This document shows positions 1-64,000 of a DNA stretch of 64,000 nt, piece by piece. The translations under genes were made by a program, and so were the position numbers. Under the pieces are notes generated by a model. The model ran no database searches. It had not been told where the DNA came from and saw only the letters and a list, made by a program, of their open reading frames with translations. Origin of the DNA: Terebella lapidaria (lineage: Eukaryota > Annelida > Polychaeta > Terebellida > Terebellidae); assembly GCA_949152475.1 (NCBI GenBank), contig OX424555.1, positions 12,604,868 through 12,668,867 of the forward strand. The letters are read 5' to 3'. How positions within the stretch are numbered: position 1 is the stretch's first letter; each line of letters begins with the position of its first letter.

Positions 1-309
1 TCCCGGAAAGATCTCATCCCTGGTCAATTAATCACCCCTATGGGTGCCCCCAGACAAGTGCTATAGTTTTGTCTGCGGTCAAGGAGCAGAAACCCGATAT
101 TTATATTTGATGTGAGTCAACAGTGGGAGCCGACACAGGACTAACGCTGAGACAAACCGCAGTGGTTCGGAGGTACGGCACTAATGTAGAGCTCGGTGAC
201 CCCACGGTAAAGATGTATACCCCATTACAGGAGTGTCACCGAATGTCCTATAAACCTGCCTGCACCTGTGCGCCATAACCGTGGTGTTACTACTCGCGTA
301 GCCCCACCA

Positions 310-475
310 TGTCATAATGCTATATGAGCTTACAGACAAGAATGGTCGCAAGCTCACATGTCACATGAAGAAGTCCACGTATGGACTCAAGTAAAGTGGT
401 CGGAACTGGCATGAGGTACTGTCAGAGTTCCTCAAATCAGAAAGGCTTGTTTTTTCATCTTGCCAGTCTCATGGG
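310..475 (+). mobile_element. Ty1/copia-like retrotransposon fossil, reverse transcriptase fragment
   Basis: The plus strand translates to text typical of the copia reverse transcriptase, with a YGLK motif followed by SGRNWHEVL and a leucine-rich stretch. Family members have this as the YGLKQS-type region of the polymerase. Only this short piece is recognisable. No LTR, protease or integrase was seen nearby, so this is a broken and probably old copy. The surrounding 1-310 and 480-750 hold nothing else I can identify. Confidence 0.55.
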
Positions 476-754
476 ATCGAGGAATTCCCCGGCGGCAATA
501 GCCTAGAAGAATAGCCTAAATCGCGTCAATTCCGCACGTGGCGATTAATATCCAGGTGCCGATATTCTGTGATAAAATCGTCAATCTGACGGATTCCATG
601 TGAACAGTCATGTCACTTATATGTGTGTAATGGTCGGGTACTTCGCTGAAAGAAAATTAGTAGGCTATGTAGCTTTAATTCGACGGATGTATGTGTTCGG
701 CTGTATAGTTATACTGTCATTCTCCCAACCAGTGCTATACGGGACAGGGATCAT

Positions 755-835
755 GTAATAATAATAACCTGTTCTTATATAGCGCTTCATCAACGGTACA
801 CACATTATCGAAGCGCTTCACAATTTGGAATTTCT
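755..835. repeat. 3'-end-like remnant of a LINE or SINE
   Basis: The segment contains a TTATATAGCGCTTCA block and, about 45 bases on, GAAGCGCTTCACAATTT. Paired AGCGCTT blocks of this type are common at the 3' ends of invertebrate LINE and SINE families. No coding part is attached. The assignment rests on motif memory only. Confidence 0.35.
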
Positions 836-1084
836 TCTCCATTCTTCTTCCCTGTCGAGACCAGTCAACTGTGTATTACACATACACTGGAACTGTGTAT
901 TTGGATGATACTCTATGATATTCCTCGTAACCTACTCGTTTCAGAATTTTCATTTTTTTATTGTGTGATTTGTATTTCGAAGAATCATTATTTATTTATT
1001 ATAGTAGATATGTACACCTTGCAGATACAGTTGAAAGGTTTACATTGGTTCGAATTAGCTGTTGGATCTCCTTGAGGTATGAAT

Positions 1085-1345
1085 ATGTGTATGGTACATC
1101 TTCATTCATTATATGGTACATCTCTTGGTGACCCTGAATTTGGTGACATTGGTGAAAGTCAGTGTCACTCTGAACCTGAACCTAAGATGAAGTTTGATGA
1201 AAGTCAAGGTTAAATTCAACACAAATGTGGGAATTGGTTCGTACAACAGAACTCTCTTGAAGATAGAGCTCAGAGTTGTATCATGAACATATAGGAAATC
1301 ATATACACACCACATATAACTTTGATGGAATATTCTGGTATACAT
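1085..1345. repeat. Dispersed repeat unit with GACCTTGAA-type text
   Basis: This holds one diverged unit of a repeat that recurs as arrays at 21860-22510 and 27900-28470 and singly near 52720-52840. Recognisable strings are TATGGTACATCTCTTGGTGACC and the GACCTTGAATTTGAC type that follows in other copies. The 78-codon open frame across it has no recognisable domain and is treated as chance. Confidence 0.5.
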
Positions 1346-1460
1346 AGGAGATAATAAATCATACGTAGGATATACTGTACTAAGTCATACGTATGAGGTA
1401 CTAGGTCATAAATATGGAATACTAGTCATACGTAGGAGATACTAATTTTACAATATACCC
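1340..1460. repeat. Short minisatellite, about 24-bp unit
   Basis: Degenerate units built on TCATACGTAGGAGATACTAA repeat about five times. The same motif is found in reverse orientation at 6940-7075, where it reads TCTCCTACATATGTGTTAG. The repeat carries no coding information. From 1470 to 2290 I see no gene or repeat that I can name. Confidence 0.5.
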
Positions 1461-2289
1461 AATACCGTGGTGGAAATACAAAACAATGTGCTCGCCATCC
1501 ATGTTTTCCATCTAACTTTTTTTCTTCTTCGACGAGCTTCATAAAAATGACACGTCATGTAAAATGAAAAGATTTGGTCTTTTTATGTTGTATTTAGTCA
1601 GTACATGTGTTCGTGTATTCATACACATCATCGGAGATTGTTATATTTCACTTGTATTCAACAGTCGGCAAACGAAGCTCGCATTGTTGTCATTAGCAGT
1701 TCACGATTACGAAGCGCCCGCGCTCAAACTGTCACGAGTTTTGCCCTTTCGAGGCATATTGTGGGGCCATCAGGGAATGTCTACAGTCCTATACTACTGT
1801 ATTAGACTATCTATGCCTTAATCTATTACCTACACCACTTGTTTTGTAGTAATACAACTCAAATCATTGTTTATTCCATAAAATAGTGCGTTAATCTGCC
1901 CAAACGGTAAACTTGTCGGCCATGTTTCCAGATCGTTTGTACTCGGCAATCTCCATACCGGGGTTGCCGAAGTGTATTTCTCTGTATATTCTTGCTCATT
2001 TGTACTATTTATTACTTTAACTGGTATTATTGTGTTAATTTACCCCTACGAGTATAATTCTACATGAAGGAACATGTATTTCACATTAATTCTCGCTCGG
2101 AAGCGTTGGCCAAGTTCGACGAGTATGCAAATAAGCTGCCGTTTCCCGTGATGCTTTGCGCGCACACTATGAAAGACTCGTCATACGGCGAGATATGCAG
2201 AGTGCTCACCGGAGATCACTCTGTTCACCAGAGATTCTGACAGATCAAAGCCACTTGTAATCGATTGCTGTATCAATCACGGTACGACG

Positions 2290-2850
2290 AGTACCTACCC
2301 CAAACTTCCATCATGAACTGGAAATAAATTTAGTTTATCATGCACTGACCTATAGTACATGTAAGATCCTGATGTTTTGATCACCCCAAATATATGACGG
2401 GTCACTGATGGGTATGACGCCATCCCCGCAATATTGTGGGGCAAGCCTGATGATGATGTATTCGACGGGTCCTGATGATAGAACCTTCCACCCAACTTAT
2501 TTGACGGGTCATATAGGATAAATATGACCACCCCATAGAATGTAGTTTATTGGCCTTGTACATAGATCTACCCCATTAATTTATTGGGTCACAATAGATG
2601 CAGATGATGATGCACCCCAAATTATTTCCGGGTCATATAGGATAAATATGACCACCCAGCTGGGTTATAGATGACTACCCCTTAGATCTAACGGGTCTGC
2701 TGATTTTCTTTTGGGTCAAGTGCATGATATAGATCCTTTTCTGTCAATAAGGATTATCAACTGATGTCCAAGTAATATTAATGAGCAACCCCGTGAAGTT
2801 ATCGGGTGCTACTCTGATGTGTTGATGAACCATTGATGAACTGATTACTT
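2290..2850. repeat. Array of ACCCC...GGGT inverted-motif cassettes
   Basis: About nine cassettes have an ACCC(C) block, 8 to 14 AT-rich bases, then GGGT(C). Most are followed by a linker rich in GATGATG or ATATAGGATAAATATG. Examples begin near 2383, 2494, 2571, 2613, 2652 and 2680. Each could fold into a small hairpin. Spacing is irregular, so this is a degenerate array and not a clean satellite. Related text occurs at 3960-4060 and 33940-34390. No open frame of interest crosses it. Confidence 0.5.
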
Positions 2851-2859
2851 ATTTGCATA

Positions 2860-4600
2860 CTGTATAGAACTGGCCACCGCGTAATTAAACCTAGTACTCA
2901 ATACCTGAATATTTAAAGACCTAGTAGCATGTCGATAAAAGTGCTTTTCATTTAGTCCATTATGAATAGTTAGCTGTAAATTCGAACGAATTTTACAAAT
3001 ACAATCAATGGGTTTCGAGATATTGAATCAAATAGGCGATCCTTCCGTAAATTGCCGAAGCTTTTGATCACGATTTTAGTATGGGTCACGTGGTTTGTGA
3101 CGTCATTTGAGGCAGTACTGAAAGTACCTGTAGCCAGCAAGGTAAACTGCATGTCGCATATTCATTCTCGTTGTGTATGTTTGACAATTCAAGTGAACGG
3201 GTGAGATGGTTGGAATACGGCATTTCTTGTCTTGATATTTAGAATCAGTACTATTCATTCTCCCAGAAGGGAGGTTTGTTGAACTGCAATATGTCCAGTA
3301 TTTGTTGGTTTTCATGTGTTTTCTTTTGAATCTCATGCAATTTGGAGTGGTTTTCTATCTTTGAGCTGACCGCCCAAATTACGTGTTTTACGTTTTTGGT
3401 CAGCCATCAAACCACATTTTGCCTCAACTGACGTCACGATTACGGAAACTGCCGAAGCTATTTTTTTCATCGGCATGAGAAGGCGATTGCAATACTGGCT
3501 CAATATACTCGATTATATGTCGCTGTTATTAATTACCAATTAACGCGAACATCTTTTTTATCACCAAATGTCCACAATGCCTTTATCTGAACAGGAATAA
3601 AACCATATAATGGTACCTTGCTACTATGACTTTAATATAATTTACTGGTGATAAATCTGACGCGTTATGATGTCCACTGCATGCAACTGTAAATACATGA
3701 TGATGTCTTATGCCTGAAAACCTGATGATTGATGCATTATGATTGGTACCGGTACATGATGATTGATGTGTGACTGTTTGATATGAATTTGGGAGTTCAA
3801 TAAAATATTGAATTGACATATTGCTTTTCTCGGACTTTCCCGGTTTTGTTTTGTAAACAATTTTTATTTGGATTGATCAACAGGACATGCCTATATAAAG
3901 ATCTTTCCGGTGAGAGGGACAAAATTAGTGCATCAAATATACAACAACAAGAAAATTAAACAAGGGCCCATGGGGCGCCGTACTCACCGAAGATGGGTAC
4001 ATATGGGTACATTATGACGGGCTTGTATTAATATACCCATCATAATGTACCCATCGTGAACATGCACGCGTGACTGACAAGTTACCTATATGCATATGGC
4101 ATTGTTTCGACTGCCAGATGGGTTTATCTTGGCACAAGTCTCTGTGATTCTAGGCCGAGCCTTTTGTCGAAAACAACAGAAATATCCACGAAATCAACGA
4201 GTTTCAAACCAAAACACTGTCCATTTTGCCAGTGTTTACATGGCCTACGTAGCTTTTGCAATGATAATTACGTTTTCTGTCTTTTTCATGACGTTTTGCT
4301 TGACAACCACAGAGAGTGCCAGTTTTTCCTGGCACTGTTCTCATGGGGGCAATGCATTCGGAGTGCCAGAATACACAATATTTCAGTCAATGAAATGCAT
4401 GGTGTTGTTAATAACTTGTTATTGTACTCTAGATCCAAATTTTTTCCTTTCAAATATCAAATTATATTATATTCTGATATTAACAGTAACATAGTACAGT
4501 ATCGCTTTGTAACTGGAAAACAGCACCCACCGTATCTCGCCTACTTATTCGGCACGCTTCAAATACTTGGAACATGTTCGTTCGGTGGATGCGTTGCTAT
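2860..4600. other. Gene-free stretch
   Basis: No gene is supported here. Two TGACGTCA palindromes (CRE type) lie at 3098-3105 and 3429-3436, each beside a diverged copy of the same GCCGAAGC-containing text. Around 3960-4060 there are repeated GGGTACAT and ACCCATC blocks that resemble the cassettes at 2290-2850. Overlapping open frames at 4090-4661 have no recognisable domain. Confidence 0.4.
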
Positions 4601-4636
4601 GCAACATCGTAAACATGCACGCGATCTGAGAAACCC

Positions 4637-4767
4637 GCGCATGCTATTGGCTGACTTGTAATTTGCATAATTTATGTACATACAAAGTTCTGCTGTGTAA
4701 TGGTAAACCCGCAAATGCTATTGGCTAACTGCGTAATTTGCATAATTTATGTACATACAAAGTATTG
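4637..4767. repeat. Two tandem copies of a 75-bp unit with CCAAT and octamer motifs
   Basis: The unit runs from AACCCGC through a TACATACAAAGT string and is repeated once at a spacing of 75 bp. Each copy has an inverted CCAAT box (ATTGGCT, first copy near 4646, second at 4720-4726) and an octamer ATTTGCAT (4661-4668 and 4736-4743). The octamer is the classical POU-factor site. No promoter or transcript start is visible nearby, so a regulatory role is only a possibility. Confidence 0.45.
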
Positions 4768-5339
4768 ATGTGTCATCCAGCACTCGGTAAATCAATACGG
4801 TGGTGAATCAATCTTGACAGGTTGTGAGACAAAAACGAACACATTTATTTGAATAATATGTCTATGATTTGGCCGCAAATTTGTGGTTGCCCGTCGGGCG
4901 ACTGCTCGTATTTGCTCACTTGCCCTCACCCAATTATTACTTGCCCCGGGAGGTCGGGAGGTCCTTAGTGTGGAGCCCTGCGTTCGCCCATCTCAGAACC
5001 CATAACACACGGCTGTCACGTCTATCATATCTCCCTCTCTCCGATCTTAGATACATGTTGGCGACTGGCGTTGCGTGCGGAAATTGTCCGACTCGACAAT
5101 TAAATTTGCAACTACGTCAACATGGATGCACTGAGAAATTCCAAAGTTGGCATATCGATAGAGGGAGCAGATAGGGCCAGACCGTGCCCCAAATGAAAAA
5201 AATCCGTCCCCATACAACAAAACGTGCCACGTTTGTGACATACATACATCCAAACATACACACGGTCGATCCCATATACTCACCTTCGGTGAGTAAAAAA
5301 TGAATCCACCACCACCATACAGCTGCAAGTACAACAATT

Positions 5340-5860
5340 ACACGAACACTAACAAAACCCATTTAGCAGAACATGAACTGGTTCATCAGAACAACATTCT
5401 GTATTTACAAATTCATCAATCAAAATTGTAATTGACCAGTAAGCAGTACGTGATGTCAAATATAAGAGTATTAACAATAATAACAGTAACTGATTATAGC
5501 TAGCGATAACAAAATATTGTTGATGACTATTAATATCCTGGCAGCTCAAAGGTCAGCCGCGGTAGGCTGCCTACCCAAGGACTACCAGAAACATAACAAA
5601 TCATACACCAATAAAACCCAGACAGCTGAATATGTACTGGCTCATCAGAAAAAAATTCTATATTTACAAATTCATCAACCAAAATTGTTATTAACCAGTA
5701 AACAGGACGTGAGTCAAATATAATAATAATATTAACAGTAGATAACAGAAAATGATTATAATTAGTGCTAACAAAATGTGATTGATGACTAGGAACATAC
5801 TAGCAGTCCAAAGGTCAGCCGCGGTATGCTGCCAACCCAAGGACTACCAGAAAAGATACC
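5340..5860. repeat. Tandem duplication of a unit of about 265 bp
   Basis: Two adjacent copies share TTTACAAATTCATCAA, CCAGTAA, and the block GGTCAGCCGCGGTA followed by CCCAAGGACTACCAGAAA. In the first copy the last block contains the perfect hairpin GGTAGGC-T-GCCTACC (5561-5575), which is degraded in the second copy. The open frames on either strand shift between the copies, so the sequence does not look coding. The stretch 4770-5340 holds nothing else that I recognise. Confidence 0.6.
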
Positions 5861-6039
5861 GAATCAGACTTTTTGGTAGTCAGTCTCGAAGCGACGGGTT
5901 TCCTTCATATAGCTTTGTATATAGGATATTTTGATATTTTCGTTCAAGGACATATTTTCATCACCAAATAACAATACATCAACGTTTAGGGACAAAAATC
6001 ATTTAACACGTTGAAAAGCGTTTGGCGAAAATCACTATA

Positions 6040-6760
6040 TTAAATACAATCAAAAAGGTAGTGTTTGGGGTCCTCACATGACTAACCACACTTACAATCA
6101 GGTCTATCAATGACATGTAAATTGTAGCATAAATGACCAATGCGCAATCTTGCACAATTAATATTAGTGAAGCGCTCCCCAACCATGTACCATGCTTTTT
6201 TTATTTCCTTACAAGTCACTTTTAATATGTTTCGAAATGCACCGCATGTCGGCAGATCTCTAATGTCAATTGGTAAAGAGTTCCATGCAGATATAGTGGA
6301 CGGAAAGAAGGATTTTCGAAAAGATTCCACTCGCGTTCGGAAGTTGGATACATTATGACGAGATCTTAGCCGATAATTCGTCCGTGCCTCAACAGACGAC
6401 GGCATAATATCAGTTAAATACGCTTGTGCCATGTTATTTTCGATCTTGTAGAAATAGCATAGTTTGTGCATGTTACGTCTATCGCCCAATAATGGCCACG
6501 CCATGTCCAAATATAGATTGCTAATGTTAGACCTTTCCGTGGCTCCCGTGACAATTCTTAAAGCACAGACTTTATCTATTTTTTGGAGATTATACTCATG
6601 AGCTCCTGCCCATACAACATCTCCATATTCCAAAATCGGTCGCACGAAAGAGAGATGAAATCTCTCAAGTGCTGATCGGTCGAGCTTAAACTTGAAGACA
6701 TTGATTATATCAAGACGTTTCATAGCTTTGGTGTAAATGCTATTGATATGTGAATTTCCC
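6040..6760 (-). mobile_element. Non-LTR retrotransposon (LINE) fragment, RT C-terminus and zinc knuckle
   Basis: The minus strand reads RSALERFHLSFVRPILEYG, then a region with YLDMAWPLLGDRRN, SFFPSTISAWNSLP and a terminal C-x-C-G / H / C zinc-knuckle-like motif. This order is typical of the thumb and C-terminal end of CR1/Jockey-type LINE reverse transcriptases. The upstream palm with its catalytic aspartates and the endonuclease are absent, so this is a 5'-truncated copy, as is usual for LINEs. An in-frame TAG directly after CKCG separates it from the EDPKHYLFDC segment, so even this part is inactive. Confidence 0.8.
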
Positions 6761-6939
6761 GGTTGAGAGAATATTCTTTGGAGAAAACTGATGATGAGAA
6801 TTAGGGGTATTTCACAGTGGTAGATAAAACTTCAAAAGTCAATGTGATGGCTGAGTGAGCCTTATTGATGCCGCTTCATCCTGACAAATGAAGAGAGTCG
6901 AGTTATCACAGTCGCTTGGTCATTACAATATGCTTCTAT

Positions 6940-7075
6940 ACGTAGTGAAATATCTCCTACATATGTGTTAGGATCTCCTACATATGAGTATGACATAGTA
7001 TCGCCTATGTTTGAGTTAGTACCTCAAACGCATGTGTTAGTATCTCATAAGTATGACTAAGTATATCATTAAAAA
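6940..7075. repeat. Short minisatellite, reverse-orientation copy of 1340-1460
   Basis: Units such as ATCTCCTACATATG and GTTAGTATCTCATAAGTATGA are the complement of the 1340-1460 units. Together they make a diverged dispersed family with a unit of about 24 bp. Confidence 0.45.
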
Positions 7076-7259
7076 ATTTACTTCACTTTTTTTGGCACGA
7101 GCGGGGCTCCATAGAATAGGCCTATTCATTAATCATCTATTTATTTACATATTTTCCCACTGTTCTCGATCACGTCACGTATAAAGTATAACGTATTTTA
7201 AGTGATAGAATCCGAGTTCGTTTTCTTATCTCCAATCCCAGTGATAGACAAAATTGGAA

Positions 7260-7680
7260 ATCTTGATGAATTTCATGGACCTCTGTTCATGGCTATAAGG
7301 AGGTAGATTCAAATATTCCGGAAACAGTGAGCATTTCCTGTCCCGCTTGTGGCTACCGTCATGAAATCCGAATACTTGCAAACAAGTTTTGCTGCCCATT
7401 TGTTATTGTAGCTAGACTTGATATACTCATCAACCAGATAGTGATTGTGCTCATAGCATTTCTTAAAAGCAGTTATTGGTCTTCGTAAACATATTTTTGT
7501 TGAATCAGCTGGGAGGCTATCTGGGCATACTATAATGTGTAAGTTGTGAAACAAACACACCATGTGCTCGCAATATAGGGGTATTGCTAACGCGAAATCG
7601 ACTATCGACTATGGGAAAACTAACATTAGGTCTAAATAGCTCGAATTGTAGACCAGTTTAGCATCTTCAACTGTGAGGTC
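7260..7680 (-). mobile_element. Retroelement fossil, C-terminal coding fragment (copy 1)
   Basis: The minus strand encodes a fragment with strings such as ITAFKKCYEHNHYLVDEY that match a second copy at 28695-29245. That copy contains STRLYDKRDDFNF and NFLFLSSNIPMSPAY. I associate this text with the region downstream of the polymerase in RT-bearing retroelements of marine invertebrates, but I cannot name the family with certainty. The element is broken, and no complete domain remains. Confidence 0.45.
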
Positions 7681-7700
7681 CTTGGGATACAAAGTATATA

Positions 7701-9330
7701 AGGGGCCGGTCATTACTTACTGGGTGGGGGGGTTGGATGGTTTTTCCGAGAAATGAGTTTTGAAAGTTTGACCCCCCCCCACCGATATTGAAAACCAATC
7801 TATGACCCCCCCCACCAAAATCCAAAATAAAAGTATGACCCCCCCAATCCCCATGTATGAATATAAGGCTATGCTTCACAATTGATGACAATTACAACGC
7901 ACCAGTATCATACGATACTTGAATGTTTTTTACGCTTTATTTACATTCCTATTGAAACAATTGTGACTTTTGTCGCAAATTTATGATACTATAAGGTCAG
8001 TGAATATTATGATTTGTGCTCTCCGTGTATCCACCATTCCTTCGCTTCAAGTGTGAATGCCATTACAACAATTATTACTTGTATGATACTAGCATATTCT
8101 TTTCCACTACACAAGCCATCGTTTCGGAGCCCACTTGAAACACTCAAGACCTAGGTCAAAGATGATTCAGTTGATTCCTTGACTCCGAAATTTTGATGGA
8201 ATGGAAAAAATGTATGAAAACCCTCACGGACTGACTGGACACCATAGCGAACTCGCGAAAAATACAGGGCTCTTCCACATATCATTGATGAGCAGGGAAG
8301 AATTGGTGGATCAGGCCATTCAGAACTGGTTTTTTTTCTAGTCTTGAATCAGGTCTGTGTTGGCTCTATGATGGGCTCATAATGTTCTGCCACCATCCAA
8401 ATCATGTGAGTCAGTTTCACTACCCGGGTCATCCGTGGGCAATCCAGGACTATTTGGCCATTCTGTGTGAAAAGGTCAATGTCTTTTACATGGTGGTTTG
8501 CGATAGTCCTGAGGTCTTCGAGGAATATCCTCAGTGGGGTCATGTGTTGACAAAATTTTGAGTGGAAAACCGGTCTGTGGTTCTGGCATGCTGGTTCGGG
8601 TTCATCGTAAGGGATAATATGTTGCTGAAGGTGGTATGGACTGGCTGATCCGTGGTTGGTTTGTGACAGGACCCTGCTGATCTGGGTTCATCCTTGCTGG
8701 CACCGTGTTCAGCTACATAGTGCTGCTCCGTTAGGTCCAAAGTTGATTCTTGGTGACAATGTTTCAATCTGAGTGATGAGCGTTGATCAATGCACATCAG
8801 GGCTCAGAATTGTCACTTATGGGTAGCCATAGGCTTTCAGATTTGCTCCCAGGCAATAGAGCTCTCGAGCCAATTGGCTGATGAAAATCGGTTTAAGGTA
8901 ATATTGAAATATGCTTCTAGGAGCCAATTGGCTCCTAAAAATTGTTGAATAGGAGGGAAATAGAGCCTTTGGCTCCTGGATAAAATTATAAATTTTGAGC
9001 CCTGATGGACACGGATTGCGGCGTCTCTCGATGTTGATGTTCCTGGATGGTCCTCTGCGGGATCCGGTTTCAGTGAGATTATGGTTTCACTGAAAATGTT
9101 CTGAAATTCCATCGCGTTCTCCAAACAGTCCATGTACTGATATTGAGTGAATTGTTTCCACCTAATTATCTAACTATTTTACTATTCAGATTTAACTCAA
9201 TTTCAAACTCCGACCCCCCCAGTCCCATCGAAAATAAAAGTATGACCCCCCCAATAATGTTGAAAATGAAAGTGTGACCCCCCCAGTTTTTACCCCCCCC
9301 CCCCCACCTCATAAATAATGACCGGCCCCT
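7701..9330. mobile_element. DNA transposon with AGGGGCCGGTCATTA inverted ends, 1.6 kb
   Basis: The left end begins AGGGGCCGGTCATTAC and the right end is its complement, GTAATGACCGGCCCCT with one difference. Both ends continue into runs of seven or more G or C separated by AAATAAAAGTATGA-type text. The interior carries minus-strand open frames (about 8349-8800 and 9010-9133) that do not match anything I recognise and are interrupted. Target-site duplication is not clear. A hAT-type MITE (8798-9004) is nested inside. The C/G runs could form G-quadruplexes on one strand. Confidence 0.65.
8798..9004. mobile_element. hAT-like MITE, 207 bp, nested
   Basis: The ends are CAGGGCTCAGAATT and its near-complement AATTTTGAGCCCTG. 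Flanking octamers are ATGCACAT (8790-8797) and ATGGACAC (9005-9012), matching at six of eight positions, which suits an aged 8-bp hAT target duplication. The interior has the palindrome GGAGCCAATTGGCTCC. There is no coding capacity. It interrupts a minus-strand open frame inside the 7701-9330 element. Confidence 0.7.
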
Positions 9331-10060
9331 AACATCCAAATATTCGCCAAACTTGGGAATACCCAGTGACTCGTCATCCATGTAACGGAAAGTGTAATTT
9401 TATAATTGTTCGTTTCTTGCAATTTCCTCACACAGATGTTTGCAAGAAACCTGATTTTGCCACTGACACTTTGATTCTGTGTTGATATTCCGTGAAGCCC
9501 GTAATCGGAGTAGTGAATGAGGACAACTAATGCACCTACTTCAGCATGATTAACATGTAGCAGACACACGGCATCATGAATTGACGCTGACGCCCAATGC
9601 GCTGAAAACTGTGTCGCATCGTGTGAAACGGACACTCGATCTGTGTATATTTGGGAAGAAACAACTTCACAATATTGTTGTAAAATCTTTGTTTTTCATA
9701 ATACTATCATCATTGTTATCATGAATTGAGCCGGTCTCATGGATAAAAGTATATACATTTTCACATTTTCCTACGTTAGGACGGGAAAGTCATGTTCGGA
9801 TAAGGTATGATTTTGGATGCAAACAATTATTTACACATACATGTATACCGGTATTTAATGTTATTGATTCCATTAATTTCGAGTTGTTTGAAGTGGACTA
9901 CATCAATCCATGTAATATTGTTATTTGCATCCGCCTCAGCGGCTGTATAGCAAACGCTCCAGGAAAATGCTTTGGCCGCTGCCATTTTGTTAGCCGTTCA
10001 ATATGCTGGAAGTTAAGAATACTATTTTATAGTATGAAACAAGTTAAGTGAAACAAGTTA
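9331..10060. other. Gene-free stretch
   Basis: No gene, RNA or repeat family is recognisable. A 108-codon minus-strand open frame at 9309-9635 starts inside the neighbouring transposon end and has no domain signature. Confidence 0.35.
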
Positions 10061-10260
10061 AGTCTGGGCCCCAGACCCCCGGCCCCTTGGGACTCGCTGC
10101 GCTTGCGCCTCGCCAATGGTTATGTGTACCCAGAATAGGGCTAGAAAGCACCAGCAAACGCCATAAAGCGTTGGGCTTCTGGGGCCCTTAAGTGGGCCCC
10201 AGACCCCCGTCCGCTTGGGACTCGGTGCACTCGTGCCTCGCTTCTCTCGGACCCTGTACT
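10060..10260. repeat. GC-rich direct repeat pair, GGGCCCCAGACCCCC
   Basis: Two copies of GGGCCCCAGACCCCCG are each followed by a CTTGGGACTCG-type segment, beginning about 10065 and 10194. They stand out as GC-rich islands in AT-rich DNA. They look like the tail of a dispersed repeat and have no coding potential. Confidence 0.45.
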
Positions 10261-10319
10261 GGGTATTGATTCCACGCCTCCCTAGGTCAACGGACCAATG
10301 AACCCTGGCTTATGGAAGT

Positions 10320-10560
10320 GGTGAATTTGAGGAAAGTTTGACGATCGTGTATGGGTGTAAGTTAACGGTCGAATCTTTCTAAAATTCTCACACAAAAATA
10401 CCTAGAAATATTTCAAGAGCGAGGTATTTTTCAGTTCTTTTATTTTCAATTTTTTTTTCAAAATGGCGGTCATTTTTGTTGAAAAATGGTCAATTTTGGA
10501 CTTTGGCGGCCATATTCTCAAAAACTGTCTGACCACTTTTAATTTGAGATTATTTGTTTC
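10320..10560. repeat. Dispersed repeat shared with 20690-20880 and 27420-27600
   Basis: The text GGTCGAATCTTTCTAAAATT, ACCTAGAAATATTTCAA and AAAACTGTCTGA recurs in both units of the segmental duplication further right. The repeat is non-coding. From 10570 to 11640 nothing else is supported. A C-x4-C string with a following aromatic at 11066-11281 was considered as a THAP finger and rejected. Confidence 0.45.
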
Positions 10561-11644
10561 AAAAGATTCCCCTCATATACTAGTACCTCTGTGACGTGTA
10601 TAAGTGTCATTGCTCTTGAATCGCCGGTTTGAATAAGAAAACAATTCTTCTGTAATAGTTTGCCTGGATATCAAATACGCCACTAAAGGAGGAGGGTAAT
10701 GTATTATGTGAATAATTGTCTATGAAAACTTCTACTTCTTAATTAAATTGATGTTCAAGTTTCAGTGTTTTCATCAGAGGTTCTGTTTTAGATTAGTTTA
10801 GATTATTTCTGATTGCTATATCACGATCATGATCACACGAATAAGCTCGCATAAAATGAATAGGAGAAAACACGTCAATCCATTTATTTCTATCGATATA
10901 GTTTTCACAGTTATTTTTTTACAGTTTTTGCACATCTTTCATTTCTCCTGAATGCATGTCAGTGTACATATATACATGTATGTCCGATCTCAAGAGGAAG
11001 TAGTAATTATGTAAATACACTGTTCGCAATGTGATGCTACTGGTGGATCAGCACCTTCGGCCCAATTGCCTTGCGTTGTTCCGTACTGCTACTCGTTCAT
11101 TGGAAACACACCATTTATTCCGTATCGCAACTTTTCAGTCCTGGTCGAATTTAGAGGTCCAAGAAGCACAATTTACTTGGACCGCACGGGCCACCCTGCT
11201 CGAGGCCTCATTGGCGCTGGTCTGTTGTTGCTTAGGCGTCCCATAACGTCGATCTCAGTGACTAGGCTATGTCCTCAATGACACGGTTATATTAAACCTG
11301 CGTATGGAATGCGACTATGTGTTTCGAAATCTACACTACGAAATTTTGACATAGTGCATATTATTTTACGTAAGGACGAAGCCTTCCCAAGAAGGTAACC
11401 CGATGTAGCACTTTCGACATTGGGTCAATGAAGTGATATTTGCCAAGACATTTCCAAGGTAATATGTGGGCTAAATTATTGAAAGTATTGCTTCGTGGGT
11501 GCTTCACTCACCCAAAAAGTAAAGCTTCAAATAAATTGTGGTTCATTCACTTCCACATGAGATAAGAAAGGTAAAGTCAAGTTCTACACAAAACCTCAAA
11601 TGATGTTCGCCGTATATTTGTTTGCGATCGTTGGATCAAGTTGA

Positions 11645-12110
11645 CATTTGACATTATTTCCATTTGGCATGGAACCATTTTCACCGAATTTCAGACGTCT
11701 ATCTTGAAAAGTAGGTAATCTACTACAATGTTGGATTTCACCTCAAACATGAAATTTGCGAGTCTGAACACAATTTGGCATGTGATTCGATATTTGAATT
11801 GCAGAAGGCTCCAGAAAGAAATTTCTTCAAAACACACTCTCATGTGTCTTCTGAGTGAAAAACATCACAACTGTAGCTTTTCTCATCGGAATAAAGATCA
11901 CGAAATGCCAAAGTTTGCTTGAATTCGTGTGATCTCATTTGGGACCAAAATTGTCATTGGGGTAGATTGCCATTCTTCTCAGTTTTGGGGTAGAAGTCTA
12001 CAAATGCCAAATAAACACGTACAATTTCGAATTGATCTTATTTGGAACCAAATTTAGCATTACAGTAGATTGCCAACTTTTTCAGTTTTGGGGTAGAAGT
12101 CCTAAAATGG
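11645..12110. mobile_element. MITE, diverged member of the ACTCGCTTACAC family
   Basis: The left part (CCGAATTTCAGACGTCTATC, then GTAGGTAATCTACTACAATG) and the right part (TAGATTGCCAACTTTTTCAG, GGGGTAGAAGTC) match, in inverted order, the two arms of the fuller copy at 61669-62200. It is a foldback-type non-autonomous element without coding capacity. Confidence 0.4.
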
Positions 12111-12229
12111 TTACTTGACAATATATGTTTTATATTTTATTATTAGCCATATTTCCGATATGCCCAACATTGATTGTTAAGTTGTAAATTCAATAATAAG
12201 AGAGATGTGAACAATTTTATCCTGAGACT

Positions 12230-12870
12230 TTCAAAATGAGGTAACCATTTTGTGCTCTGGTCTTGCAAATAAGATCAAATTCAAGATCAGGAAAATATTC
12301 AGCATACATCATTTCCTATATGTACACAATTGATACCTAAAGTGTAAATTCGATATTAAGCGAGATATTAGCCATTTTGTGCTCTGGCTGTGACAATAAG
12401 ATCAAAGTTCAAATTCAAGGTCAGGAAAGCATTCCTAAGCTGTGAAGTCGATAAGAAGCGAGATATTAGCCATTTTGTTCTCTGACCTGGGAGAGGGGGC
12501 CAAAGGTCAAATTCAAAGTCATGAGATTATTTCATGAATATCATTCCCTATATGTTCACTATGGATTCATAAGCTATAAAGTCGGTAATATGAGAGATAT
12601 TAGCAATTTCGTACTCTGACATTGAAAATAAACTCCAATGTCAATGTCATGAGTATATTCAGCATATATCATTTCCTATCCGTCCACAATTGATTCTCAA
12701 GCTGTAAAGTTGATAGTAAGAGAGGTATTAGCCATTTTGTTATCTGACCTTGAAAATGAGCTCAAAGGTAAAATTCAAGGTCACGAGGATTTTCAGCATA
12801 TATCATTTTCTATACGTCCATAATTGATTCGTAATCTCTGATACCAATTTAAAGTTAGATACTAGCAATA
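12230..12870. repeat. Tandem repeat, unit about 130 bp, five copies
   Basis: Each unit contains TATTAGCCATTTTGTNCTCTG, then an AAATTCAAGGTCA-type string, and in most copies CATATATCATTTCCTA. Anchors lie near 12243, 12372, 12469, 12605 and 12732, so spacing varies from about 97 to 136 bp. It lies downstream of the first LRR gene and is not coding. Confidence 0.6.
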
Positions 12871-13256
12871 ATATGTCCCATTATAAAGCATAGGAAAATT
12901 AAGTTTGGGTCAAAATGGCCCACTTCAAGGGCAACGATACTCTTTTGCGTCATTTGAAAAAAAAATTACCCGTCAATGTAAAGATTGGCCACCTCTCTCT
13001 TCAAATATATTTCGATATTTCTGAGAAAATTTTCAAAAAAGATTCGACCGTAAACTTTAGAGATAAAAGTGTAGACAGACGACGTCGTCGATGACGACGG
13101 ATGATGGACCCAGCACCACGGCAATAAAAATGCCAAATAAGAGCACATAAAATTTCGATTTGATCTGACGATTCTGAACAAAATTGTAGACAAATATCAT
13201 TTGTGATTTTGTGTTGACTATACCATATTTTACAGTAGAAGCTATAGTAGTAGTGT

Positions 13257-13310
13257 TGGCTGTTGTTGTTGTTGTTGTTTTTGTTGTTGTTGTTGTTGTT
13301 GCTGCTGTTT
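13257..13310. repeat. TTG microsatellite at the 3' end of the first LRR gene
   Basis: A run of TTG triplets, with one TTT and two CTG interruptions, ends a few bases before the stop codon of the first LRR gene. On the coding strand it is an AAC run in the proximal 3' untranslated region. It is out of the coding frame and does not add residues. Confidence 0.8.
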
Positions 13311-13314
13311 ACGG

Positions 13315-13559
13315 TTAGCGCGTTTCAAATGTGACCCAAGTTGGGTATTTTCTGAAGTGCCACTCATAGCCCGGTTCCCCGCTGGCTAGAGCACATGTTC
13401 TCGTGCTGTTGTCGTAGCCTGCCATCAGACATTCCATGTCCTTCAAGCACAATGTTCCACACTCCACGGTACTCGAAACTCGAGGAACCTCCGACATGAT
13501 CTTAGGGTAACAGTAAAAATCATTCAAGTCCGATATCTTCTGGAAATACGCTGTGTCTC
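13315..13559 (-). CDS. LRR-PAN secreted protein 1, exon 2 (PAN/apple-like domain)
   Basis: Exon 2 of the gene whose exon 1 is 14585-15362. The acceptor is a T-rich tract ending TTTTTGCAG. Joined in phase 1 it reads on as GDTAYFQKISDLNDFYCYP to a TAA at 13315. The exon gives residues 260-340 of a 340-residue product. Five cysteines are spaced C-x16-C-x3-C-x5-C-x11-C, with CLKDMECLMAGY in the middle, which is the pattern of PAN/apple domains that bind protein or carbohydrate outside the cell. The exon is 245 nt, the same as in the paralogue at 38102-38346. The splice sites and frame fit well, so the two-exon model is secure even without transcripts. Confidence 0.85.
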
Positions 13560-14584
13560 CTGCAAAAAGGGAACGATAAGTAGTAATACATTTCAAGGGT
13601 TGAAAGGCCTATTCTTAGAGCCTTCTCAGATCTTTTTAGTAATAGGCGACCGCTAAATATCTTATGTGCTTTATGCTAAGTTCAACGGATAAATTAGAAC
13701 GTAAAACGTAAGAAAATGAGCGGTTGGTTTAAACTAAAGTTGTACTGTTATTCCTCAGATCTACTCAAACTCATATTCGAGGAAACGTCACAATATGTTT
13801 CTGGGCGAATGAATTTCACACCCCGCGCACTGAGCCAGCTGCCGAGCGTGACCCATTTTGTATTGGGGTCAAGTCATGTTGCTCGTTTGCTCCAGATTCA
13901 AGCGAGAACCTAAACATTGGTGACAAACTTTTGTACCGAGTCGATCTACACGTCGATTCGATGCCATATCAGTGTAAAAGGTAACCTTGTTCAGTCTCGC
14001 TGATGGTTCGTCCTACATATATGTGCGGAAAAATAAACATGAAAGCCATGAAAACTCACTGGATACGTTGGTTTGAGATGGCAAAGAAGGAAATCCATGG
14101 TGGTCAATCTCCACACAGCTGTGAAAATCCAACCCGAGAAGTATAATGGATAATAATATCACAATACATGTATAGTGGACAGATATGACAATATTAGCCA
14201 TATAAAAACATATTTCACGCCTCAAATGCCGTAAGCTACTATCCATCCATGGGTAAATAATGATCGTGATGGACTCCAGCTCTGACACACATCCATACAC
14301 TCACTGCACACATTTTAGTCACACTCACGGACATGGGAAGGTTATAAGAACTACATACTTGATTCAAGACGAGTAAAATTACTACTAAGAAAAATTCTTC
14401 AAGAAAAATTCTACTATTCATGACTTTCGGACGCACCAGAATCTCGACCTGACCATGACCTGACCCCAACCATGGAAATGTTCGCGGCTAGCTGGAGGAT
14501 ACTCGCTTGTGGCATGTACATGTACTAATAATGTACTATGTAATAATGTACATTTACATAGGTGGATATATGTGTGGAACTCAC
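13560..14584 (-). other. Intron of LRR-PAN gene 1
   Basis: A 1025-bp phase-1 intron with a GTGAGT donor directly after the codon for arginine and a TTTTTGCAG acceptor. It contains no repeat that I can identify. Short open frames within it are not conserved in the intron of the paralogue. Confidence 0.8.
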
Positions 14585-15362
14585 CTCTCTGGATGAGGTC
14601 TGTGATGTTCACTGACGCCATTTCATACCGGACCGTCTCCGACATGTTGCAAGCGAACGGGTACGTCACGTGAAATGTGACATTTGCAATCATTGATGAC
14701 AGTTTGGCCCACATGAAATCCTGACTACAAGGTTGTGTGAACAACTGGGTGCCTATCTGCAGCTTTCTGTCGCTCGTGTCCATCCGGCACATGTTCGGTA
14801 GTCCGACGGCCATGAACTTGAAATTGATGTAGTAGATGTGACGGAGGGCGGCCAAAGCTTCGACGGTAATCCTTTCAATGTATGGGCTAGATATGACGAT
14901 CTTCGTGATATATTGCCCCATGTTTGTGAGCACGGGAAACTCTGTTAGCTCAGTATCCCCCATGTTGATGTACCAAAGGTTCGGTGTACCAGACGTGTCC
15001 TCGAAGGAGATGATAGGGTTCTGCTGGATGTACATTTTCTTCAAAGCTACCATTTTGCCGAGTATGGCTGCGGGAACAATGGGGATCAAATTGAAGCTAA
15101 TGTTCAGGGTCCTCAGGGTCGAAGACACGTTCACCAGGTCGGGAAATTGATTTATTTTGTTGATCGAGGCGTCGAAGATGCGAAGTTTCGGGTACGGTTC
15201 TAAATAGTCGATGACCGTGAGGTTATTGTTCTTGACGAAAAAATTTAAAATGTTGTTTCCTATGCCACTGTGTGGGAATTGCGTCAGTCCCATAGAATTG
15301 AAAGCAATTCCGTTTGCGATGCTGATGATTGCACAGCTCACGACAACAACCTTTTCGATCAT
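14585..15362 (-). CDS. LRR-PAN secreted protein 1, exon 1 (signal peptide and LRRs)
   Basis: The product starts MIEKVVVVSCAIISIANG, a clear signal peptide, and is probably secreted because no transmembrane segment follows. About six leucine-rich repeats run from residue 30 to 185, for example LRTLNISFNLIPIVP and LKKMYIQQNPIISF. A cysteine-containing, tryptophan-bearing cap follows (PCSQDFMWAKL, then FACNMS) that resembles an LRRCT. There are several N-glycosylation sequons, including NLT, NVS, NIS, NVT and NIT. The ATG has A at -3, and an in-frame TAA lies three codons upstream, fixing the start. The family role, extracellular recognition or adhesion, is inferred from architecture. I do not recognise an orthologue. 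The paralogue at 38102-40746 has the same domains and the same intron position. Confidence 0.87.
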
Positions 15363-15449
15363 AATTGATTACTTGGACGAAAAATTCTGTAACTCAGTGA
15401 TGTCGGCTTTTAAACTGATCTGTTGGAAATGGTGACAAGAACAACGTGG

Positions 15450-15485
15450 ATCCGAATATATAGCCAGGGAACTTCCCAGAACGCA
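15450..15485 (-). promoter_or_regulatory. Core promoter of LRR-PAN gene 1 with TATA box and kappaB/STAT-like sites
   Basis: Reading the minus strand, TATATATT (15455-15462) lies about 95 bp before the ATG, the right place for a TATA box with a short 5' leader. Only four bases further upstream is the 11-bp palindrome GGGAAGTTCCC (15467-15477), close to the NF-kappaB consensus, overlapped by TTCTGGGAA (15473-15481), which fits the STAT pattern TTCNNNGAA. The motifs are visible in the sequence; inducible control is inference. The paralogue has a TATA-like box but lacks these sites. Confidence 0.5.
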
Positions 15486-15984
15486 GCCCGCAGTCTCCAC
15501 GCACCAGACTTTCCCTGGGAGATTTTATAATAATCGATCTTCCTTCATCTTCCAATGCCACGATAGCGATGACGTCGCCCTTGGTTACATATGGTCCGTG
15601 TGGCCTCTTTTCCCCCTCTAGTCTGTTCTACCTTGTCTATGTGAATTCCAAAATAACAACAACAAAAAACCCAGTTACCTCGAAAATCAGATAGGATCTG
15701 GGAGTTAAGTGAAATGATATGTTCACATTTTGTTTGCATTAAACTCTTCAAATTCGGAAACTAAACCACTAAGCCAAGTTGGCAGAATGAAGTTTGCACC
15801 ACAACAATGATCTGTGGCAAATCTAAACCTGCATATCTAAGTCACCAGAGTCGCGGGGAGGGTGAAAAAAACCCCAATAACAATGGTCTAAACTGGGTTC
15901 ATAATAATCCTAGTGCATATAATCACTTCTAATGTATCGCTCAAAATCTGTGTGTAATGTGACCATTTACCCTCCGGGGTTGTT
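15486..15984. other. Upstream region of LRR-PAN gene 1, no gene
   Basis: No gene is seen. The text GACTTTCCCTGGGAG near 15506 is a second, weaker kappaB-like site. The remainder is unremarkable AT-rich sequence up to the start of the segmental duplication. Confidence 0.35.
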
Positions 15985-16471
15985 GTGATTGTCCATTATC
16001 ATTTCTTCCAGCCCTGTTCTCCGCCGAGACTTCTGGAAAGAGTTTTTAAAACTTACACCATATTCTGGTGAGACTATGAGATACACATCAGGCACCGTTC
16101 GAGGGTGGAATTTGAATTCCGGGGGTGTGAATTTTCAACTTGAGAAATACCAGTATGCAATGGATTCTGAGCCGGAGCCGGAGCCGGAAGTATGTGTTCT
16201 GGAGAGTTGTGAATTCTTATGTAATCTTTGCATAGGTGACCTTGAGTTGTCTGTGTAGAGGTAAGGCTTGTAAATGAACACAGATGGCTTTTTAGATAAA
16301 ATACAGCCTGTTTGGTTCCTATCATGACATTATCATGGTGTATTTGAAAGTATGGACGCTATGACTTTTAGGCCCGACCTGAGAATTTGACAACAACTTC
16401 AAGAGCTCGAACGCAGCCTTATGTTCACCAGTAAATATATATTTTTGTGTTTCTTTCAATCATCTCGTAAT

Positions 16472-17533
16472 TAAGGCATTTCGGCAGAAATGCCTTTATG
16501 GTTTTAGCAGAAAAAATAATGTTTTGTTGATTCATCCTTGAGGCTTCCTGCATATCTCAGAAACGGTGCGTCGTAGAGTGAAAAGGACGTTTTTTTTGGA
16601 CTCGTCGCCCTAGACAAACATGTCTGAGAGGGTATTATGGATGAACTTCGACTTCACCCAAATTTTTTTTTGACGAGTCAGTATTTTTTGTTTTAGTTGA
16701 TATCTCCGAAACGTTGCGTCATAGAGCGAAACAGACGTTCGGACTCGTCACTCTAGACAAACACGTTTAAAGGGTATTATGGACGAACTTTGACCTTGAC
16801 CTGATTTTTTTTTTGCTGAGTGGGCAATTTTCGTTTTTGTTGATATCTTGGGAACGGTGCGTCATAGAGCGAAACGGACTATATTTTCGGACTCGTCACC
16901 CTAGACAAACATTTTTAAGGGGTATTATGGATGAAATTTGACTTGACCCAAAATTTTTTTGACGAGACGGTATTTTTTGTTTTAGTTGATATCTCCGAAA
17001 CGGTGTGTCATAGAGCGAAACGGACGTTATTTTCAGACCTGTCACCCTAGACAAACATGTTTAAGGGGTATTATGGATGGACTTTGACCTTGACTTGAAA
17101 TTTTTTTGCCGACTCGGCATTTTTCATATTGTCATTATCTCGAAAACAGTGTGTCGTAGAGCGAAACGGATGTTATTTTCGGACTCGTCGCCATAGCCAA
17201 GCATAGCCAAGCATGGTATTAAAGATGAACTTTGACCTTGACATGATTTTTTTTTTGCCGAGTCGGCACTTTTCGTTTCGGCGATATCTCTGAAACGGTG
17301 CGTCTTGGAGTGAAACGGACGTTATTTTGGGATTCATACTCATTGAGTGTAATATTTTTTATTCATACCACTAAACAAACATAAGGCAAACATGTCTAAT
17401 TCGACATTTTTCATTTTCGTTGATATCCTAGAAACGGTGTGTCGTAGAGCCCATGGTAAACATGTTATTAAGTATTATAAATTAGTCTTAACACCGAAAT
17501 GCCTCCAAGGCATCTTTAGGCCTTGACGTCTAG
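16472..17533. mobile_element. Helentron/HINE-like non-autonomous element with seven internal repeats
   Basis: It is absent from the matching point of unit 2 (24920/24921), which gives the empty site. The left end is a hairpin, AAGGCATTT-cggcag-AAATGCCTT. The right end repeats the motif in inverse (CCGAAATGCCT), then has a small AAGGC/GCCTT stem and ends in CTAG. The core is seven copies of a unit of about 145 bp, each with GATATCTCCGAAACGGTG-like text followed by CATAGAGCGAAACGGAC (anchors 16560, 16708, 16851, 16997, 17142, 17292, 17431). Subterminal inverted repeats, a core of tandem repeats and a 3' stem-loop are the layout of HINE, DINE-1 and bivalve pearl elements. There is no coding capacity. 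Confidence 0.6.
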
Positions 17534-17830
17534 TTGATGATATGTCTACATTGAATGGTATTTGGAGATAACATTTATCATAAAAGTTTATTCTGTTTTG
17601 TTTGAATGAAGGAAGTAATAAAATCATGGTACATTTAGCACTTCTATAAGATCCGCCAGTTTGATCGAGGTTACCTAGCGAAACGCAAGAGTATGTGTGT
17701 CTCAAAGTGTACGGCTTGATCTTCGAGAACATAGCTCTTGAACATAGAACATGAACTTCAATTATGAGCCTATAGGAACTCATATACTCTTCATTGACCA
17801 AAGATGAAATAGAAACATGGAAATGTATTT

Positions 17831-18188
17831 ATCACATGCAATGCTGTTTTCCTGTGGCATAAACCCATTGCATAAATTTCATATTTAACACGTGTAATAT
17901 TGCGTAACGTAACCATGGTAAAATAACGTAAATACATGGCCTTGCACGGAGCCAAATCAAGTGCAAAACGACTGCAAAATCCAATGTAAATTCGGTAAAA
18001 ATGCAGTTAAATGGCCAATGGACGTTTCATGTGATAAATAGAATCTCAAATTCGTGCCCATTTGATATCAAATTTATTAAACTCGCCAAGAACTTTTATT
18101 TTTGCTCGCCAAGGCTCGCAAAAAGCAAAAGTTCTTTGGCTCGTTTAATAAATTTGATATCAAATGGGCACTCATTTAAGATCCTCTA
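17831..18188. mobile_element. 358-bp insertion carrying a 118-bp palindrome
   Basis: Unit 2 has an uninterrupted site at 25149/25150. The insert is flanked by TATTT on both sides (17826-17830 and 18189-18193), a likely 5-bp target duplication. It contains the near-perfect inverted repeat 18054-18171, GTGCCCATTTGATATCAAAT to its complement, with arms of about 50 bp that both include TTTATTAAAC or its complement and GCTCGCC-like text around the centre. No transposase is present and I cannot assign a family. Confidence 0.6.
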
Positions 18189-20029
18189 TATTTGACATTG
18201 TGGATATAGTGGAGACAACGAAATAAATACGAAATACATATTTAGTACCAATATGTGTTCGATACGAGGATCAGAAACCAATTCCAACATACCTGTGTAT
18301 CTCACGTGAGCCTTTATGCAAACCAGGCAGTGTGTGACAGGAAAAAGAATGAGGTTTTTGGACAAAGTAAATACGGTGATTCCAGTGGGTTATTTTTTAA
18401 TGGTATGGTTGATGTAATATTGACTGGGGAACACATTCATCAGCATCCTAAGATGAGACGCGCATCACGGTGCTGGTCCAGGCTATTATGTGTCTTTTGT
18501 GAGATGAGCTTTCATTCACAAAAACACTTTACACTCAGACTATTATATATGGACCACAATCGGAAGTCTGATGGCAAATCACGCCAAATTGAATACAAGT
18601 TAGATGTCATGAGAGACATTATGAAATGTCAATAACTTTCGAATTCTTGCATGGCGTTTCTGGGAGGTCAAGGTATAATAATGTACTAGTAAATTTTCCG
18701 CGTCTATATTCGTAGGTTTTATTTTTGGTGAGGAAGGTGACATATTCATTAGAAAGTCAGTTGAATTCTAACTAGCAAAGTGTAAATATTTTTTGGGGAA
18801 AATAAATTTCATATATTGTGGTCTTACATTGCTAAAACTCTATCTTCTCTGTCGTTCCAATTGATTTTCTCTTTGTTATCACGAGTTCACCGTTTTAATC
18901 AATTTCATGGTCGCGAAGGTCGGTATGCGAGTCATGTGTTGTCAAACTGAGTGTCACGCGTCTCATTTGAATGTACTGCACCAAATTACGAGTATGAGCA
19001 GTTCGCCTCAACGACATGACCATCTTGGAATGGTTTGTCTAGGAATATAATTCAATAGCATAAGACGTCATATGTACTTCACGAAACGCTTCATGTTCAG
19101 CACATTATCTGCACTGTGCTGTCAAGCGAGCGTGTGTTCTTTTCGAACCCACTGCCTGTGAATCACACTGGTGCCTGTACTCCATTGTCTCAGGAATCGG
19201 GAAAACACCCACCATAAAATGTGAATAGTTTGCTATAATCTCCATGAGGTTGTTACTGTCCAGGAATGAAATGAAATCCAGGAAGCTTTATAAATACCTT
19301 TAATGAACTATCGAATTCAACGGCCTTAACTTGTCCAATGTGTCTGTAAAATGGGAAATCCAAAGGGCCTGTTGAGGCGTGGATCCTTGGGACAGATAAT
19401 ATTACGGATGATGCAGTAAATGACAATTATTATTCAGTACCGGCATTCAACGAATGTCGATACATCGCACATGTATTTTGACACCAAACATGAACATTCC
19501 ATGGTCCACACGAATGACTGAAATTACTAGTAGTTTGAGTGATGTTTGATATCCCCAGTGGCCCTTGTATATGTAGTTACAAAACGGAGAATATGATTAC
19601 AAAGAATATGAAAAAAAACTGATTCATGAAGTATTCATATATTGCATTATAAAACCAATATTGGAAGCTGATATAATTCTATATAAAATGAATTGTGAGT
19701 TTTAGCCGTGTCCGGGATTTCAAATACCATAAAGTTTAAAAAATATATATGAAATTTATCCATCAATTTCAAATTTCATATGGAGGGAATGTGTTTAAGA
19801 AGGCGCCTTGTGCGCATTCGACGGGAAATATGTTTCTCTAAATGAGAAAAAATTAGCCCAAGGGTTAAGGAAGGTTACCGGAGAGATTTATTTTGTCGAG
19901 CCACATCTGTTGTTATCATGAAAGTATGATTTAAGATTTTCACCTTTCAAGGTAAATCAAGACGAAATTTAAGACTTCCCCTTTGAATGTTCCAACACTG
20001 GTATTTGAGCTTTATCTTGAAGTGAAGTA

Positions 20030-20208
20030 TGGTAACTCAAAAATTGGGATAGAATGCCAACTTTTTCCATATTTGCGATGAAATCTGAAAATCGGTAGAA
20101 AATTGCCGTTTCACTCCCAGATGGAGCACACCAAGTTATGATACTATACCATTTAGCATCGCAAAAATATCAGCTAAAAACAGGGTAAACGAGTTAGAAA
20201 ACTCAGAG
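20030..20208. mobile_element. MITE arm of the ACTCGCTTACAC family (partial)
   Basis: The text ATGCCAACTTTTTCCAT, AAATTGCCGTTTCACTCCCA and AAATATCAGCTAAAAACAGG matches the right arm of the element at 61669-62200. It is missing from the same position of unit 2, so it entered unit 1 after the duplication, or unit 2 lost it. Confidence 0.5.
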
Positions 20209-21049
20209 TATATTTGCCTTACAGACGTATCGATCAAATTTTCTGTGAAGACTCCAAAAGTTGTTTTGTCAGAATGTTAAGAAAAAGCGGACGCGACGTG
20301 ACTGTGCGCCAAGACCATTGCCCTCAACACACACGCCTGGCACAGGTCGAAAGCTCTCTCGTGTTGCAATTCATAATGAGGTTATGTATTTGTATCGTGT
20401 GCATGCATATTAATTATTCATGGGTGAAGGCAACAATGGGAATCCGAGACATACTAGCTGCGCGTTATTGCATAACTTTGGTTGTGATGTTGCTTGTGGA
20501 AGTTGTGATGTTATGTCAACACTTTTTATATGCCTTATACTTTATTTCATCAGGGCAATACACCCACGGTACTTGCAAATGTAGTTCAAAGAGGGCAGCA
20601 TGTTTTATTTCTATGGGAATCAACAACAGTTATTAGGTTACCAGACATATGGTCCGATAACATATTGTCGTGGTATTGCGTCCATCGTCCGTCCGTCGTC
20701 CACAAGTTTATGGGCGAATCTTTTTGCACAAAAGTACCTAGAAATATTTCAAAAGGGAGGTTTTTTTTTCGCATTTTTCAAAAAGGTAGCCATTTTGGAC
20801 GAAAAATGCTCAATATCAGACTTTGACGGTCTTTTTTTTGAAAACTGTCTGATCAGTTTTGATATTTTCGTTTCCAAATATGCTATTTGGCGTCCTTGAC
20901 ATTGTGTATGGAAATAGGGTGCATTGAATCACTCAAAAGGCCCCTAAAGTCTAAGCTCAAAAGGCCCCAAAAGGCCCACAGTTCACTTTTTGGCTGTTTT
21001 CTCGAAAACCGTCTGATCAGTTTTAGGACTTTTCTTCAAAAAATGTAAT

Positions 21050-21232
21050 AAGCTAGTTCAGCATTACAAGAGCGCATGCGTAGAAACGTAAATTTGGTGG
21101 ATAAACAAATGCATGTGACATTGTTGTCTAAAGAAAAAACGTCAAACTTTGCAGAAAAAATCGCATTGTTTCAGATTTGAATGTGAGTAAAATCAACATG
21201 TGCTTTTGTTTATCCACCAATTTCTGGAATGC
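21050..21232. mobile_element. MITE of about 183 bp with TCAGCATT ends
   Basis: The ends are TCAGCATT and AATGCTGA, and inner arms AAATTTGGTGGATAAACAAA and TTTGTTTATCCACCAATTT are inverted repeats of each other. Unit 2 has continuous sequence here (27740-27770), which supports insertion. There is no coding capacity. Confidence 0.55.
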
Positions 21233-21432
21233 TGATTTCGCTTATTGGGGTGCCTGATATTGTGTATGGAGATAGAGTGCCTTGAATCACTTGAAAGGCC
21301 CAAAATCTAGGCTCAAATGGCCCCATATTAAGTTTTTTACTGTTTTCTCGAAAACTATATGATCAGTTTTGAGATTTTTGTTGTCCTTGACATTGTGTGT
21401 GAAAATGGAGTGCCTTGAATCGCTTTAAAAGA

Positions 21433-21675
21433 CCTGGGGTCCGTTTCACTAAGATAGCGAGCTCGTTATATAAAGTGCTCCTTGAAGTTTTTACCAATGG
21501 AAATAAAAACACAAAAATAACTATGACAACATATTGTTAACGATGGATACAACGAGCATTTTTAACGATGGAAATCTTAGTGATTGATAAACCCTCGTTA
21601 TTAACGAGGATTCTTTAATTTAACGAGAATTTTGCTGCTAACGAGCTCTTTATGATCTTAGTGAAACGGGCCCCT
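21433..21675. mobile_element. MITE of about 243 bp with GGGGYCCGTTTCACTAAGAT ends
   Basis: The left end GGGGTCCGTTTCACTAAGAT and the right end ATCTTAGTGAAACGGGCCCC are inverted repeats with one difference. Both continue inward to an AACGAGCTC block on the right and GAGCTCGTTA on the left. Non-coding. Unit 2 is rearranged at this point, so target duplication could not be read. Confidence 0.65.
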
Positions 21676-21859
21676 GGAATCTAGGCTTAAAAATCCCAAA
21701 ATTCAGGTTTTGGCTGTTTTCTCGTAAACTGTCTAACCAGTTTGGAGATCTTTGTTCTAAAATATGCTAATTGAGGTCCTTGATACTAAGTACTGATCAA
21801 TGAAAAGGCCCCATATGTGGGCTCGAAAGGCCCAAAAGGCCTTATATGTACAAATTGCT

Positions 21860-22510
21860 GGATGATGCGAAAACGCTTGTACATTTGGCTTACGTTTGGG
21901 TCACGATGACCTGAAATAAGTAAATTGACCTCGACAGACAAAAGGCATGTAGAGAGAGAGCTCATGTCTGTTTTATGAGCATATATTAAGTCATATATAG
22001 CACACCTTTCGGTGACCTTGAAGTTGACCTCAGTCGACCTTGGAGGCTGAATCTCAAGGTCACGTCCAACTTGAAATGTGTAAATTGGGCTCTATGGTCA
22101 AAATGCTTGTAGATGGAGCTCATGTTTGTATTATGAGCACATAGGATTTCATATGTGGCACATTTTTGGTGACTCTGAGTGACCTTGAAGGCAAAATTTC
22201 GAGGTCACGCCTGAACTGAAATGTGTAAATTGGCTTAGTGCTTTTAGTGAGAGGTTATGTTTGTATCACGAACTTATGGGAAGTCATATATGGCACACCT
22301 AATGGTGCCCTTGAACTTGTGTAAATTGGTATCTGGGGCTCAAATGCTTGAGCCTAGAGCTTAGAATATTGTGTTATAAGCATATAATACAATTATTCAG
22401 TCATAATCTCTCAGATGGTAGCCTCGCAACATTGGCTTATCAGTTATATATCTCTATGTTATGTTATATATATGGCACATCTATCTCAAGGTTTGACATG
22501 CCACCTGCAA
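21860..22510. repeat. Array of dispersed repeat with CTTGAATTTGACCTCA-type units
   Basis: Four diverged units of 150 to 190 bp each contain an AGAGCTCATGTTTGTATTATGAGC-like string, TATATGGCACA, TGGTGACCTTGAA and a GTGTAAATTGG end. The homologous array in unit 2 is 27900-28470. Short open frames across it are chance. Confidence 0.6.
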
Positions 22511-22719
22511 TGCTTAAGACCAAAATTGTCCGGTAACCTATTTTAGCCCTTTGGCTATTTTTTTTAAAATCATTATCATCAGGTGCCACAAAACACTTGA
22601 CTGTTCATATGACCGGTGGTTCTGCAAACATTATACCATCCACCATCTAACACTACAGTAGAATATCATCTAGATAAAACTAGAGATATACTGGGTGGCG
22701 TAATCATTTTCCAGAGAAG

Positions 22720-23613
22720 AAACAAGAAAATGCAGCAAACTGCGGAAGACAACATTAGAGCTTGAGCACATCATCAGCACCACGACAGCTGAATGTATCT
22801 TACACAACGTTACCCCCCCCCCCCCACCCCCAAAGAAAAATAGTAGCCATAATTTTATCCCCTACATGATTCCAATTCATTTCCGTATACCAGGATGAAA
22901 AACATGGCCTACTTCATCCATATTACTAATAAGTAAACATTTATTTTAAAATCGATCAATGGAACAGATACGCCTGAACCTCATTAAAATATCCTCAATA
23001 CATTGGAAATTATGAGGAATATCTGCATCTGATATCATCAGATATGGCCTAACACATGCCTTTACTGGGCAAATTAAAATACCAGTTAAGACTTCGCAAT
23101 CCAACACAGAACAGAACACCAGCTTAATTGTCATTTCATAAAATACGTCAAATTACGGTAAATGTAGCCGTGGCATCGCAGACAAATCGTTGTGTTTACT
23201 TCATAACGCCAAAAATGTCCACACGCAGATGCCCACATGCATGTATGCATGCACGAATTGCTGAACATAAATTGTGTTCCAAAATACGTGTGATTGTGGC
23301 AAAATTTGCTTTGCATTCTTGGAACGTCAATTTCTATCGGCTCCGCCATTTTGGGACGTTTTTAGATAATTTGAACATTTGACGTAATTTTCTCAAACCT
23401 AGCACATCGATTCATGCCTGATATATCTGTGGAATAGTCAAAGTTTCCCATCAATTCGAGAGATTTTATGTCAAGGACGAAGAAAATCCTCATTTGAAGT
23501 AGGTATCTAAACGTTTACATGCCAAAACGTGCGTCGATAGGTTGGCGTGAAACCTCCATAAAAAAGTCAGCACATAGACATGTAGAAGCCCTCAACGCTC
23601 TAATGTCAAAAAA
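22720..23613. repeat. Dispersed 0.9-kb repeat X, copy 1
   Basis: It begins AACAAGAAAATGCAGCAAAC and ends TCTAATGTCAAAAAA. A second copy at 35126-36024 is collinear throughout, differing by point changes and a few small indels. Unit 2 lacks it at the corresponding site (about 28640), where GAGAAG runs directly into the shared GTCAGCT text. It carries a C-run at 22813-22830 but no conserved open frame, so the family is unknown. Confidence 0.6.
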
Positions 23614-24430
23614 TAGTCAGCTATTGGTTTGACTATCACGATTTTGAAACATGATTATTTATTTAATGAGTCCTCTTTTATTCATATTTCGATGATTCAT
23701 TGATACCTCGACAATAATATGGAAAATAATGCGCATTGCCATCTAGTAAAAATCAGTGTTGTCGTCGTGATATTTTTCACGCATTGAAGAATTCTTGGGT
23801 GAATATTGATTTCAGTATAAATACATTCTTGATATTAGACACTGAACACCGTGTGCTTCATTGTTAAGAGAATCCCATGTATCAGAAGCAAGGACATATT
23901 TCACACACGACGTACTTGATCTATATCCCAACAGCTTCCCCAAAGACCCAACTTCTAAGATCTGTTATCCATTCACTATACTAGGACTCCTTAATCAATA
24001 CAGCTATTCAAAATGAAAGTTTCCGACGTTGTAATTGGTGATAGTGAAGCACCAGAGACCCGGGTGTGAGGTATCGTTGCAGAGGCAATTTGTGTAGGCA
24101 TGTGAGTATGAATTCACAAAGAATTGCAGCCGCCAGTAAACTACTCCTACATGCAATTTAGAGGCAAGTGATATCAGGCATTGTTTACATGATCCGTTCC
24201 GTTCTATCTCAGCATCTGTGCTAAGTTGCACTGCGTGATATCATGAGAACATGATGAATTAATCATTTCAGAACGAAAAACAAATTGAATCAATATTGGA
24301 TATAAGTATTGAAAGAATCGCGAAACTTCAAATCGTTGAAAAACTGCCACATCTACGACCGTTATCTGCCTAGAACCCAGGACTTGCTGAGGGCTATTCT
24401 GTGCTAATCAAATTTATTAGATAACAAAAT

Positions 24431-27400
24431 GCCATTTTCATTTTTTCCAGCCTTGTTCTCCTCCGAGACTTCTGAAGAGTTTTTAAAACTCAAACGATAT
24501 TCTGGCGAGATTATGAGATAGACATCAGGCGCCGTTCGAGAGCGGAATTTTGGATTTCGGGATGTGAATATTTACCTTGAGAGAGTAAAGTTGAGTAATA
24601 TTAGTAAGCAATGGAGCCTGATGTTTCATGTAATCTTTACATGAGTGACCTTGACTTCGACATTGGGTGACCTTGAGTGGTATGTGTAGAGCTAATGCTT
24701 GTAATGAACACAGATGGATTTTTAGATCAAATACAGTTTATTTGGTTTCTATCATGAGAGTATTATGGGTGTAATTGAAAGTACCTCGGACATTTTGACA
24801 TTTAAGCCCTGACTTGAGAACTTGAGAAGAATGTAATAATGTGACTTCAAGAGCTCGAACGCAGCCTTATGTTCACTAGTAAATGTGTAATTTTGGTACC
24901 TCTTTCAATCATCTCGTAATTGATGATATATTCACACTGAACGGTATTTGGAGACAACATTTATCATAAAACTTAGATTATTTTGTTTGAATATAGGAAG
25001 TAATATAATTATTGTACATTTATCGAGGTTACCTGGTCAAACAAAAGATTAATGTGTGCCTCGAAGTGTGCGAGTTGATCTTCGAAAACATTTTTTGAAC
25101 ATACAACATTTTGTGACAAGTCATATGTTCATCTCATGGAAATGTATTTCACATTGTGGATATAGTGGAGACAACGATCGAATTAAATACGAAATACATA
25201 TTTAGCACCAATGTGGGTTCGATACGAGGATCAGAAACCAATTTCAACACACGTGTGTATCTCACATGAGCCTTTTTGCAAACCAATCAGTGTGTGACAC
25301 ACGAATGAGGTCTTTGGACAAGGTAAATATAATGATTAAATGGGTTCTTTCCTTGATGGTATGTTTGATGTAATATTGAGTGGGGAACACATTCATCAGC
25401 ATCCTAAGGTGAGACACGCATGAGCGTCACTGTGCTGGTCCAGGCTATTACGTGTCTTTTGTGAGGTGGGCTTCCATTCACAAAAACACTTTACACTCAG
25501 ACTTTCATATGGACCACAAACGGAAGTCTGATGGCAAATCACGCAAAAGTTAGATGTCACGAGAGACATTATAAAATGTCGATAACTGTCGAATTCTTGC
25601 GTGGCGTTTCTGGGAGGTCGGAGTCCTACTATCCCAGGGACAAGTATACAATGTACTAGTACATCTTCCACGTCTATATTGGAATAAGGTGACATATTCA
25701 TTAGAAATTCAGTTGATTTTTACCTAGCAAGTGTGAATATTTTGGGGAAAAAAATAGGTTTCATATATATAAAAAAAATTATTGTGGTCTTACAGTTCAA
25801 AATCTCTGTCTTCTCTGTCGTTCCAATTGATTTTCTTTTTGTTTTCACGAGTTCACCGTTTTAATCGATTTCATGGTGGCGAAGGTCGCTATGAGTGTCG
25901 GGTGTTGTCAAATTGAGTGTCACGCGTCTCATTTGAATGTACCGCACCAGATTACATGTATGAGCAGTTCGCCTCAACGACATGACCATCTTGGAATGGT
26001 TTGTCTAGGAATATAATTCAATAGTATAAGACGTCATACGTACTTCACGAAACGATTCATGTGCAGCACATTATCTGCACTGTGCTGTCAAGCGAGTGTG
26101 TGTTCTTTTCGAACCCACTGTCTATGAATCACACTGGTGCGTGTACTTTATTGTCTCAGGAATCGGGAAAATACCCACCATAAAATGTGAATAGTTTGCT
26201 ATTATCTCCATGAGGTTGTTACTATCGAACTAGTGCATCCGAATGAAATTCAGGAAGCTTTATAAATACCTTTAATGAACCATCGAATTCAACCGTTTTA
26301 AATGTCCATTGTGTCTGTACAGTGGGAAATCCAATGGGCCTGTTGAGGCGTGGATCCTTGGGGCAGATATTATTACGGTTGATGCAGTAAATGACAATCA
26401 TGGTTCAGTACCGGCATCCAACGAATGTCGATATATATCGCACATTTATTTTGACATCAAACATGAACATTCCATGGTCCATACAAATTACCGAAATTAC
26501 TAGTAGTTTGAGTGATGTTTGATATCCCAGTGGCCCTTGTACATGTAGTTACGAGACGGAGAATATGATTACAAATATGAAAAAAACTGATTCATAAAGA
26601 ATTTTCATATACTGCATTATATAACCAATATTGGAGGCTGATATAATTCTATATAAAATGGATTGCAAGTTTTCGCCGTGTCTAGGATTTCAAATACCAT
26701 AAAGCTCAGAGATATATGAAAGTTATTCATCAATTTCAAATTTCATACGAATGGAATGTGTTTAAGAAGGCGCCTTGTGCGCATTCGACGAGAAACATGT
26801 TTCTCTACATGAGAAAAAAATTAGCCCAAGGGTTGAAAAAGGTTACCGGAGAGATTTATTTTGTCCAACTACGACTGTAAATGACAATCATTGATCAGTA
26901 CCGGCATTCAACGAATGTCGATATATCGCACATTTTTTAATGGAGTATAATTGCCTAATTGGCGTATCGATCAAATTTTCTTTGGAGACCCCAGAAGATG
27001 TTTTGTCAGTGGACGTAGCGGACGCGATGTGACTGTGCGCCAAGACCATTGCCCTCAACACACACGCCTGGGACAGGTCGAAAGCTCTCTCGTGTTGCAA
27101 TTCATGATTAAGTTATGTATTTGTATCGTGTGCATGCATATTAATTATTCATGGGTGAAGACAACAATGGAAATCCGAGACCTACTAGCTGCGCGTTATT
27201 GCATAACTTTGGTTGTGATGTTGCTTGTGGAAGTTGTGATGTCATGTCAACTTTTTTTATATTCCTTTATACTTTACTTCTTCAGGGCAATACACCCACG
27301 GTACTTACAAATGTAGTTCAAAGAGGGCAGGTAATTATATTTCTATGGGAATCAACAACAGTTAGGTTACCAGATCTATGGTCCGATAACCTATTGTCGT

Positions 27401-30015
27401 GGTATTGTGTCCATCGTCTATCCGTCGTCCACATATTTATCTTTAAAGTTTACGGTCGAATCTTTCTAAAATTTTGCACAAAAGTAATTTTCGCATTTTT
27501 CAAAAGGTAGCGATCTTGGACGAAAAAAGCTCAAGTTTAGACTTTGACTTTGACTTTTTCTTGAAAACTATCTGATCAGTTTTGATTTTTTTTTTCAAAA
27601 CGTGCTATTTGGGTGTATGAATGTAGAGTGCATTGAATCACTCAAAAAGCCCAAAGTCTAAGCTCAAAAGGCCCCAAAAGGCCCACAATTCAGTTTTTGG
27701 CTGTTTTCTCGAAAACTGGCTCATCAGTCTTAGGACTTTTTAAAAAAAACATGCCAATTGGCAGTGCCTGATATTGTGTATGGAGACAGAGTGTCTTGAA
27801 TCAGTTGAATTGCCCAAAATCTAGGCTCAAAAGGCCCTAAATTCAGTTTTTGGCTGTTCTCAAAAACTATCTGATCAGTGTTTAGATTTTTGTTGTCCTT
27901 GACATTGTGTATGTCCTTGATAATGTGAACTTGTGTGATTTGGCCTCTGGGGCTAAAATGCTGGAGCCTAGACTAGAGCTTAGAATTGTGTTATAAGCTT
28001 ATAGAATTGTGTTATAAGCTAGATTTGTGTTATAAGCCTACTCAGTCATAATCCCTCAGATGGTAACCTCGCACCATTGGCTTATCAGTTATATATATTT
28101 TTGTTATATATATGGCACATCTTTGGTGACCTTGAATTTGACCTCAGGTGACCAGCTGAGTGCTGAATGTCTGACGTGACATATGTAAATCGGTGTCTGG
28201 GGCTCAAATGCTTTAGCTTAGAGTTTAGGATTGTGTTATAAGCTTATAAGAAGTTTCGTATACGACCTTAAACACTAAAGTTTAAGGACATGTCTGACTT
28301 GAAATGTGTGAATTGGCCTGTAGGTAGAGCTTATGTTTGTATTATGGACATATAGAAAGTCATATGCAGCAAACATAATGGAGACATTGCGGTTCACAAA
28401 AATGACCTTGATCGGAATAAATCTCAAGGTTTGACGTATGTCACCTGCAATGCTTAAGACCAAAGTATCCGGTATCCTATTTTAGCCCTTTGGTTATTTA
28501 TTTTTAAGAATTATCACCAGGTGCCATATGACACTTGACTGTTCATACGACTGGTGATTCTACAAACATTATACCATCTAACAAAACAGTAGAATAATAA
28601 CTAGAGATATATGCGGTGGTGTAATTATTTTTCAGAGAAGACAAAGATGGTCAGCTGTTGTTTTGAATATCACGTTTTGGAATTTATTCATTTAATGAGT
28701 AGACGTGGAATCAATACCCAGTACTAAGTATTCCAAGCAAACAAAACAGGGTCCGTTATCCAATCTCATAATCCGGGGACAGAAAGTCATATCAGGCATA
28801 TGAAGTGAGAGAAAACAAAATGACAGGGAAACTCATGAACCCCCCAAAATGGCCATTAGGAGGTGAAATCAGGTATTCCAGAAAGAGTGAGCATTTCCTG
28901 CCCCACTAGTGGCACCCGTCATGAATTCCCCAAAATTAACATGAAAATAGATCTAGTTGCATGGCAGAAATGGATTTGGTGTATTTATCAACCAGATCAT
29001 GATGACGTCCATAGAATTCCTTAAACGACATATCCTTGTCGCAGCAGTTTAGAGACTAGCTGGGCACTTCGATAGACAAAGTCCTCATATTTGCAACTAG
29101 CTCTGGAATAGCGTATAAGTTGAGAAACAAACACACAATATATGCCGGTGACATAGGAATGTTGCTGCTTAGAAAAAGGAAATTGACTGTGGAAAAATTG
29201 AAATCATCACGTTTGTCATATAATCTAGTTGACAGGTTAGTTCCTCTTTCATTCATATTCTGATGATTCATTGATACCTCGACAATAATTTTCTGGAATA
29301 AAATGCGCATTGCCACCTTGTAAGAATCAATGTTGTCGTCGTGAAAATTTTCACCCATGGAAGAATTCATGGGTGAATATTGATTTCAGTATAAATAGCA
29401 TTCTTGATATTAGACACTGAACACCGTGTACTTTATTGTTAAGAGAATCAAAAGTATCAAAAGCAAGACATATTTCACACATGACGTACTTGATCTATAT
29501 CCCAACAGCTTCCCCATTATCCCAACTTCTAAGATGTGTTATCCATTTACTCCACTAGGACTCCTTAATCAATACAGCTCTTTTAAAATGATAGTTTCCG
29601 ACGTTAAAATTGGTGATGGTGAAGCATCACAAACCAGGGTGTCTAACGATGTGAGTAATTGTTCAAGGCATAGACAATTTGTGTAGGCATGTGAGTAGGC
29701 ATGTGAGTTCACAAAGTATTGCAGTAAACTACCTCTACATGCAATTTAGGAAAATGGAATACTAGGCATTTTTTCACATGATCCGTTGTATTCTATCTCA
29801 GCATCATATGCTGCCTAAGTTGCACGACGCGATATCATGAACACATGATGAATTAATCAAAACGAAAAAATTAATTGAATTAATATTGGATAAAAATATT
29901 GAAAGAATCGAGAAATTTCAAATTGTTAAAAAAAACTTCTACATCTACGACCGTTTTCTGCCTAGAACCCAGAACTTGCTGAGGACTATTCTGTGCTAAT
30001 CGAATTTAGTCAGTA
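24431..30015. repeat. Tandem segmental duplication, unit 2
   Basis: Direct copy of unit 1 that starts where unit 1 ends. It is shorter because it lacks the insertions noted in unit 1. Its own private insertion is the retroelement fossil 28695-29245. The open frames 25396-25701, 26951-27316 and 29426-29686 are not preserved in unit 1. No gene is supported. The last part, 29247-30015, corresponds to 23680-24430. Confidence 0.78.
28695..29245 (-). mobile_element. Retroelement fossil, C-terminal coding fragment (copy 2)
   Basis: The minus strand includes STRLYDKRDDFNF and NFLFLSSNIPMSPAY, text that I associate with the segment following the polymerase in an RT-bearing retroelement common in marine invertebrates. 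It aligns with the piece at 7260-7680. It interrupts unit 2 where unit 1 is continuous (about 23676), so it inserted after the segmental duplication or was lost from unit 1. It is broken. Confidence 0.5.
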
Positions 30016-31155
30016 ACAAAATGCTGGCGATCAACGATTGACTGATATGACTGAAAAACATGATCATAGGTTTCAGTACAATTGTTGAAACCCACTATGG
30101 TGTTTTGTGGATACCAAATGTTTTAGTTTAGAACAATATTATATGAGAGCAATGCAATCATGTTCCATCTTTGTTCCTTTGATAACTCTTTTTAGATTCA
30201 CTGGCGTATACATGTTCACCTGTCCGACTCATTTCATAACTACACTTCAGAACGAAGGTTCTAACCAACTTCAAAACAGGTTACGTATTTGGGATCCTTT
30301 TATCCAACTACCCTATAATGTAGAAACCATTTTGCCTTCAAACACAACAACACACACCAAAATCATAGCTATACTATTTTACAAAGAAAAACATCCAAAA
30401 CCATAGATCAACCAGTCACCACATACCAAACACCGAAACTAGGCCTACTGTACATATACATTATGGAGTATATCTTTTTTTTTCGGTGTGTTCTCGCAGC
30501 TGTAAATACATGTACATCAAACCATAGACATATTTTCTTCTACGTCTATTATCTACACATATTCTCGGTTCAGCAATCGACTGAGATAATAATTACGGAA
30601 TTTCCTGCAGGCAATTTTCATAAAGTTTCTAATGAGCAAAAAACAAGTTACCGAAAAAAATAGGTCAAAGGATCTTGCAGCTTATCGGTATTAACTTTTT
30701 TCAATCCACAACGCAATTTCATACATATATATGACCACCTACAAATTGACCAGTCAAGTTCAACACATCACCGATTCCCCATACAGTACTTACGTTTTGT
30801 CGTATTGTATAATACATACCTCTCGAAAGATGCAAATGTAATTTTATACATTCATATCGATATGTATCCATGACATTGACTATTCAAGGTCACCAAGGCC
30901 CTAGTTGAACATAAAAAACGATCATTTGTGGGAAAAAGAAACAAGACTAAAAGCGTTTGACAAACATACGTTAACGCAAATGCTGATGAGGTGAAAATGG
31001 AATAAAAAACAAGCCACCTAGAATCGTGGTTTATCGAATATATATTCATAGAATCGTGCGAATATATGATCATACAAATATGCGTACATTGAACACGTTC
31101 CTGGAAAATATGCATATCATCCTATCTAGCATCATAGGATTATGACGCAGCCCAT
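30016..31155. other. Gene-free stretch
   Basis: No gene or repeat is recognised. Open frames at 30107-30663 and 30852-31115 are AT-rich, lack domains and have no splice-bounded structure that I can support. Confidence 0.35.
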
Positions 31156-31157
31156 AG

Positions 31158-31340
31158 AAAACAAATCAATCAATCAATCAATCAATTTATTAGAATGTTA
31201 TAGAACATACAATAATACAACATACAAATACTAGATGTAGATAAATGAAAAGTGGCAGATCAAGACCTGGCGGAGACGTCGCGTAAATATATACACGTTT
31301 GTAACTTTATCTGTGGGAAAATTAAATAATACGAGATGAA
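31158..31340 (-). mobile_element. LINE 3'-end remnant with TTGA tail
   Basis: On the minus strand the segment ends AATAAATTGATTGATTGATT, a polyadenylation-like hexamer running into a TTGA microsatellite. CR1/L2-type LINEs often end in a short microsatellite like this. No coding part is recognisable upstream, and the assignment is tentative. From 31341 to 32230 nothing else is supported. Confidence 0.4.
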
Positions 31341-32230
31341 GGAGGTTCCTAATCCAAACAACTCCGGAAAATAGGTGCATGACAAAAGGCGACAGGTTGC
31401 CAACTAATTATTCTTGAAAAAATTAAATTCGAGACTCCCGCGAACATAATCATATTCAATTCATGACCTGCCCCAGAATGGGCTTATTGCTAGATGCATC
31501 GAAAAATGATGAAGCCGATCGACAAACGTTAAGACTTTAATGTATTTTCACCATTGTGACCTCCTCTTGTGACATTAGATATCATTAAATACGTGCATGA
31601 CCAGGTTGTGGACTGTCACTGTGTGTTTCACAATTAACTCCGACATTCGATATGTCAGCGTATAAGCTGTTAGGGTATCTTCTCGCCAGTAATTCGCTGT
31701 TGATTGATATCGAAGCTGTCGAGCCAAGGTTATGAGAATCCAAGTCTCACATTGATATTGTCGTAGTTGACTAAATTGATGTCAATAATGTCGATCAACG
31801 ATTATTAAATGCCGCCGTATGACATTACATCATTGGAAAGACTCATGATATATTCCGACCCTTTTTCGGAATAAACTCAATCATAAACTCTGACTGATTC
31901 GCTCAGAGTAATATTTTTGAATACAAAACTCATGTAATATTAGTTTAGAATGAAAATATTTCAAAAAGCTGATAAAAAAAACGCTGATTAATGTGATCAA
32001 ATGACCAAAAGTTTACCATACCATACCGCGAGAACGGTGTTTTTTTCCTTCCATCTTAACAATATAGTTTTTCTTCATAAATGTTTCATGAATAAGTACT
32101 TTTCTTGAATAACTTTCTTAATTACATGTGACACAAATACATGTATTTGGCTCCATGAAGAAAATATTTGCTTTGAGAAGCATAAGTCGCTCCATTAAAA
32201 AAAAAACATTAGCGGAGTGAATATGCAATT

Positions 32231-32644
32231 ATATCGCGCAATAGATTAACCAATCATGGACAGTGTTTTATGACGCGATCAAAATATATTTATATCGCGC
32301 GTTAATTCAACCATCCATACACCGTCTCTTCATGCGCGACACATTTAAAGATAATTATTGCGCGCATTAAATCAGCAATTGTATCGCGCAGTACACCAGC
32401 CAATCATGTAAGGTGTTTTATGTCACGGTACAATTTGATTTAGATCGCGGAATAAATCATCCAATAACAACCTGTGATTTCATGCCCGCAATAAATATCA
32501 TTTTAAAAATGCATCGCGCATTGAAAGACAGGTTATGAATGGTTGACATATAGCGCGACATAAATATATTTAGATCGCGATATAACGCCTCACCTGATTG
32601 GCTGATTTACTGCGCGACATAATTCCTTATTTATCGCGCGCAAC
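32231..32644. repeat. Array of TATCGCGC motifs in direct and inverted orientation
   Basis: Twelve GCGC/CGCG-containing blocks (TATCGCGC, GATCGCG, TGCGCGACA) occur in about 415 bp of otherwise AT-rich DNA, with a loose period near 65 bp. Several units share a CCAATCATG or ATTGGCTGATTTA segment. TTTACTGCGCGACATAA is the reverse complement of another unit, so inverted pairs exist. There is no coding potential. It could be a degenerate transposon core or a regulatory array. Confidence 0.5.
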
Positions 32645-33164
32645 AAACTTTACTTCTGACCAGTTTGGCCAACCATAAATCTGTGCGTTTTCAGCCAATT
32701 TATTTCGGCTACTAGATATTTGGGCCAAGTATTTGGGCATACGATTTGGACCTTGCAAGGTATTCCAAGGCTTCCTGATATATACACGAGATAAACACTT
32801 TCCTAATGTCATGCATATGTGAAATTAGAGACAAAATTACTGGATAGGCCCATATTTCGAGCAAAGTGCCAGAAAGGGAAGTTTTTTTACTTTTTTGGCA
32901 TTTTGGGTCTACATTTCGAGCAAGCCAAGGCATTTCATCTTTATACACCTTAAAGATGGCCTGAACGGTCATGCTTGTGCGAAAGTAAGGAAAAGTTATT
33001 CGACAGATTTTTATAAAACGGCCGTCAACTCTAAAAAAAAACGCGATTTTGAAGAAAAAAATGCGAAACCAGACAACGGATGTACATGTATATGTATTAT
33101 ACATGTTTTTCGGTGATACTGAAGTTGAACTCTTTTAGTGTTTGAATTCAAGTCTACACAATGA
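32645..33164. other. Gene-free stretch
   Basis: Overlapping open frames on both strands (for example 32712-33104) have no domain signature. Nothing is annotated. Confidence 0.35.
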
Positions 33165-33775
33165 TTTTTCTAACTTGTTTACAACGGTATTGCAAGACAT
33201 ATTTTTTTCTAAGCCAAATGGTATCATTCTATAAATTGGCGTACTTCACATGGAAGTCAAACGGCAGGTTGTTTACCGAATTTCATACTTATATTGCACG
33301 AGGGTCAAGCGAACCTGAATTATTCGGAGGAATATTGGCACCCCTGCATTATCGGGAGTGGGGGCGTGAAATCTTTGGAGGAAAACGTGACAGCAGTTTG
33401 CTAAACAGCCGAAAATCACTCGCCGAATAAATTCGGGTTCGCTTGACCCCCGTGTATTGCAATAATTGAAGAAGTTGGCAAGCCACCCCAATGTTAAATT
33501 TCAGCCCAAAACACGATCTCGAAAATCAGAGCATATTTGAGGATTTGGTCTTGTTTACATCATAGACTCTGTTGTAGGTCTATGTTCACATCAACAAGGA
33601 TTCGAAGTATTACTGTAATTCTGGATCAGAAGACATACTGGGGTGTATTTTACACAAACATGTTGATTTCGAAAGATTGCACCGCTACTAAACCGAGCTA
33701 AATGCACAAAACCGTTACGGACCCAGAGAAAGTCAACGACGGGGCTAAATTTAGCATCGCACAAATATCAGCAAA
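33165..33775. mobile_element. MITE of the ACTCGCTTACAC family, interrupted by a smaller MITE
   Basis: Text such as CCAAATGGTATCATTCTATA, GTCAAACGGCA, GTTAAATTTCAGCCCAAAAC and GATTTCGAAAGATTGCACCG matches 61669-62200 in order. The element is split at TATTG by the insertion 33297-33454. It is non-coding. Confidence 0.6.
33297..33454. mobile_element. 158-bp MITE with CACG ends and TATTG target duplication
   Basis: The left end CACGAGGGTCAAGCGAACC and the right end GGTTCGCTTGACCCCCGTG are inverted repeats with one mismatch. TATTG stands on both sides (33292-33296 and 33455-33459). The sister element at 61669-62200 has an uninterrupted CTATTGCAAAA at this point, which gives the empty site. A 5-bp duplication and CAC ends are known for Transib, but the family is not certain. 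Confidence 0.75.
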
Positions 33776-33939
33776 AACCAGTGTAAATGGCTAAATTAAA
33801 TGTGAAGATTGACAACTGGATACAAGTTCATGTTTTTATAATGTATAACCCGAGAAAACCTCCATCTGAACAAATGAGCGATTAAAGCTACACAATTATT
33901 TGTTGTGGCATTCATCAGGAAGTGACGAGGCCTACGTTT

Positions 33940-34390
33940 AAACTGGGTATAATGGTCGACCATTATAACCATTATAATATAATGGTCGACCCTAATACCC
34001 CATGTGCCAGTTCTCACATGGCATTTTTCCAAGCACTGTGTGATATCACTTACATTTCACTTTCACATCATCCATTTCACATACTAATTACTCACCGATA
34101 TTGGCAAATCGTATACTCACCGTAACCATGCGGAAGCCACATGCTTTTGTTTATTACATGTGACCTAATTACCGGTATGCTAATTTGATTTGTACGGCTC
34201 CGGTCCTGGTCGTGCAACATTATCATAATGCACGCTGACTGATTGTAACTATTCGTGCAAATATACCCAAGTAGATGCATTATGATCGAGACCATTCTTT
34301 CTTTATACCCAAGTAGGCTCAATGCATTATGATTGTAATTATTCATGTATATTACCCAAATGAATACAATGAGCAGATGTACCCATCCCT
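33940..34390. repeat. Hairpin-rich ACCC/GGGT region with a 20-bp perfect palindrome
   Basis: TATAATGGTCGACCATTATA (33948-33967) is a perfect palindrome inside a larger GGGTAT...ATACCC stem (33945-34000). Downstream, ATACCCAAGTAG plus TGCATTATGAT recurs at least twice (34262 and 34306). The style matches 2290-2850 and 3720-4060. No gene is present. Confidence 0.4.
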
Positions 34391-34399
34391 ATCCTGACT

Positions 34400-35113
34400 T
34401 TTTTTTTATCACTTTTCACATGTAATCAATCAACTTTAAATCGAACATGTTATTTTTTCTCCAGCATAATTTACACATTTTACACAGTTTAAAATATTCA
34501 TCATTGAATTGCTATTTCCATGAAATGAAATTAATATTTTGTTTAACTTCTATCCAATTTACTCTGTTGGTGGTTACATTGTCACATTTTCATCAATATA
34601 TGCCTCATTGTTGACCAACAGTGTACACACTACATTCACACTTTTCCATTTAATTTGTTCTGAATTGTGACACCTTAGCCTGATAATATTACATACTACG
34701 TAGCGTAATCTTAAAATGTCTTTCCATAGCAAGATGGATACAGTCGGTTGGAATACATAAAAAGGCGTCAAAAAGCGTTCATCGAATTAGTAACTTGAAA
34801 GAAAATACCAGAAAGATCACTATCAATCCGACAGCGCCTTCGAATGGTGTCCCATTTGGAGATACACAGCAATACTGGAATTGGCATATTTAATAATTTC
34901 TTGATATTTATTTTCAAATTGCAAGTGTAGCAGAATATTCGTACTTCATACTACAAGTATAGGCATGTTAGTATATATGGTCACAGGAAATCGCAGCCGT
35001 CAGTGAACTACCTATACATATCCACTGAAAGCTGATCCATCCGATCCAATTGTTGTCCAGACATCATACATACACTCGGAGGAATTCAAGCGAAATTAAA
35101 GATGATGTGCAAA
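34400..35113. other. Gene-free stretch
   Basis: AT-rich sequence without recognisable genes or repeats. Confidence 0.35.
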
Positions 35114-35125
35114 AACAGTGAAAAC

Positions 35126-36024
35126 AAGAAAATGCAGCAAACTGCGGAAGACGACATTAGAGCTTGAGCACATCATCAGCACCACGACAGCTGAATGTAT
35201 CTTACACAACGTTACCCCCCCCCCCCCCCCCCCCAAGAAAAAAAGAAGAAGCCATAATTTCATCCCCAACATGATTCCAATTCATTTCCGTTTTCCGTAT
35301 ACCAGGATGAAAAACATGGCCTACTTCCTTCATATTACTAATAAGTAAACATTTATTTTAAAATCGATCAATGGAACAGATACGCCTTAACCTCATTAAA
35401 ATATCCTCAAAACATTGGAAATTATGAGGAATATCTGCATCTGATATCATCAGATATAGCCTAACACATGCCTTTACTGGGCAAATTAAAATACCAGTTA
35501 AGAATGAAAAGACTTCACAATCCAACACAGAACAGAACACCAGCTTAATTGTCATTTTATAAAATAAGTCAAATTGCGGTAAATGTAGCCGTGGCATCGC
35601 AGACGAATCGTTGTTTACTTCATAACGCCAAAAATGTCCACACGCAGATGCCAACATGCATTTTTGTTCCAAAACAGAAATTGTGTTCCAAAACACGCGT
35701 GATTGAGGTAAAATTTGCTTTGTATTCTGGGAACGTCAATTTCCATCGGCTCCGCCATTTTGGGACGTTTTTAGATAATTTGAACATTTTACGTAATTTT
35801 CTCAAACCTAGCACATCAATTTATGCCTGATATATCTGTGGAATAGTCAAAGTTTCCAATCAATTCGAGAGATTTTATGTCAAGGACGAAGAAAATCCTC
35901 ATTATCTAAACGTTTACATGCCAAAACGTGCGTCGATAGGTTGGCGTGAAACCTCCATAAAAAAGTCAGCACATAGACATGTAGAGAGTTGGGGGCTTCG
36001 CCCCCAACGCTCTAATGTCAAAAA
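35126..36024. repeat. Dispersed 0.9-kb repeat X, copy 2
   Basis: Collinear with 22720-23613. It is bracketed by imperfect 12-bp direct repeats, AACAGTGAAAAC (35114-35125) and AACTGTGAGAAC (36025-36036), and ends in a short A run, which suggests retroposition. It contains a perfect 9-bp stem GTTGGGGGC-TTC-GCCCCCAAC (35988-36008) that copy 1 has lost. A long C run is at 35215-35234. Confidence 0.6.
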
Positions 36025-36036
36025 AACTGTGAGAAC

Positions 36037-37928
36037 GGTATCATATAGAATTAAATTGAATGAGATGTTTTCTGCTATTCATCCTATATATTCTATTTGT
36101 TTGATCATGATCTTGCTTACCTGTCTGTGTGTAGATTGTGGAAGGCTAATTTATTCACACATGAGCATAATGAAGTATATGGACACAAGAATGGGATATT
36201 ATTATCTCAAGAAAGCACACGGGAAAAAACACACACACACAAACACAGCTTTATTCCACCCGCACCACACGTTGGTTGCACATAATTTTTTTTTAAATAG
36301 GTGAGATGCATTCCAATTACTCAACCATATACGATCACCAAAATTTCATCAAATGGACCGCTTCCCTAAAACAACCGTTTTGTTCGTTCATTGATTCGTC
36401 GTCCAAGGGAGATTTAATTGTATTCTTAATTTTCAGCATCTGGAATGGCCTAACAAAATGGGAGAGGACAAAACACTTTCCTTTTCTGCTAAATACAACC
36501 GCGAAGGAGGCTGTAAATGATAGAACATGATGATATATTCATGTGTATGGCGCTGAATTATCACAGAATAGGAGATACATGATGATAATCTCAGGATAAT
36601 GATGGAACGTGGTCTGCAAAGAACCGCATGTTTATAATGCAATGGTGTGGCGTATGACATGAATATTTTCCAGAGGGGGAGTATATAACTTCATATATAC
36701 ATGCATATAAATATTTTATTATTTCTTACACAACATGAAACGTAACATGGACTCAAAATTCTTAGATTATTTGGAATGTTTACAATTTATGGTAACTTGA
36801 TTAGCAGCGGACACAGAAAATGTCCACGAAAAAGGATATTTTAAAAGTAATATCAACAAGGTCACATCAAGTATAAAACATGAACGATATTCACTAAAAA
36901 TTGGTTAATCAAACATGCCGGACTCTTTCGTAAATGTCGGTTTGCTCCTTTCTTCAATATCATACGCATGACACCTGGGATATGCTACAAGCTTTGTGGA
37001 TCTGCACATTATATATCATATCTTTTCTGACCAATCTTCTTTCCTAACAATCTTTTCCAAGAGTGTGCCATGAAATACGGCTAAAGAGTTATTAGTATTC
37101 ATCATAGTCGGAAGTGACATTGCTAAAAAGGAAGTCCAACGAGGGATGCTGGTAACGGGTGACTGTGATTCTGTTGTGTTTGTTGCGTTAATCAAGAATA
37201 GTATTTATCAGACCGTGTAGATGTTCAAAACTGTTATCTCTTGCATGACAATTGATGTTGCTGTTTGATTGGTATTCAGTGTGTAACAAAATTGCTCATT
37301 ACATGCATGCATATTAGCTGACACGGTTGCATTGGCCGAGTATTGTTATGGAGTGAATTACTTTATTTGAACCCATCGGAGAATAAAATCACGTATAATG
37401 TACGCACTAATTCGTTAAGACGACTATCAGAAGAGATTGTCAGATGTTCAATTGAACTGTTCAGTTTAAAAACAATAGCAGTCATCCATTCATGATTCCA
37501 ACGTCAGGGGCGAATCCAGGACTTTGGGGGAAGGAGGGGGATAACTTGAAACGGATGCACCTGGATCCCCGTATGCATTGATATGCGACTATTATAACTT
37601 ATAATAAGATTTCATGTCGTTTTCAATAACACTTTTATTCTACTTGATATACAATTGTTATTTTGTTGAATACATCAATGCATTCCGATATTGTGTATGC
37701 GTTGAAACCATAGGCCTATATACAAATTATTTATAATGCACCAAACTTTGCGTTTGATAACTCGTTTGATAAGTCAACACGTGGTGTGTTCCGTTTTTAC
37801 GCATGCGACTGATAATGCCGAAAACAACCAATAACTGGATTTTTCCATAGCAGTTGTACACGATTGTGAATGAGCCATCAGGTAATTCAGATTACAAGGA
37901 AGCGGCATATATTTTCTGGGATATCTAC
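36037..37928. other. Gene-free stretch with a small hAT-like remnant
   Basis: The only structure that I can name is 37505-37577, where CAGGGGCGAATCCAGG faces CCTGGATCCCCG; these are typical hAT-type MITE ends on a very short remnant. A CA-rich run lies at 36229-36245. Open frames at 35918-36530 have no domain. Confidence 0.35.
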
Positions 37929-37934
37929 TTTATT
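37929..37934 (-). terminator. Candidate polyadenylation signal of LRR-PAN gene 2
   Basis: AATAAA on the minus strand, about 170 bp after the stop codon at 38102, a normal distance for a short 3' untranslated region. Confidence 0.45.
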
Positions 37935-38101
37935 ATATACATTCTCGGGTGGGAGTCTATATTACGGCGGCTCATACCTGCCATTGACGAAAAATCGCTT
38001 GAAAAATTTAATCAAGGTAATTAAAATTCTGTCGTTGTTTTCTAACATGTTTTGATGGTGTCTCTGGATCTATGAATGTTGAGAGTGAACCTGATTGTAG
38101 C

Positions 38102-38346
38102 TCAGAGTTTCTTGGTGAACATATACCATTTGGAGTAGCGCCTGAAGCTGTTCTCATCACCGCGCGTGGATGAAGCCAGGACACAGTCGCCATTATCCTC
38201 GTACGCCGCCATGACACATCCGGGGCTCTTCAGGCAGAGCGAGCCGCAAGCCACTTTGTTTGTGACGTCACTAACGACATACATGATCTCCGGATAACAG
38301 TAAAATGATCCCAGGTCCGCAATCCTTTGGAAGTAGGCTGTAGACC
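38102..38346 (-). CDS. LRR-PAN secreted protein 2, exon 2 (PAN/apple-like domain)
   Basis: Exon 2 of the gene whose exon 1 is 39933-40746. The acceptor ends CACAG. In phase 1 the exon reads GSTAYFQRIADLGSFYCYP and stops at TGA (38102-38104). The cysteine pattern is C-x16-C-x3-C-x5-C-x10-C with CLKSPGCVMAAY, the PAN/apple layout. It contributes residues 272-352 of a 352-residue protein. The length of 245 nt and the intron phase are identical to the paralogue's exon at 13315-13559, and strings such as TAYFQ, FYCYP and CLK are shared, so the two genes arose by duplication. Confidence 0.86.
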
Positions 38347-39932
38347 CTGTGGCACATGTGAGATAATAAATTAGAAGTTATTAGTATATGAATGGATTGT
38401 CGAATGGAGTGAGTCGAAACTGCGATATCATTGATAAATAATTTGAGATTGTATACGTTTCTCAGAAATTCTTTTCCCGAAGTCTGGTCTAGCGATTATG
38501 TGAACTGAACAAAACATCATATACTTGATGTGGTTTTGGTCGATTTTTTATCTACATGAAAACTGGATTAGAAACATGGTTCAGTAAATAATGACATATG
38601 TATGACATAATAAATCGACATGGTACAGATGTTCAGTATTGTTAAGGCGTAAAACAATAAGCAGAACTGTAAATGAGTATAATGTATTTTATACTTTATT
38701 TTGTCTATTGAATGAGAAATTATACAACTTGGTTCTGAAAATGTGTATTACGTGCCTAAATTGAGTTCCCAAATCAAGATTCGCATCATTTTTCCTAAAA
38801 GCGGCCCGCCTTTTGGGCGAGTTCTATACACAGTCTGGTGACGTCATTGGTATTTGTCTAGATACTGTGGCAACCGGCAATGTAGACTGGCCGATCATTC
38901 TCTGTTTTCATGCACGATCAACGGCAATTTCACGAAACTTGACTAGCAGGAAAACTCTCCCGTACGAAAAAAAGTATAATATCTTATCAAGATGCTGATA
39001 ATATATTATCAGATTTGGTCTTATGTATTTCTGATATTATATAGCTGGTTTTGAAAACGATGTAGGCCTAATAGTTATCAATTCAGACTGATTCCGCCTA
39101 CGTTTGATGGTAATACGGTACTGAGCATGACGTCAGTGTAGATGCTTGGAAATAAGTTTTCGCTTGTTGTATTTCAAGGAAAATATATCTCATTATACGA
39201 AAACGATGGAATATATATGCCACCAACTCCATTTTCATATACTATCGGTAAATTTATAGCAGCTGTCTAATCGTGTCAACTGTATCCATGTATCAACTGT
39301 TTGGGTCGTAACGTTACTATTTATGGCACATCAAAATTATCGCCCGGCTACCTGATAGGAATTATGACGTTGACGGCCATTTATTATGATAGAATAGAAG
39401 CTTTGATAGAATCGTTTCTCAGAACCATTCTCCTTGCCTTTTATCGCATGAACACTTAATCATGTAGACCAAAGCGGCCACCCGAGATGTTATGATGGAT
39501 CATGATACGTTGTCTGTCGTACACAACATTCAACCTGGCTTCTAATGTGAAAATATATGGGTCTTGGTAAAAAAAAAATTTAACTTTAATGAACATTGAT
39601 GTGTTTTGAAGAGTAAATCGACCCAAAGATCGAGGCAACACTTCCCAAAATCCAAAAGATCAAGAACGACATCCGGAAAAGAAAAGTGTAGGGTACCTAA
39701 CAACTGTTTGTCTCATAGTTATTTTCTGTGTTTTCTTTCTTGTGTTTCTATGTTTTATTTCACAACGGCACAAAAATTAAATCAATGACATTAATTTGAG
39801 ATTGAGATTGACCATGGCAAGTTGTAACCCCGTGATGTACACAGTGTTCACGTATATTCTGTACGTGTATACAAAGTTCGTATATCCGTGACAATGCATA
39901 GGCCAAACTACTCACTGAGAACAACAACTTAC
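38347..39932 (-). other. Intron of LRR-PAN gene 2
   Basis: A 1586-bp phase-1 intron with a GTAAGT donor and CACAG acceptor. It shows no recognisable similarity to the intron of gene 1. Open frames inside, such as 38813-38998, look like chance. Confidence 0.8.
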
Positions 39933-40746
39933 CTCGTTCCAGTAACTCGTCGATCTCCACGCCATTGAGCTGGGCATTAGCCCCACTGGACAGCGTACAC
40001 TGGGGAGGATATGTGGCGTGCCAGGTGATGTTGGCCGTCAGACTGGCCATCCTCGCCCATACCAGCTCCTGGTTACAGACGAAACCGTTGTTGTCAAAGG
40101 CCAGTTTCAGCGTTTGTGTCGGCAGCTGTGCAGTGTTCACCCGACACAGGTTCCCGATACTCAACTGCATGCCCTTGAGGCTAATGTATCTCAGCGATGG
40201 CAGGGAGTTGAGATCGTCGACTGAAACACTCGTGAAAGGTCCAGAAATTACTAGAGTCTTCAATGTTTTCCCGAGGTTGGTGAGAGTAGGAAATCTGGGA
40301 AACAAAGTGTCTTCGATACTGAGGAAGTAGAGAGTGTTGGAGGGTCCAGGGACGTCTGGGATTGCCACGAGGGGGTTGTCCTGTATGTACAGCTTCTCCA
40401 GAACTATCAGTTGATCCAGGAGATCCGGAGGGCTGATCACTGTGATCTGGTTCTCGTAAAGATAGAGTATCCTCAGCGTGGAGCTGACGTTCTGTAAGTC
40501 CGGGAATGTTATCAACAGGTTACCGTTTGCGTGGAACTCATCCAGTACCGGGAACGGCTCCACAAAGTCTATATCGGTGATTGAATTTCTCGCAACCGAT
40601 ATCTTAGTCGCGTCATTACCAAATATTCCATGAGGAAATGTAGTATAACCGCGGTCTGTTTCGGTGTATTCGGTGCACAACGACCGTCTAGTATATATTA
40701 TAATTAGGCAGCCAGTCAAAACGGTCTTCAGTAGCTTCGTTTCCAT
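39933..40746 (-). CDS. LRR-PAN secreted protein 2, exon 1 (signal peptide and LRRs)
   Basis: The chosen ATG (40744-40746, METKLLKTVLTGCLIIIY) has A at -3 and G at +4, and opens a signal peptide; upstream in-frame sequence is a CA repeat. About six leucine-rich repeats follow between residues 45 and 200 (LRILYLYENQITVISP, LEKLYIQDNPLVAIP, LRYISLKGMQLSIG), then an LRRCT-like cap (FVCNQELVWARM, PPQCTLSS). There is no transmembrane segment, so the protein is probably secreted. Matching landmarks with gene 1 include PDLxNVSSTLRxL, the W-containing cap and the exon end at a glycine split by the intron. I infer a recognition or matrix role from domains only. Confidence 0.87.
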
Positions 40747-40830
40747 GGTCTCACACACACACACAGGTGTCGGTTTTAGTTATGGATCACGAAGATTTAT
40801 GATTCCTATATTCTAGGTTTTCGTCTGATG

Positions 40831-40838
40831 AATATAAA
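40831..40838 (-). promoter_or_regulatory. TATA-like box of LRR-PAN gene 2
   Basis: TTTATATT on the coding strand, about 85 bp before the ATG, at the same relative place as the TATA box of gene 1. No kappaB-like palindrome accompanies it. Confidence 0.4.
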
Positions 40839-40849
40839 TCATTCTTCAT

Positions 40850-43811
40850 CAATTATCTCACTGGATCTTCCAAAATAATTTTTGTCTTCCACGTTAAGTT
40901 GTATTTTCCCCACTGTGGGATAGCATTAATAACAATATAATTGCTTGTAGGTATCTCCTCGCACAGTGTCTAGCCTCGACGTAATTCATCATAAGTGTCT
41001 TGCGTACTTTAAATACATGGGGATGGACTTATGCGTCAACGCGAGGCAGCGTCAATATGAACATCCATCCAATCAGAGTCCCAAAGTGTCGCCAATTTGA
41101 AAACGGCACGCAGCGGCACTTGACTGGGTCGATATATGTGCGGGTAAGGACCGCGCCAACTTGTCAAACACGATGTAGACTTGTCCTTCTCGTCTGCAGA
41201 AGCCACATCGGCAAAACCATTGAACATTCCGCAGAAATCATGTGTAATCTCAGGCGAGGGACAATCCTTTACAAGCGAGAAGTCGTACATGTAATCGAAA
41301 GGGGAGTATGTGCAACGCCTAAACTTCCAATTACTAATGAGGTTTTCTTTTAAATGTTTGATATGATGCAGTCAATTTGTATCGAACATTTGCTGGTCGA
41401 GTTCGTCCAGTGGAGCTTTCATGTTTCCTAATATTTCTAAGACATCATTTACCGTAGGTGTAGCATTTCCTTCACCCATGAATCATATTTCTCGATTCTC
41501 GTTCGGACTTGTATTCAGGAACCAGAAAAATAAACATTTCTCGTATATTTATGTCGACAACAGCTTCATTTTTACACTATAAATCGTTTTACATAATCTG
41601 TGACAACATGTATGAGTAATTGTTAGCATATAATAACTAAAATGTCTGCAGTCGCCAATCCCTGCAATACAATACTCTCGATTCGCGAACACTTGTCATC
41701 GCCACAGTGAACTAATAACTCTACCACATGCAAATTTCGTGGAATGTCAGTTGAAATATATAAGCGACAACTGGTCAGCAATGCACACACATCTTTACGT
41801 TGTACCAAACTTGGATGCTTTCACGCGAATAAATGAATGGCAAAATGTACTTCCACATCTCATTTCAGGTAACCACTTGACCCATTATTATTGAGTGCAT
41901 GTTTGTCATTCGAATGTTCACTTTGATCGCCGCAGCCAGCATGCTGAGTGTGAATAACCGGTCCATTTGATCACGCGAATGACCATCATCAACAATAGCT
42001 GGCGTCCTGCCTCATGATCGAAAAGAACAAACGATCCTGTTCACGCCACCGGAGCACTAATCGGTGGAATTGACCTTGGTACGTCGGCTATAATCCTGTC
42101 AACATAAATGGCCGACTACATTGTATTGAATCGTTCATAACTTCCGAAAGTTCCTGCACGGATGTGGCATTGAAAGATTGTTTCAAAAATTTCAGCGAAT
42201 TGGTCCTAAAGCTACGGAAAGAGGCCGAGGTTTTTCTCACGCACTGACACCTGAAGTTGCAGCTTCACAGAACAGCCGTCAGTCAGTTCCTGGCTTTTGT
42301 TCGTCAAATTTCAGTGTTGACAAACTTGAATCAATGCTGTTGCCACGGATTCTAGTGCGCAGAAGCCACAATTCGTAATGCAACATTGAAGAAGTTGGGC
42401 AACTCTACGTTGCTGGTCTTGTTCACAGATAATAAATTATCATCTCAGTAATTTTCTTTTTAAGTTCGTGATGATGTGTGAATTATTGTGTTATTGTGTA
42501 TAGGCTATAAGATGTTTACAGCAGTTATATTAAATAACAATATTATAACAAACAGTCGACGATATTCTAATAGATCTATGATTTTTCTTCTGATTCATGC
42601 CAGTAGATTTTTACTATTGGAAGTGTCGGATAAAAGACACGTGGGCGCGTTGGTCAAATAAATATACACACAGCAATCTTATACATCTGAAGATCATTGA
42701 CATGATACGGGACCTGATTCATTATTCATATGTTAAGTAAATATAGTCCTGAAAACTGAGATCTTCGCCTGTCTGTGGCAATTGTGATAGCAGCACGTCT
42801 GTAGACAATGTATCCGGTGGATACTTGGATGTCTTTGCATGTTTTGGGTCCGTTATCCTAAATCACTTAGACATTAGCGGCTGTCCTTGGCTAGCATCAG
42901 AATAAAACACCAGAGCGTTTTACATTGCATGGGTTTCCTTGAACAACGTATCGCATGTATCCCACCATGGATATAGTATAATTTGATAGCGCAGGCCGAC
43001 TCATGGCGTCCACACCTGTTTGCATCCTCATTGTAATTGTCTAAATTTCAAATTCATGTTTGAATGATTGAGCTTCTATCATCTTACGACTGTCACATGG
43101 GATTCTAGAACATTTTTTTTCGAAGTTTTATTTCTTCACTGATGTTAGTGTTTCACTCTTGCTGCAATAAAAAGACTCACATTAATTTTTTTTTCAAATC
43201 CTTTAACCCCAAAGTCCTAAATGTCATATCCGACAAAACATGCGCCTTTCGGACAGAAAACAAAATTTAAAAACTGCAGTAAATGTGATGCCCACATTGA
43301 AAGTTTTGACAAACGGAACCATCACACGACAACCCCACACGTCAGTCAGCCCGAATCCGTGTCCGCAGGGAACAAATAACAGAATGATGAAGGAACACAA
43401 GGGAGCGAGAGGAACGTGCCACAGTAAAGCAGCTCACATAATGGAGATCGACAGCTCGCGCCAATCGAAACCAACAACTTTCAACAGAATTGTTAAAGCG
43501 AAATCGAACGCACTTAAAGTTGTACCGCCATGTTATCTCTAAAATAAATTCATACATACTTGGTATGTGTTATTTCAAATGTTGATTGCTGATTAGAGCG
43601 CGAATTCGATCATATATTCTTTGGCACAATTTCTTGCATGAAATTTTAACCTTGGGGATTCGATTTCGCCATTTCAGGACACCAGTACAAAACAAAACAC
43701 AGCGTTTTTGTTGGTACACTGGTTGGTACATTAGAAGCATGTCATTGTCATGCGAGTGTATTTCACCTGTACCCATAAAACTAAGTATTCAGATTCAAGA
43801 AAACTGGAACA
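40850..43811. other. Intergenic stretch between LRR-PAN gene 2 and the CARD gene
   Basis: No gene is supported. Open frames at 41000-41353, 42178-42378 and 43240-43542 have no domain, no signal peptide and no convincing splice context. No repeat family is recognised. Confidence 0.35.
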
Positions 43812-43846
43812 TTTATTTAACACGGAAGTGCATGTCTACATTTATT
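43812..43846 (-). terminator. Two candidate polyadenylation signals of the CARD gene
   Basis: AATAAA occurs twice on the minus strand (43812-43817 and 43841-43846), about 200 to 230 bp after the stop codon at 44042. Confidence 0.45.
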
Positions 43847-44041
43847 CCCGGCTATATATAAATTGTGAAAATGTTCGATCCAAATAGCAGAAAATAGGTG
43901 AACACTCTGTGGTAACGATTGGGTCCATTCCAATCATAATACACAAACACAAGATTTTTTTGGAAATGGCTGAAAACTATATAATGGTTGAGTAAATATG
44001 TAATATATTTGTCTCAAATCAGACTGATTGTAATGTACAAA

Positions 44042-45181
44042 TCAATTCTTAGATAGTTTGGTCGATTTCCGTGATGGTTTCTTTACGGATGGGTATGGTT
44101 GTTTGGCTGTGCTAATTCTGGACTCGACTCTGCGCCAGGCGTTCACCGTCTTCTCCAGGTCGGTGACTGACTTCTCAAGCCCCGCTCCCTGGGTGTGTTT
44201 GTAGCCTAGACGGCGGTTCTTCTCCAGCAGCTCGGACTTGTTCCTGTACTTGGCCAACTCGTCCCTGGTGTTGGCCAGCTCCTGCTGCAGGTTCTCCATT
44301 GTCTCATTCAGGTCTCGGATCTTCTCGTGACACGTGTCGAGGTGCTGTCTCAGAGTTTTGATCGTGATGTCTCTCTGCTCGACCTCTCGCTGCCACTTGT
44401 GGATGGTGGTCTTGAGCTCGCTGTCCAGTGCCGCGGCCCGGGTTTGGTGGCGCTCTGCCTCACGGTCACTCTCGCTCAGTCGGTGGTCTGCATCCTGTAA
44501 TGCCAGCTCGATCTCTCGATCCAGCTTCGTGGAGAGATCGGTCACACTGAGAAGGTGGAGTGACTGGGTGCGCTCGTCGACCAGACTATCCCGCTCCAGC
44601 AAAGCGTCCATCGCCAGGTTCTGGAGATCCCCTATCAGACCATCCAAGGTCTCTAGGAAAGGTTTCTCTTTCTCTTCGCCAGCTACATCTTGGAGAACCT
44701 CTCTCATGGTCGCAAGAGACGTCTGGCTCTGTCGCCTTCCATGGCGCAGTCTCGGCGTATTGATCTTCAGAAATGTCCTAATTTTGTCTATCATGTTTCT
44801 TGAGAGCTCATCCTTCTCTGCATTTAACTCATTCTCGTATGCTAGTGCCTCTTCTGTCTTTAGAAGCTGTGACCGCCAAGCTTCTTTCGTGCATTGTGTT
44901 TTTCTGGCGACAAGCAGTTGCATGTCCTTCTTTTCACCCTCTGATAGTCTCTTGCTGTTGCCGAACTCTCTGTAGACAAGGACAGCACACTCTCTATCGA
45001 TATACTCCTCTATTCTCAGGTCTCCCTTCGCTGCCTTCACTTCTGCCTGTAGTTCGTCTTTCAGCCACGAGGTGTCGCCGTTGTCGAGTAAGTCGCAAAG
45101 GGCCTGGAAAGCTTGACGTCCGCACGTCTGTGGTAACAGTTCCAGTAACTTGTTGACTTTAGTTTGGTTGGATAACTCGGC
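44042..45181 (-). CDS. CARD-coiled-coil protein, exon 2
   Basis: The acceptor is GGTATATTACAG, after which the frame continues in phase 0 as AELSNQTKVNKLLELLPQTC to a TGA at 44042. This exon supplies residues 58-436. Its first 40 residues, with LLELLPQTCGRQAFQALCDLL and WLKDEL, are the second half of a CARD (helices 4 to 6). From about residue 140 to 400 the sequence is charged and heptad-like (ELKTTIHKWQREVEQRD, ENLQQELANTRDELAKY), a long coiled coil. The tail is basic (KKPSRKSTKLSKN). There is no kinase, GUK, SH3 or caspase domain. The build recalls CARD9-type adaptors, but orthology is not claimed. Likely cytoplasmic scaffold for CARD-CARD assembly, by inference. Confidence 0.87.
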   Translation of the reverse strand, partial: AELSNQTKVNKLLELLPQTCGRQAFQALCDLLDNGDTSWLKDELQAEVKAAKGDLRIEEYIDRECAVLVYREFGNSKRLSEGEKKDMQLLVARKTQCTKEAWRSQLLKTEEALAYENELNAEKDELSRNMIDKIRTFLKINTPRLRHGRRQSQTSLATMREVLQDVAGEEKEKPFLETLDGLIGDLQNLAMDALLERDSLVDERTQSLHLLSVTDLSTKLDREIELALQDADHRLSESDREAERHQTRAAALDSELKTTIHKWQREVEQRDITIKTLRQHLDTCHEKIRDLNETMENLQQELANTRDELAKYRNKSELLEKNRRLGYKHTQGAGLEKSVTDLEKTVNAWRRVESRISTAKQPYPSVKKPSRKSTKLSKN

Positions 45182-46971
45182 CTGTAATATACCAGCAAAC
45201 GGAGGAATAATTGGCACTAGAACAAATCACAAACTAGTATGTAGAACATTTAAATAGTTAACATACATTCCTATCTGGTGGAAACGCATCATGAAATGAG
45301 ATGACATTTGAAGACAGTAAATAATATTAAATTCATTTTAGAAGATATTATTCTGAAGGTGAATATCTGAAATGCGGACGAATTAAATTCATTTGAGCTT
45401 CGCATGCGTCATAATTTCCTACAAGAAAAGGAGCATTTCAGTTCATTAGCCCGGGTTACGTTCATTGATAGCTAAGTGACAAAACTAGATATCACTTCTG
45501 TGGAAAGCGTATGGAGAGATCGAGGCCAGAGCACTCGCACCTCTGAGCCTGTCACGCAAACACCAAATACTCATCAATTATACAAGCCAGCCTCCCGAGC
45601 GAGAGAAACTTGGTAAATTCTGCTGGGAAGTGTATTTGCATTGATCCATTAAAACTATTCTGTATGTCTTCTTGGCGTGATCTGCTATCAAACGTGTTGA
45701 CGACACGTCACTTTAATTTTTTTTCAATTCCAGGTTCCCATGTATTACGTGAAGTGTACGATTTCTAGCACTATTTTTGAACACAGATCTCCCGCCTTCA
45801 TGAAAGATCATGGCATAATTACAGTGAGAAAAAACATACAATACAAATCACGATTTATGTGTGCCAAAATAGAAAGCTATCAGTGTCTCGATTACAGTCA
45901 ACGGCCCAAAAATTAATGTCCCGTCACGTTGACAATATGTGGATTAGCCGAAGATTTCGTCACAACTTCTTCCCGACAGCCTCTTTGTTGTCCAGTGCTT
46001 AGGCCGCGCCATTATTTGCGTACGAGGCGCAACCGGAAACTAATCAAACATACGGGAAGTGACATAATCAGACATTCATCTGCCAGTCAGTCATCCGATT
46101 CATTTCAAGAATCGATAGCTAAGCACACTGCCGATATCTTCCCGGTCGTGCTCGACAATGTATGTACATGTGAGATGTGGCCGGATATCACTTACCCCAG
46201 TTAAGCAGTAGTTTATTGATACGAAGCCAATCAAGGTTAACATTTGCATGGTCAATCGACTTTGCCCTGTTCCAAATACTTAGTTTTTGTTACCAGCTGT
46301 CGATGGTCAAACAATAATGTGGTATGCCAATCCCATAACACCGTCAGACAACTTGTTTGGACATCGTATTTTGTTGCCTTATCGCTTACAAATCTATACC
46401 GTAAATCGACTCGTCCCTATATGCGGCCAGTTCTTATACCTAGATGTTCGCTTATAAGCATGTAGCACATTTGGCCAATACTACACAACTTGAAAGTGGT
46501 AACAGCATTCAATTCCAATATAAATTTTCAATATTTCAGTAAGAGCTTAACTTCAAGCATACGATATGGAGAATAAAATTGGAGATCACATACTGATTCA
46601 GGTGGACAAAACGTTAGATGATTATCTAATCTGGCGGTGAATCGGGTACTCAATCCTGATCTCTAGGTGACATAGATACACGCTTTTACCAGGAAGTGAT
46701 TAAGGTATTTACTCTGACCTTGAGCTGACTCAGTCAGAGCTGACTCTGATCTGGAACTGACTCACTCTGATCTGGAGCTTACTGAGCTACTCACTCTGGT
46801 CTGGTGGCGACTTACCCTGATTACTTACTTCAGTACTTACTCTTCAGTCAGAAACGATGATCCGCAGCTGACTTCAGTACTTACCCTGATGTGAAGTAGA
46901 CTTTAGTACCTACTCTGATCCAGAGCTGACTTCAGTACTTACTATGATCCGGAGCTGACTTCAGAACTTAC
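45182..46971 (-). other. Intron of the CARD gene
   Basis: A 1790-bp phase-0 intron that splits the CARD between its third and fourth helices. The donor is GTAAGT and the acceptor ATTACAG. The donor-proximal 260 bp is the tandem repeat described separately. The rest holds no gene; the plus-strand open frame 45929-46204 is unremarkable. Confidence 0.8.
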
Positions 46972-46985
46972 CCTGATCTGGTCGG
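46705..46985 (-). repeat. 29-bp tandem repeat that includes and multiplies the CARD gene 5' splice site
   Basis: On the plus strand units read GCTGACTTCAGTACTTACYCTGATC. The donor string (ACTTAC, complement of GTAAGT) is at 46966-46971 for the true exon end and recurs at 46937 and 46879, with a variant ACCTAC at 46908; these four are spaced exactly 29 bp. Three more copies at 46835, 46823 and 46810 are less regular, and the array degrades to 46705. Because 29 is not a multiple of three and an in-frame TAG follows the true donor after nine codons, use of a downstream copy would truncate the CARD. Confidence 0.8.
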
Positions 46986-47142
46986 CCCCGTCATGACTGA
47001 GGTACTTGCTCCGGACCAGCCGCTCCAGGTGACTGTCAGACAACTTCAAGTGAAGCACCAGTGTCTGCCGCTTGCGGCGTAGGACTTTCTTCTCTTCGTT
47101 ATTCATGTTTTCCAGTTTACGTTTCAAACTTTCCAGACGCAT
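46972..47142 (-). CDS. CARD-coiled-coil protein, exon 1
   Basis: Residues 1-57, starting at ATG 47140-47142, which is directly preceded by an in-frame TAA, so no longer N-terminus is encoded in this exon. The text VLRRKRQTLVLHLKLSDSHL, then RLVRSKYLSHDGADQIR, is the first half of a CARD (helices 1 to 3). Joined to exon 2 it gives a complete CARD of about 83 residues (about 14-96) with the expected LLELLP motif. The exon ends with a full codon AGG before GTAAGT. Total product length is 436 residues. No TATA box is evident upstream. Confidence 0.83.
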
Positions 47143-50009
47143 TTAGTCCTTTTGTTCTGGCAAACGTCTATGTTGTGTGTTGTTCCGATGTATTGAATGG
47201 AGCTACCATAACGAAAAGTCTTGGGTCTTATAGCGAGAGATTCACCCGGTGTGTATCCCTGGTATCGTAGACTGACCATATGTACAAGTATTTGACATCA
47301 GTGACCATCTGTCCCAATAAATGCGTCTGTTTATTGGTTATCCACATTAAATATGTATGTCCTCTGTGACTATCCAAAGTAGATAGTCTAGATTTCTAGT
47401 TGCAGCTGTAGGATTTGTGTTAGGCCAATACGTTATTTGTCATTTCGTGATGTGATGCACATATGATTTTCAATATAAATGACAGATTCACAATCCAACA
47501 ACAACTTGGTATTGTACATGTGCAAGTGTGATTCAACAAACAACATCATCGAACAACGGCATCCAACAAACACACTCAGGTTCATCTTAGGTTCCATGGC
47601 AACCGCCGAGGCCAATGCATGAGAATTGTTTGCCTATTTTGTTAAGTTCCTTTGTTTTACTTAGCTTATATTTGACTTCCAAGTAAATCACGTCAGATAT
47701 CTCACCACTTAGGGTAGCTAGTGTATATTTTTCATCAACACTAGATCCGATTATTCACTTTCGCATAAGATATTTGAATATATACAAGAAACAACATCTC
47801 ATGAACGAAACATTTTTGGCCTTGTTAGTTTAATTCGGCCAATACCCCCAATAGCCCCCGATACGGCCAATCGGGGTCCCAGGAGTCACAGAGTCTTTGA
47901 ATATTTCATCACTTGCCCCGTCTCTTCCCTTGCTTATAGTCTTCAAAACAACTAATCATCCGTGTTGAACACGAATACAGAATGGTTCGGTCGTAAACAC
48001 GAACTTACCTATAGGGTTGGGCTAGCCGGCCCGATCGACGCTAGTCAACCGAGAGAGCCTTGACACCGTGATGCACGGACTACAGGTGTATCTATTGAAA
48101 TAATCGCGTGTAAACAGTTAAAATGTCGATATTTGCAGTTTACACCTTCAGTTAAATTGTGTACTAGCATGTCGTTGACAGAAAATTGCTACTGGAATAG
48201 CCACAGTCAAATTTATAATCGCTTAGTGCCATTACATGACATCGGGTGTTTTTGAGGCAGATGTTCACGTGTACATTTCACGGCAGCGTCTTGACACAAT
48301 TGTATGCATAGTATGATTATTGAGTCATGCAATCCCATGATATCAGAACACGTATGTGTGACGAGATAACACCTCAACGTGTCTTCAGGAATCCAATGCT
48401 ACTCTTTATTTTTACATGAACAAATCCCCGGGTTTCTCATATTCCACACAATTAATTTCAGAGGTAGATTGCTAACTTCTACATGTAAAATCATGAGGGA
48501 GTAGGCAGAAATTTAATTGTTGTTTGACCCCAATGTGCGGCACTATCTTATACGATAGTGGTAAAAGCTGTAGTCACAGCAAGAACCATGTAAACTGATT
48601 GGAAAAAAACAGATTCTGTCTATGTATTTGTCGACTTAGGTCAGTTGGCTACTGTATGATTGATTTCATGAGAAATATATGAGCATGTCACCATGAGCAC
48701 ACAAGGTCCTCGTTTTTTAAGAAAAAACAATTGTTATTAAAATATGTCCCCAATTCTATGTTGTTATCAAAACAAACAACCATGCACAGTTCAGTTTGAA
48801 TCGAGCTAGAAAGTGATGGTGTTTTGGTTTTTTTTTTAAAGTATCAATAGTAATTCAAGGATGCATGTGCATGTATTGTCAAAACTTGCGGTAAGAAAAC
48901 TAGGAAGAAAACTAGGAATAAACTGACGTTAATGCCATAGTTTGAAGGAAACACATTCATCAAATAACTTGACATGTTTTGGCCTCACGAGACAAGACAG
49001 ATCGCGATATCGTCGATTGTGGAACACATGTACGTCTATCTTGTTTTCGCGATTCACGCAAGATGAAAACAATTACATGCACATTGAAGGTCGTGTTTTG
49101 TGTTTAAAACTTTAGCAATATGACCCAACAATATAGGAATATTGAATGGAAAACATGGGAACAATACACACAATCAGTCAAAGACAAGCATGAAACAGTA
49201 GGAGACAAGTGCCGTTCTCCAACAGATATACGTACCGATTTTATTCCACACTTCACTGACAATGCAGACCATTTACGACAGAAAACAGGAAACTCGATGA
49301 AAGATTTTGCACTAGAAATTGCAACTATTAACGAAATGCTTATTGCTAATGCGAATTGCCATTGCTATTCACTGTCAGAACCGGAAATGACGCATTTGTG
49401 GATGGATACATGTATATGTTTCTGTCGTCTCTACGTCTGATAAATGCTACCCGACTGATCTGTAACAATCACTTCATTATGTTTGTATATTATAATTTAA
49501 ATAATTATATTTTTAAATAAACCAAGGTCAAATCCCAGTCGGTTAGTTACTTTATAACAGCAACACACACAACAGTTATTTTGTCTCTCTTATGGGTTTC
49601 TGCTAATACGCTATAGCGTACGAAAATGTCATCGTATATATATCGTCAATAAATGAGAAAGTAGCGTTTTCGTGTAGATTGAACTAAAATAAGGCGAATT
49701 TCCCAAGCCTACAGTATTGACATTATCACGATTCGTCGAAGCACTTCTTCCAAAAGATATCTCAACTGTCAGCCAGGACTGTCACTCTGAAATGGGTTTT
49801 GCAATACCTATAAGCTATAGGCCACACATAATAGTAAAATATAACGCTAAATGTACTAGTATATAGATCATAAACGAAGTTTTGATGCATATTGGTGAAA
49901 TGCTCTTTTTCAATCACACATGAGAGCTTCACTTGAAGCATGCCGCGTGCCACAAATGGGGAGGAAAACACAAGTATTGGGGTCTACGTTCAACAGGGCA
50001 CCGAAGTCT
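47143..50009. other. Gene-poor stretch
   Basis: No gene is secure. The best open frame is 49120-49440 (106 codons, beginning MTQQYRNIEWKTWEQYTQ), which has more even codon use than its surroundings and follows a TTTAG that could be an acceptor, but it has no domain that I can name. Other open frames at 47061-47270 and 47433-47615 look like chance. No repeat family was recognised. Confidence 0.3.
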
Positions 50010-50051
50010 AGTTCCTACGGAAGCGTATTACCGCCATGCAAAAAAAAAATT

Positions 50052-50235
50052 ATCTCGCCGTGGCGAGTTACTGTCTCGCCGTGGCGAGTTACTGTCTCGC
50101 CGTGGCGAGTTACTATCTCGCCTTGGCGAGTTAGTTATCTCGCCGTGGCGAGTTACTATCTCGCCTTGGCGAGTTAGTTATCTCGCCGTGGCGAGTTACT
50201 ATCTTGCCGTGGCGAGTTAGCTATCTCGTCGTCAG
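50052..50235. repeat. Left palindrome array, core CTCGCC-NN-GGCGAG
   Basis: Eight good units and one degraded unit at 21 to 22 bp spacing. The core is CTCGCC, a variable central dinucleotide (GT or TT), then GGCGAG; linkers are TTACTGT, TTACTAT or TTAGTTAT. Each core can form a 6-bp hairpin. Open frames across it are a consequence of the 21-bp period. Confidence 0.85.
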
Positions 50236-51148
50236 TGTGTCATTGTATTCCCCCAACGTAGGTCGACAGATACTATGGATTCACCCAACCCAAAATATTT
50301 ATTTATGTAGAGCGTTCTACAGGTTCCATTTCTCATCCGATTTTGATGATTGTTGCATACACATTTGATGTACATGTATACACCTATCGATTTTGTCTAA
50401 TGAGTTGATGATGAAATGATGATGAAAGCAGCCCTTTTGACACGCATGGCTTGTATGCGCTCTAGGAATGACAATTTCCATTGAATCGCTCTGATTGTGA
50501 ACGAGTTGGTTGAGCAATGCCTAGACACGACGACTGACGTTTTCCAGAAATATTGAATATAAATCCATGTGGATGGAGAAAAAAAGTAACTCGACGAAAA
50601 TGTCGAATATCGACTCCCCTCTCCCAAAGTGTGTGTTTGAGATAACTATAGAGTATAGTGCAAAATCTCACCCGGTCGCTCCTGACAAATTGAGATCGGG
50701 TTGCGCATTCAAATACGGAACAACACGAATTACGCCTAAAATGCCTTACGTTGGTATGAGATACCCCATTTATGCACTCAAGTTATATGTGTGCCACTAA
50801 CTCAGTACTGGAACACTAAATCAGGAGTATTCTTTCCAGGTCACTGATTTTTTGGTATCTATAATCTAGTTGCAGCTTTCACAATGTCGCTCTGATGAAA
50901 TCTGTGACTATTCTTTTCTGCAACAAGATACATATACACTCTTAGAAAAACATGTTCCAATGGGTTCTCTAACGAACCTCAACTCGAAACCACGGAACAG
51001 CAACATACGTAAAAGTGAACGCAACGTATATACAGGGTGGGTCCCACCTCACAGGGTGACGACACCATGCACGGCTACCACGGGCTCGAGGTGGTAACCC
51101 TCACATCTCGTCCATATTTAGTCCATATGGTAGAAACAGGTAAAGGTG

Positions 51149-51760
51149 TTATGGGATTGCCATGAGCATCACTTGATTGAGGGGAACACATCCCATATGA
51201 GCGAAGGAGGCCGCCATGGCTCTAACGTCATGGGCACTCACCTTAAACGAACAATTGGAGTCCTGCTCGGCCAGGTCATAACAAGTTTGGATACACTTTT
51301 GAATCCAGGACGAGTAGGAGGCGGAACGTATGTCTCGGTGGACTGATGTGATACGAACAACAGACGTTTGCCAGCACGAAGACATTTTGTTCATTTAAGT
51401 TACAAGCGCAAAGCCCGCACCGGGCATAGAAAACATTCTTTCTCCAGATTCGGGCCTAAGGACGAAGCCAAGGCAGGGATCGGGAAGGCCAACGGTGGAG
51501 AAGAGGCAAGAAGAGGCAAGATGACCTGCAAGGAAACATTGAGACCATCCTCCCACCACAAAACTTTGGGAAGATCCAACGGATTCCTCCCCTGTGACGC
51601 CCAGCAGGACTTCCAGGTGAGCAACTTCAATGGGGACGAGGACTTTGGTTCGGCATGAGCTGACCCCAAACCCATGAGCCCTGCCGCGTTCCATGGATGG
51701 ACAAGGTCTTCATTTGTCTCAGCAGTGTCCCCTGTAGGCTCTCCCACGTTCTCAGGCTGG
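51149..51760 (-). mobile_element. DIRS-like retroelement fossil, tyrosine recombinase fragment
   Basis: The minus strand contains KVSAHDVRAMAASFAHMG, the AH-x-x-R box of a tyrosine recombinase, with CPVRALRL and SPLKLLTWKSC-type text upstream, an order typical of the integrase of DIRS-type elements in aquatic animals. It is broken and lies inside the TACGGA-ended element 50016-52937. No reverse transcriptase or terminal repeats of its own were seen. Confidence 0.6.
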
Positions 51761-51829
51761 ATAAGGTCTTCACTTGTCTCAGTATTTTACCGATTTATGT
51801 GTATAAAAAAAAAATACATCTATTTTCTG

Positions 51830-52330
51830 AACAATAGAGCTTTCGAAGGTTCAATATGAAATTGATGTGTTTCAAACAACTTATTTTGAACCATAGGAGA
51901 TTCTTTGGAGAAATTTTGATGAAAAAATGGGAAGGTTTTCTGAAGAACCCTGAAATGTTCTATTTAGAAACTTGATTTGAACCACTTGGAGGTTCTTTAC
52001 CTAACCTGCAAAGAACATGAAATGGGTCAATATTGAACTGATTATTTTTCTGGAGGGAAACATATTTAAATCAGGAAGAGTTCTTCAAATAATTCAAAGG
52101 TTATTTGGTGGTACTTTGAAGTACCCACAAAAGCTTCATTTCACTGGTTGTGAAAGAACCCAGTTTGAACCTTTACAAGAACCTCATCTCATAATTCCAA
52201 ATTTTCTTTACAAAGAACCTTTGAGGTTCCACGAAAAAATTGCCGCACAAAGAACCTTTCAAAAATGTTCTAAATAAAACTTTTGAGGTTCCACATATGT
52301 ATAAGCTCAAAGAACCGTAAAACATTCTAT
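51830..52330. repeat. Foldback-type repeat rich in AAAGAACC / GGTTCTTT
   Basis: At least eight AGAACC or GGTTCTTT blocks occur in both orientations, for example AAAGAACCTTTGAGGTTCC near 52216. CACTCTTAGAAAAACATGTTCC near 50938 looks like the other end of the same family. It is a non-coding transposon remnant inside 50016-52937. Confidence 0.5.
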
Positions 52331-52943
52331 CCAGAACCTGTTTGTCTACCTATACTCTCGTTATTACTTTACAAATATAAACATAATGATTAACATTGAA
52401 ATGAGCACATCGCAATTAAATTGTACACGTTTTATTGTACGCGCAATTCCGTCCATTAATTTTGGCTAGAGATGGCCACTTTGTAAAAATTTCGCCTGAA
52501 GGCTGAATGCTTCATGATAGAGTCTGGATTTGTATTAATAGAATTAGAGTTAGGACAGGATAGGAATTTGTCCTATTCTTTCTTAAATTGATCCAATTTA
52601 GCGATGTCAGGTGTAGTGCATCCAGCAGACATCGAGTGCTCAAAAAAAGTTATATTATTTATATCATATTATAGCTAGACCAAATGGCGCAGATTGGCCA
52701 TAAGATACCCTTGAGAAGCTTTTATAAGTTCGTATTATGGGCTCATATGCTAAACATTTAGGAAGTCATAATTATATGAAGGGCTCATTTTTTAGTAACC
52801 TTGAAATTGATCTCAGGTGACGTTGGGGGCTACGTCATGATGCTATTGAAGACAGAATAGTAACTCGCCACGGCAAGATAGTAACTCGTCATGGCGAGAT
52901 AAAAAAAATTTTTGCATGGCGGTAATACGCTTCCGTAAGTTCC

Positions 52944-54575
52944 ACATATAGGTCTATCCATAAAAATATTTTACGGCGTAATATTGTACTTCCAGGGACT
53001 GGCTTGGCCACGTTGTCAATTTTGCTGATTTTGCTTGAATTCACAATAAAGTATTTCACATAGTAAGTATTAATACATTTTAGTTTCTGTGAGTGCGTTT
53101 ATGAAGCATAAATATTCAAATTCGTTCATAGCACAGAAACATAGTTTATTCAAACCTTTCAAAAATATCTGAGGCAATAATCAGTCGATCGTTCTAATTG
53201 TCAATTATTGTGATGTGGAAATTCCAATGAATTTCTGATGATTTACGTCTACATGTGAAGCCGAACGATTGCAATGTTCCTAATTTTGCAGTAAAATTTG
53301 GCTAGACAGTTTGTCGCCCGTAAGTAACGCAAAATAACGCGACGTTCTGAATATCGCTTCTGTGTTCTACTACTCCTGCATGGTCGTGGCTAGTTTCTAA
53401 CAACTGTCATAATAAACCAGGTAGAAGTATTTCTGGCCATCACGGCCCATCAAATATTCCTTCACCAAATATACGTCAGAATGCTTCCAGGAGAACGCAA
53501 ATTCGAAAATTTCCTTGGGGGGCTTACAGCGCCCCCAAGTCCCCAGCTGCACGAAGCTTCACTCGCTGCGCTCGCTCCCATTCTAAATAACGTTACTTAT
53601 TTAGCGTACTTGTATGCGATTTCAAATCCTGGCTACGCGCCTGATATCAGTATACTGGTATAAATTATTTTTCTAAGTTACCGTGCTCATGGTTCGTAAC
53701 ATTTTCTATCACCATATAGTATTTCACTGTATCGGCATACCTAGAAGGATTTAATTAGGCCTACATGCATTGGAATCTTCATGGGAACTTTTGTGTTGTA
53801 TGTGAGTTATGTTACTCTTGAATACCTAGGGCCTCTTCGATCTGGAAAAGGTAGATGGCATGCCTACCAAGAAGTCGGAATATGGTTTTGAATCGAATGT
53901 GTTCTGCCATTTTCAGCAGTCAATTAAAATAAGAAAATGATGTGGTATTGCGTAAATATTCATCATACACTACAAATTTCCAAAAAGGTATTGACTCTGC
54001 GCCTAAGATATACATTCTGTGATCACAAGGTACATCTGATGACTGGTACATTCCCATATTTCGACGAGAAATGAGGGAGCACCAATTCGACCGCCATTTG
54101 CAAATCTGCCCCGCGCCATATTGCAAAACTCAGAAGATCTACCGTAAACCAGCCTCCGAGCTGGTAGGGCGGCAGAGTCTTCCTCTTCCAGAATATCGTC
54201 TTCCGTGTGAATCGAAGGGAAAATTCTGGTAAACTGGAATAGGAAGAGGCGAATCGAACAGGCCCTTAGTCTGCGCACGACGGCCAAGGTGTTTTTTTTT
54301 CCTTTCATATGGAAGTCACGTATGCAGATTTTAGTGTGGTGACCTTGAGTGTGACCTTTGACACTATTAAATGGTAAAAAGAAGATAATTTTAGACGAAG
54401 ACAAACCACCAATCTTGAACATTGTCGGCTTGACACATTCCACGGTTACACTTTTTTATGCTGCTTGGTGTATAGTAGATGTTTCCGTATTCACGTAAGT
54501 ACTTCATCCTAAAATGTACATGTATGGAAATGCTGAAACGACATCAAACTGAGTAATTCCGTAGTGGCCTAGATT
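52944..54575. other. Gene-free stretch
   Basis: The only named structure is a remnant at 53510-53650 with GGGGGCTTACAGCGCCCCC and CTCGCTGCGCTCGCTCCC, which looks like the tail of a dispersed repeat. Open frames at 53920-54443 on the minus strand have no domain. Confidence 0.35.
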
Positions 54576-54581
54576 CGATCA

Positions 54582-55193
54582 TACGGAGCCCCTGAGGTGA
54601 CATACCAGATATATTTATTAATCCGTGCGCACGAATTAGTAAACCGTGGCCACGAATTGGTAAACTGTGGCCACGAATTAGTAAACCGTGGCCACGAATT
54701 GGTAAACTGTGGCCACGAATTAGTAAACCGTGCGCACGAATTAGTAAACCGTGCGCACGAATTAGTAAACCGTGCGCACGAATTAGTAAACCGTGGGGGC
54801 ACGAATTGGTAAACCGTGCGCACGGATTACCTTAACTAATCTGTGGGCATGATTTAACAATCCGTGGACACGATTTAATAATTTGTGGGCACGATTTAAC
54901 AATTCGTGCGCACGATTTAACAATTCGTGCGCACGAATTAGTATTTCGTGGCCACAGATTGGTATAACTAATCCGTGGGCACGATTTACCAATTCGTGGG
55001 CACGAATTAGTATTTCGTGCCCACGAATTAGTAAATCGTGCCCACGGATTGTTAATTCGTGGCCACGAATTGTTAAATTGTGCGCACGGTTTGGTAATTC
55101 GTGCGCACGGTTTGGTAAGCCGTGCGCACGGATTGGTAAACCGTGTGCACGGATCAATAAATATTTTCGGTATGTCACCTCAGGGGCTCCGTA
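54582..55193. mobile_element. TACGGA-ended transposon made almost wholly of palindrome units, 612 bp
   Basis: The ends TACGGAGCCCCTGAGGTGAC and its complement are identical for 25 bp and similar for about 50. CGATCA flanks both sides (54576-54581 and 55194-55199). Between the ends are about 25 units at 21-bp spacing. Each has a 10-bp core CGTG-NN-CACG and an 11-bp AT-rich linker of AATTAGTAAAC type. The central dinucleotide is CG, GC, GG or CC, in blocks. The array is open in several frames and reads as heptapeptide repeats such as HELVNRA, but nothing suggests that it is translated. Non-autonomous; the superfamily could be IS3EU, known for 6-bp duplications, but I cannot confirm this. Confidence 0.8.
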
Positions 55194-55199
55194 CGATCA

Positions 55200-56003
55200 C
55201 AATGAAAAAGAAGTTGTAAAATATTTTCTCTGTTGCATATTATTCCAACTATCACACCATTTTTTCACATGTATATCATTCCGCCACACTTTTCAACTAA
55301 ATGCCAACCGCAAAGTAATGGTGATTTTGCTTGTATTCTTGAAAAAGTTCTGATCACAACTCAGATCTACATGTAGCTCTTAAAAATCATAGAGGCCCGG
55401 TTCATAGCAGAATCTTCACCATAACGATGTGAGATGAGCCTATAGTCATACCGGGTAACCGTTAAAGTAGCGTGCCCTCGGTCACTCATAAACATTAGTA
55501 GGATGTGTTCATTACTTATTTTTCAATGAGACAGAGATGAGACGTCTATACTATCAAATGTGTTCACAAACTATTATTTAAGTACACACATATTCGCGAT
55601 AATATCAAAATAATAGTAGTTGTTTTGGTCTCATGAAGGTCCATGATGATGAAAAACCAGTGATCACCTTAATAAATCAAAAATATATATATTAAAATGA
55701 CACGGAAAGACATAACAACCTATTGCCAAAATATGCTCTCATTAAGGTTGCCTAACAGTCAGGATCGATGCCTTGTCAGCCGAACTCTGGTATGTTTTAT
55801 TTGGGCTATATCTCTGCATTTTGGCAATGATATTCGCTGAAAATTGTTCCGTTGGTTCTGTACATGACTACAAGGCTTGTCCAATGGCCAAATTGAAGAC
55901 CCAGTTGATAATCATACAGATCCTGAACGTTATACACCGCCAATTACTTTCAGTAAGCATAACTTACATAGGAAGCAAAGAGCGTCTTCGGGTGCAGTTT
56001 CTT
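55200..56003. other. Gene-free stretch
   Basis: No gene or repeat is recognised. The open frame 55773-56102 runs into the adjoining transposon arm and is chance. Confidence 0.35.
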
Positions 56004-56012
56004 GACTATGGT

Positions 56013-58866
56013 TTGACATGTGCCCCTCTGGGACAGGTCGCGCCGCTGATTACAATCTGCGGGTTGGTCGATTCTTACTTTATCTCCTCAAAATATCGCT
56101 GATTTAGGTGTATAATTCTATACCTCTGACATTTATGTTGCTAAATGACATGTACTCTAAATGTCTCTTCGTAACATAACTGCAATACAACATCATTTAT
56201 TCAAATCAAAGAAAATTCGAACAGCGCGCGGCCATTTTGCCTGTGTGGGTCGCACTAATAACCGTCCGAAACCGTCCTGGACCTTCCAGGGGGCAAATAT
56301 CACTGTCCGGGACCCGAGAAAACCGCCTGGGAGTGTTTTCTATATTTTTATTCAGATCTCTCATATGATTCCGAACTATACATAAAAACGAGTTAGTCAC
56401 AAGACATTGCAAGAAATATTTCAATGGTAAAAATGTTATAACATCTATAGGGAAATAATGTATAATAACTGATGGGGTTTTAACACCACAGTCCTTGACT
56501 CCTTTGACATTAATAATATTTATTTGTCTCCAAGGCACGGAGAGAACACAGTAAACATACTTTTAACTGGTGCATGAAACATTTCAAGTGGTGCATTCAA
56601 CTGGTGTGTTTCTTTGCGTGCAATTGCAATCACTACTGTTCAAACTTCAAAGGGTGCCGATTGAAATATCAGCAAATTATTAACTTGGCTGTGATAGTGT
56701 GATCTATGAAATTATTTGAGACCGGCTTTGAGCGGTCTCCGGAAACGAAAATAAGTGGCATGACATTGATGCCATGTTATTTTATTTTTATTTATTTTTT
56801 GTTTGTTTTCTTTTTTGATTGTCAGACCTATACTCTGATTTTTCATACTTGTTACATTGTTTCTTTGCTGATTATCTTGCGATTCCAAATGGTATCATTC
56901 TATAACTTGGCATACTTGGACTGGGAGTCAAACAGCAATTTCCTACCAAATTTCAAACTCGTATCGCGAAAATCTACTTGGCAATCTAACTCCTTGTTAG
57001 ATTGGCCCCATCATGGACTTTCTGGGTCCGCACAGGAATTTGCATATTTGCTCGGTTGTCTTCCGGAATCAACATGTATACAAAAAGGCGAAAGATAAAG
57101 CAGAATATATCGGTGAGACGATAGCAACATATTTAAATGAATCTGGTAATTAGAGTCATAAAACTGTAGAAGCTGTCTTGTGCTGTTCACCGTGGCTTCA
57201 TCTACAGGACATTTCTCCAAAGTCTTACACACTTGATTGAATTAGGAGTCATCTCTGATACACTTGACTAGATTAAACTCATATTCACGGCAGACCTCCA
57301 GAGGCAGAGATTGAAATAAAAGATTGAAGATCGAATAAATGTCTATCAGCAGATTTTCCTGATAAAATCGAACTTCACATATAGGAATGAAATCAAATAC
57401 TTGTTGATGAGCTACATAAGGCAGTTTTGAGAAGTTGTGGCAGGTAAGTCGAAGACGATACCTTCAAAATGCAGTAAGCGTCTATATTTTCTTTTTGAAA
57501 GCATTTCAGAATAGAGGCATCGATGGGTATCTAAGCTGAATTTTTGTCCAAAACCGGCCATTAAGCTATTTCAAAATTCTGAATTCTTGATCTGCCCCTG
57601 ACATGTACATGTATAGTGTATATTATGTGGCAGTGGAAAATCATCACACTTTTTTAAGTGTTGTTTAATATGCAGTATGTTTTTTTTCATTTTGATGATG
57701 TTGAGTTGAAAGTATAGGGTTTTAAATGAAAAGACTGGTTGATACGGTATCACCAACACATCTCCAAGTTCCCAGAGCCCCAGAATTCACCGGATAACAT
57801 CTGCACGTAGAGGTCGTCTAGAGGTATTCGAACCAACTGCGCCACCTTTTTGCCAACATTCTGTATCCACCCATGTGATCTGCTGAAGCTTGACGAGTAT
57901 TCAACTCACTTTTGAGATAAAAAAACATGATAACCAATTGCTGGTAAGTCGATTTTCTCATTGCCAGTATGTTCATGAAATGCTGATGTTCTGGTTAGTT
58001 CAATAACAAATCTCGAACTGCATTGAAATCTGTAATCATTATGTAATTGGGACTATATTTACCGGTATGTGGAAGAATAAAATTTTGCTCCTGTTTTTTC
58101 TTGCTTCAGCATTCTTTTTTGCTTCGGTATTTTTGTTTTTTCAATGTAGATTATCCATAAAAGTCGAATTGAGGGAAGTTTGGTTATTCATTAATAGTTT
58201 AATATTTTACTTTATATTATGATATTTTATTCATTTTTATGGTAAGTTTTAGTACTTTCGATTGTGGTTTTATTTCTATGCTTCTGACTAATTTATTTTA
58301 TTTTGATGGTACTATTATCAGTATCACATTCATATCTGAGTCAGAAAACATCTTGTCAATATTCAAATTAGTTCTTTAGTAATGTCTGTGATGAACAATG
58401 AACGCATTTCTCCTGTGGTTTTGTTTGTATATCCACACATTATTAGTTATTAGCACAATGACATCACCCAAAAAGTTTTTCTATACAATACTGATTTTCA
58501 AACATTGATTATTACGTGCTCGTCGAGGCTGGCAATACAATCCAGTTCCCGGGTGGTTTTCTCGGGTCCCGGACAGTGTTATTTGTTCCCTGGTAGGTCC
58601 AGGACGGTTCCGGACGGTTTTTAGTGCGACCCGCACAGGCAAAATGGCCGCGCGCTGTTCGAATTTTCTTTGATTTGAATAAATGATGTTGTATTGCAGT
58701 TATGTTTCGAAGAGACATTTAGAGTACATGTCATACAGCAACATAAATGTCAGAGGTATAGAATTATACACCTAAATCAGCGATATTTTGAGGAGATAAA
58801 GTAAGAATCGACCAACCCGCAGATTGTAATCAGCGGCGCGACCTGTCCCAGAGGGGCACATGTCAA
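56013..58866. mobile_element. Mutator-like (MULE) non-autonomous element with long inverted arms, 2.85 kb
   Basis: The outer ends TTGACATGTGCCCCTCTGGG and its complement start arms of about 320 bp (56013-56332 and 58547-58866) that are inverted repeats of each other with few differences. GACTATGGT is present on both sides (56004-56012 and 58867-58875), a 9-bp target duplication. Long arms with a 9-bp duplication are the hallmark of Mutator-like elements. The interior (56333-58546) has no recognisable MURA transposase. It includes an arm of the ACTCGCTTACAC MITE family (about 56836-56995). Open frames in the arms (LTCAPLGQVAP and MSLRNITAIQHH) occur twice simply because the arms are repeated. 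Confidence 0.75.
57815..57855 (-). other. Degenerate tRNA-like fragment
   Basis: On the minus strand GGTGGCGCAGTTGGTTCGAATACC joins a box A-like string directly to a box B-like string. It could be a collapsed tRNA-derived SINE head. It is too short to be a tRNA gene. Confidence 0.2.
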
Positions 58867-59055
58867 GACTATGGTTAGATTACTTATCACAGAACAGTAA
58901 CCCACTGCCTGTTGTGGGGTATATCTCGACACTAGGTGGTAATTGACTTTACGACTGTCATGGTTGAACACCTTTTCTCTGAAGCGTACACCTCGGACAA
59001 ATATTGCCAAACAATAGTAATCCCCTCGGACAAACAACTCAACCCATACACAGTC

Positions 59056-59182
59056 GGGCCCAAGTATCATATCCTGCGCCTTCTTCTATATTCAATAAGG
59101 ATTAAAAAGGTGCGAGACGGATTAAATGGTATGTTTTCAGTGGACGAGTAGTATTAAGGAGCAGTGTATGATACTTGGGCCC
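59056..59182. mobile_element. 127-bp MITE with GGGCCCAAGTATCATA ends
   Basis: Sixteen-base perfect inverted ends, GGGCCCAAGTATCATA and its complement, enclose about 95 bp without coding capacity. ACAGTC stands on both sides (59050-59055 and 59183-59188), a 6-bp target duplication. The ends differ from the TACGGA elements, so the family is separate or unknown. Confidence 0.78.
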
Positions 59183-59188
59183 ACAGTC

Positions 59189-59901
59189 GTAAGGTCAATT
59201 TGTTGTTCAAAATAGCATGTTATTCATCACCTGCAGGGAAAATTCACTGTGCAAAAGAAATTGATTGTCAGTCGCATTAATAACGTGTACATATCCGTTG
59301 GCATTGTAAACTCAACCGCAAACCTTGTCGAGAATTCAGCGATTCTAATAAATTCCAAGAGTAGTATAGAACCAAAATCACAACAACATCTGACACCTGA
59401 GTACAACGCTCTCTATAGCTGGCATTGACGATATTTCCCGTACGAATAATCCGCTGATCTGTACTTAGCGCTTCACTGACCAGCGGCACAAGACATTTTC
59501 ATTGAATCGCAATATATGTAATTGCACATCAATTTGATATGAATATCGATGGGATACTTGAAATTGAAGGATAGGTTATTGATCACGGATATATGTGCAC
59601 TCGTTGTAGTTGAGAAGCCGCACCAAGTATTGCTTCGTGTAGGCAACGTAAGTTACATATCTTCCAGCAACATTCAACTATATTATTCACTCGGTGGTAT
59701 TCCCACTATAAGGACAGTCCTGATTGGACGATTTGTACCACGTGACAATCCTACATACTCAATGTTGGACGGCGAAAGTCTATATTGGACGGCAAAAATG
59801 TATATTGGACGGGCGGGTGCTTATCAGCTAATCAGAGCGTGTGTTACATGTGGGTTTTCCCCACTCTGGGTTTCTCCTACATTCATTGGTAAATAATATA
59901 G
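59189..59901. other. Gene-free stretch
   Basis: No gene is supported. TATATTGGACGG occurs three times near 59760-59820 and is related to the adjoining foldback element. Confidence 0.35.
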
Positions 59902-60019
59902 CAAATGTTGGATGTTGAAAGTCGTCCAATATACAGTTTACGGGATTCAGAAATGTCATATTGACCTCGGCTGCGCCTCGGCCACCGTAACTGTATATTG
60001 GACTCCTCAACATCCAATA
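59902..60019. mobile_element. Small foldback element with CAAATRTTGGATGTTGA ends
   Basis: CAAATGTTGGATGTTGA, then CCAATATACAGT, on the left face CTGTATATTGG and TCAACATCCAATATTTG on the right, giving arms of about 40 bp around a GC-rich centre with CTCGGCTGCGCCTCGG. Flanks share ATAATAT with an offset of two bases, so target duplication is uncertain. There is no coding capacity. Confidence 0.5.
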
Positions 60020-60612
60020 TTTGTATAATATTTACATGTATATACTAATTTATTAATGAAATCGTTAATCGCTTATTCGCATAACTTTCATGCAAAATAT
60101 ATATTCGAAATTTCATGTAAGTTTGTTACGAAACGGCTGAGATATGAACTAAAAGTGCAGAGGGTATCAAACAATTGAAATCTCCAGAACGTAACCGTTA
60201 CGCAATCTTAGTTCGTCTGATCGAAATTATATGATACCTTGATCGGGATATTTGTTGGGACCAAGCAAGTGCACTTCTTTTCTCCCAGATGACCGCTGCA
60301 AATGGTCTCATTCAAAGTGATGTATGTATGTACATGTATATGGCATTGATATCGTATACAGAATAGGCCCATAAATATATACAATGTAGCACTGAAAAAA
60401 TTACCTCGTCATAGACTCTTCATTATGACAAACTTGTGGGTTGTCTTCCCAATAAACAAGTTTTTGACGAGGGAAAAGTTGTCAAAAACTCGTCACATTG
60501 TTTAAGCTCACATTGACAACTTTTATGTCGTCATGCAGTGCCACATACTGACACCATTTTTATGTTCAACATCAGGCATATCAAAGCAGACTTGCAGTAT
60601 GCTTACACCACA
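60020..60612. other. Gene-free stretch
   Basis: No gene or repeat is recognised beyond short AT-rich text and several ACTTGT/GACAAG strings near 60400-60530. Confidence 0.3.
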
Positions 60613-60900
60613 AGGGGGACGGAATGGTGCAGTGGCAGAGCGCTCGGCCCATGATCTACAGGTCGTGGGTTCGAGTCCGCTCAGCGCCACTTGTGCCTGA
60701 AAACCTCCCACGCCAGCATTCATGCAGCCCGACTGGCGGTAAAAACAGAGGCCGGGTGGTGTCAGAGACTGTCTATGGTATCTGGCACCTAAAAGATCCC
60801 TTGGGATTTATCGTAAAAAGTAGAGGATCTCTCTACCCGATCCCGGGTTTCTGTCTAGGGGGCATATCATCGAGTTATGGCGCCCCCTTACCCCAAGTAC
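60613..60900 (+). mobile_element. tRNA-derived SINE with a conserved central domain
   Basis: The head has a Pol III box A (TGGTGCAGTGG, 60625-60635) and box B (GGTTCGAGTCC, 60668-60678) at tRNA spacing and ends CAGCGCCAC. The body contains CTGGCACCTAAAAGATCCCT followed by TTTATCGTAAAAAGTAG, which resembles the deeply conserved central domain reported for animal SINEs of the Nin-DC/Meta type. The GGGGGCATATCATCGAG segment may be the tail. A 137-codon open frame across it is chance. Confidence 0.75.
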
Positions 60901-61668
60901 AAGTGCTTACACCACAAGTACTTGATACGTCGTCAAGTGCATTTGACGCAGTTTTGACTTTGGGAGGAGTTGCTCTGGACTCTGAGTCTGTGCAATGCAT
61001 GGGCCCATCTCTCGTAGAAATTCATATGATTTGGTAAAGCTGTAATAGTAGGCTAATTATTCCAAATTTGCAGTATCGATCGGAGGATTTGACAAGTTTA
61101 CGGTTGTCAAATTTTGTCGCCGACAAGGCTTAAGGTAGTCCGCTCCAAACAGTGAAGGTAGGGGGTCGAAGAGTTTTTCAAAATAAATGACTGTATTAAC
61201 AAAATCTAGAGCTTCAAAATGACATATTTTATACAGTAACTGATACAGCATTCTAAAACTGAAAAGAAAGTAGGGGGTCACCGTGTCCGTTCTCTTGGAA
61301 AACAAGATACAAGATGTGAATATGGGCAAAAAAATGTGTAAAAATACCATAAATTAAGTCATTTTAGTAAATGTTGGTGATTTTTGATCGAATATGTCGA
61401 AGAAACCAGCAAGGTGACCTCCTATTTTCTTTCCAGTATTAGAATGCTGATCAGTTACTCTATAAAATATGTTATTTTGGAGAGATAATATTCAAGATAT
61501 AAGTTTTGAATTTTGACTTTTCATTACCCCCCTGTTTGTAGCGGACTACGTTAAGTCAAATTGACAGTCGAAAACTTGTCATTTCGACAATTATATGATG
61601 AGGTTATTTTTTTCAGTGAGGCTACTGTTCAGAAATTATATGCTATACTTATTATATGCTAGGTTTTT
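60901..61668. other. Gene-free stretch
   Basis: An imperfect inverted repeat runs here: GTAGTCCGCTCCAAACAG near 61135 faces CTGTTTGTAGCGGACTAC near 61531, with AGGTAGGGGGT and ACCCCC nearby. This suggests a 400-bp transposon remnant. No coding sequence is seen. Confidence 0.45.
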
Positions 61669-62200
61669 TTTAACTCGCTTACACTGATTTTTGCTGATAT
61701 TTTGACGAAGTCCAATGGTCATGTATGTATTACATAGTGAATACTTCACCTAGGAGTCAAACGGCAAATTTCTACCAATTTTCAGACTTCTATTGCAAAA
61801 TTTTTTTAAAAAGTTGGCAATCTACCCCAATGTTAAATTTCAGCCCAAAACGGCATCTCAAGAATCTGAGCATATTCCGGGTGTTGGTCGTGTTTACACC
61901 CATAAGGAATGGAAGTATTGTTGTAGTTTTGGACCAAAAGATAAGGGTGTATTCTACACCAACATTCTGATTTCGAAAGATCGCACCGCCACAAAAGCAA
62001 AATCGTGTACGGACCCAGAAATTCAATGACAGGGCTAAATTTAGTTTGGGATACATTGCCAACTTTTTCCATTTTTGCGATAGAAGTCTGGAATTTGGTA
62101 AGAAATTGCCGTTACTTCCCAGGTGAAGTATGCCAAGTTATAATACGACACCATTTAGCATCGCCAAAATATCAACAGAAAACGGTGTAAGCGAGTTAAA
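61669..62200. mobile_element. Foldback MITE of the ACTCGCTTACAC family, fullest copy, 532 bp
   Basis: The ends TTTAACTCGCTTACAC and GTGTAAGCGAGTTAAA are exact inverts, and imperfect arms extend about 170 bp inward (GTCAAACGGCAAATTTCTAC against GTAAGAAATTGCCGTTACTT). Partial relatives are at 11645-12110, 20030-20208, 33165-33775 and 56836-56995. It has no coding capacity; the overlapping open frames reflect low stop density. Confidence 0.7.
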
Positions 62201-64000
62201 AACATCAGAATATATGGCTGAAACACCGCGCTAGTGCTATTTTCATGTAAATTATGGCTCCTTCGAATGAAAATTTCAAGATTATGTTGATCACAATAGA
62301 TCGCTAGTCGGGTAAGTTCAAGATAATTATTTCGATGGCATTCATGATACCAGAGCTGACACTAAGGCGGTCTACTTCCATTGCTTTTCGTATTTAGTGA
62401 TAAAAACACGCCCATAGCGCTCTAGTCACATATTTTCTTATTGAAAATTCGATAACAATAGATTTGCACCAGTCAACTATTGTTGTTTGCACGACAAGCT
62501 CAGATGGTAAATAAAAAATACTTCTAGAGGCTGCTGGCTTCGGCATACATGCTCGTGCATTACCTGAACACTTCATGTGTGGCGCCAAAGCCACCTTTCT
62601 CGTGGGGTCATCGTGAACATTCTCAACAAAATCCACTCTTCCTCTGTATGCGATTTGGGGTTTGACATGCGCCTAAATTTGGTTCCTCTGTACACCAGTT
62701 CCACGTCTGAGAGTTGAGGACTCGCATTTTGTTTTGTTTTTGTGGTGTTTTTTGTCAAATATGGTCGTCACACATTGGGGGATGCATACAACATTTTAAA
62801 TTGTTGTATGGAATGGGAAAATATCGAATTAATCTATGGAATGAATGGAGTTTAAACACACGAATATCACGGATTTATGACTGAATTGAGGCCGGTTCAG
62901 AAACCAGTGGGTCCAGTGGATTCCAAAATGACCATGAAGTCGAGACACTAGAACACAGATAATGTCGAATATCCACACCCAGTTAGGTGATTAGCCTAAA
63001 ACATGTCAGAATATGGAACACAGTTCACACATTCAGTCACTTTTTATTGTATCTCCCATGTTACCATTTATAATCATACTTATCTACATCACACACACCA
63101 TGGGCGGCTTGTGACCATGTGACTACCACACCCATAGTAACAACGGGCGTCATGACGACACGAACGGACCGTGGAGTTCTCCGTCAATCCCACATACTCG
63201 TACATGTATGTACCCTAAATAATTCAGTGAGATAATTGGTGCTTGGTGTAATTGCTTGGTATATCGGACCGTCCAGGGCACTGGGCCATGCAGTCTACAG
63301 GTAGTTCACCTGCAGACTCAGCGAGGTAATGCCAATGAGTTCGAAACCTACATTACCATGTTAAAAATCATGCATTCATACGACACACTTTTTATTGAGT
63401 TTCTATGCGAGGAACTCTATAATAAATATCGCTTTTATCGTCTTGTTATATCAATCGACCCGATCACACGAGGATGGGAGCCGTCCATCGTTATCCAATT
63501 AACGATAGGTTGGTAGCGATGTGTTGACCCTGCCTCTCACTCGACCCGTCTCGGGGTTGCCGTACAGTGTAGACTCTGCGGGATTGGGCCCTATATCATC
63601 GGGACATTGTTGATTATTTCATTGGGCTTGGACACTTGACCCGACGAATCAATCACTAGCGGCAATTTACGTGGACAATGTAGCTACCGGGAGACCAATT
63701 GTTCCTCCACGGGGCGGTCCATGTGATCAAAAACTCGAGAGCTCTGTCGATTGTTCGTTATAATATTTGCATAGTTTGTTGTTGTGGACATTATGATTTC
63801 GACGATAGACCACCTCGGGGGCAGGATATCGATCCAGAGATCACACTCGTGGGAAAGTCGAGTGGGTATCCACACGCGCATTCTTCGCTTTATTAACGAT
63901 AACAACAGCTTTTTTGTGTGCCGGGAATGTCTAAAATAGGATACCTGTTGTTTTAAATCAGGTACTGGCATAGGTACGACTGTGTGCAGACAGTGATTGC
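62201..64000. other. Gene-poor stretch
   Basis: No gene is secure. Around 62570-62720 the minus strand has two overlapping open frames (DFVENVHDDPTRKVALAP in one, GTKFRRMSNPKSHTEEEW in another) ending at a possible GGTAATG donor. These could be a decayed exon, but no family is recognised. The rest, including open frames at 63256-63516 and 63684-63971, shows no domain. Confidence 0.3.

Follow-up and report, generated by a model that had tools for sequence, protein, structure and literature searches.

Several IS3EU-like transposon families in the genome of Terebella lapidaria share a common design of their ends, in which a TIR is followed by family-specific palindromes that are repeated mostly every two or three helical turns and are inverted between the two ends. 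Such palindrome arrays adjoin the ends in families A and B, which were identified in the window (the whole analyzed stretch of 64 kb), and in at least four further families of the genome (C, D, E, and F). All array and family data come from this one genome.

Two elements of the window and their genomic copies

Element A, 2922 bp long (50016..52937; locus L046 comprises this copy and its flanks), is an IS3EU-like, non-autonomous transposon bounded by the target duplication AGTTCC on the left (50010..50015) and on the right (52938..52943). Its left TIR (50016..50044, plus strand; TACGGAAGCGTATTACCGCCATGCAAAAA) is 29 nt long and 100% complementary to the right TIR (52909..52937, minus strand, 29 nt). 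The left palindrome array (50051..50232, plus strand) consists of 8 units with a period of 21-22 and the core CTCGCCGTGGCGAG. The right array (52857..52901, minus strand) has only 2 units, which are in the opposite orientation. The longest stop-to-stop frame in L046 has 128 aa.

Element B (54582..55193; 612 bp), likewise non-autonomous and IS3EU-like, is essentially composed of TIR, array, and TIR and is flanked by the target duplication CGATCA (left 54576..54581, right 55194..55199). Its left TIR (54582..54606, plus strand; TACGGAGCCCCTGAGGTGACATACC) and right TIR (55169..55193, minus strand) have a length of 25 bp and, like the 29-bp TIRs of A, are perfect. The array (54615..55161), with a main period of 21, the core CGTGNNCACG, and the family consensus unit TAATTCGTGCGCACGAATTA, occupies nearly all of the element.

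The coordinates, the TACGGA..TCCGTA termini and both duplications, as given by an earlier sequence-only reading of this DNA, are all exact. The different inner sequences it described are likewise found, the palindrome motif being CTCGCC(R)TGGCGAG in A vs CGTGNNCACG in B, and its spacing of about 21 bp is recovered by Tandem Repeats Finder, in whose output period 21 occurs for each of the two arrays. The arrays were also said to lie directly inside the ends; more precisely, the first palindrome is centred about 46-47 bp from the terminus.

An array-blind scan for TA..TA elements that have a length of 150-9000 bp, a 14-bp TIR (up to 2 mismatches) and an exact 6-bp duplication returned solely A and B in the 64-kb window and 0 elements in five block-shuffled windows. 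A loose scan for palindrome chains gave no usable signal, with 21 chains found in the window and 85 in ten shuffled windows, and family-specific cores were used for the unit counts in its place. A and B are multicopy, dispersed families: the first 23 nt of the TIR (up to 2 mismatches) have 172 matches in the genome for A and 881 for B, with 0 matches to the reversed-pattern control in either case. The duplications and arrays, whose recurrence in other copies had been proposed as the test of the earlier reading, do recur. Among the TIR pairs, 34 of 39 in A and 17 of 23 in B have an exact 6-bp duplication, compared with 3 of 1482 (A) and 0 of 506 (B) in controls with unrelated flanks, and at least two palindrome units are present at each end in 37 of the 39 A copies.

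The number of units in A is highly variable, with 4-26 on the left and 0-14 on the right. Two A copies have 0 (L045) and 1 (L058) right units, both with an exact duplication. The duplication of L045 is ATATAT, which is of low complexity, and loss of the array after insertion is possible in these two copies.

The longer copies with a transposase that the sequence-only reading had called for were found in families D and F, and none among the 40 A loci (elements of 0.4-8 kb). There the longest stop-to-stop frame has 305 aa, the two frames searched gave no Pfam match, and none of the listed matches to PF24764, which we take to be the IS3EU transposase, lies inside these loci as judged by eye; an autonomous A copy was not obtained from this set. 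Families A, B, C, and E yielded no transposase. A weak comparison by eye of their TIR matches with the PF24764 matches showed no close pair among the matches listed (first 100 places per pattern).

End architecture of the related families

Families C and D were found by the array-blind scan, and arrays were then read in both; an array is also present in family E. The end architecture was read from the sequence in A to D and in one E copy; in F, the reading covers one end, and the opposite end was identified by a search match. The miniatures of C and D have the duplications GTCGAA and TGAAAC, which are exact by the rule of the scan. Copies of E range from 189 to 1993 bp among 33 neighbouring TIR pairs, hand-picked from the matches listed (first 100 places). 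A family G has a period of 31 and weak palindromes (three perfect 10-mers over 200 bp, against a mean of 0.21 and a maximum of 4 in shuffles). For a fourth transposase family, H, no array was seen in about 1.1 kb upstream of the gene, a stretch that falls short of the element ends.

Family D comprises five elements of 9.8-11.2 kb, each with a PF24764 match and a TIR-plus-array match, in inverse orientation, at both ends. Family F comprises three elements of 8.7-9.7 kb, each also with a PF24764 match and a TIR-plus-array match at both ends. The 6-bp duplication is exact in all five autonomous elements checked at both ends (D 3/3, F 2/2). One autonomous D element was picked solely by its transposase match and yet contains the TIR and array of the D miniature, repeated at the far end, which supports the array as shared architecture. 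The five D copies have 97-100% identity to L085 over the approximately 3.3 kb compared, with a 421-aa open frame in each, and D is apparently an intact autonomous family. Its transposase contains the PF24764 integrase core at 152-332 and hits rva_4, with weak matches to rve and, in its N-terminal part, to Clr5 (the latter at E 0.0088, short of the Clr5 cut-off). No THAP match was obtained at E up to 0.1 (in D alone, A and B being without transposase), and no sequence match to solved structures up to E 1. The F transposase has a length of 385 aa. In both families the array is located between the TIR and the transposase gene; the TIRs of D and F are related, as judged by eye, and their palindromes differ.

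The palindrome is a different one in each of the families A-F, and the main periods are confined to 20-22 or 30-32 bp. The units are spaced by 21 or 22 bp in 811 of 813 intervals in A, by 21 bp in 381 of 449 in B and 38 of 44 in E, by 20 or 21 bp in 42 of 46 in D and 23 of 23 in F, and by 30-32 bp in 10 of 11 in C. Minority spacings in B are 27, 42, and 48 bp, of which 27 is off phase. The centre of the first palindrome lies 46 or 47 bp from the terminus at 36/40 left and 37/40 right ends of A, and 47 bp from it at 17/20 left and 20/20 right ends of B. Across the families this offset is not universal: A, B, and E share a value of about 46 bp, and C (70-73 bp), D (78-98 bp), and F (87 bp) have larger ones.

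In B, C, and D the consensus unit is palindromic over its full 20 bp, and in E and F it is an imperfect palindrome (6 and 7 of 10 pairs palindromic). Since the family-specific cores were chosen after the arrays had been seen, palindromy was tested at positions outside these cores, where 19 of 23 mirrored pairs match (5.75 expected). In B the half-sites are CGTG/CACG, with TG and CA at 0.99 and a variable central 2 bp, a pattern partly imposed by the seed, which tolerated 2 core mismatches. Because arrays recur in A-F with different palindromes, a restricted period and, in A and B, a near-constant offset, they are a regular part of these elements. This partly supports the sequence-only reading, in which the array was suggested to be a functional part.

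Possible functions of the arrays

Transposase binding, replication, and hairpin processing had been proposed as functions, of which transposase binding is favoured here. On balance, the geometry described above suggests that the arrays are probably helically phased binding sites for transposase dimers. Each palindrome would be bound by the element's own transposase as a dimer; the N-terminal part of this enzyme seems to resemble a helix-turn-helix. With the sites on the same side of the helix, the transposase could bind cooperatively, starting in the array and proceeding to the terminus. The ends would then be recognised with specificity and avidity, and it would be easier to bring them together ahead of cleavage. 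The arrays of D and F, which lie between TIR and transposase gene, could double as operators. Non-autonomous copies would keep TIR and array because the transposase needs both to find the element. A precedent for reading the arrays as binding sites is Galileo, in which transposase sites are located in tandem repeats of the TIRs, according to the available text (PMC3688188).

The variable unit number, together with the A copies having 0 or 1 unit at one end, argues against a strict requirement for a long array. The same observations are those expected if the arrays are passive, i.e., if a short palindrome beside the TIR was expanded by slippage or unequal crossing-over, as often occurs in minisatellites inside transposons, and hitch-hikes without function. 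The length range of E, plausibly caused by array length, would agree with this, and tandem arrays in mobile elements are known from oyster Helentrons, as far as the available text of that report goes (PMC7492417). However, passive expansion leaves unexplained why the units are palindromic in families of different sequence, why the main periods are 20-22 or 30-32 bp, why autonomous elements have inverse-oriented arrays at both ends and why the offset from the terminus is near-constant in A and B; we regard it as unlikely.

Another reading is that the arrays act via secondary structure of DNA or RNA, either as fold-back hairpins in replication or end processing or as double-stranded RNA transcripts. 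As a single strand, B would form one very long hairpin of -247 kcal/mol (shuffle mean -89, n = 20), and a D end is more stably folded than each of its 100 shuffles (z -9.3), but such folding is expected of any run of palindromes. Compensatory change between the arms is small in five of the six families and mixed in B. Double changes number 13 in A (6.7 expected; 5 complementary), 1 in C (2.7 expected; 1 compensatory), 2 in D (7.3 expected; 2 compensatory), and 0 in E and F, with 0 compensatory, so changes in one arm are mostly uncompensated in these families. B has 117 double changes (90.2 expected), 101 of them complementary. Complementarity in B is above that of shuffles at the central pair (z 3.6) and at one pair of the arms (z 2.0), close to it at five of the ten mirrored positions and lower at three flanking positions (z -2.3, -4.5, -5.0). 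Since the arms mostly do not change together, hairpin processing is disfavoured, stable as the predicted fold of B is, and a role through secondary structure in general seems quite improbable.

The arrays may also be regulatory, as promoter or operator repeats or as switches sensitive to CpG methylation, with no direct role in end recognition. The order of TIR, array, and transposase gene in D and F would suit this. CpGs are present in the consensus units of A-F, and their changes are mostly to TG or CA in A (475/499), D (39/41), the outer sites of B (195/208), and C (4/6), counts in which the units of one array are not independent. These shifts resemble methylation decay, which would be expected of any methylated repeat, and there is no such bias at the central site of B (52/335), in E (1/10), and in F (0/1). 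Arrays are, moreover, also present at the far ends and where there is little or no gene space (B and the C and E copies read), and we consider a purely regulatory role quite improbable.

Building on the favoured reading as binding sites, a more general and tentative model can be considered, which may well not hold. IS3EU-type transposons would use a modular 'address strip' of tunable, phased dimer sites that co-evolves with the DNA-binding domain of the transposase, each family reading its own. New families might arise by a swap of the palindrome while TIR and catalytic core stay alike, as in D versus F.

To our knowledge, few studies on IS3EU have addressed how eukaryotic integrase-like transposases find their ends. 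The palindrome specific to each family, repeated every two or three helical turns, provides a candidate recognition site, and D an apparently intact autonomous family in which it can be tested. For annotators, TIR plus palindrome array is a recognisable signature, and such arrays could explain the origin of some dispersed short palindromic tandem repeats.

Comparison with IS3EU and other transposons with repeated sites

IS3EU (Repbase; with GingerRoot) is described in the available text of two papers by TA..TA termini, TIRs, 6-bp duplications, and an integrase-like DDD/E transposase, and for fungal TET+ IS3EU families by termini TAYGG..CCRTA and a reported alpha-kinase (PMC10045372, PMC12730594). 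TA..TA termini, TIRs, and 6-bp duplications are also found here. In D and F the putative transposases match PF24764, 'Integrase core domain'. The termini are TACGG at both ends in A, B, and D, TACGG and TATGG in C, and TACGG at the one complete end in E; those of F (TACAG or TACGG) fit TA..TA and not strictly TAYGG. The lead to IS3EU given by the sequence-only reading thus fits in termini and duplication length. Based on the termini and on the transposase-bearing elements of like design, A and B are probably non-autonomous members of the IS3EU superfamily, which consists of cut-and-paste DNA transposons. The single alpha-kinase match in the genome lies outside the D and F elements.

In contrast to the elements described here, the available parts of these papers do not mention palindromic or tandem end arrays (PMC10045372, PMC12730594). 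No description of palindromic end arrays was found in the portions of the IS3EU literature covered by the search; a prior mention may exist, for instance in Repbase Reports. Styx of Zymoseptoria is an IS3EU-related element of 8.2 kb with an IS3EU-type transposase and room for further genes, and resembles the elements of 8.7-11.2 kb found here in its large size; the available text mentions a 32-bp tandem repeat flanking an insertion in one subfamily, but no palindromic end array (PMC10853768).

Galileo has long TIRs with tandem repeats that hold transposase binding sites, as determined by footprinting and EMSA, the most proximal site lying about 70 bp from the end in the text available; 'palindrom' does not occur in the main text of the paper (PMC3688188). 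Long TIRs of tandem repeats, common to Galileo and Foldback, resemble the arrays described here, which are inverted at both ends. However, the Galileo transposase belongs to the P superfamily and has a THAP domain, for which the D transposase gave no match. Foldback has a 9-bp duplication and units of 10, 20, and 31 bp, unit lengths for which a literature search gave no paper.

Several transposase sites inside both ends are also characteristic of CACTA/Spm and Ac in plants and of Mu and Tn7 in bacteria, the latter two having integrase-fold transposases and site repeats of roughly 22 bp. In these systems, unlike the families described here, the sites are few and do not form palindromic arrays, and the transposases belong to other families (CACTA, hAT) or are bacterial. 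If the 'address strip' model is true, eukaryotes would have an equivalent of the multi-site ends seen in bacterial transposons with integrase-fold transposases.

Elements A and B and their families

Element A (50016-52937, duplication AGTTCC) and element B (54582-55193, duplication CGATCA) carry perfect terminal inverted repeats (TIRs) starting with TACGGA, exactly as the sequence-only reading had placed and described them. The window was also scanned for TA..TA elements of 150-9000 bp in general, allowing at most 2 mismatches in 14 TIR positions and requiring that the 6-bp duplication be exact; this gave just these two elements, and none in five block-shuffled windows. In the source genome (762 Mb in 438 contigs), the first 23 nt of the TIR had 172 matches for A and 881 for B at up to 2 mismatches, while the reversed patterns, used as a control, had none genome-wide.

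Copies were sampled at 40 loci of A and 20 of B, which were picked among the listed TIR pairs, and duplications were counted at the innermost pairs. The 6-bp duplications also characterize these other copies, being exact in 34 of 39 A pairs (one mismatch in two, two or more in three) and in 17 of 23 B pairs (one mismatch in three, three or more in three), compared with 3/1482 (A) and 0/506 (B) exact matches between unrelated left and right flanks. The pairing rule left out the outer pair of L056 and also locus L026, where another A copy follows immediately on the right, so that the sole pair matches at 2 of 6 positions. L031 was scored as a mismatch, yet TATTCG, its duplication, is found again one position further outward, and L071 and L072, two of the one-mismatch B loci, share their flanks and probably represent a single duplicated site. 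Of 39 A copies, 37 have arrays of at least two palindromic units at each end; at the right end, L045 has no unit and L058 has one. The observation of TACGGA transposons with 6-bp duplications and palindrome arrays is confirmed, with these two right ends as the deficient cases.

At L027 and L056, A copies sit inside the TIR of another A copy, which results in abutting pairs. The duplications of these nested copies (CTTCCG, CGCTTC) are TIR sequence, and self-targeting is possible. Some long A copies contain foreign-looking fragments (L026:2081-2572, minus strand; L029:3261-4175, plus strand). A HDVRAMAASL stretch among them, reminiscent of tyrosine recombinases, gave no match in a Pfam search, and another stretch resembles by eye the sequence upstream of a transposase gene of family H (L089).

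Elsewhere in the window, a short 21-bp array (1378-1445, 3.3 copies, palindrome CATACGTATG), near which no TACGG termini were seen by eye, is perhaps a decayed element end. Open frames at 14418-15362 and 39760-40764, both on the minus strand, match leucine-rich repeats, the former just under the Pfam cut-offs, and a 146-bp unit is repeated in tandem at 16552-17332 (5.3 copies).

Array-bearing families and transposase genes

Two further families, C and D, were discovered by a scan blind to arrays, the remaining three extra hits of which were A or B variants. The C element (L010:1874-2468, terminus TAYGGAAGCCC, duplication GTCGAA) carries the palindrome TTCCACGTTCGAACGTGGAA at a spacing of 30-32 bp, and its TIR has 1059 genome matches at up to 3 mismatches. 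The D miniature (L014:2497-3193, terminus TACGGTGGCTGATATATGCC, duplication TGAAAC) carries the unit ATTAAATACGCGTATTTAAT every 20 bp. Family E (L014:1-1211, right-end TIR TACGGAAGCCCAGATAGG, palindrome TTCGCCNNGGCGAA at 21 bp; 330 TIR matches at up to 3 mismatches) has its left terminus just beyond the locus edge, and is not independent evidence because it was spotted through its array and its duplication is unchecked. The shortest E pair picked among the matches listed, with 189 bp between the outer TIR ends (G000:C1:15184866-15185054), is possibly a minimal element of TIR, array and TIR.

Since A and B contain no transposase, the genome was searched for PF24764 (rva_4, integrase core), which we take to be the IS3EU transposase. 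There were at least 133 matches, and none in 14 control genomes. Among four transposase families sampled, TIR and array were found in two, D and F. Locus L085, fetched solely for its 421-aa transposase frame, has the D TIR and 12 D-type units 5′ of the gene. A genome search with L085 showed homology beginning sharply at this TIR and gave five D copies, in all of which the far end matches TIR plus array in inverse orientation (10.35 and 10.30 kb on C12, 10.32 kb on C1, about 9.8 kb on C23 and about 11.2 kb on C2, the last interrupted at its near end by an insertion). One far end that was read has 18 units in the stretch covered and the duplication AGAACC; two more copies have GACATA and CTATGG on both sides. 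In the 10.35-kb element G000:C12:16210198-16220545, the parts read are separated by roughly 6.5 kb, which may contain more genes; no alpha-kinase match was found there.

Family F (385-aa frame) has an array of 20-21 bp units between its TACAGTGGC terminus and the gene. Three copies (8.80, 8.72 and 9.73 kb) combine a transposase match with inverted TIR-plus-array matches at both ends, and the two that were checked have TTTAAG and GCTCAC duplications on both sides. Family G (418-aa frame) probably has the same design: upstream of its gene lie six 31-bp units (75% identical at lag 31), two of which contain AAGACGTCTT without a mismatch, and 200 bp contain three perfect 10-bp palindromes against a shuffle mean of 0.21 and maximum of 4, the stretch read stopping short of the TIR. 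For family H (425-aa frame), no array was found within about 1.1 kb upstream, the element ends lying beyond the stretch read. Longer, transposase-carrying elements exist in D and F; none was found for A or B among the TIR matches listed. In this genome the array recurs as a component of IS3EU-like ends.

Geometry and composition of the arrays

Intervals were counted between neighbouring palindromes at most 75 bp apart. They are 21 or 22 bp in 811 of 813 cases for A, 21 bp in 381 of 449 for B (the rest mostly 27 [21 cases], 48 [16] and 42 bp [15]), 30-32 bp in 10 of 11 for C, 20 or 21 bp in 42 of 46 for D, 21 bp in 38 of 44 for E and 20 or 21 bp in all 23 for F. Every main period is thus within about one base of two or three turns of 10.5 bp. 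The distance from the terminus to the first palindrome centre is 46 or 47 bp at 36/40 left and 37/40 right A ends, 47 bp at 37/40 B ends, and about 46 (E), 70-73 (C), 78-98 (D) and 87 bp (F) in the others.

The consensus units of B, C and D are perfect 20-bp palindromes, and 8 (A), 6 (E) and 7 (F) of 10 mirrored pairs match in the others; outside the seed used for collecting units, 19 of 23 pairs match where 5.75 are expected. Double arm changes, counted in distinct units, amount to 13 (5 complementary) against 6.7 expected in A, 117 (101 complementary) against 90.2 in B, 1 against 2.7 in C, 2 against 7.3 in D, 0 against 0.1 in E and 0 against 0.3 in F. With 1000 shuffles per mirrored position in B, the central pair and one arm pair are above chance (z 3.6 and 2.0, respectively), five positions are near it and three flanking ones below. 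Conserved stems forming hairpins are disfavoured as an explanation of the arrays: the covarying B central pair speaks for them, as does the folding of a B single strand into one giant hairpin, but this hairpin is an unavoidable consequence of the palindrome design, and the arm changes outside the central pair point to independent half-sites. The unit sequences thus favour half-sites that would be recognised independently, with the B central pair as an exception.

Changes at consensus CpGs lead to TG or CA in 475/499 cases in A, 39/41 in D, 4/6 in C, 1/10 in E and 0/1 in F, and in B in 195/208 at the outer sites and 52/335 at the central site. At the non-CpG C/G sites of A, 4495 in number, 27 transitions and 19 changes of other kinds were counted. 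As the units are not independent, this pattern is a mere hint of methylation.

Proposed transposase binding and known systems

Near their N-termini, the transposases of D, F, G and H can be aligned across a helix-turn-helix-like stretch, with identities to D of 47% (F, first exon only), 36% (G) and 32% (H). Our reading of this stretch and a weak Clr5 match suggest a helix-turn-helix. The best-supported mechanism for the arrays would be phased binding by the transposase. The proposal that the array is a functional part of the element is partly supported: its recurrence stands, and its function is putative.

A literature search, with the GingerRoot paper and Repbase Reports outside its coverage, found no description of such arrays in IS3EU. 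In termini and duplication length, A and B fit the IS3EU descriptions in two papers, which give TA..TA termini with duplications of usually 6 bp (PMC10045372) and, for fungal TET+ IS3EU, the termini TAYGG..CCRTA (PMC12730594). Among tested systems, the closest precedent is Galileo, in which the transposase binds to tandem repeats within the TIRs (PMC3688188).
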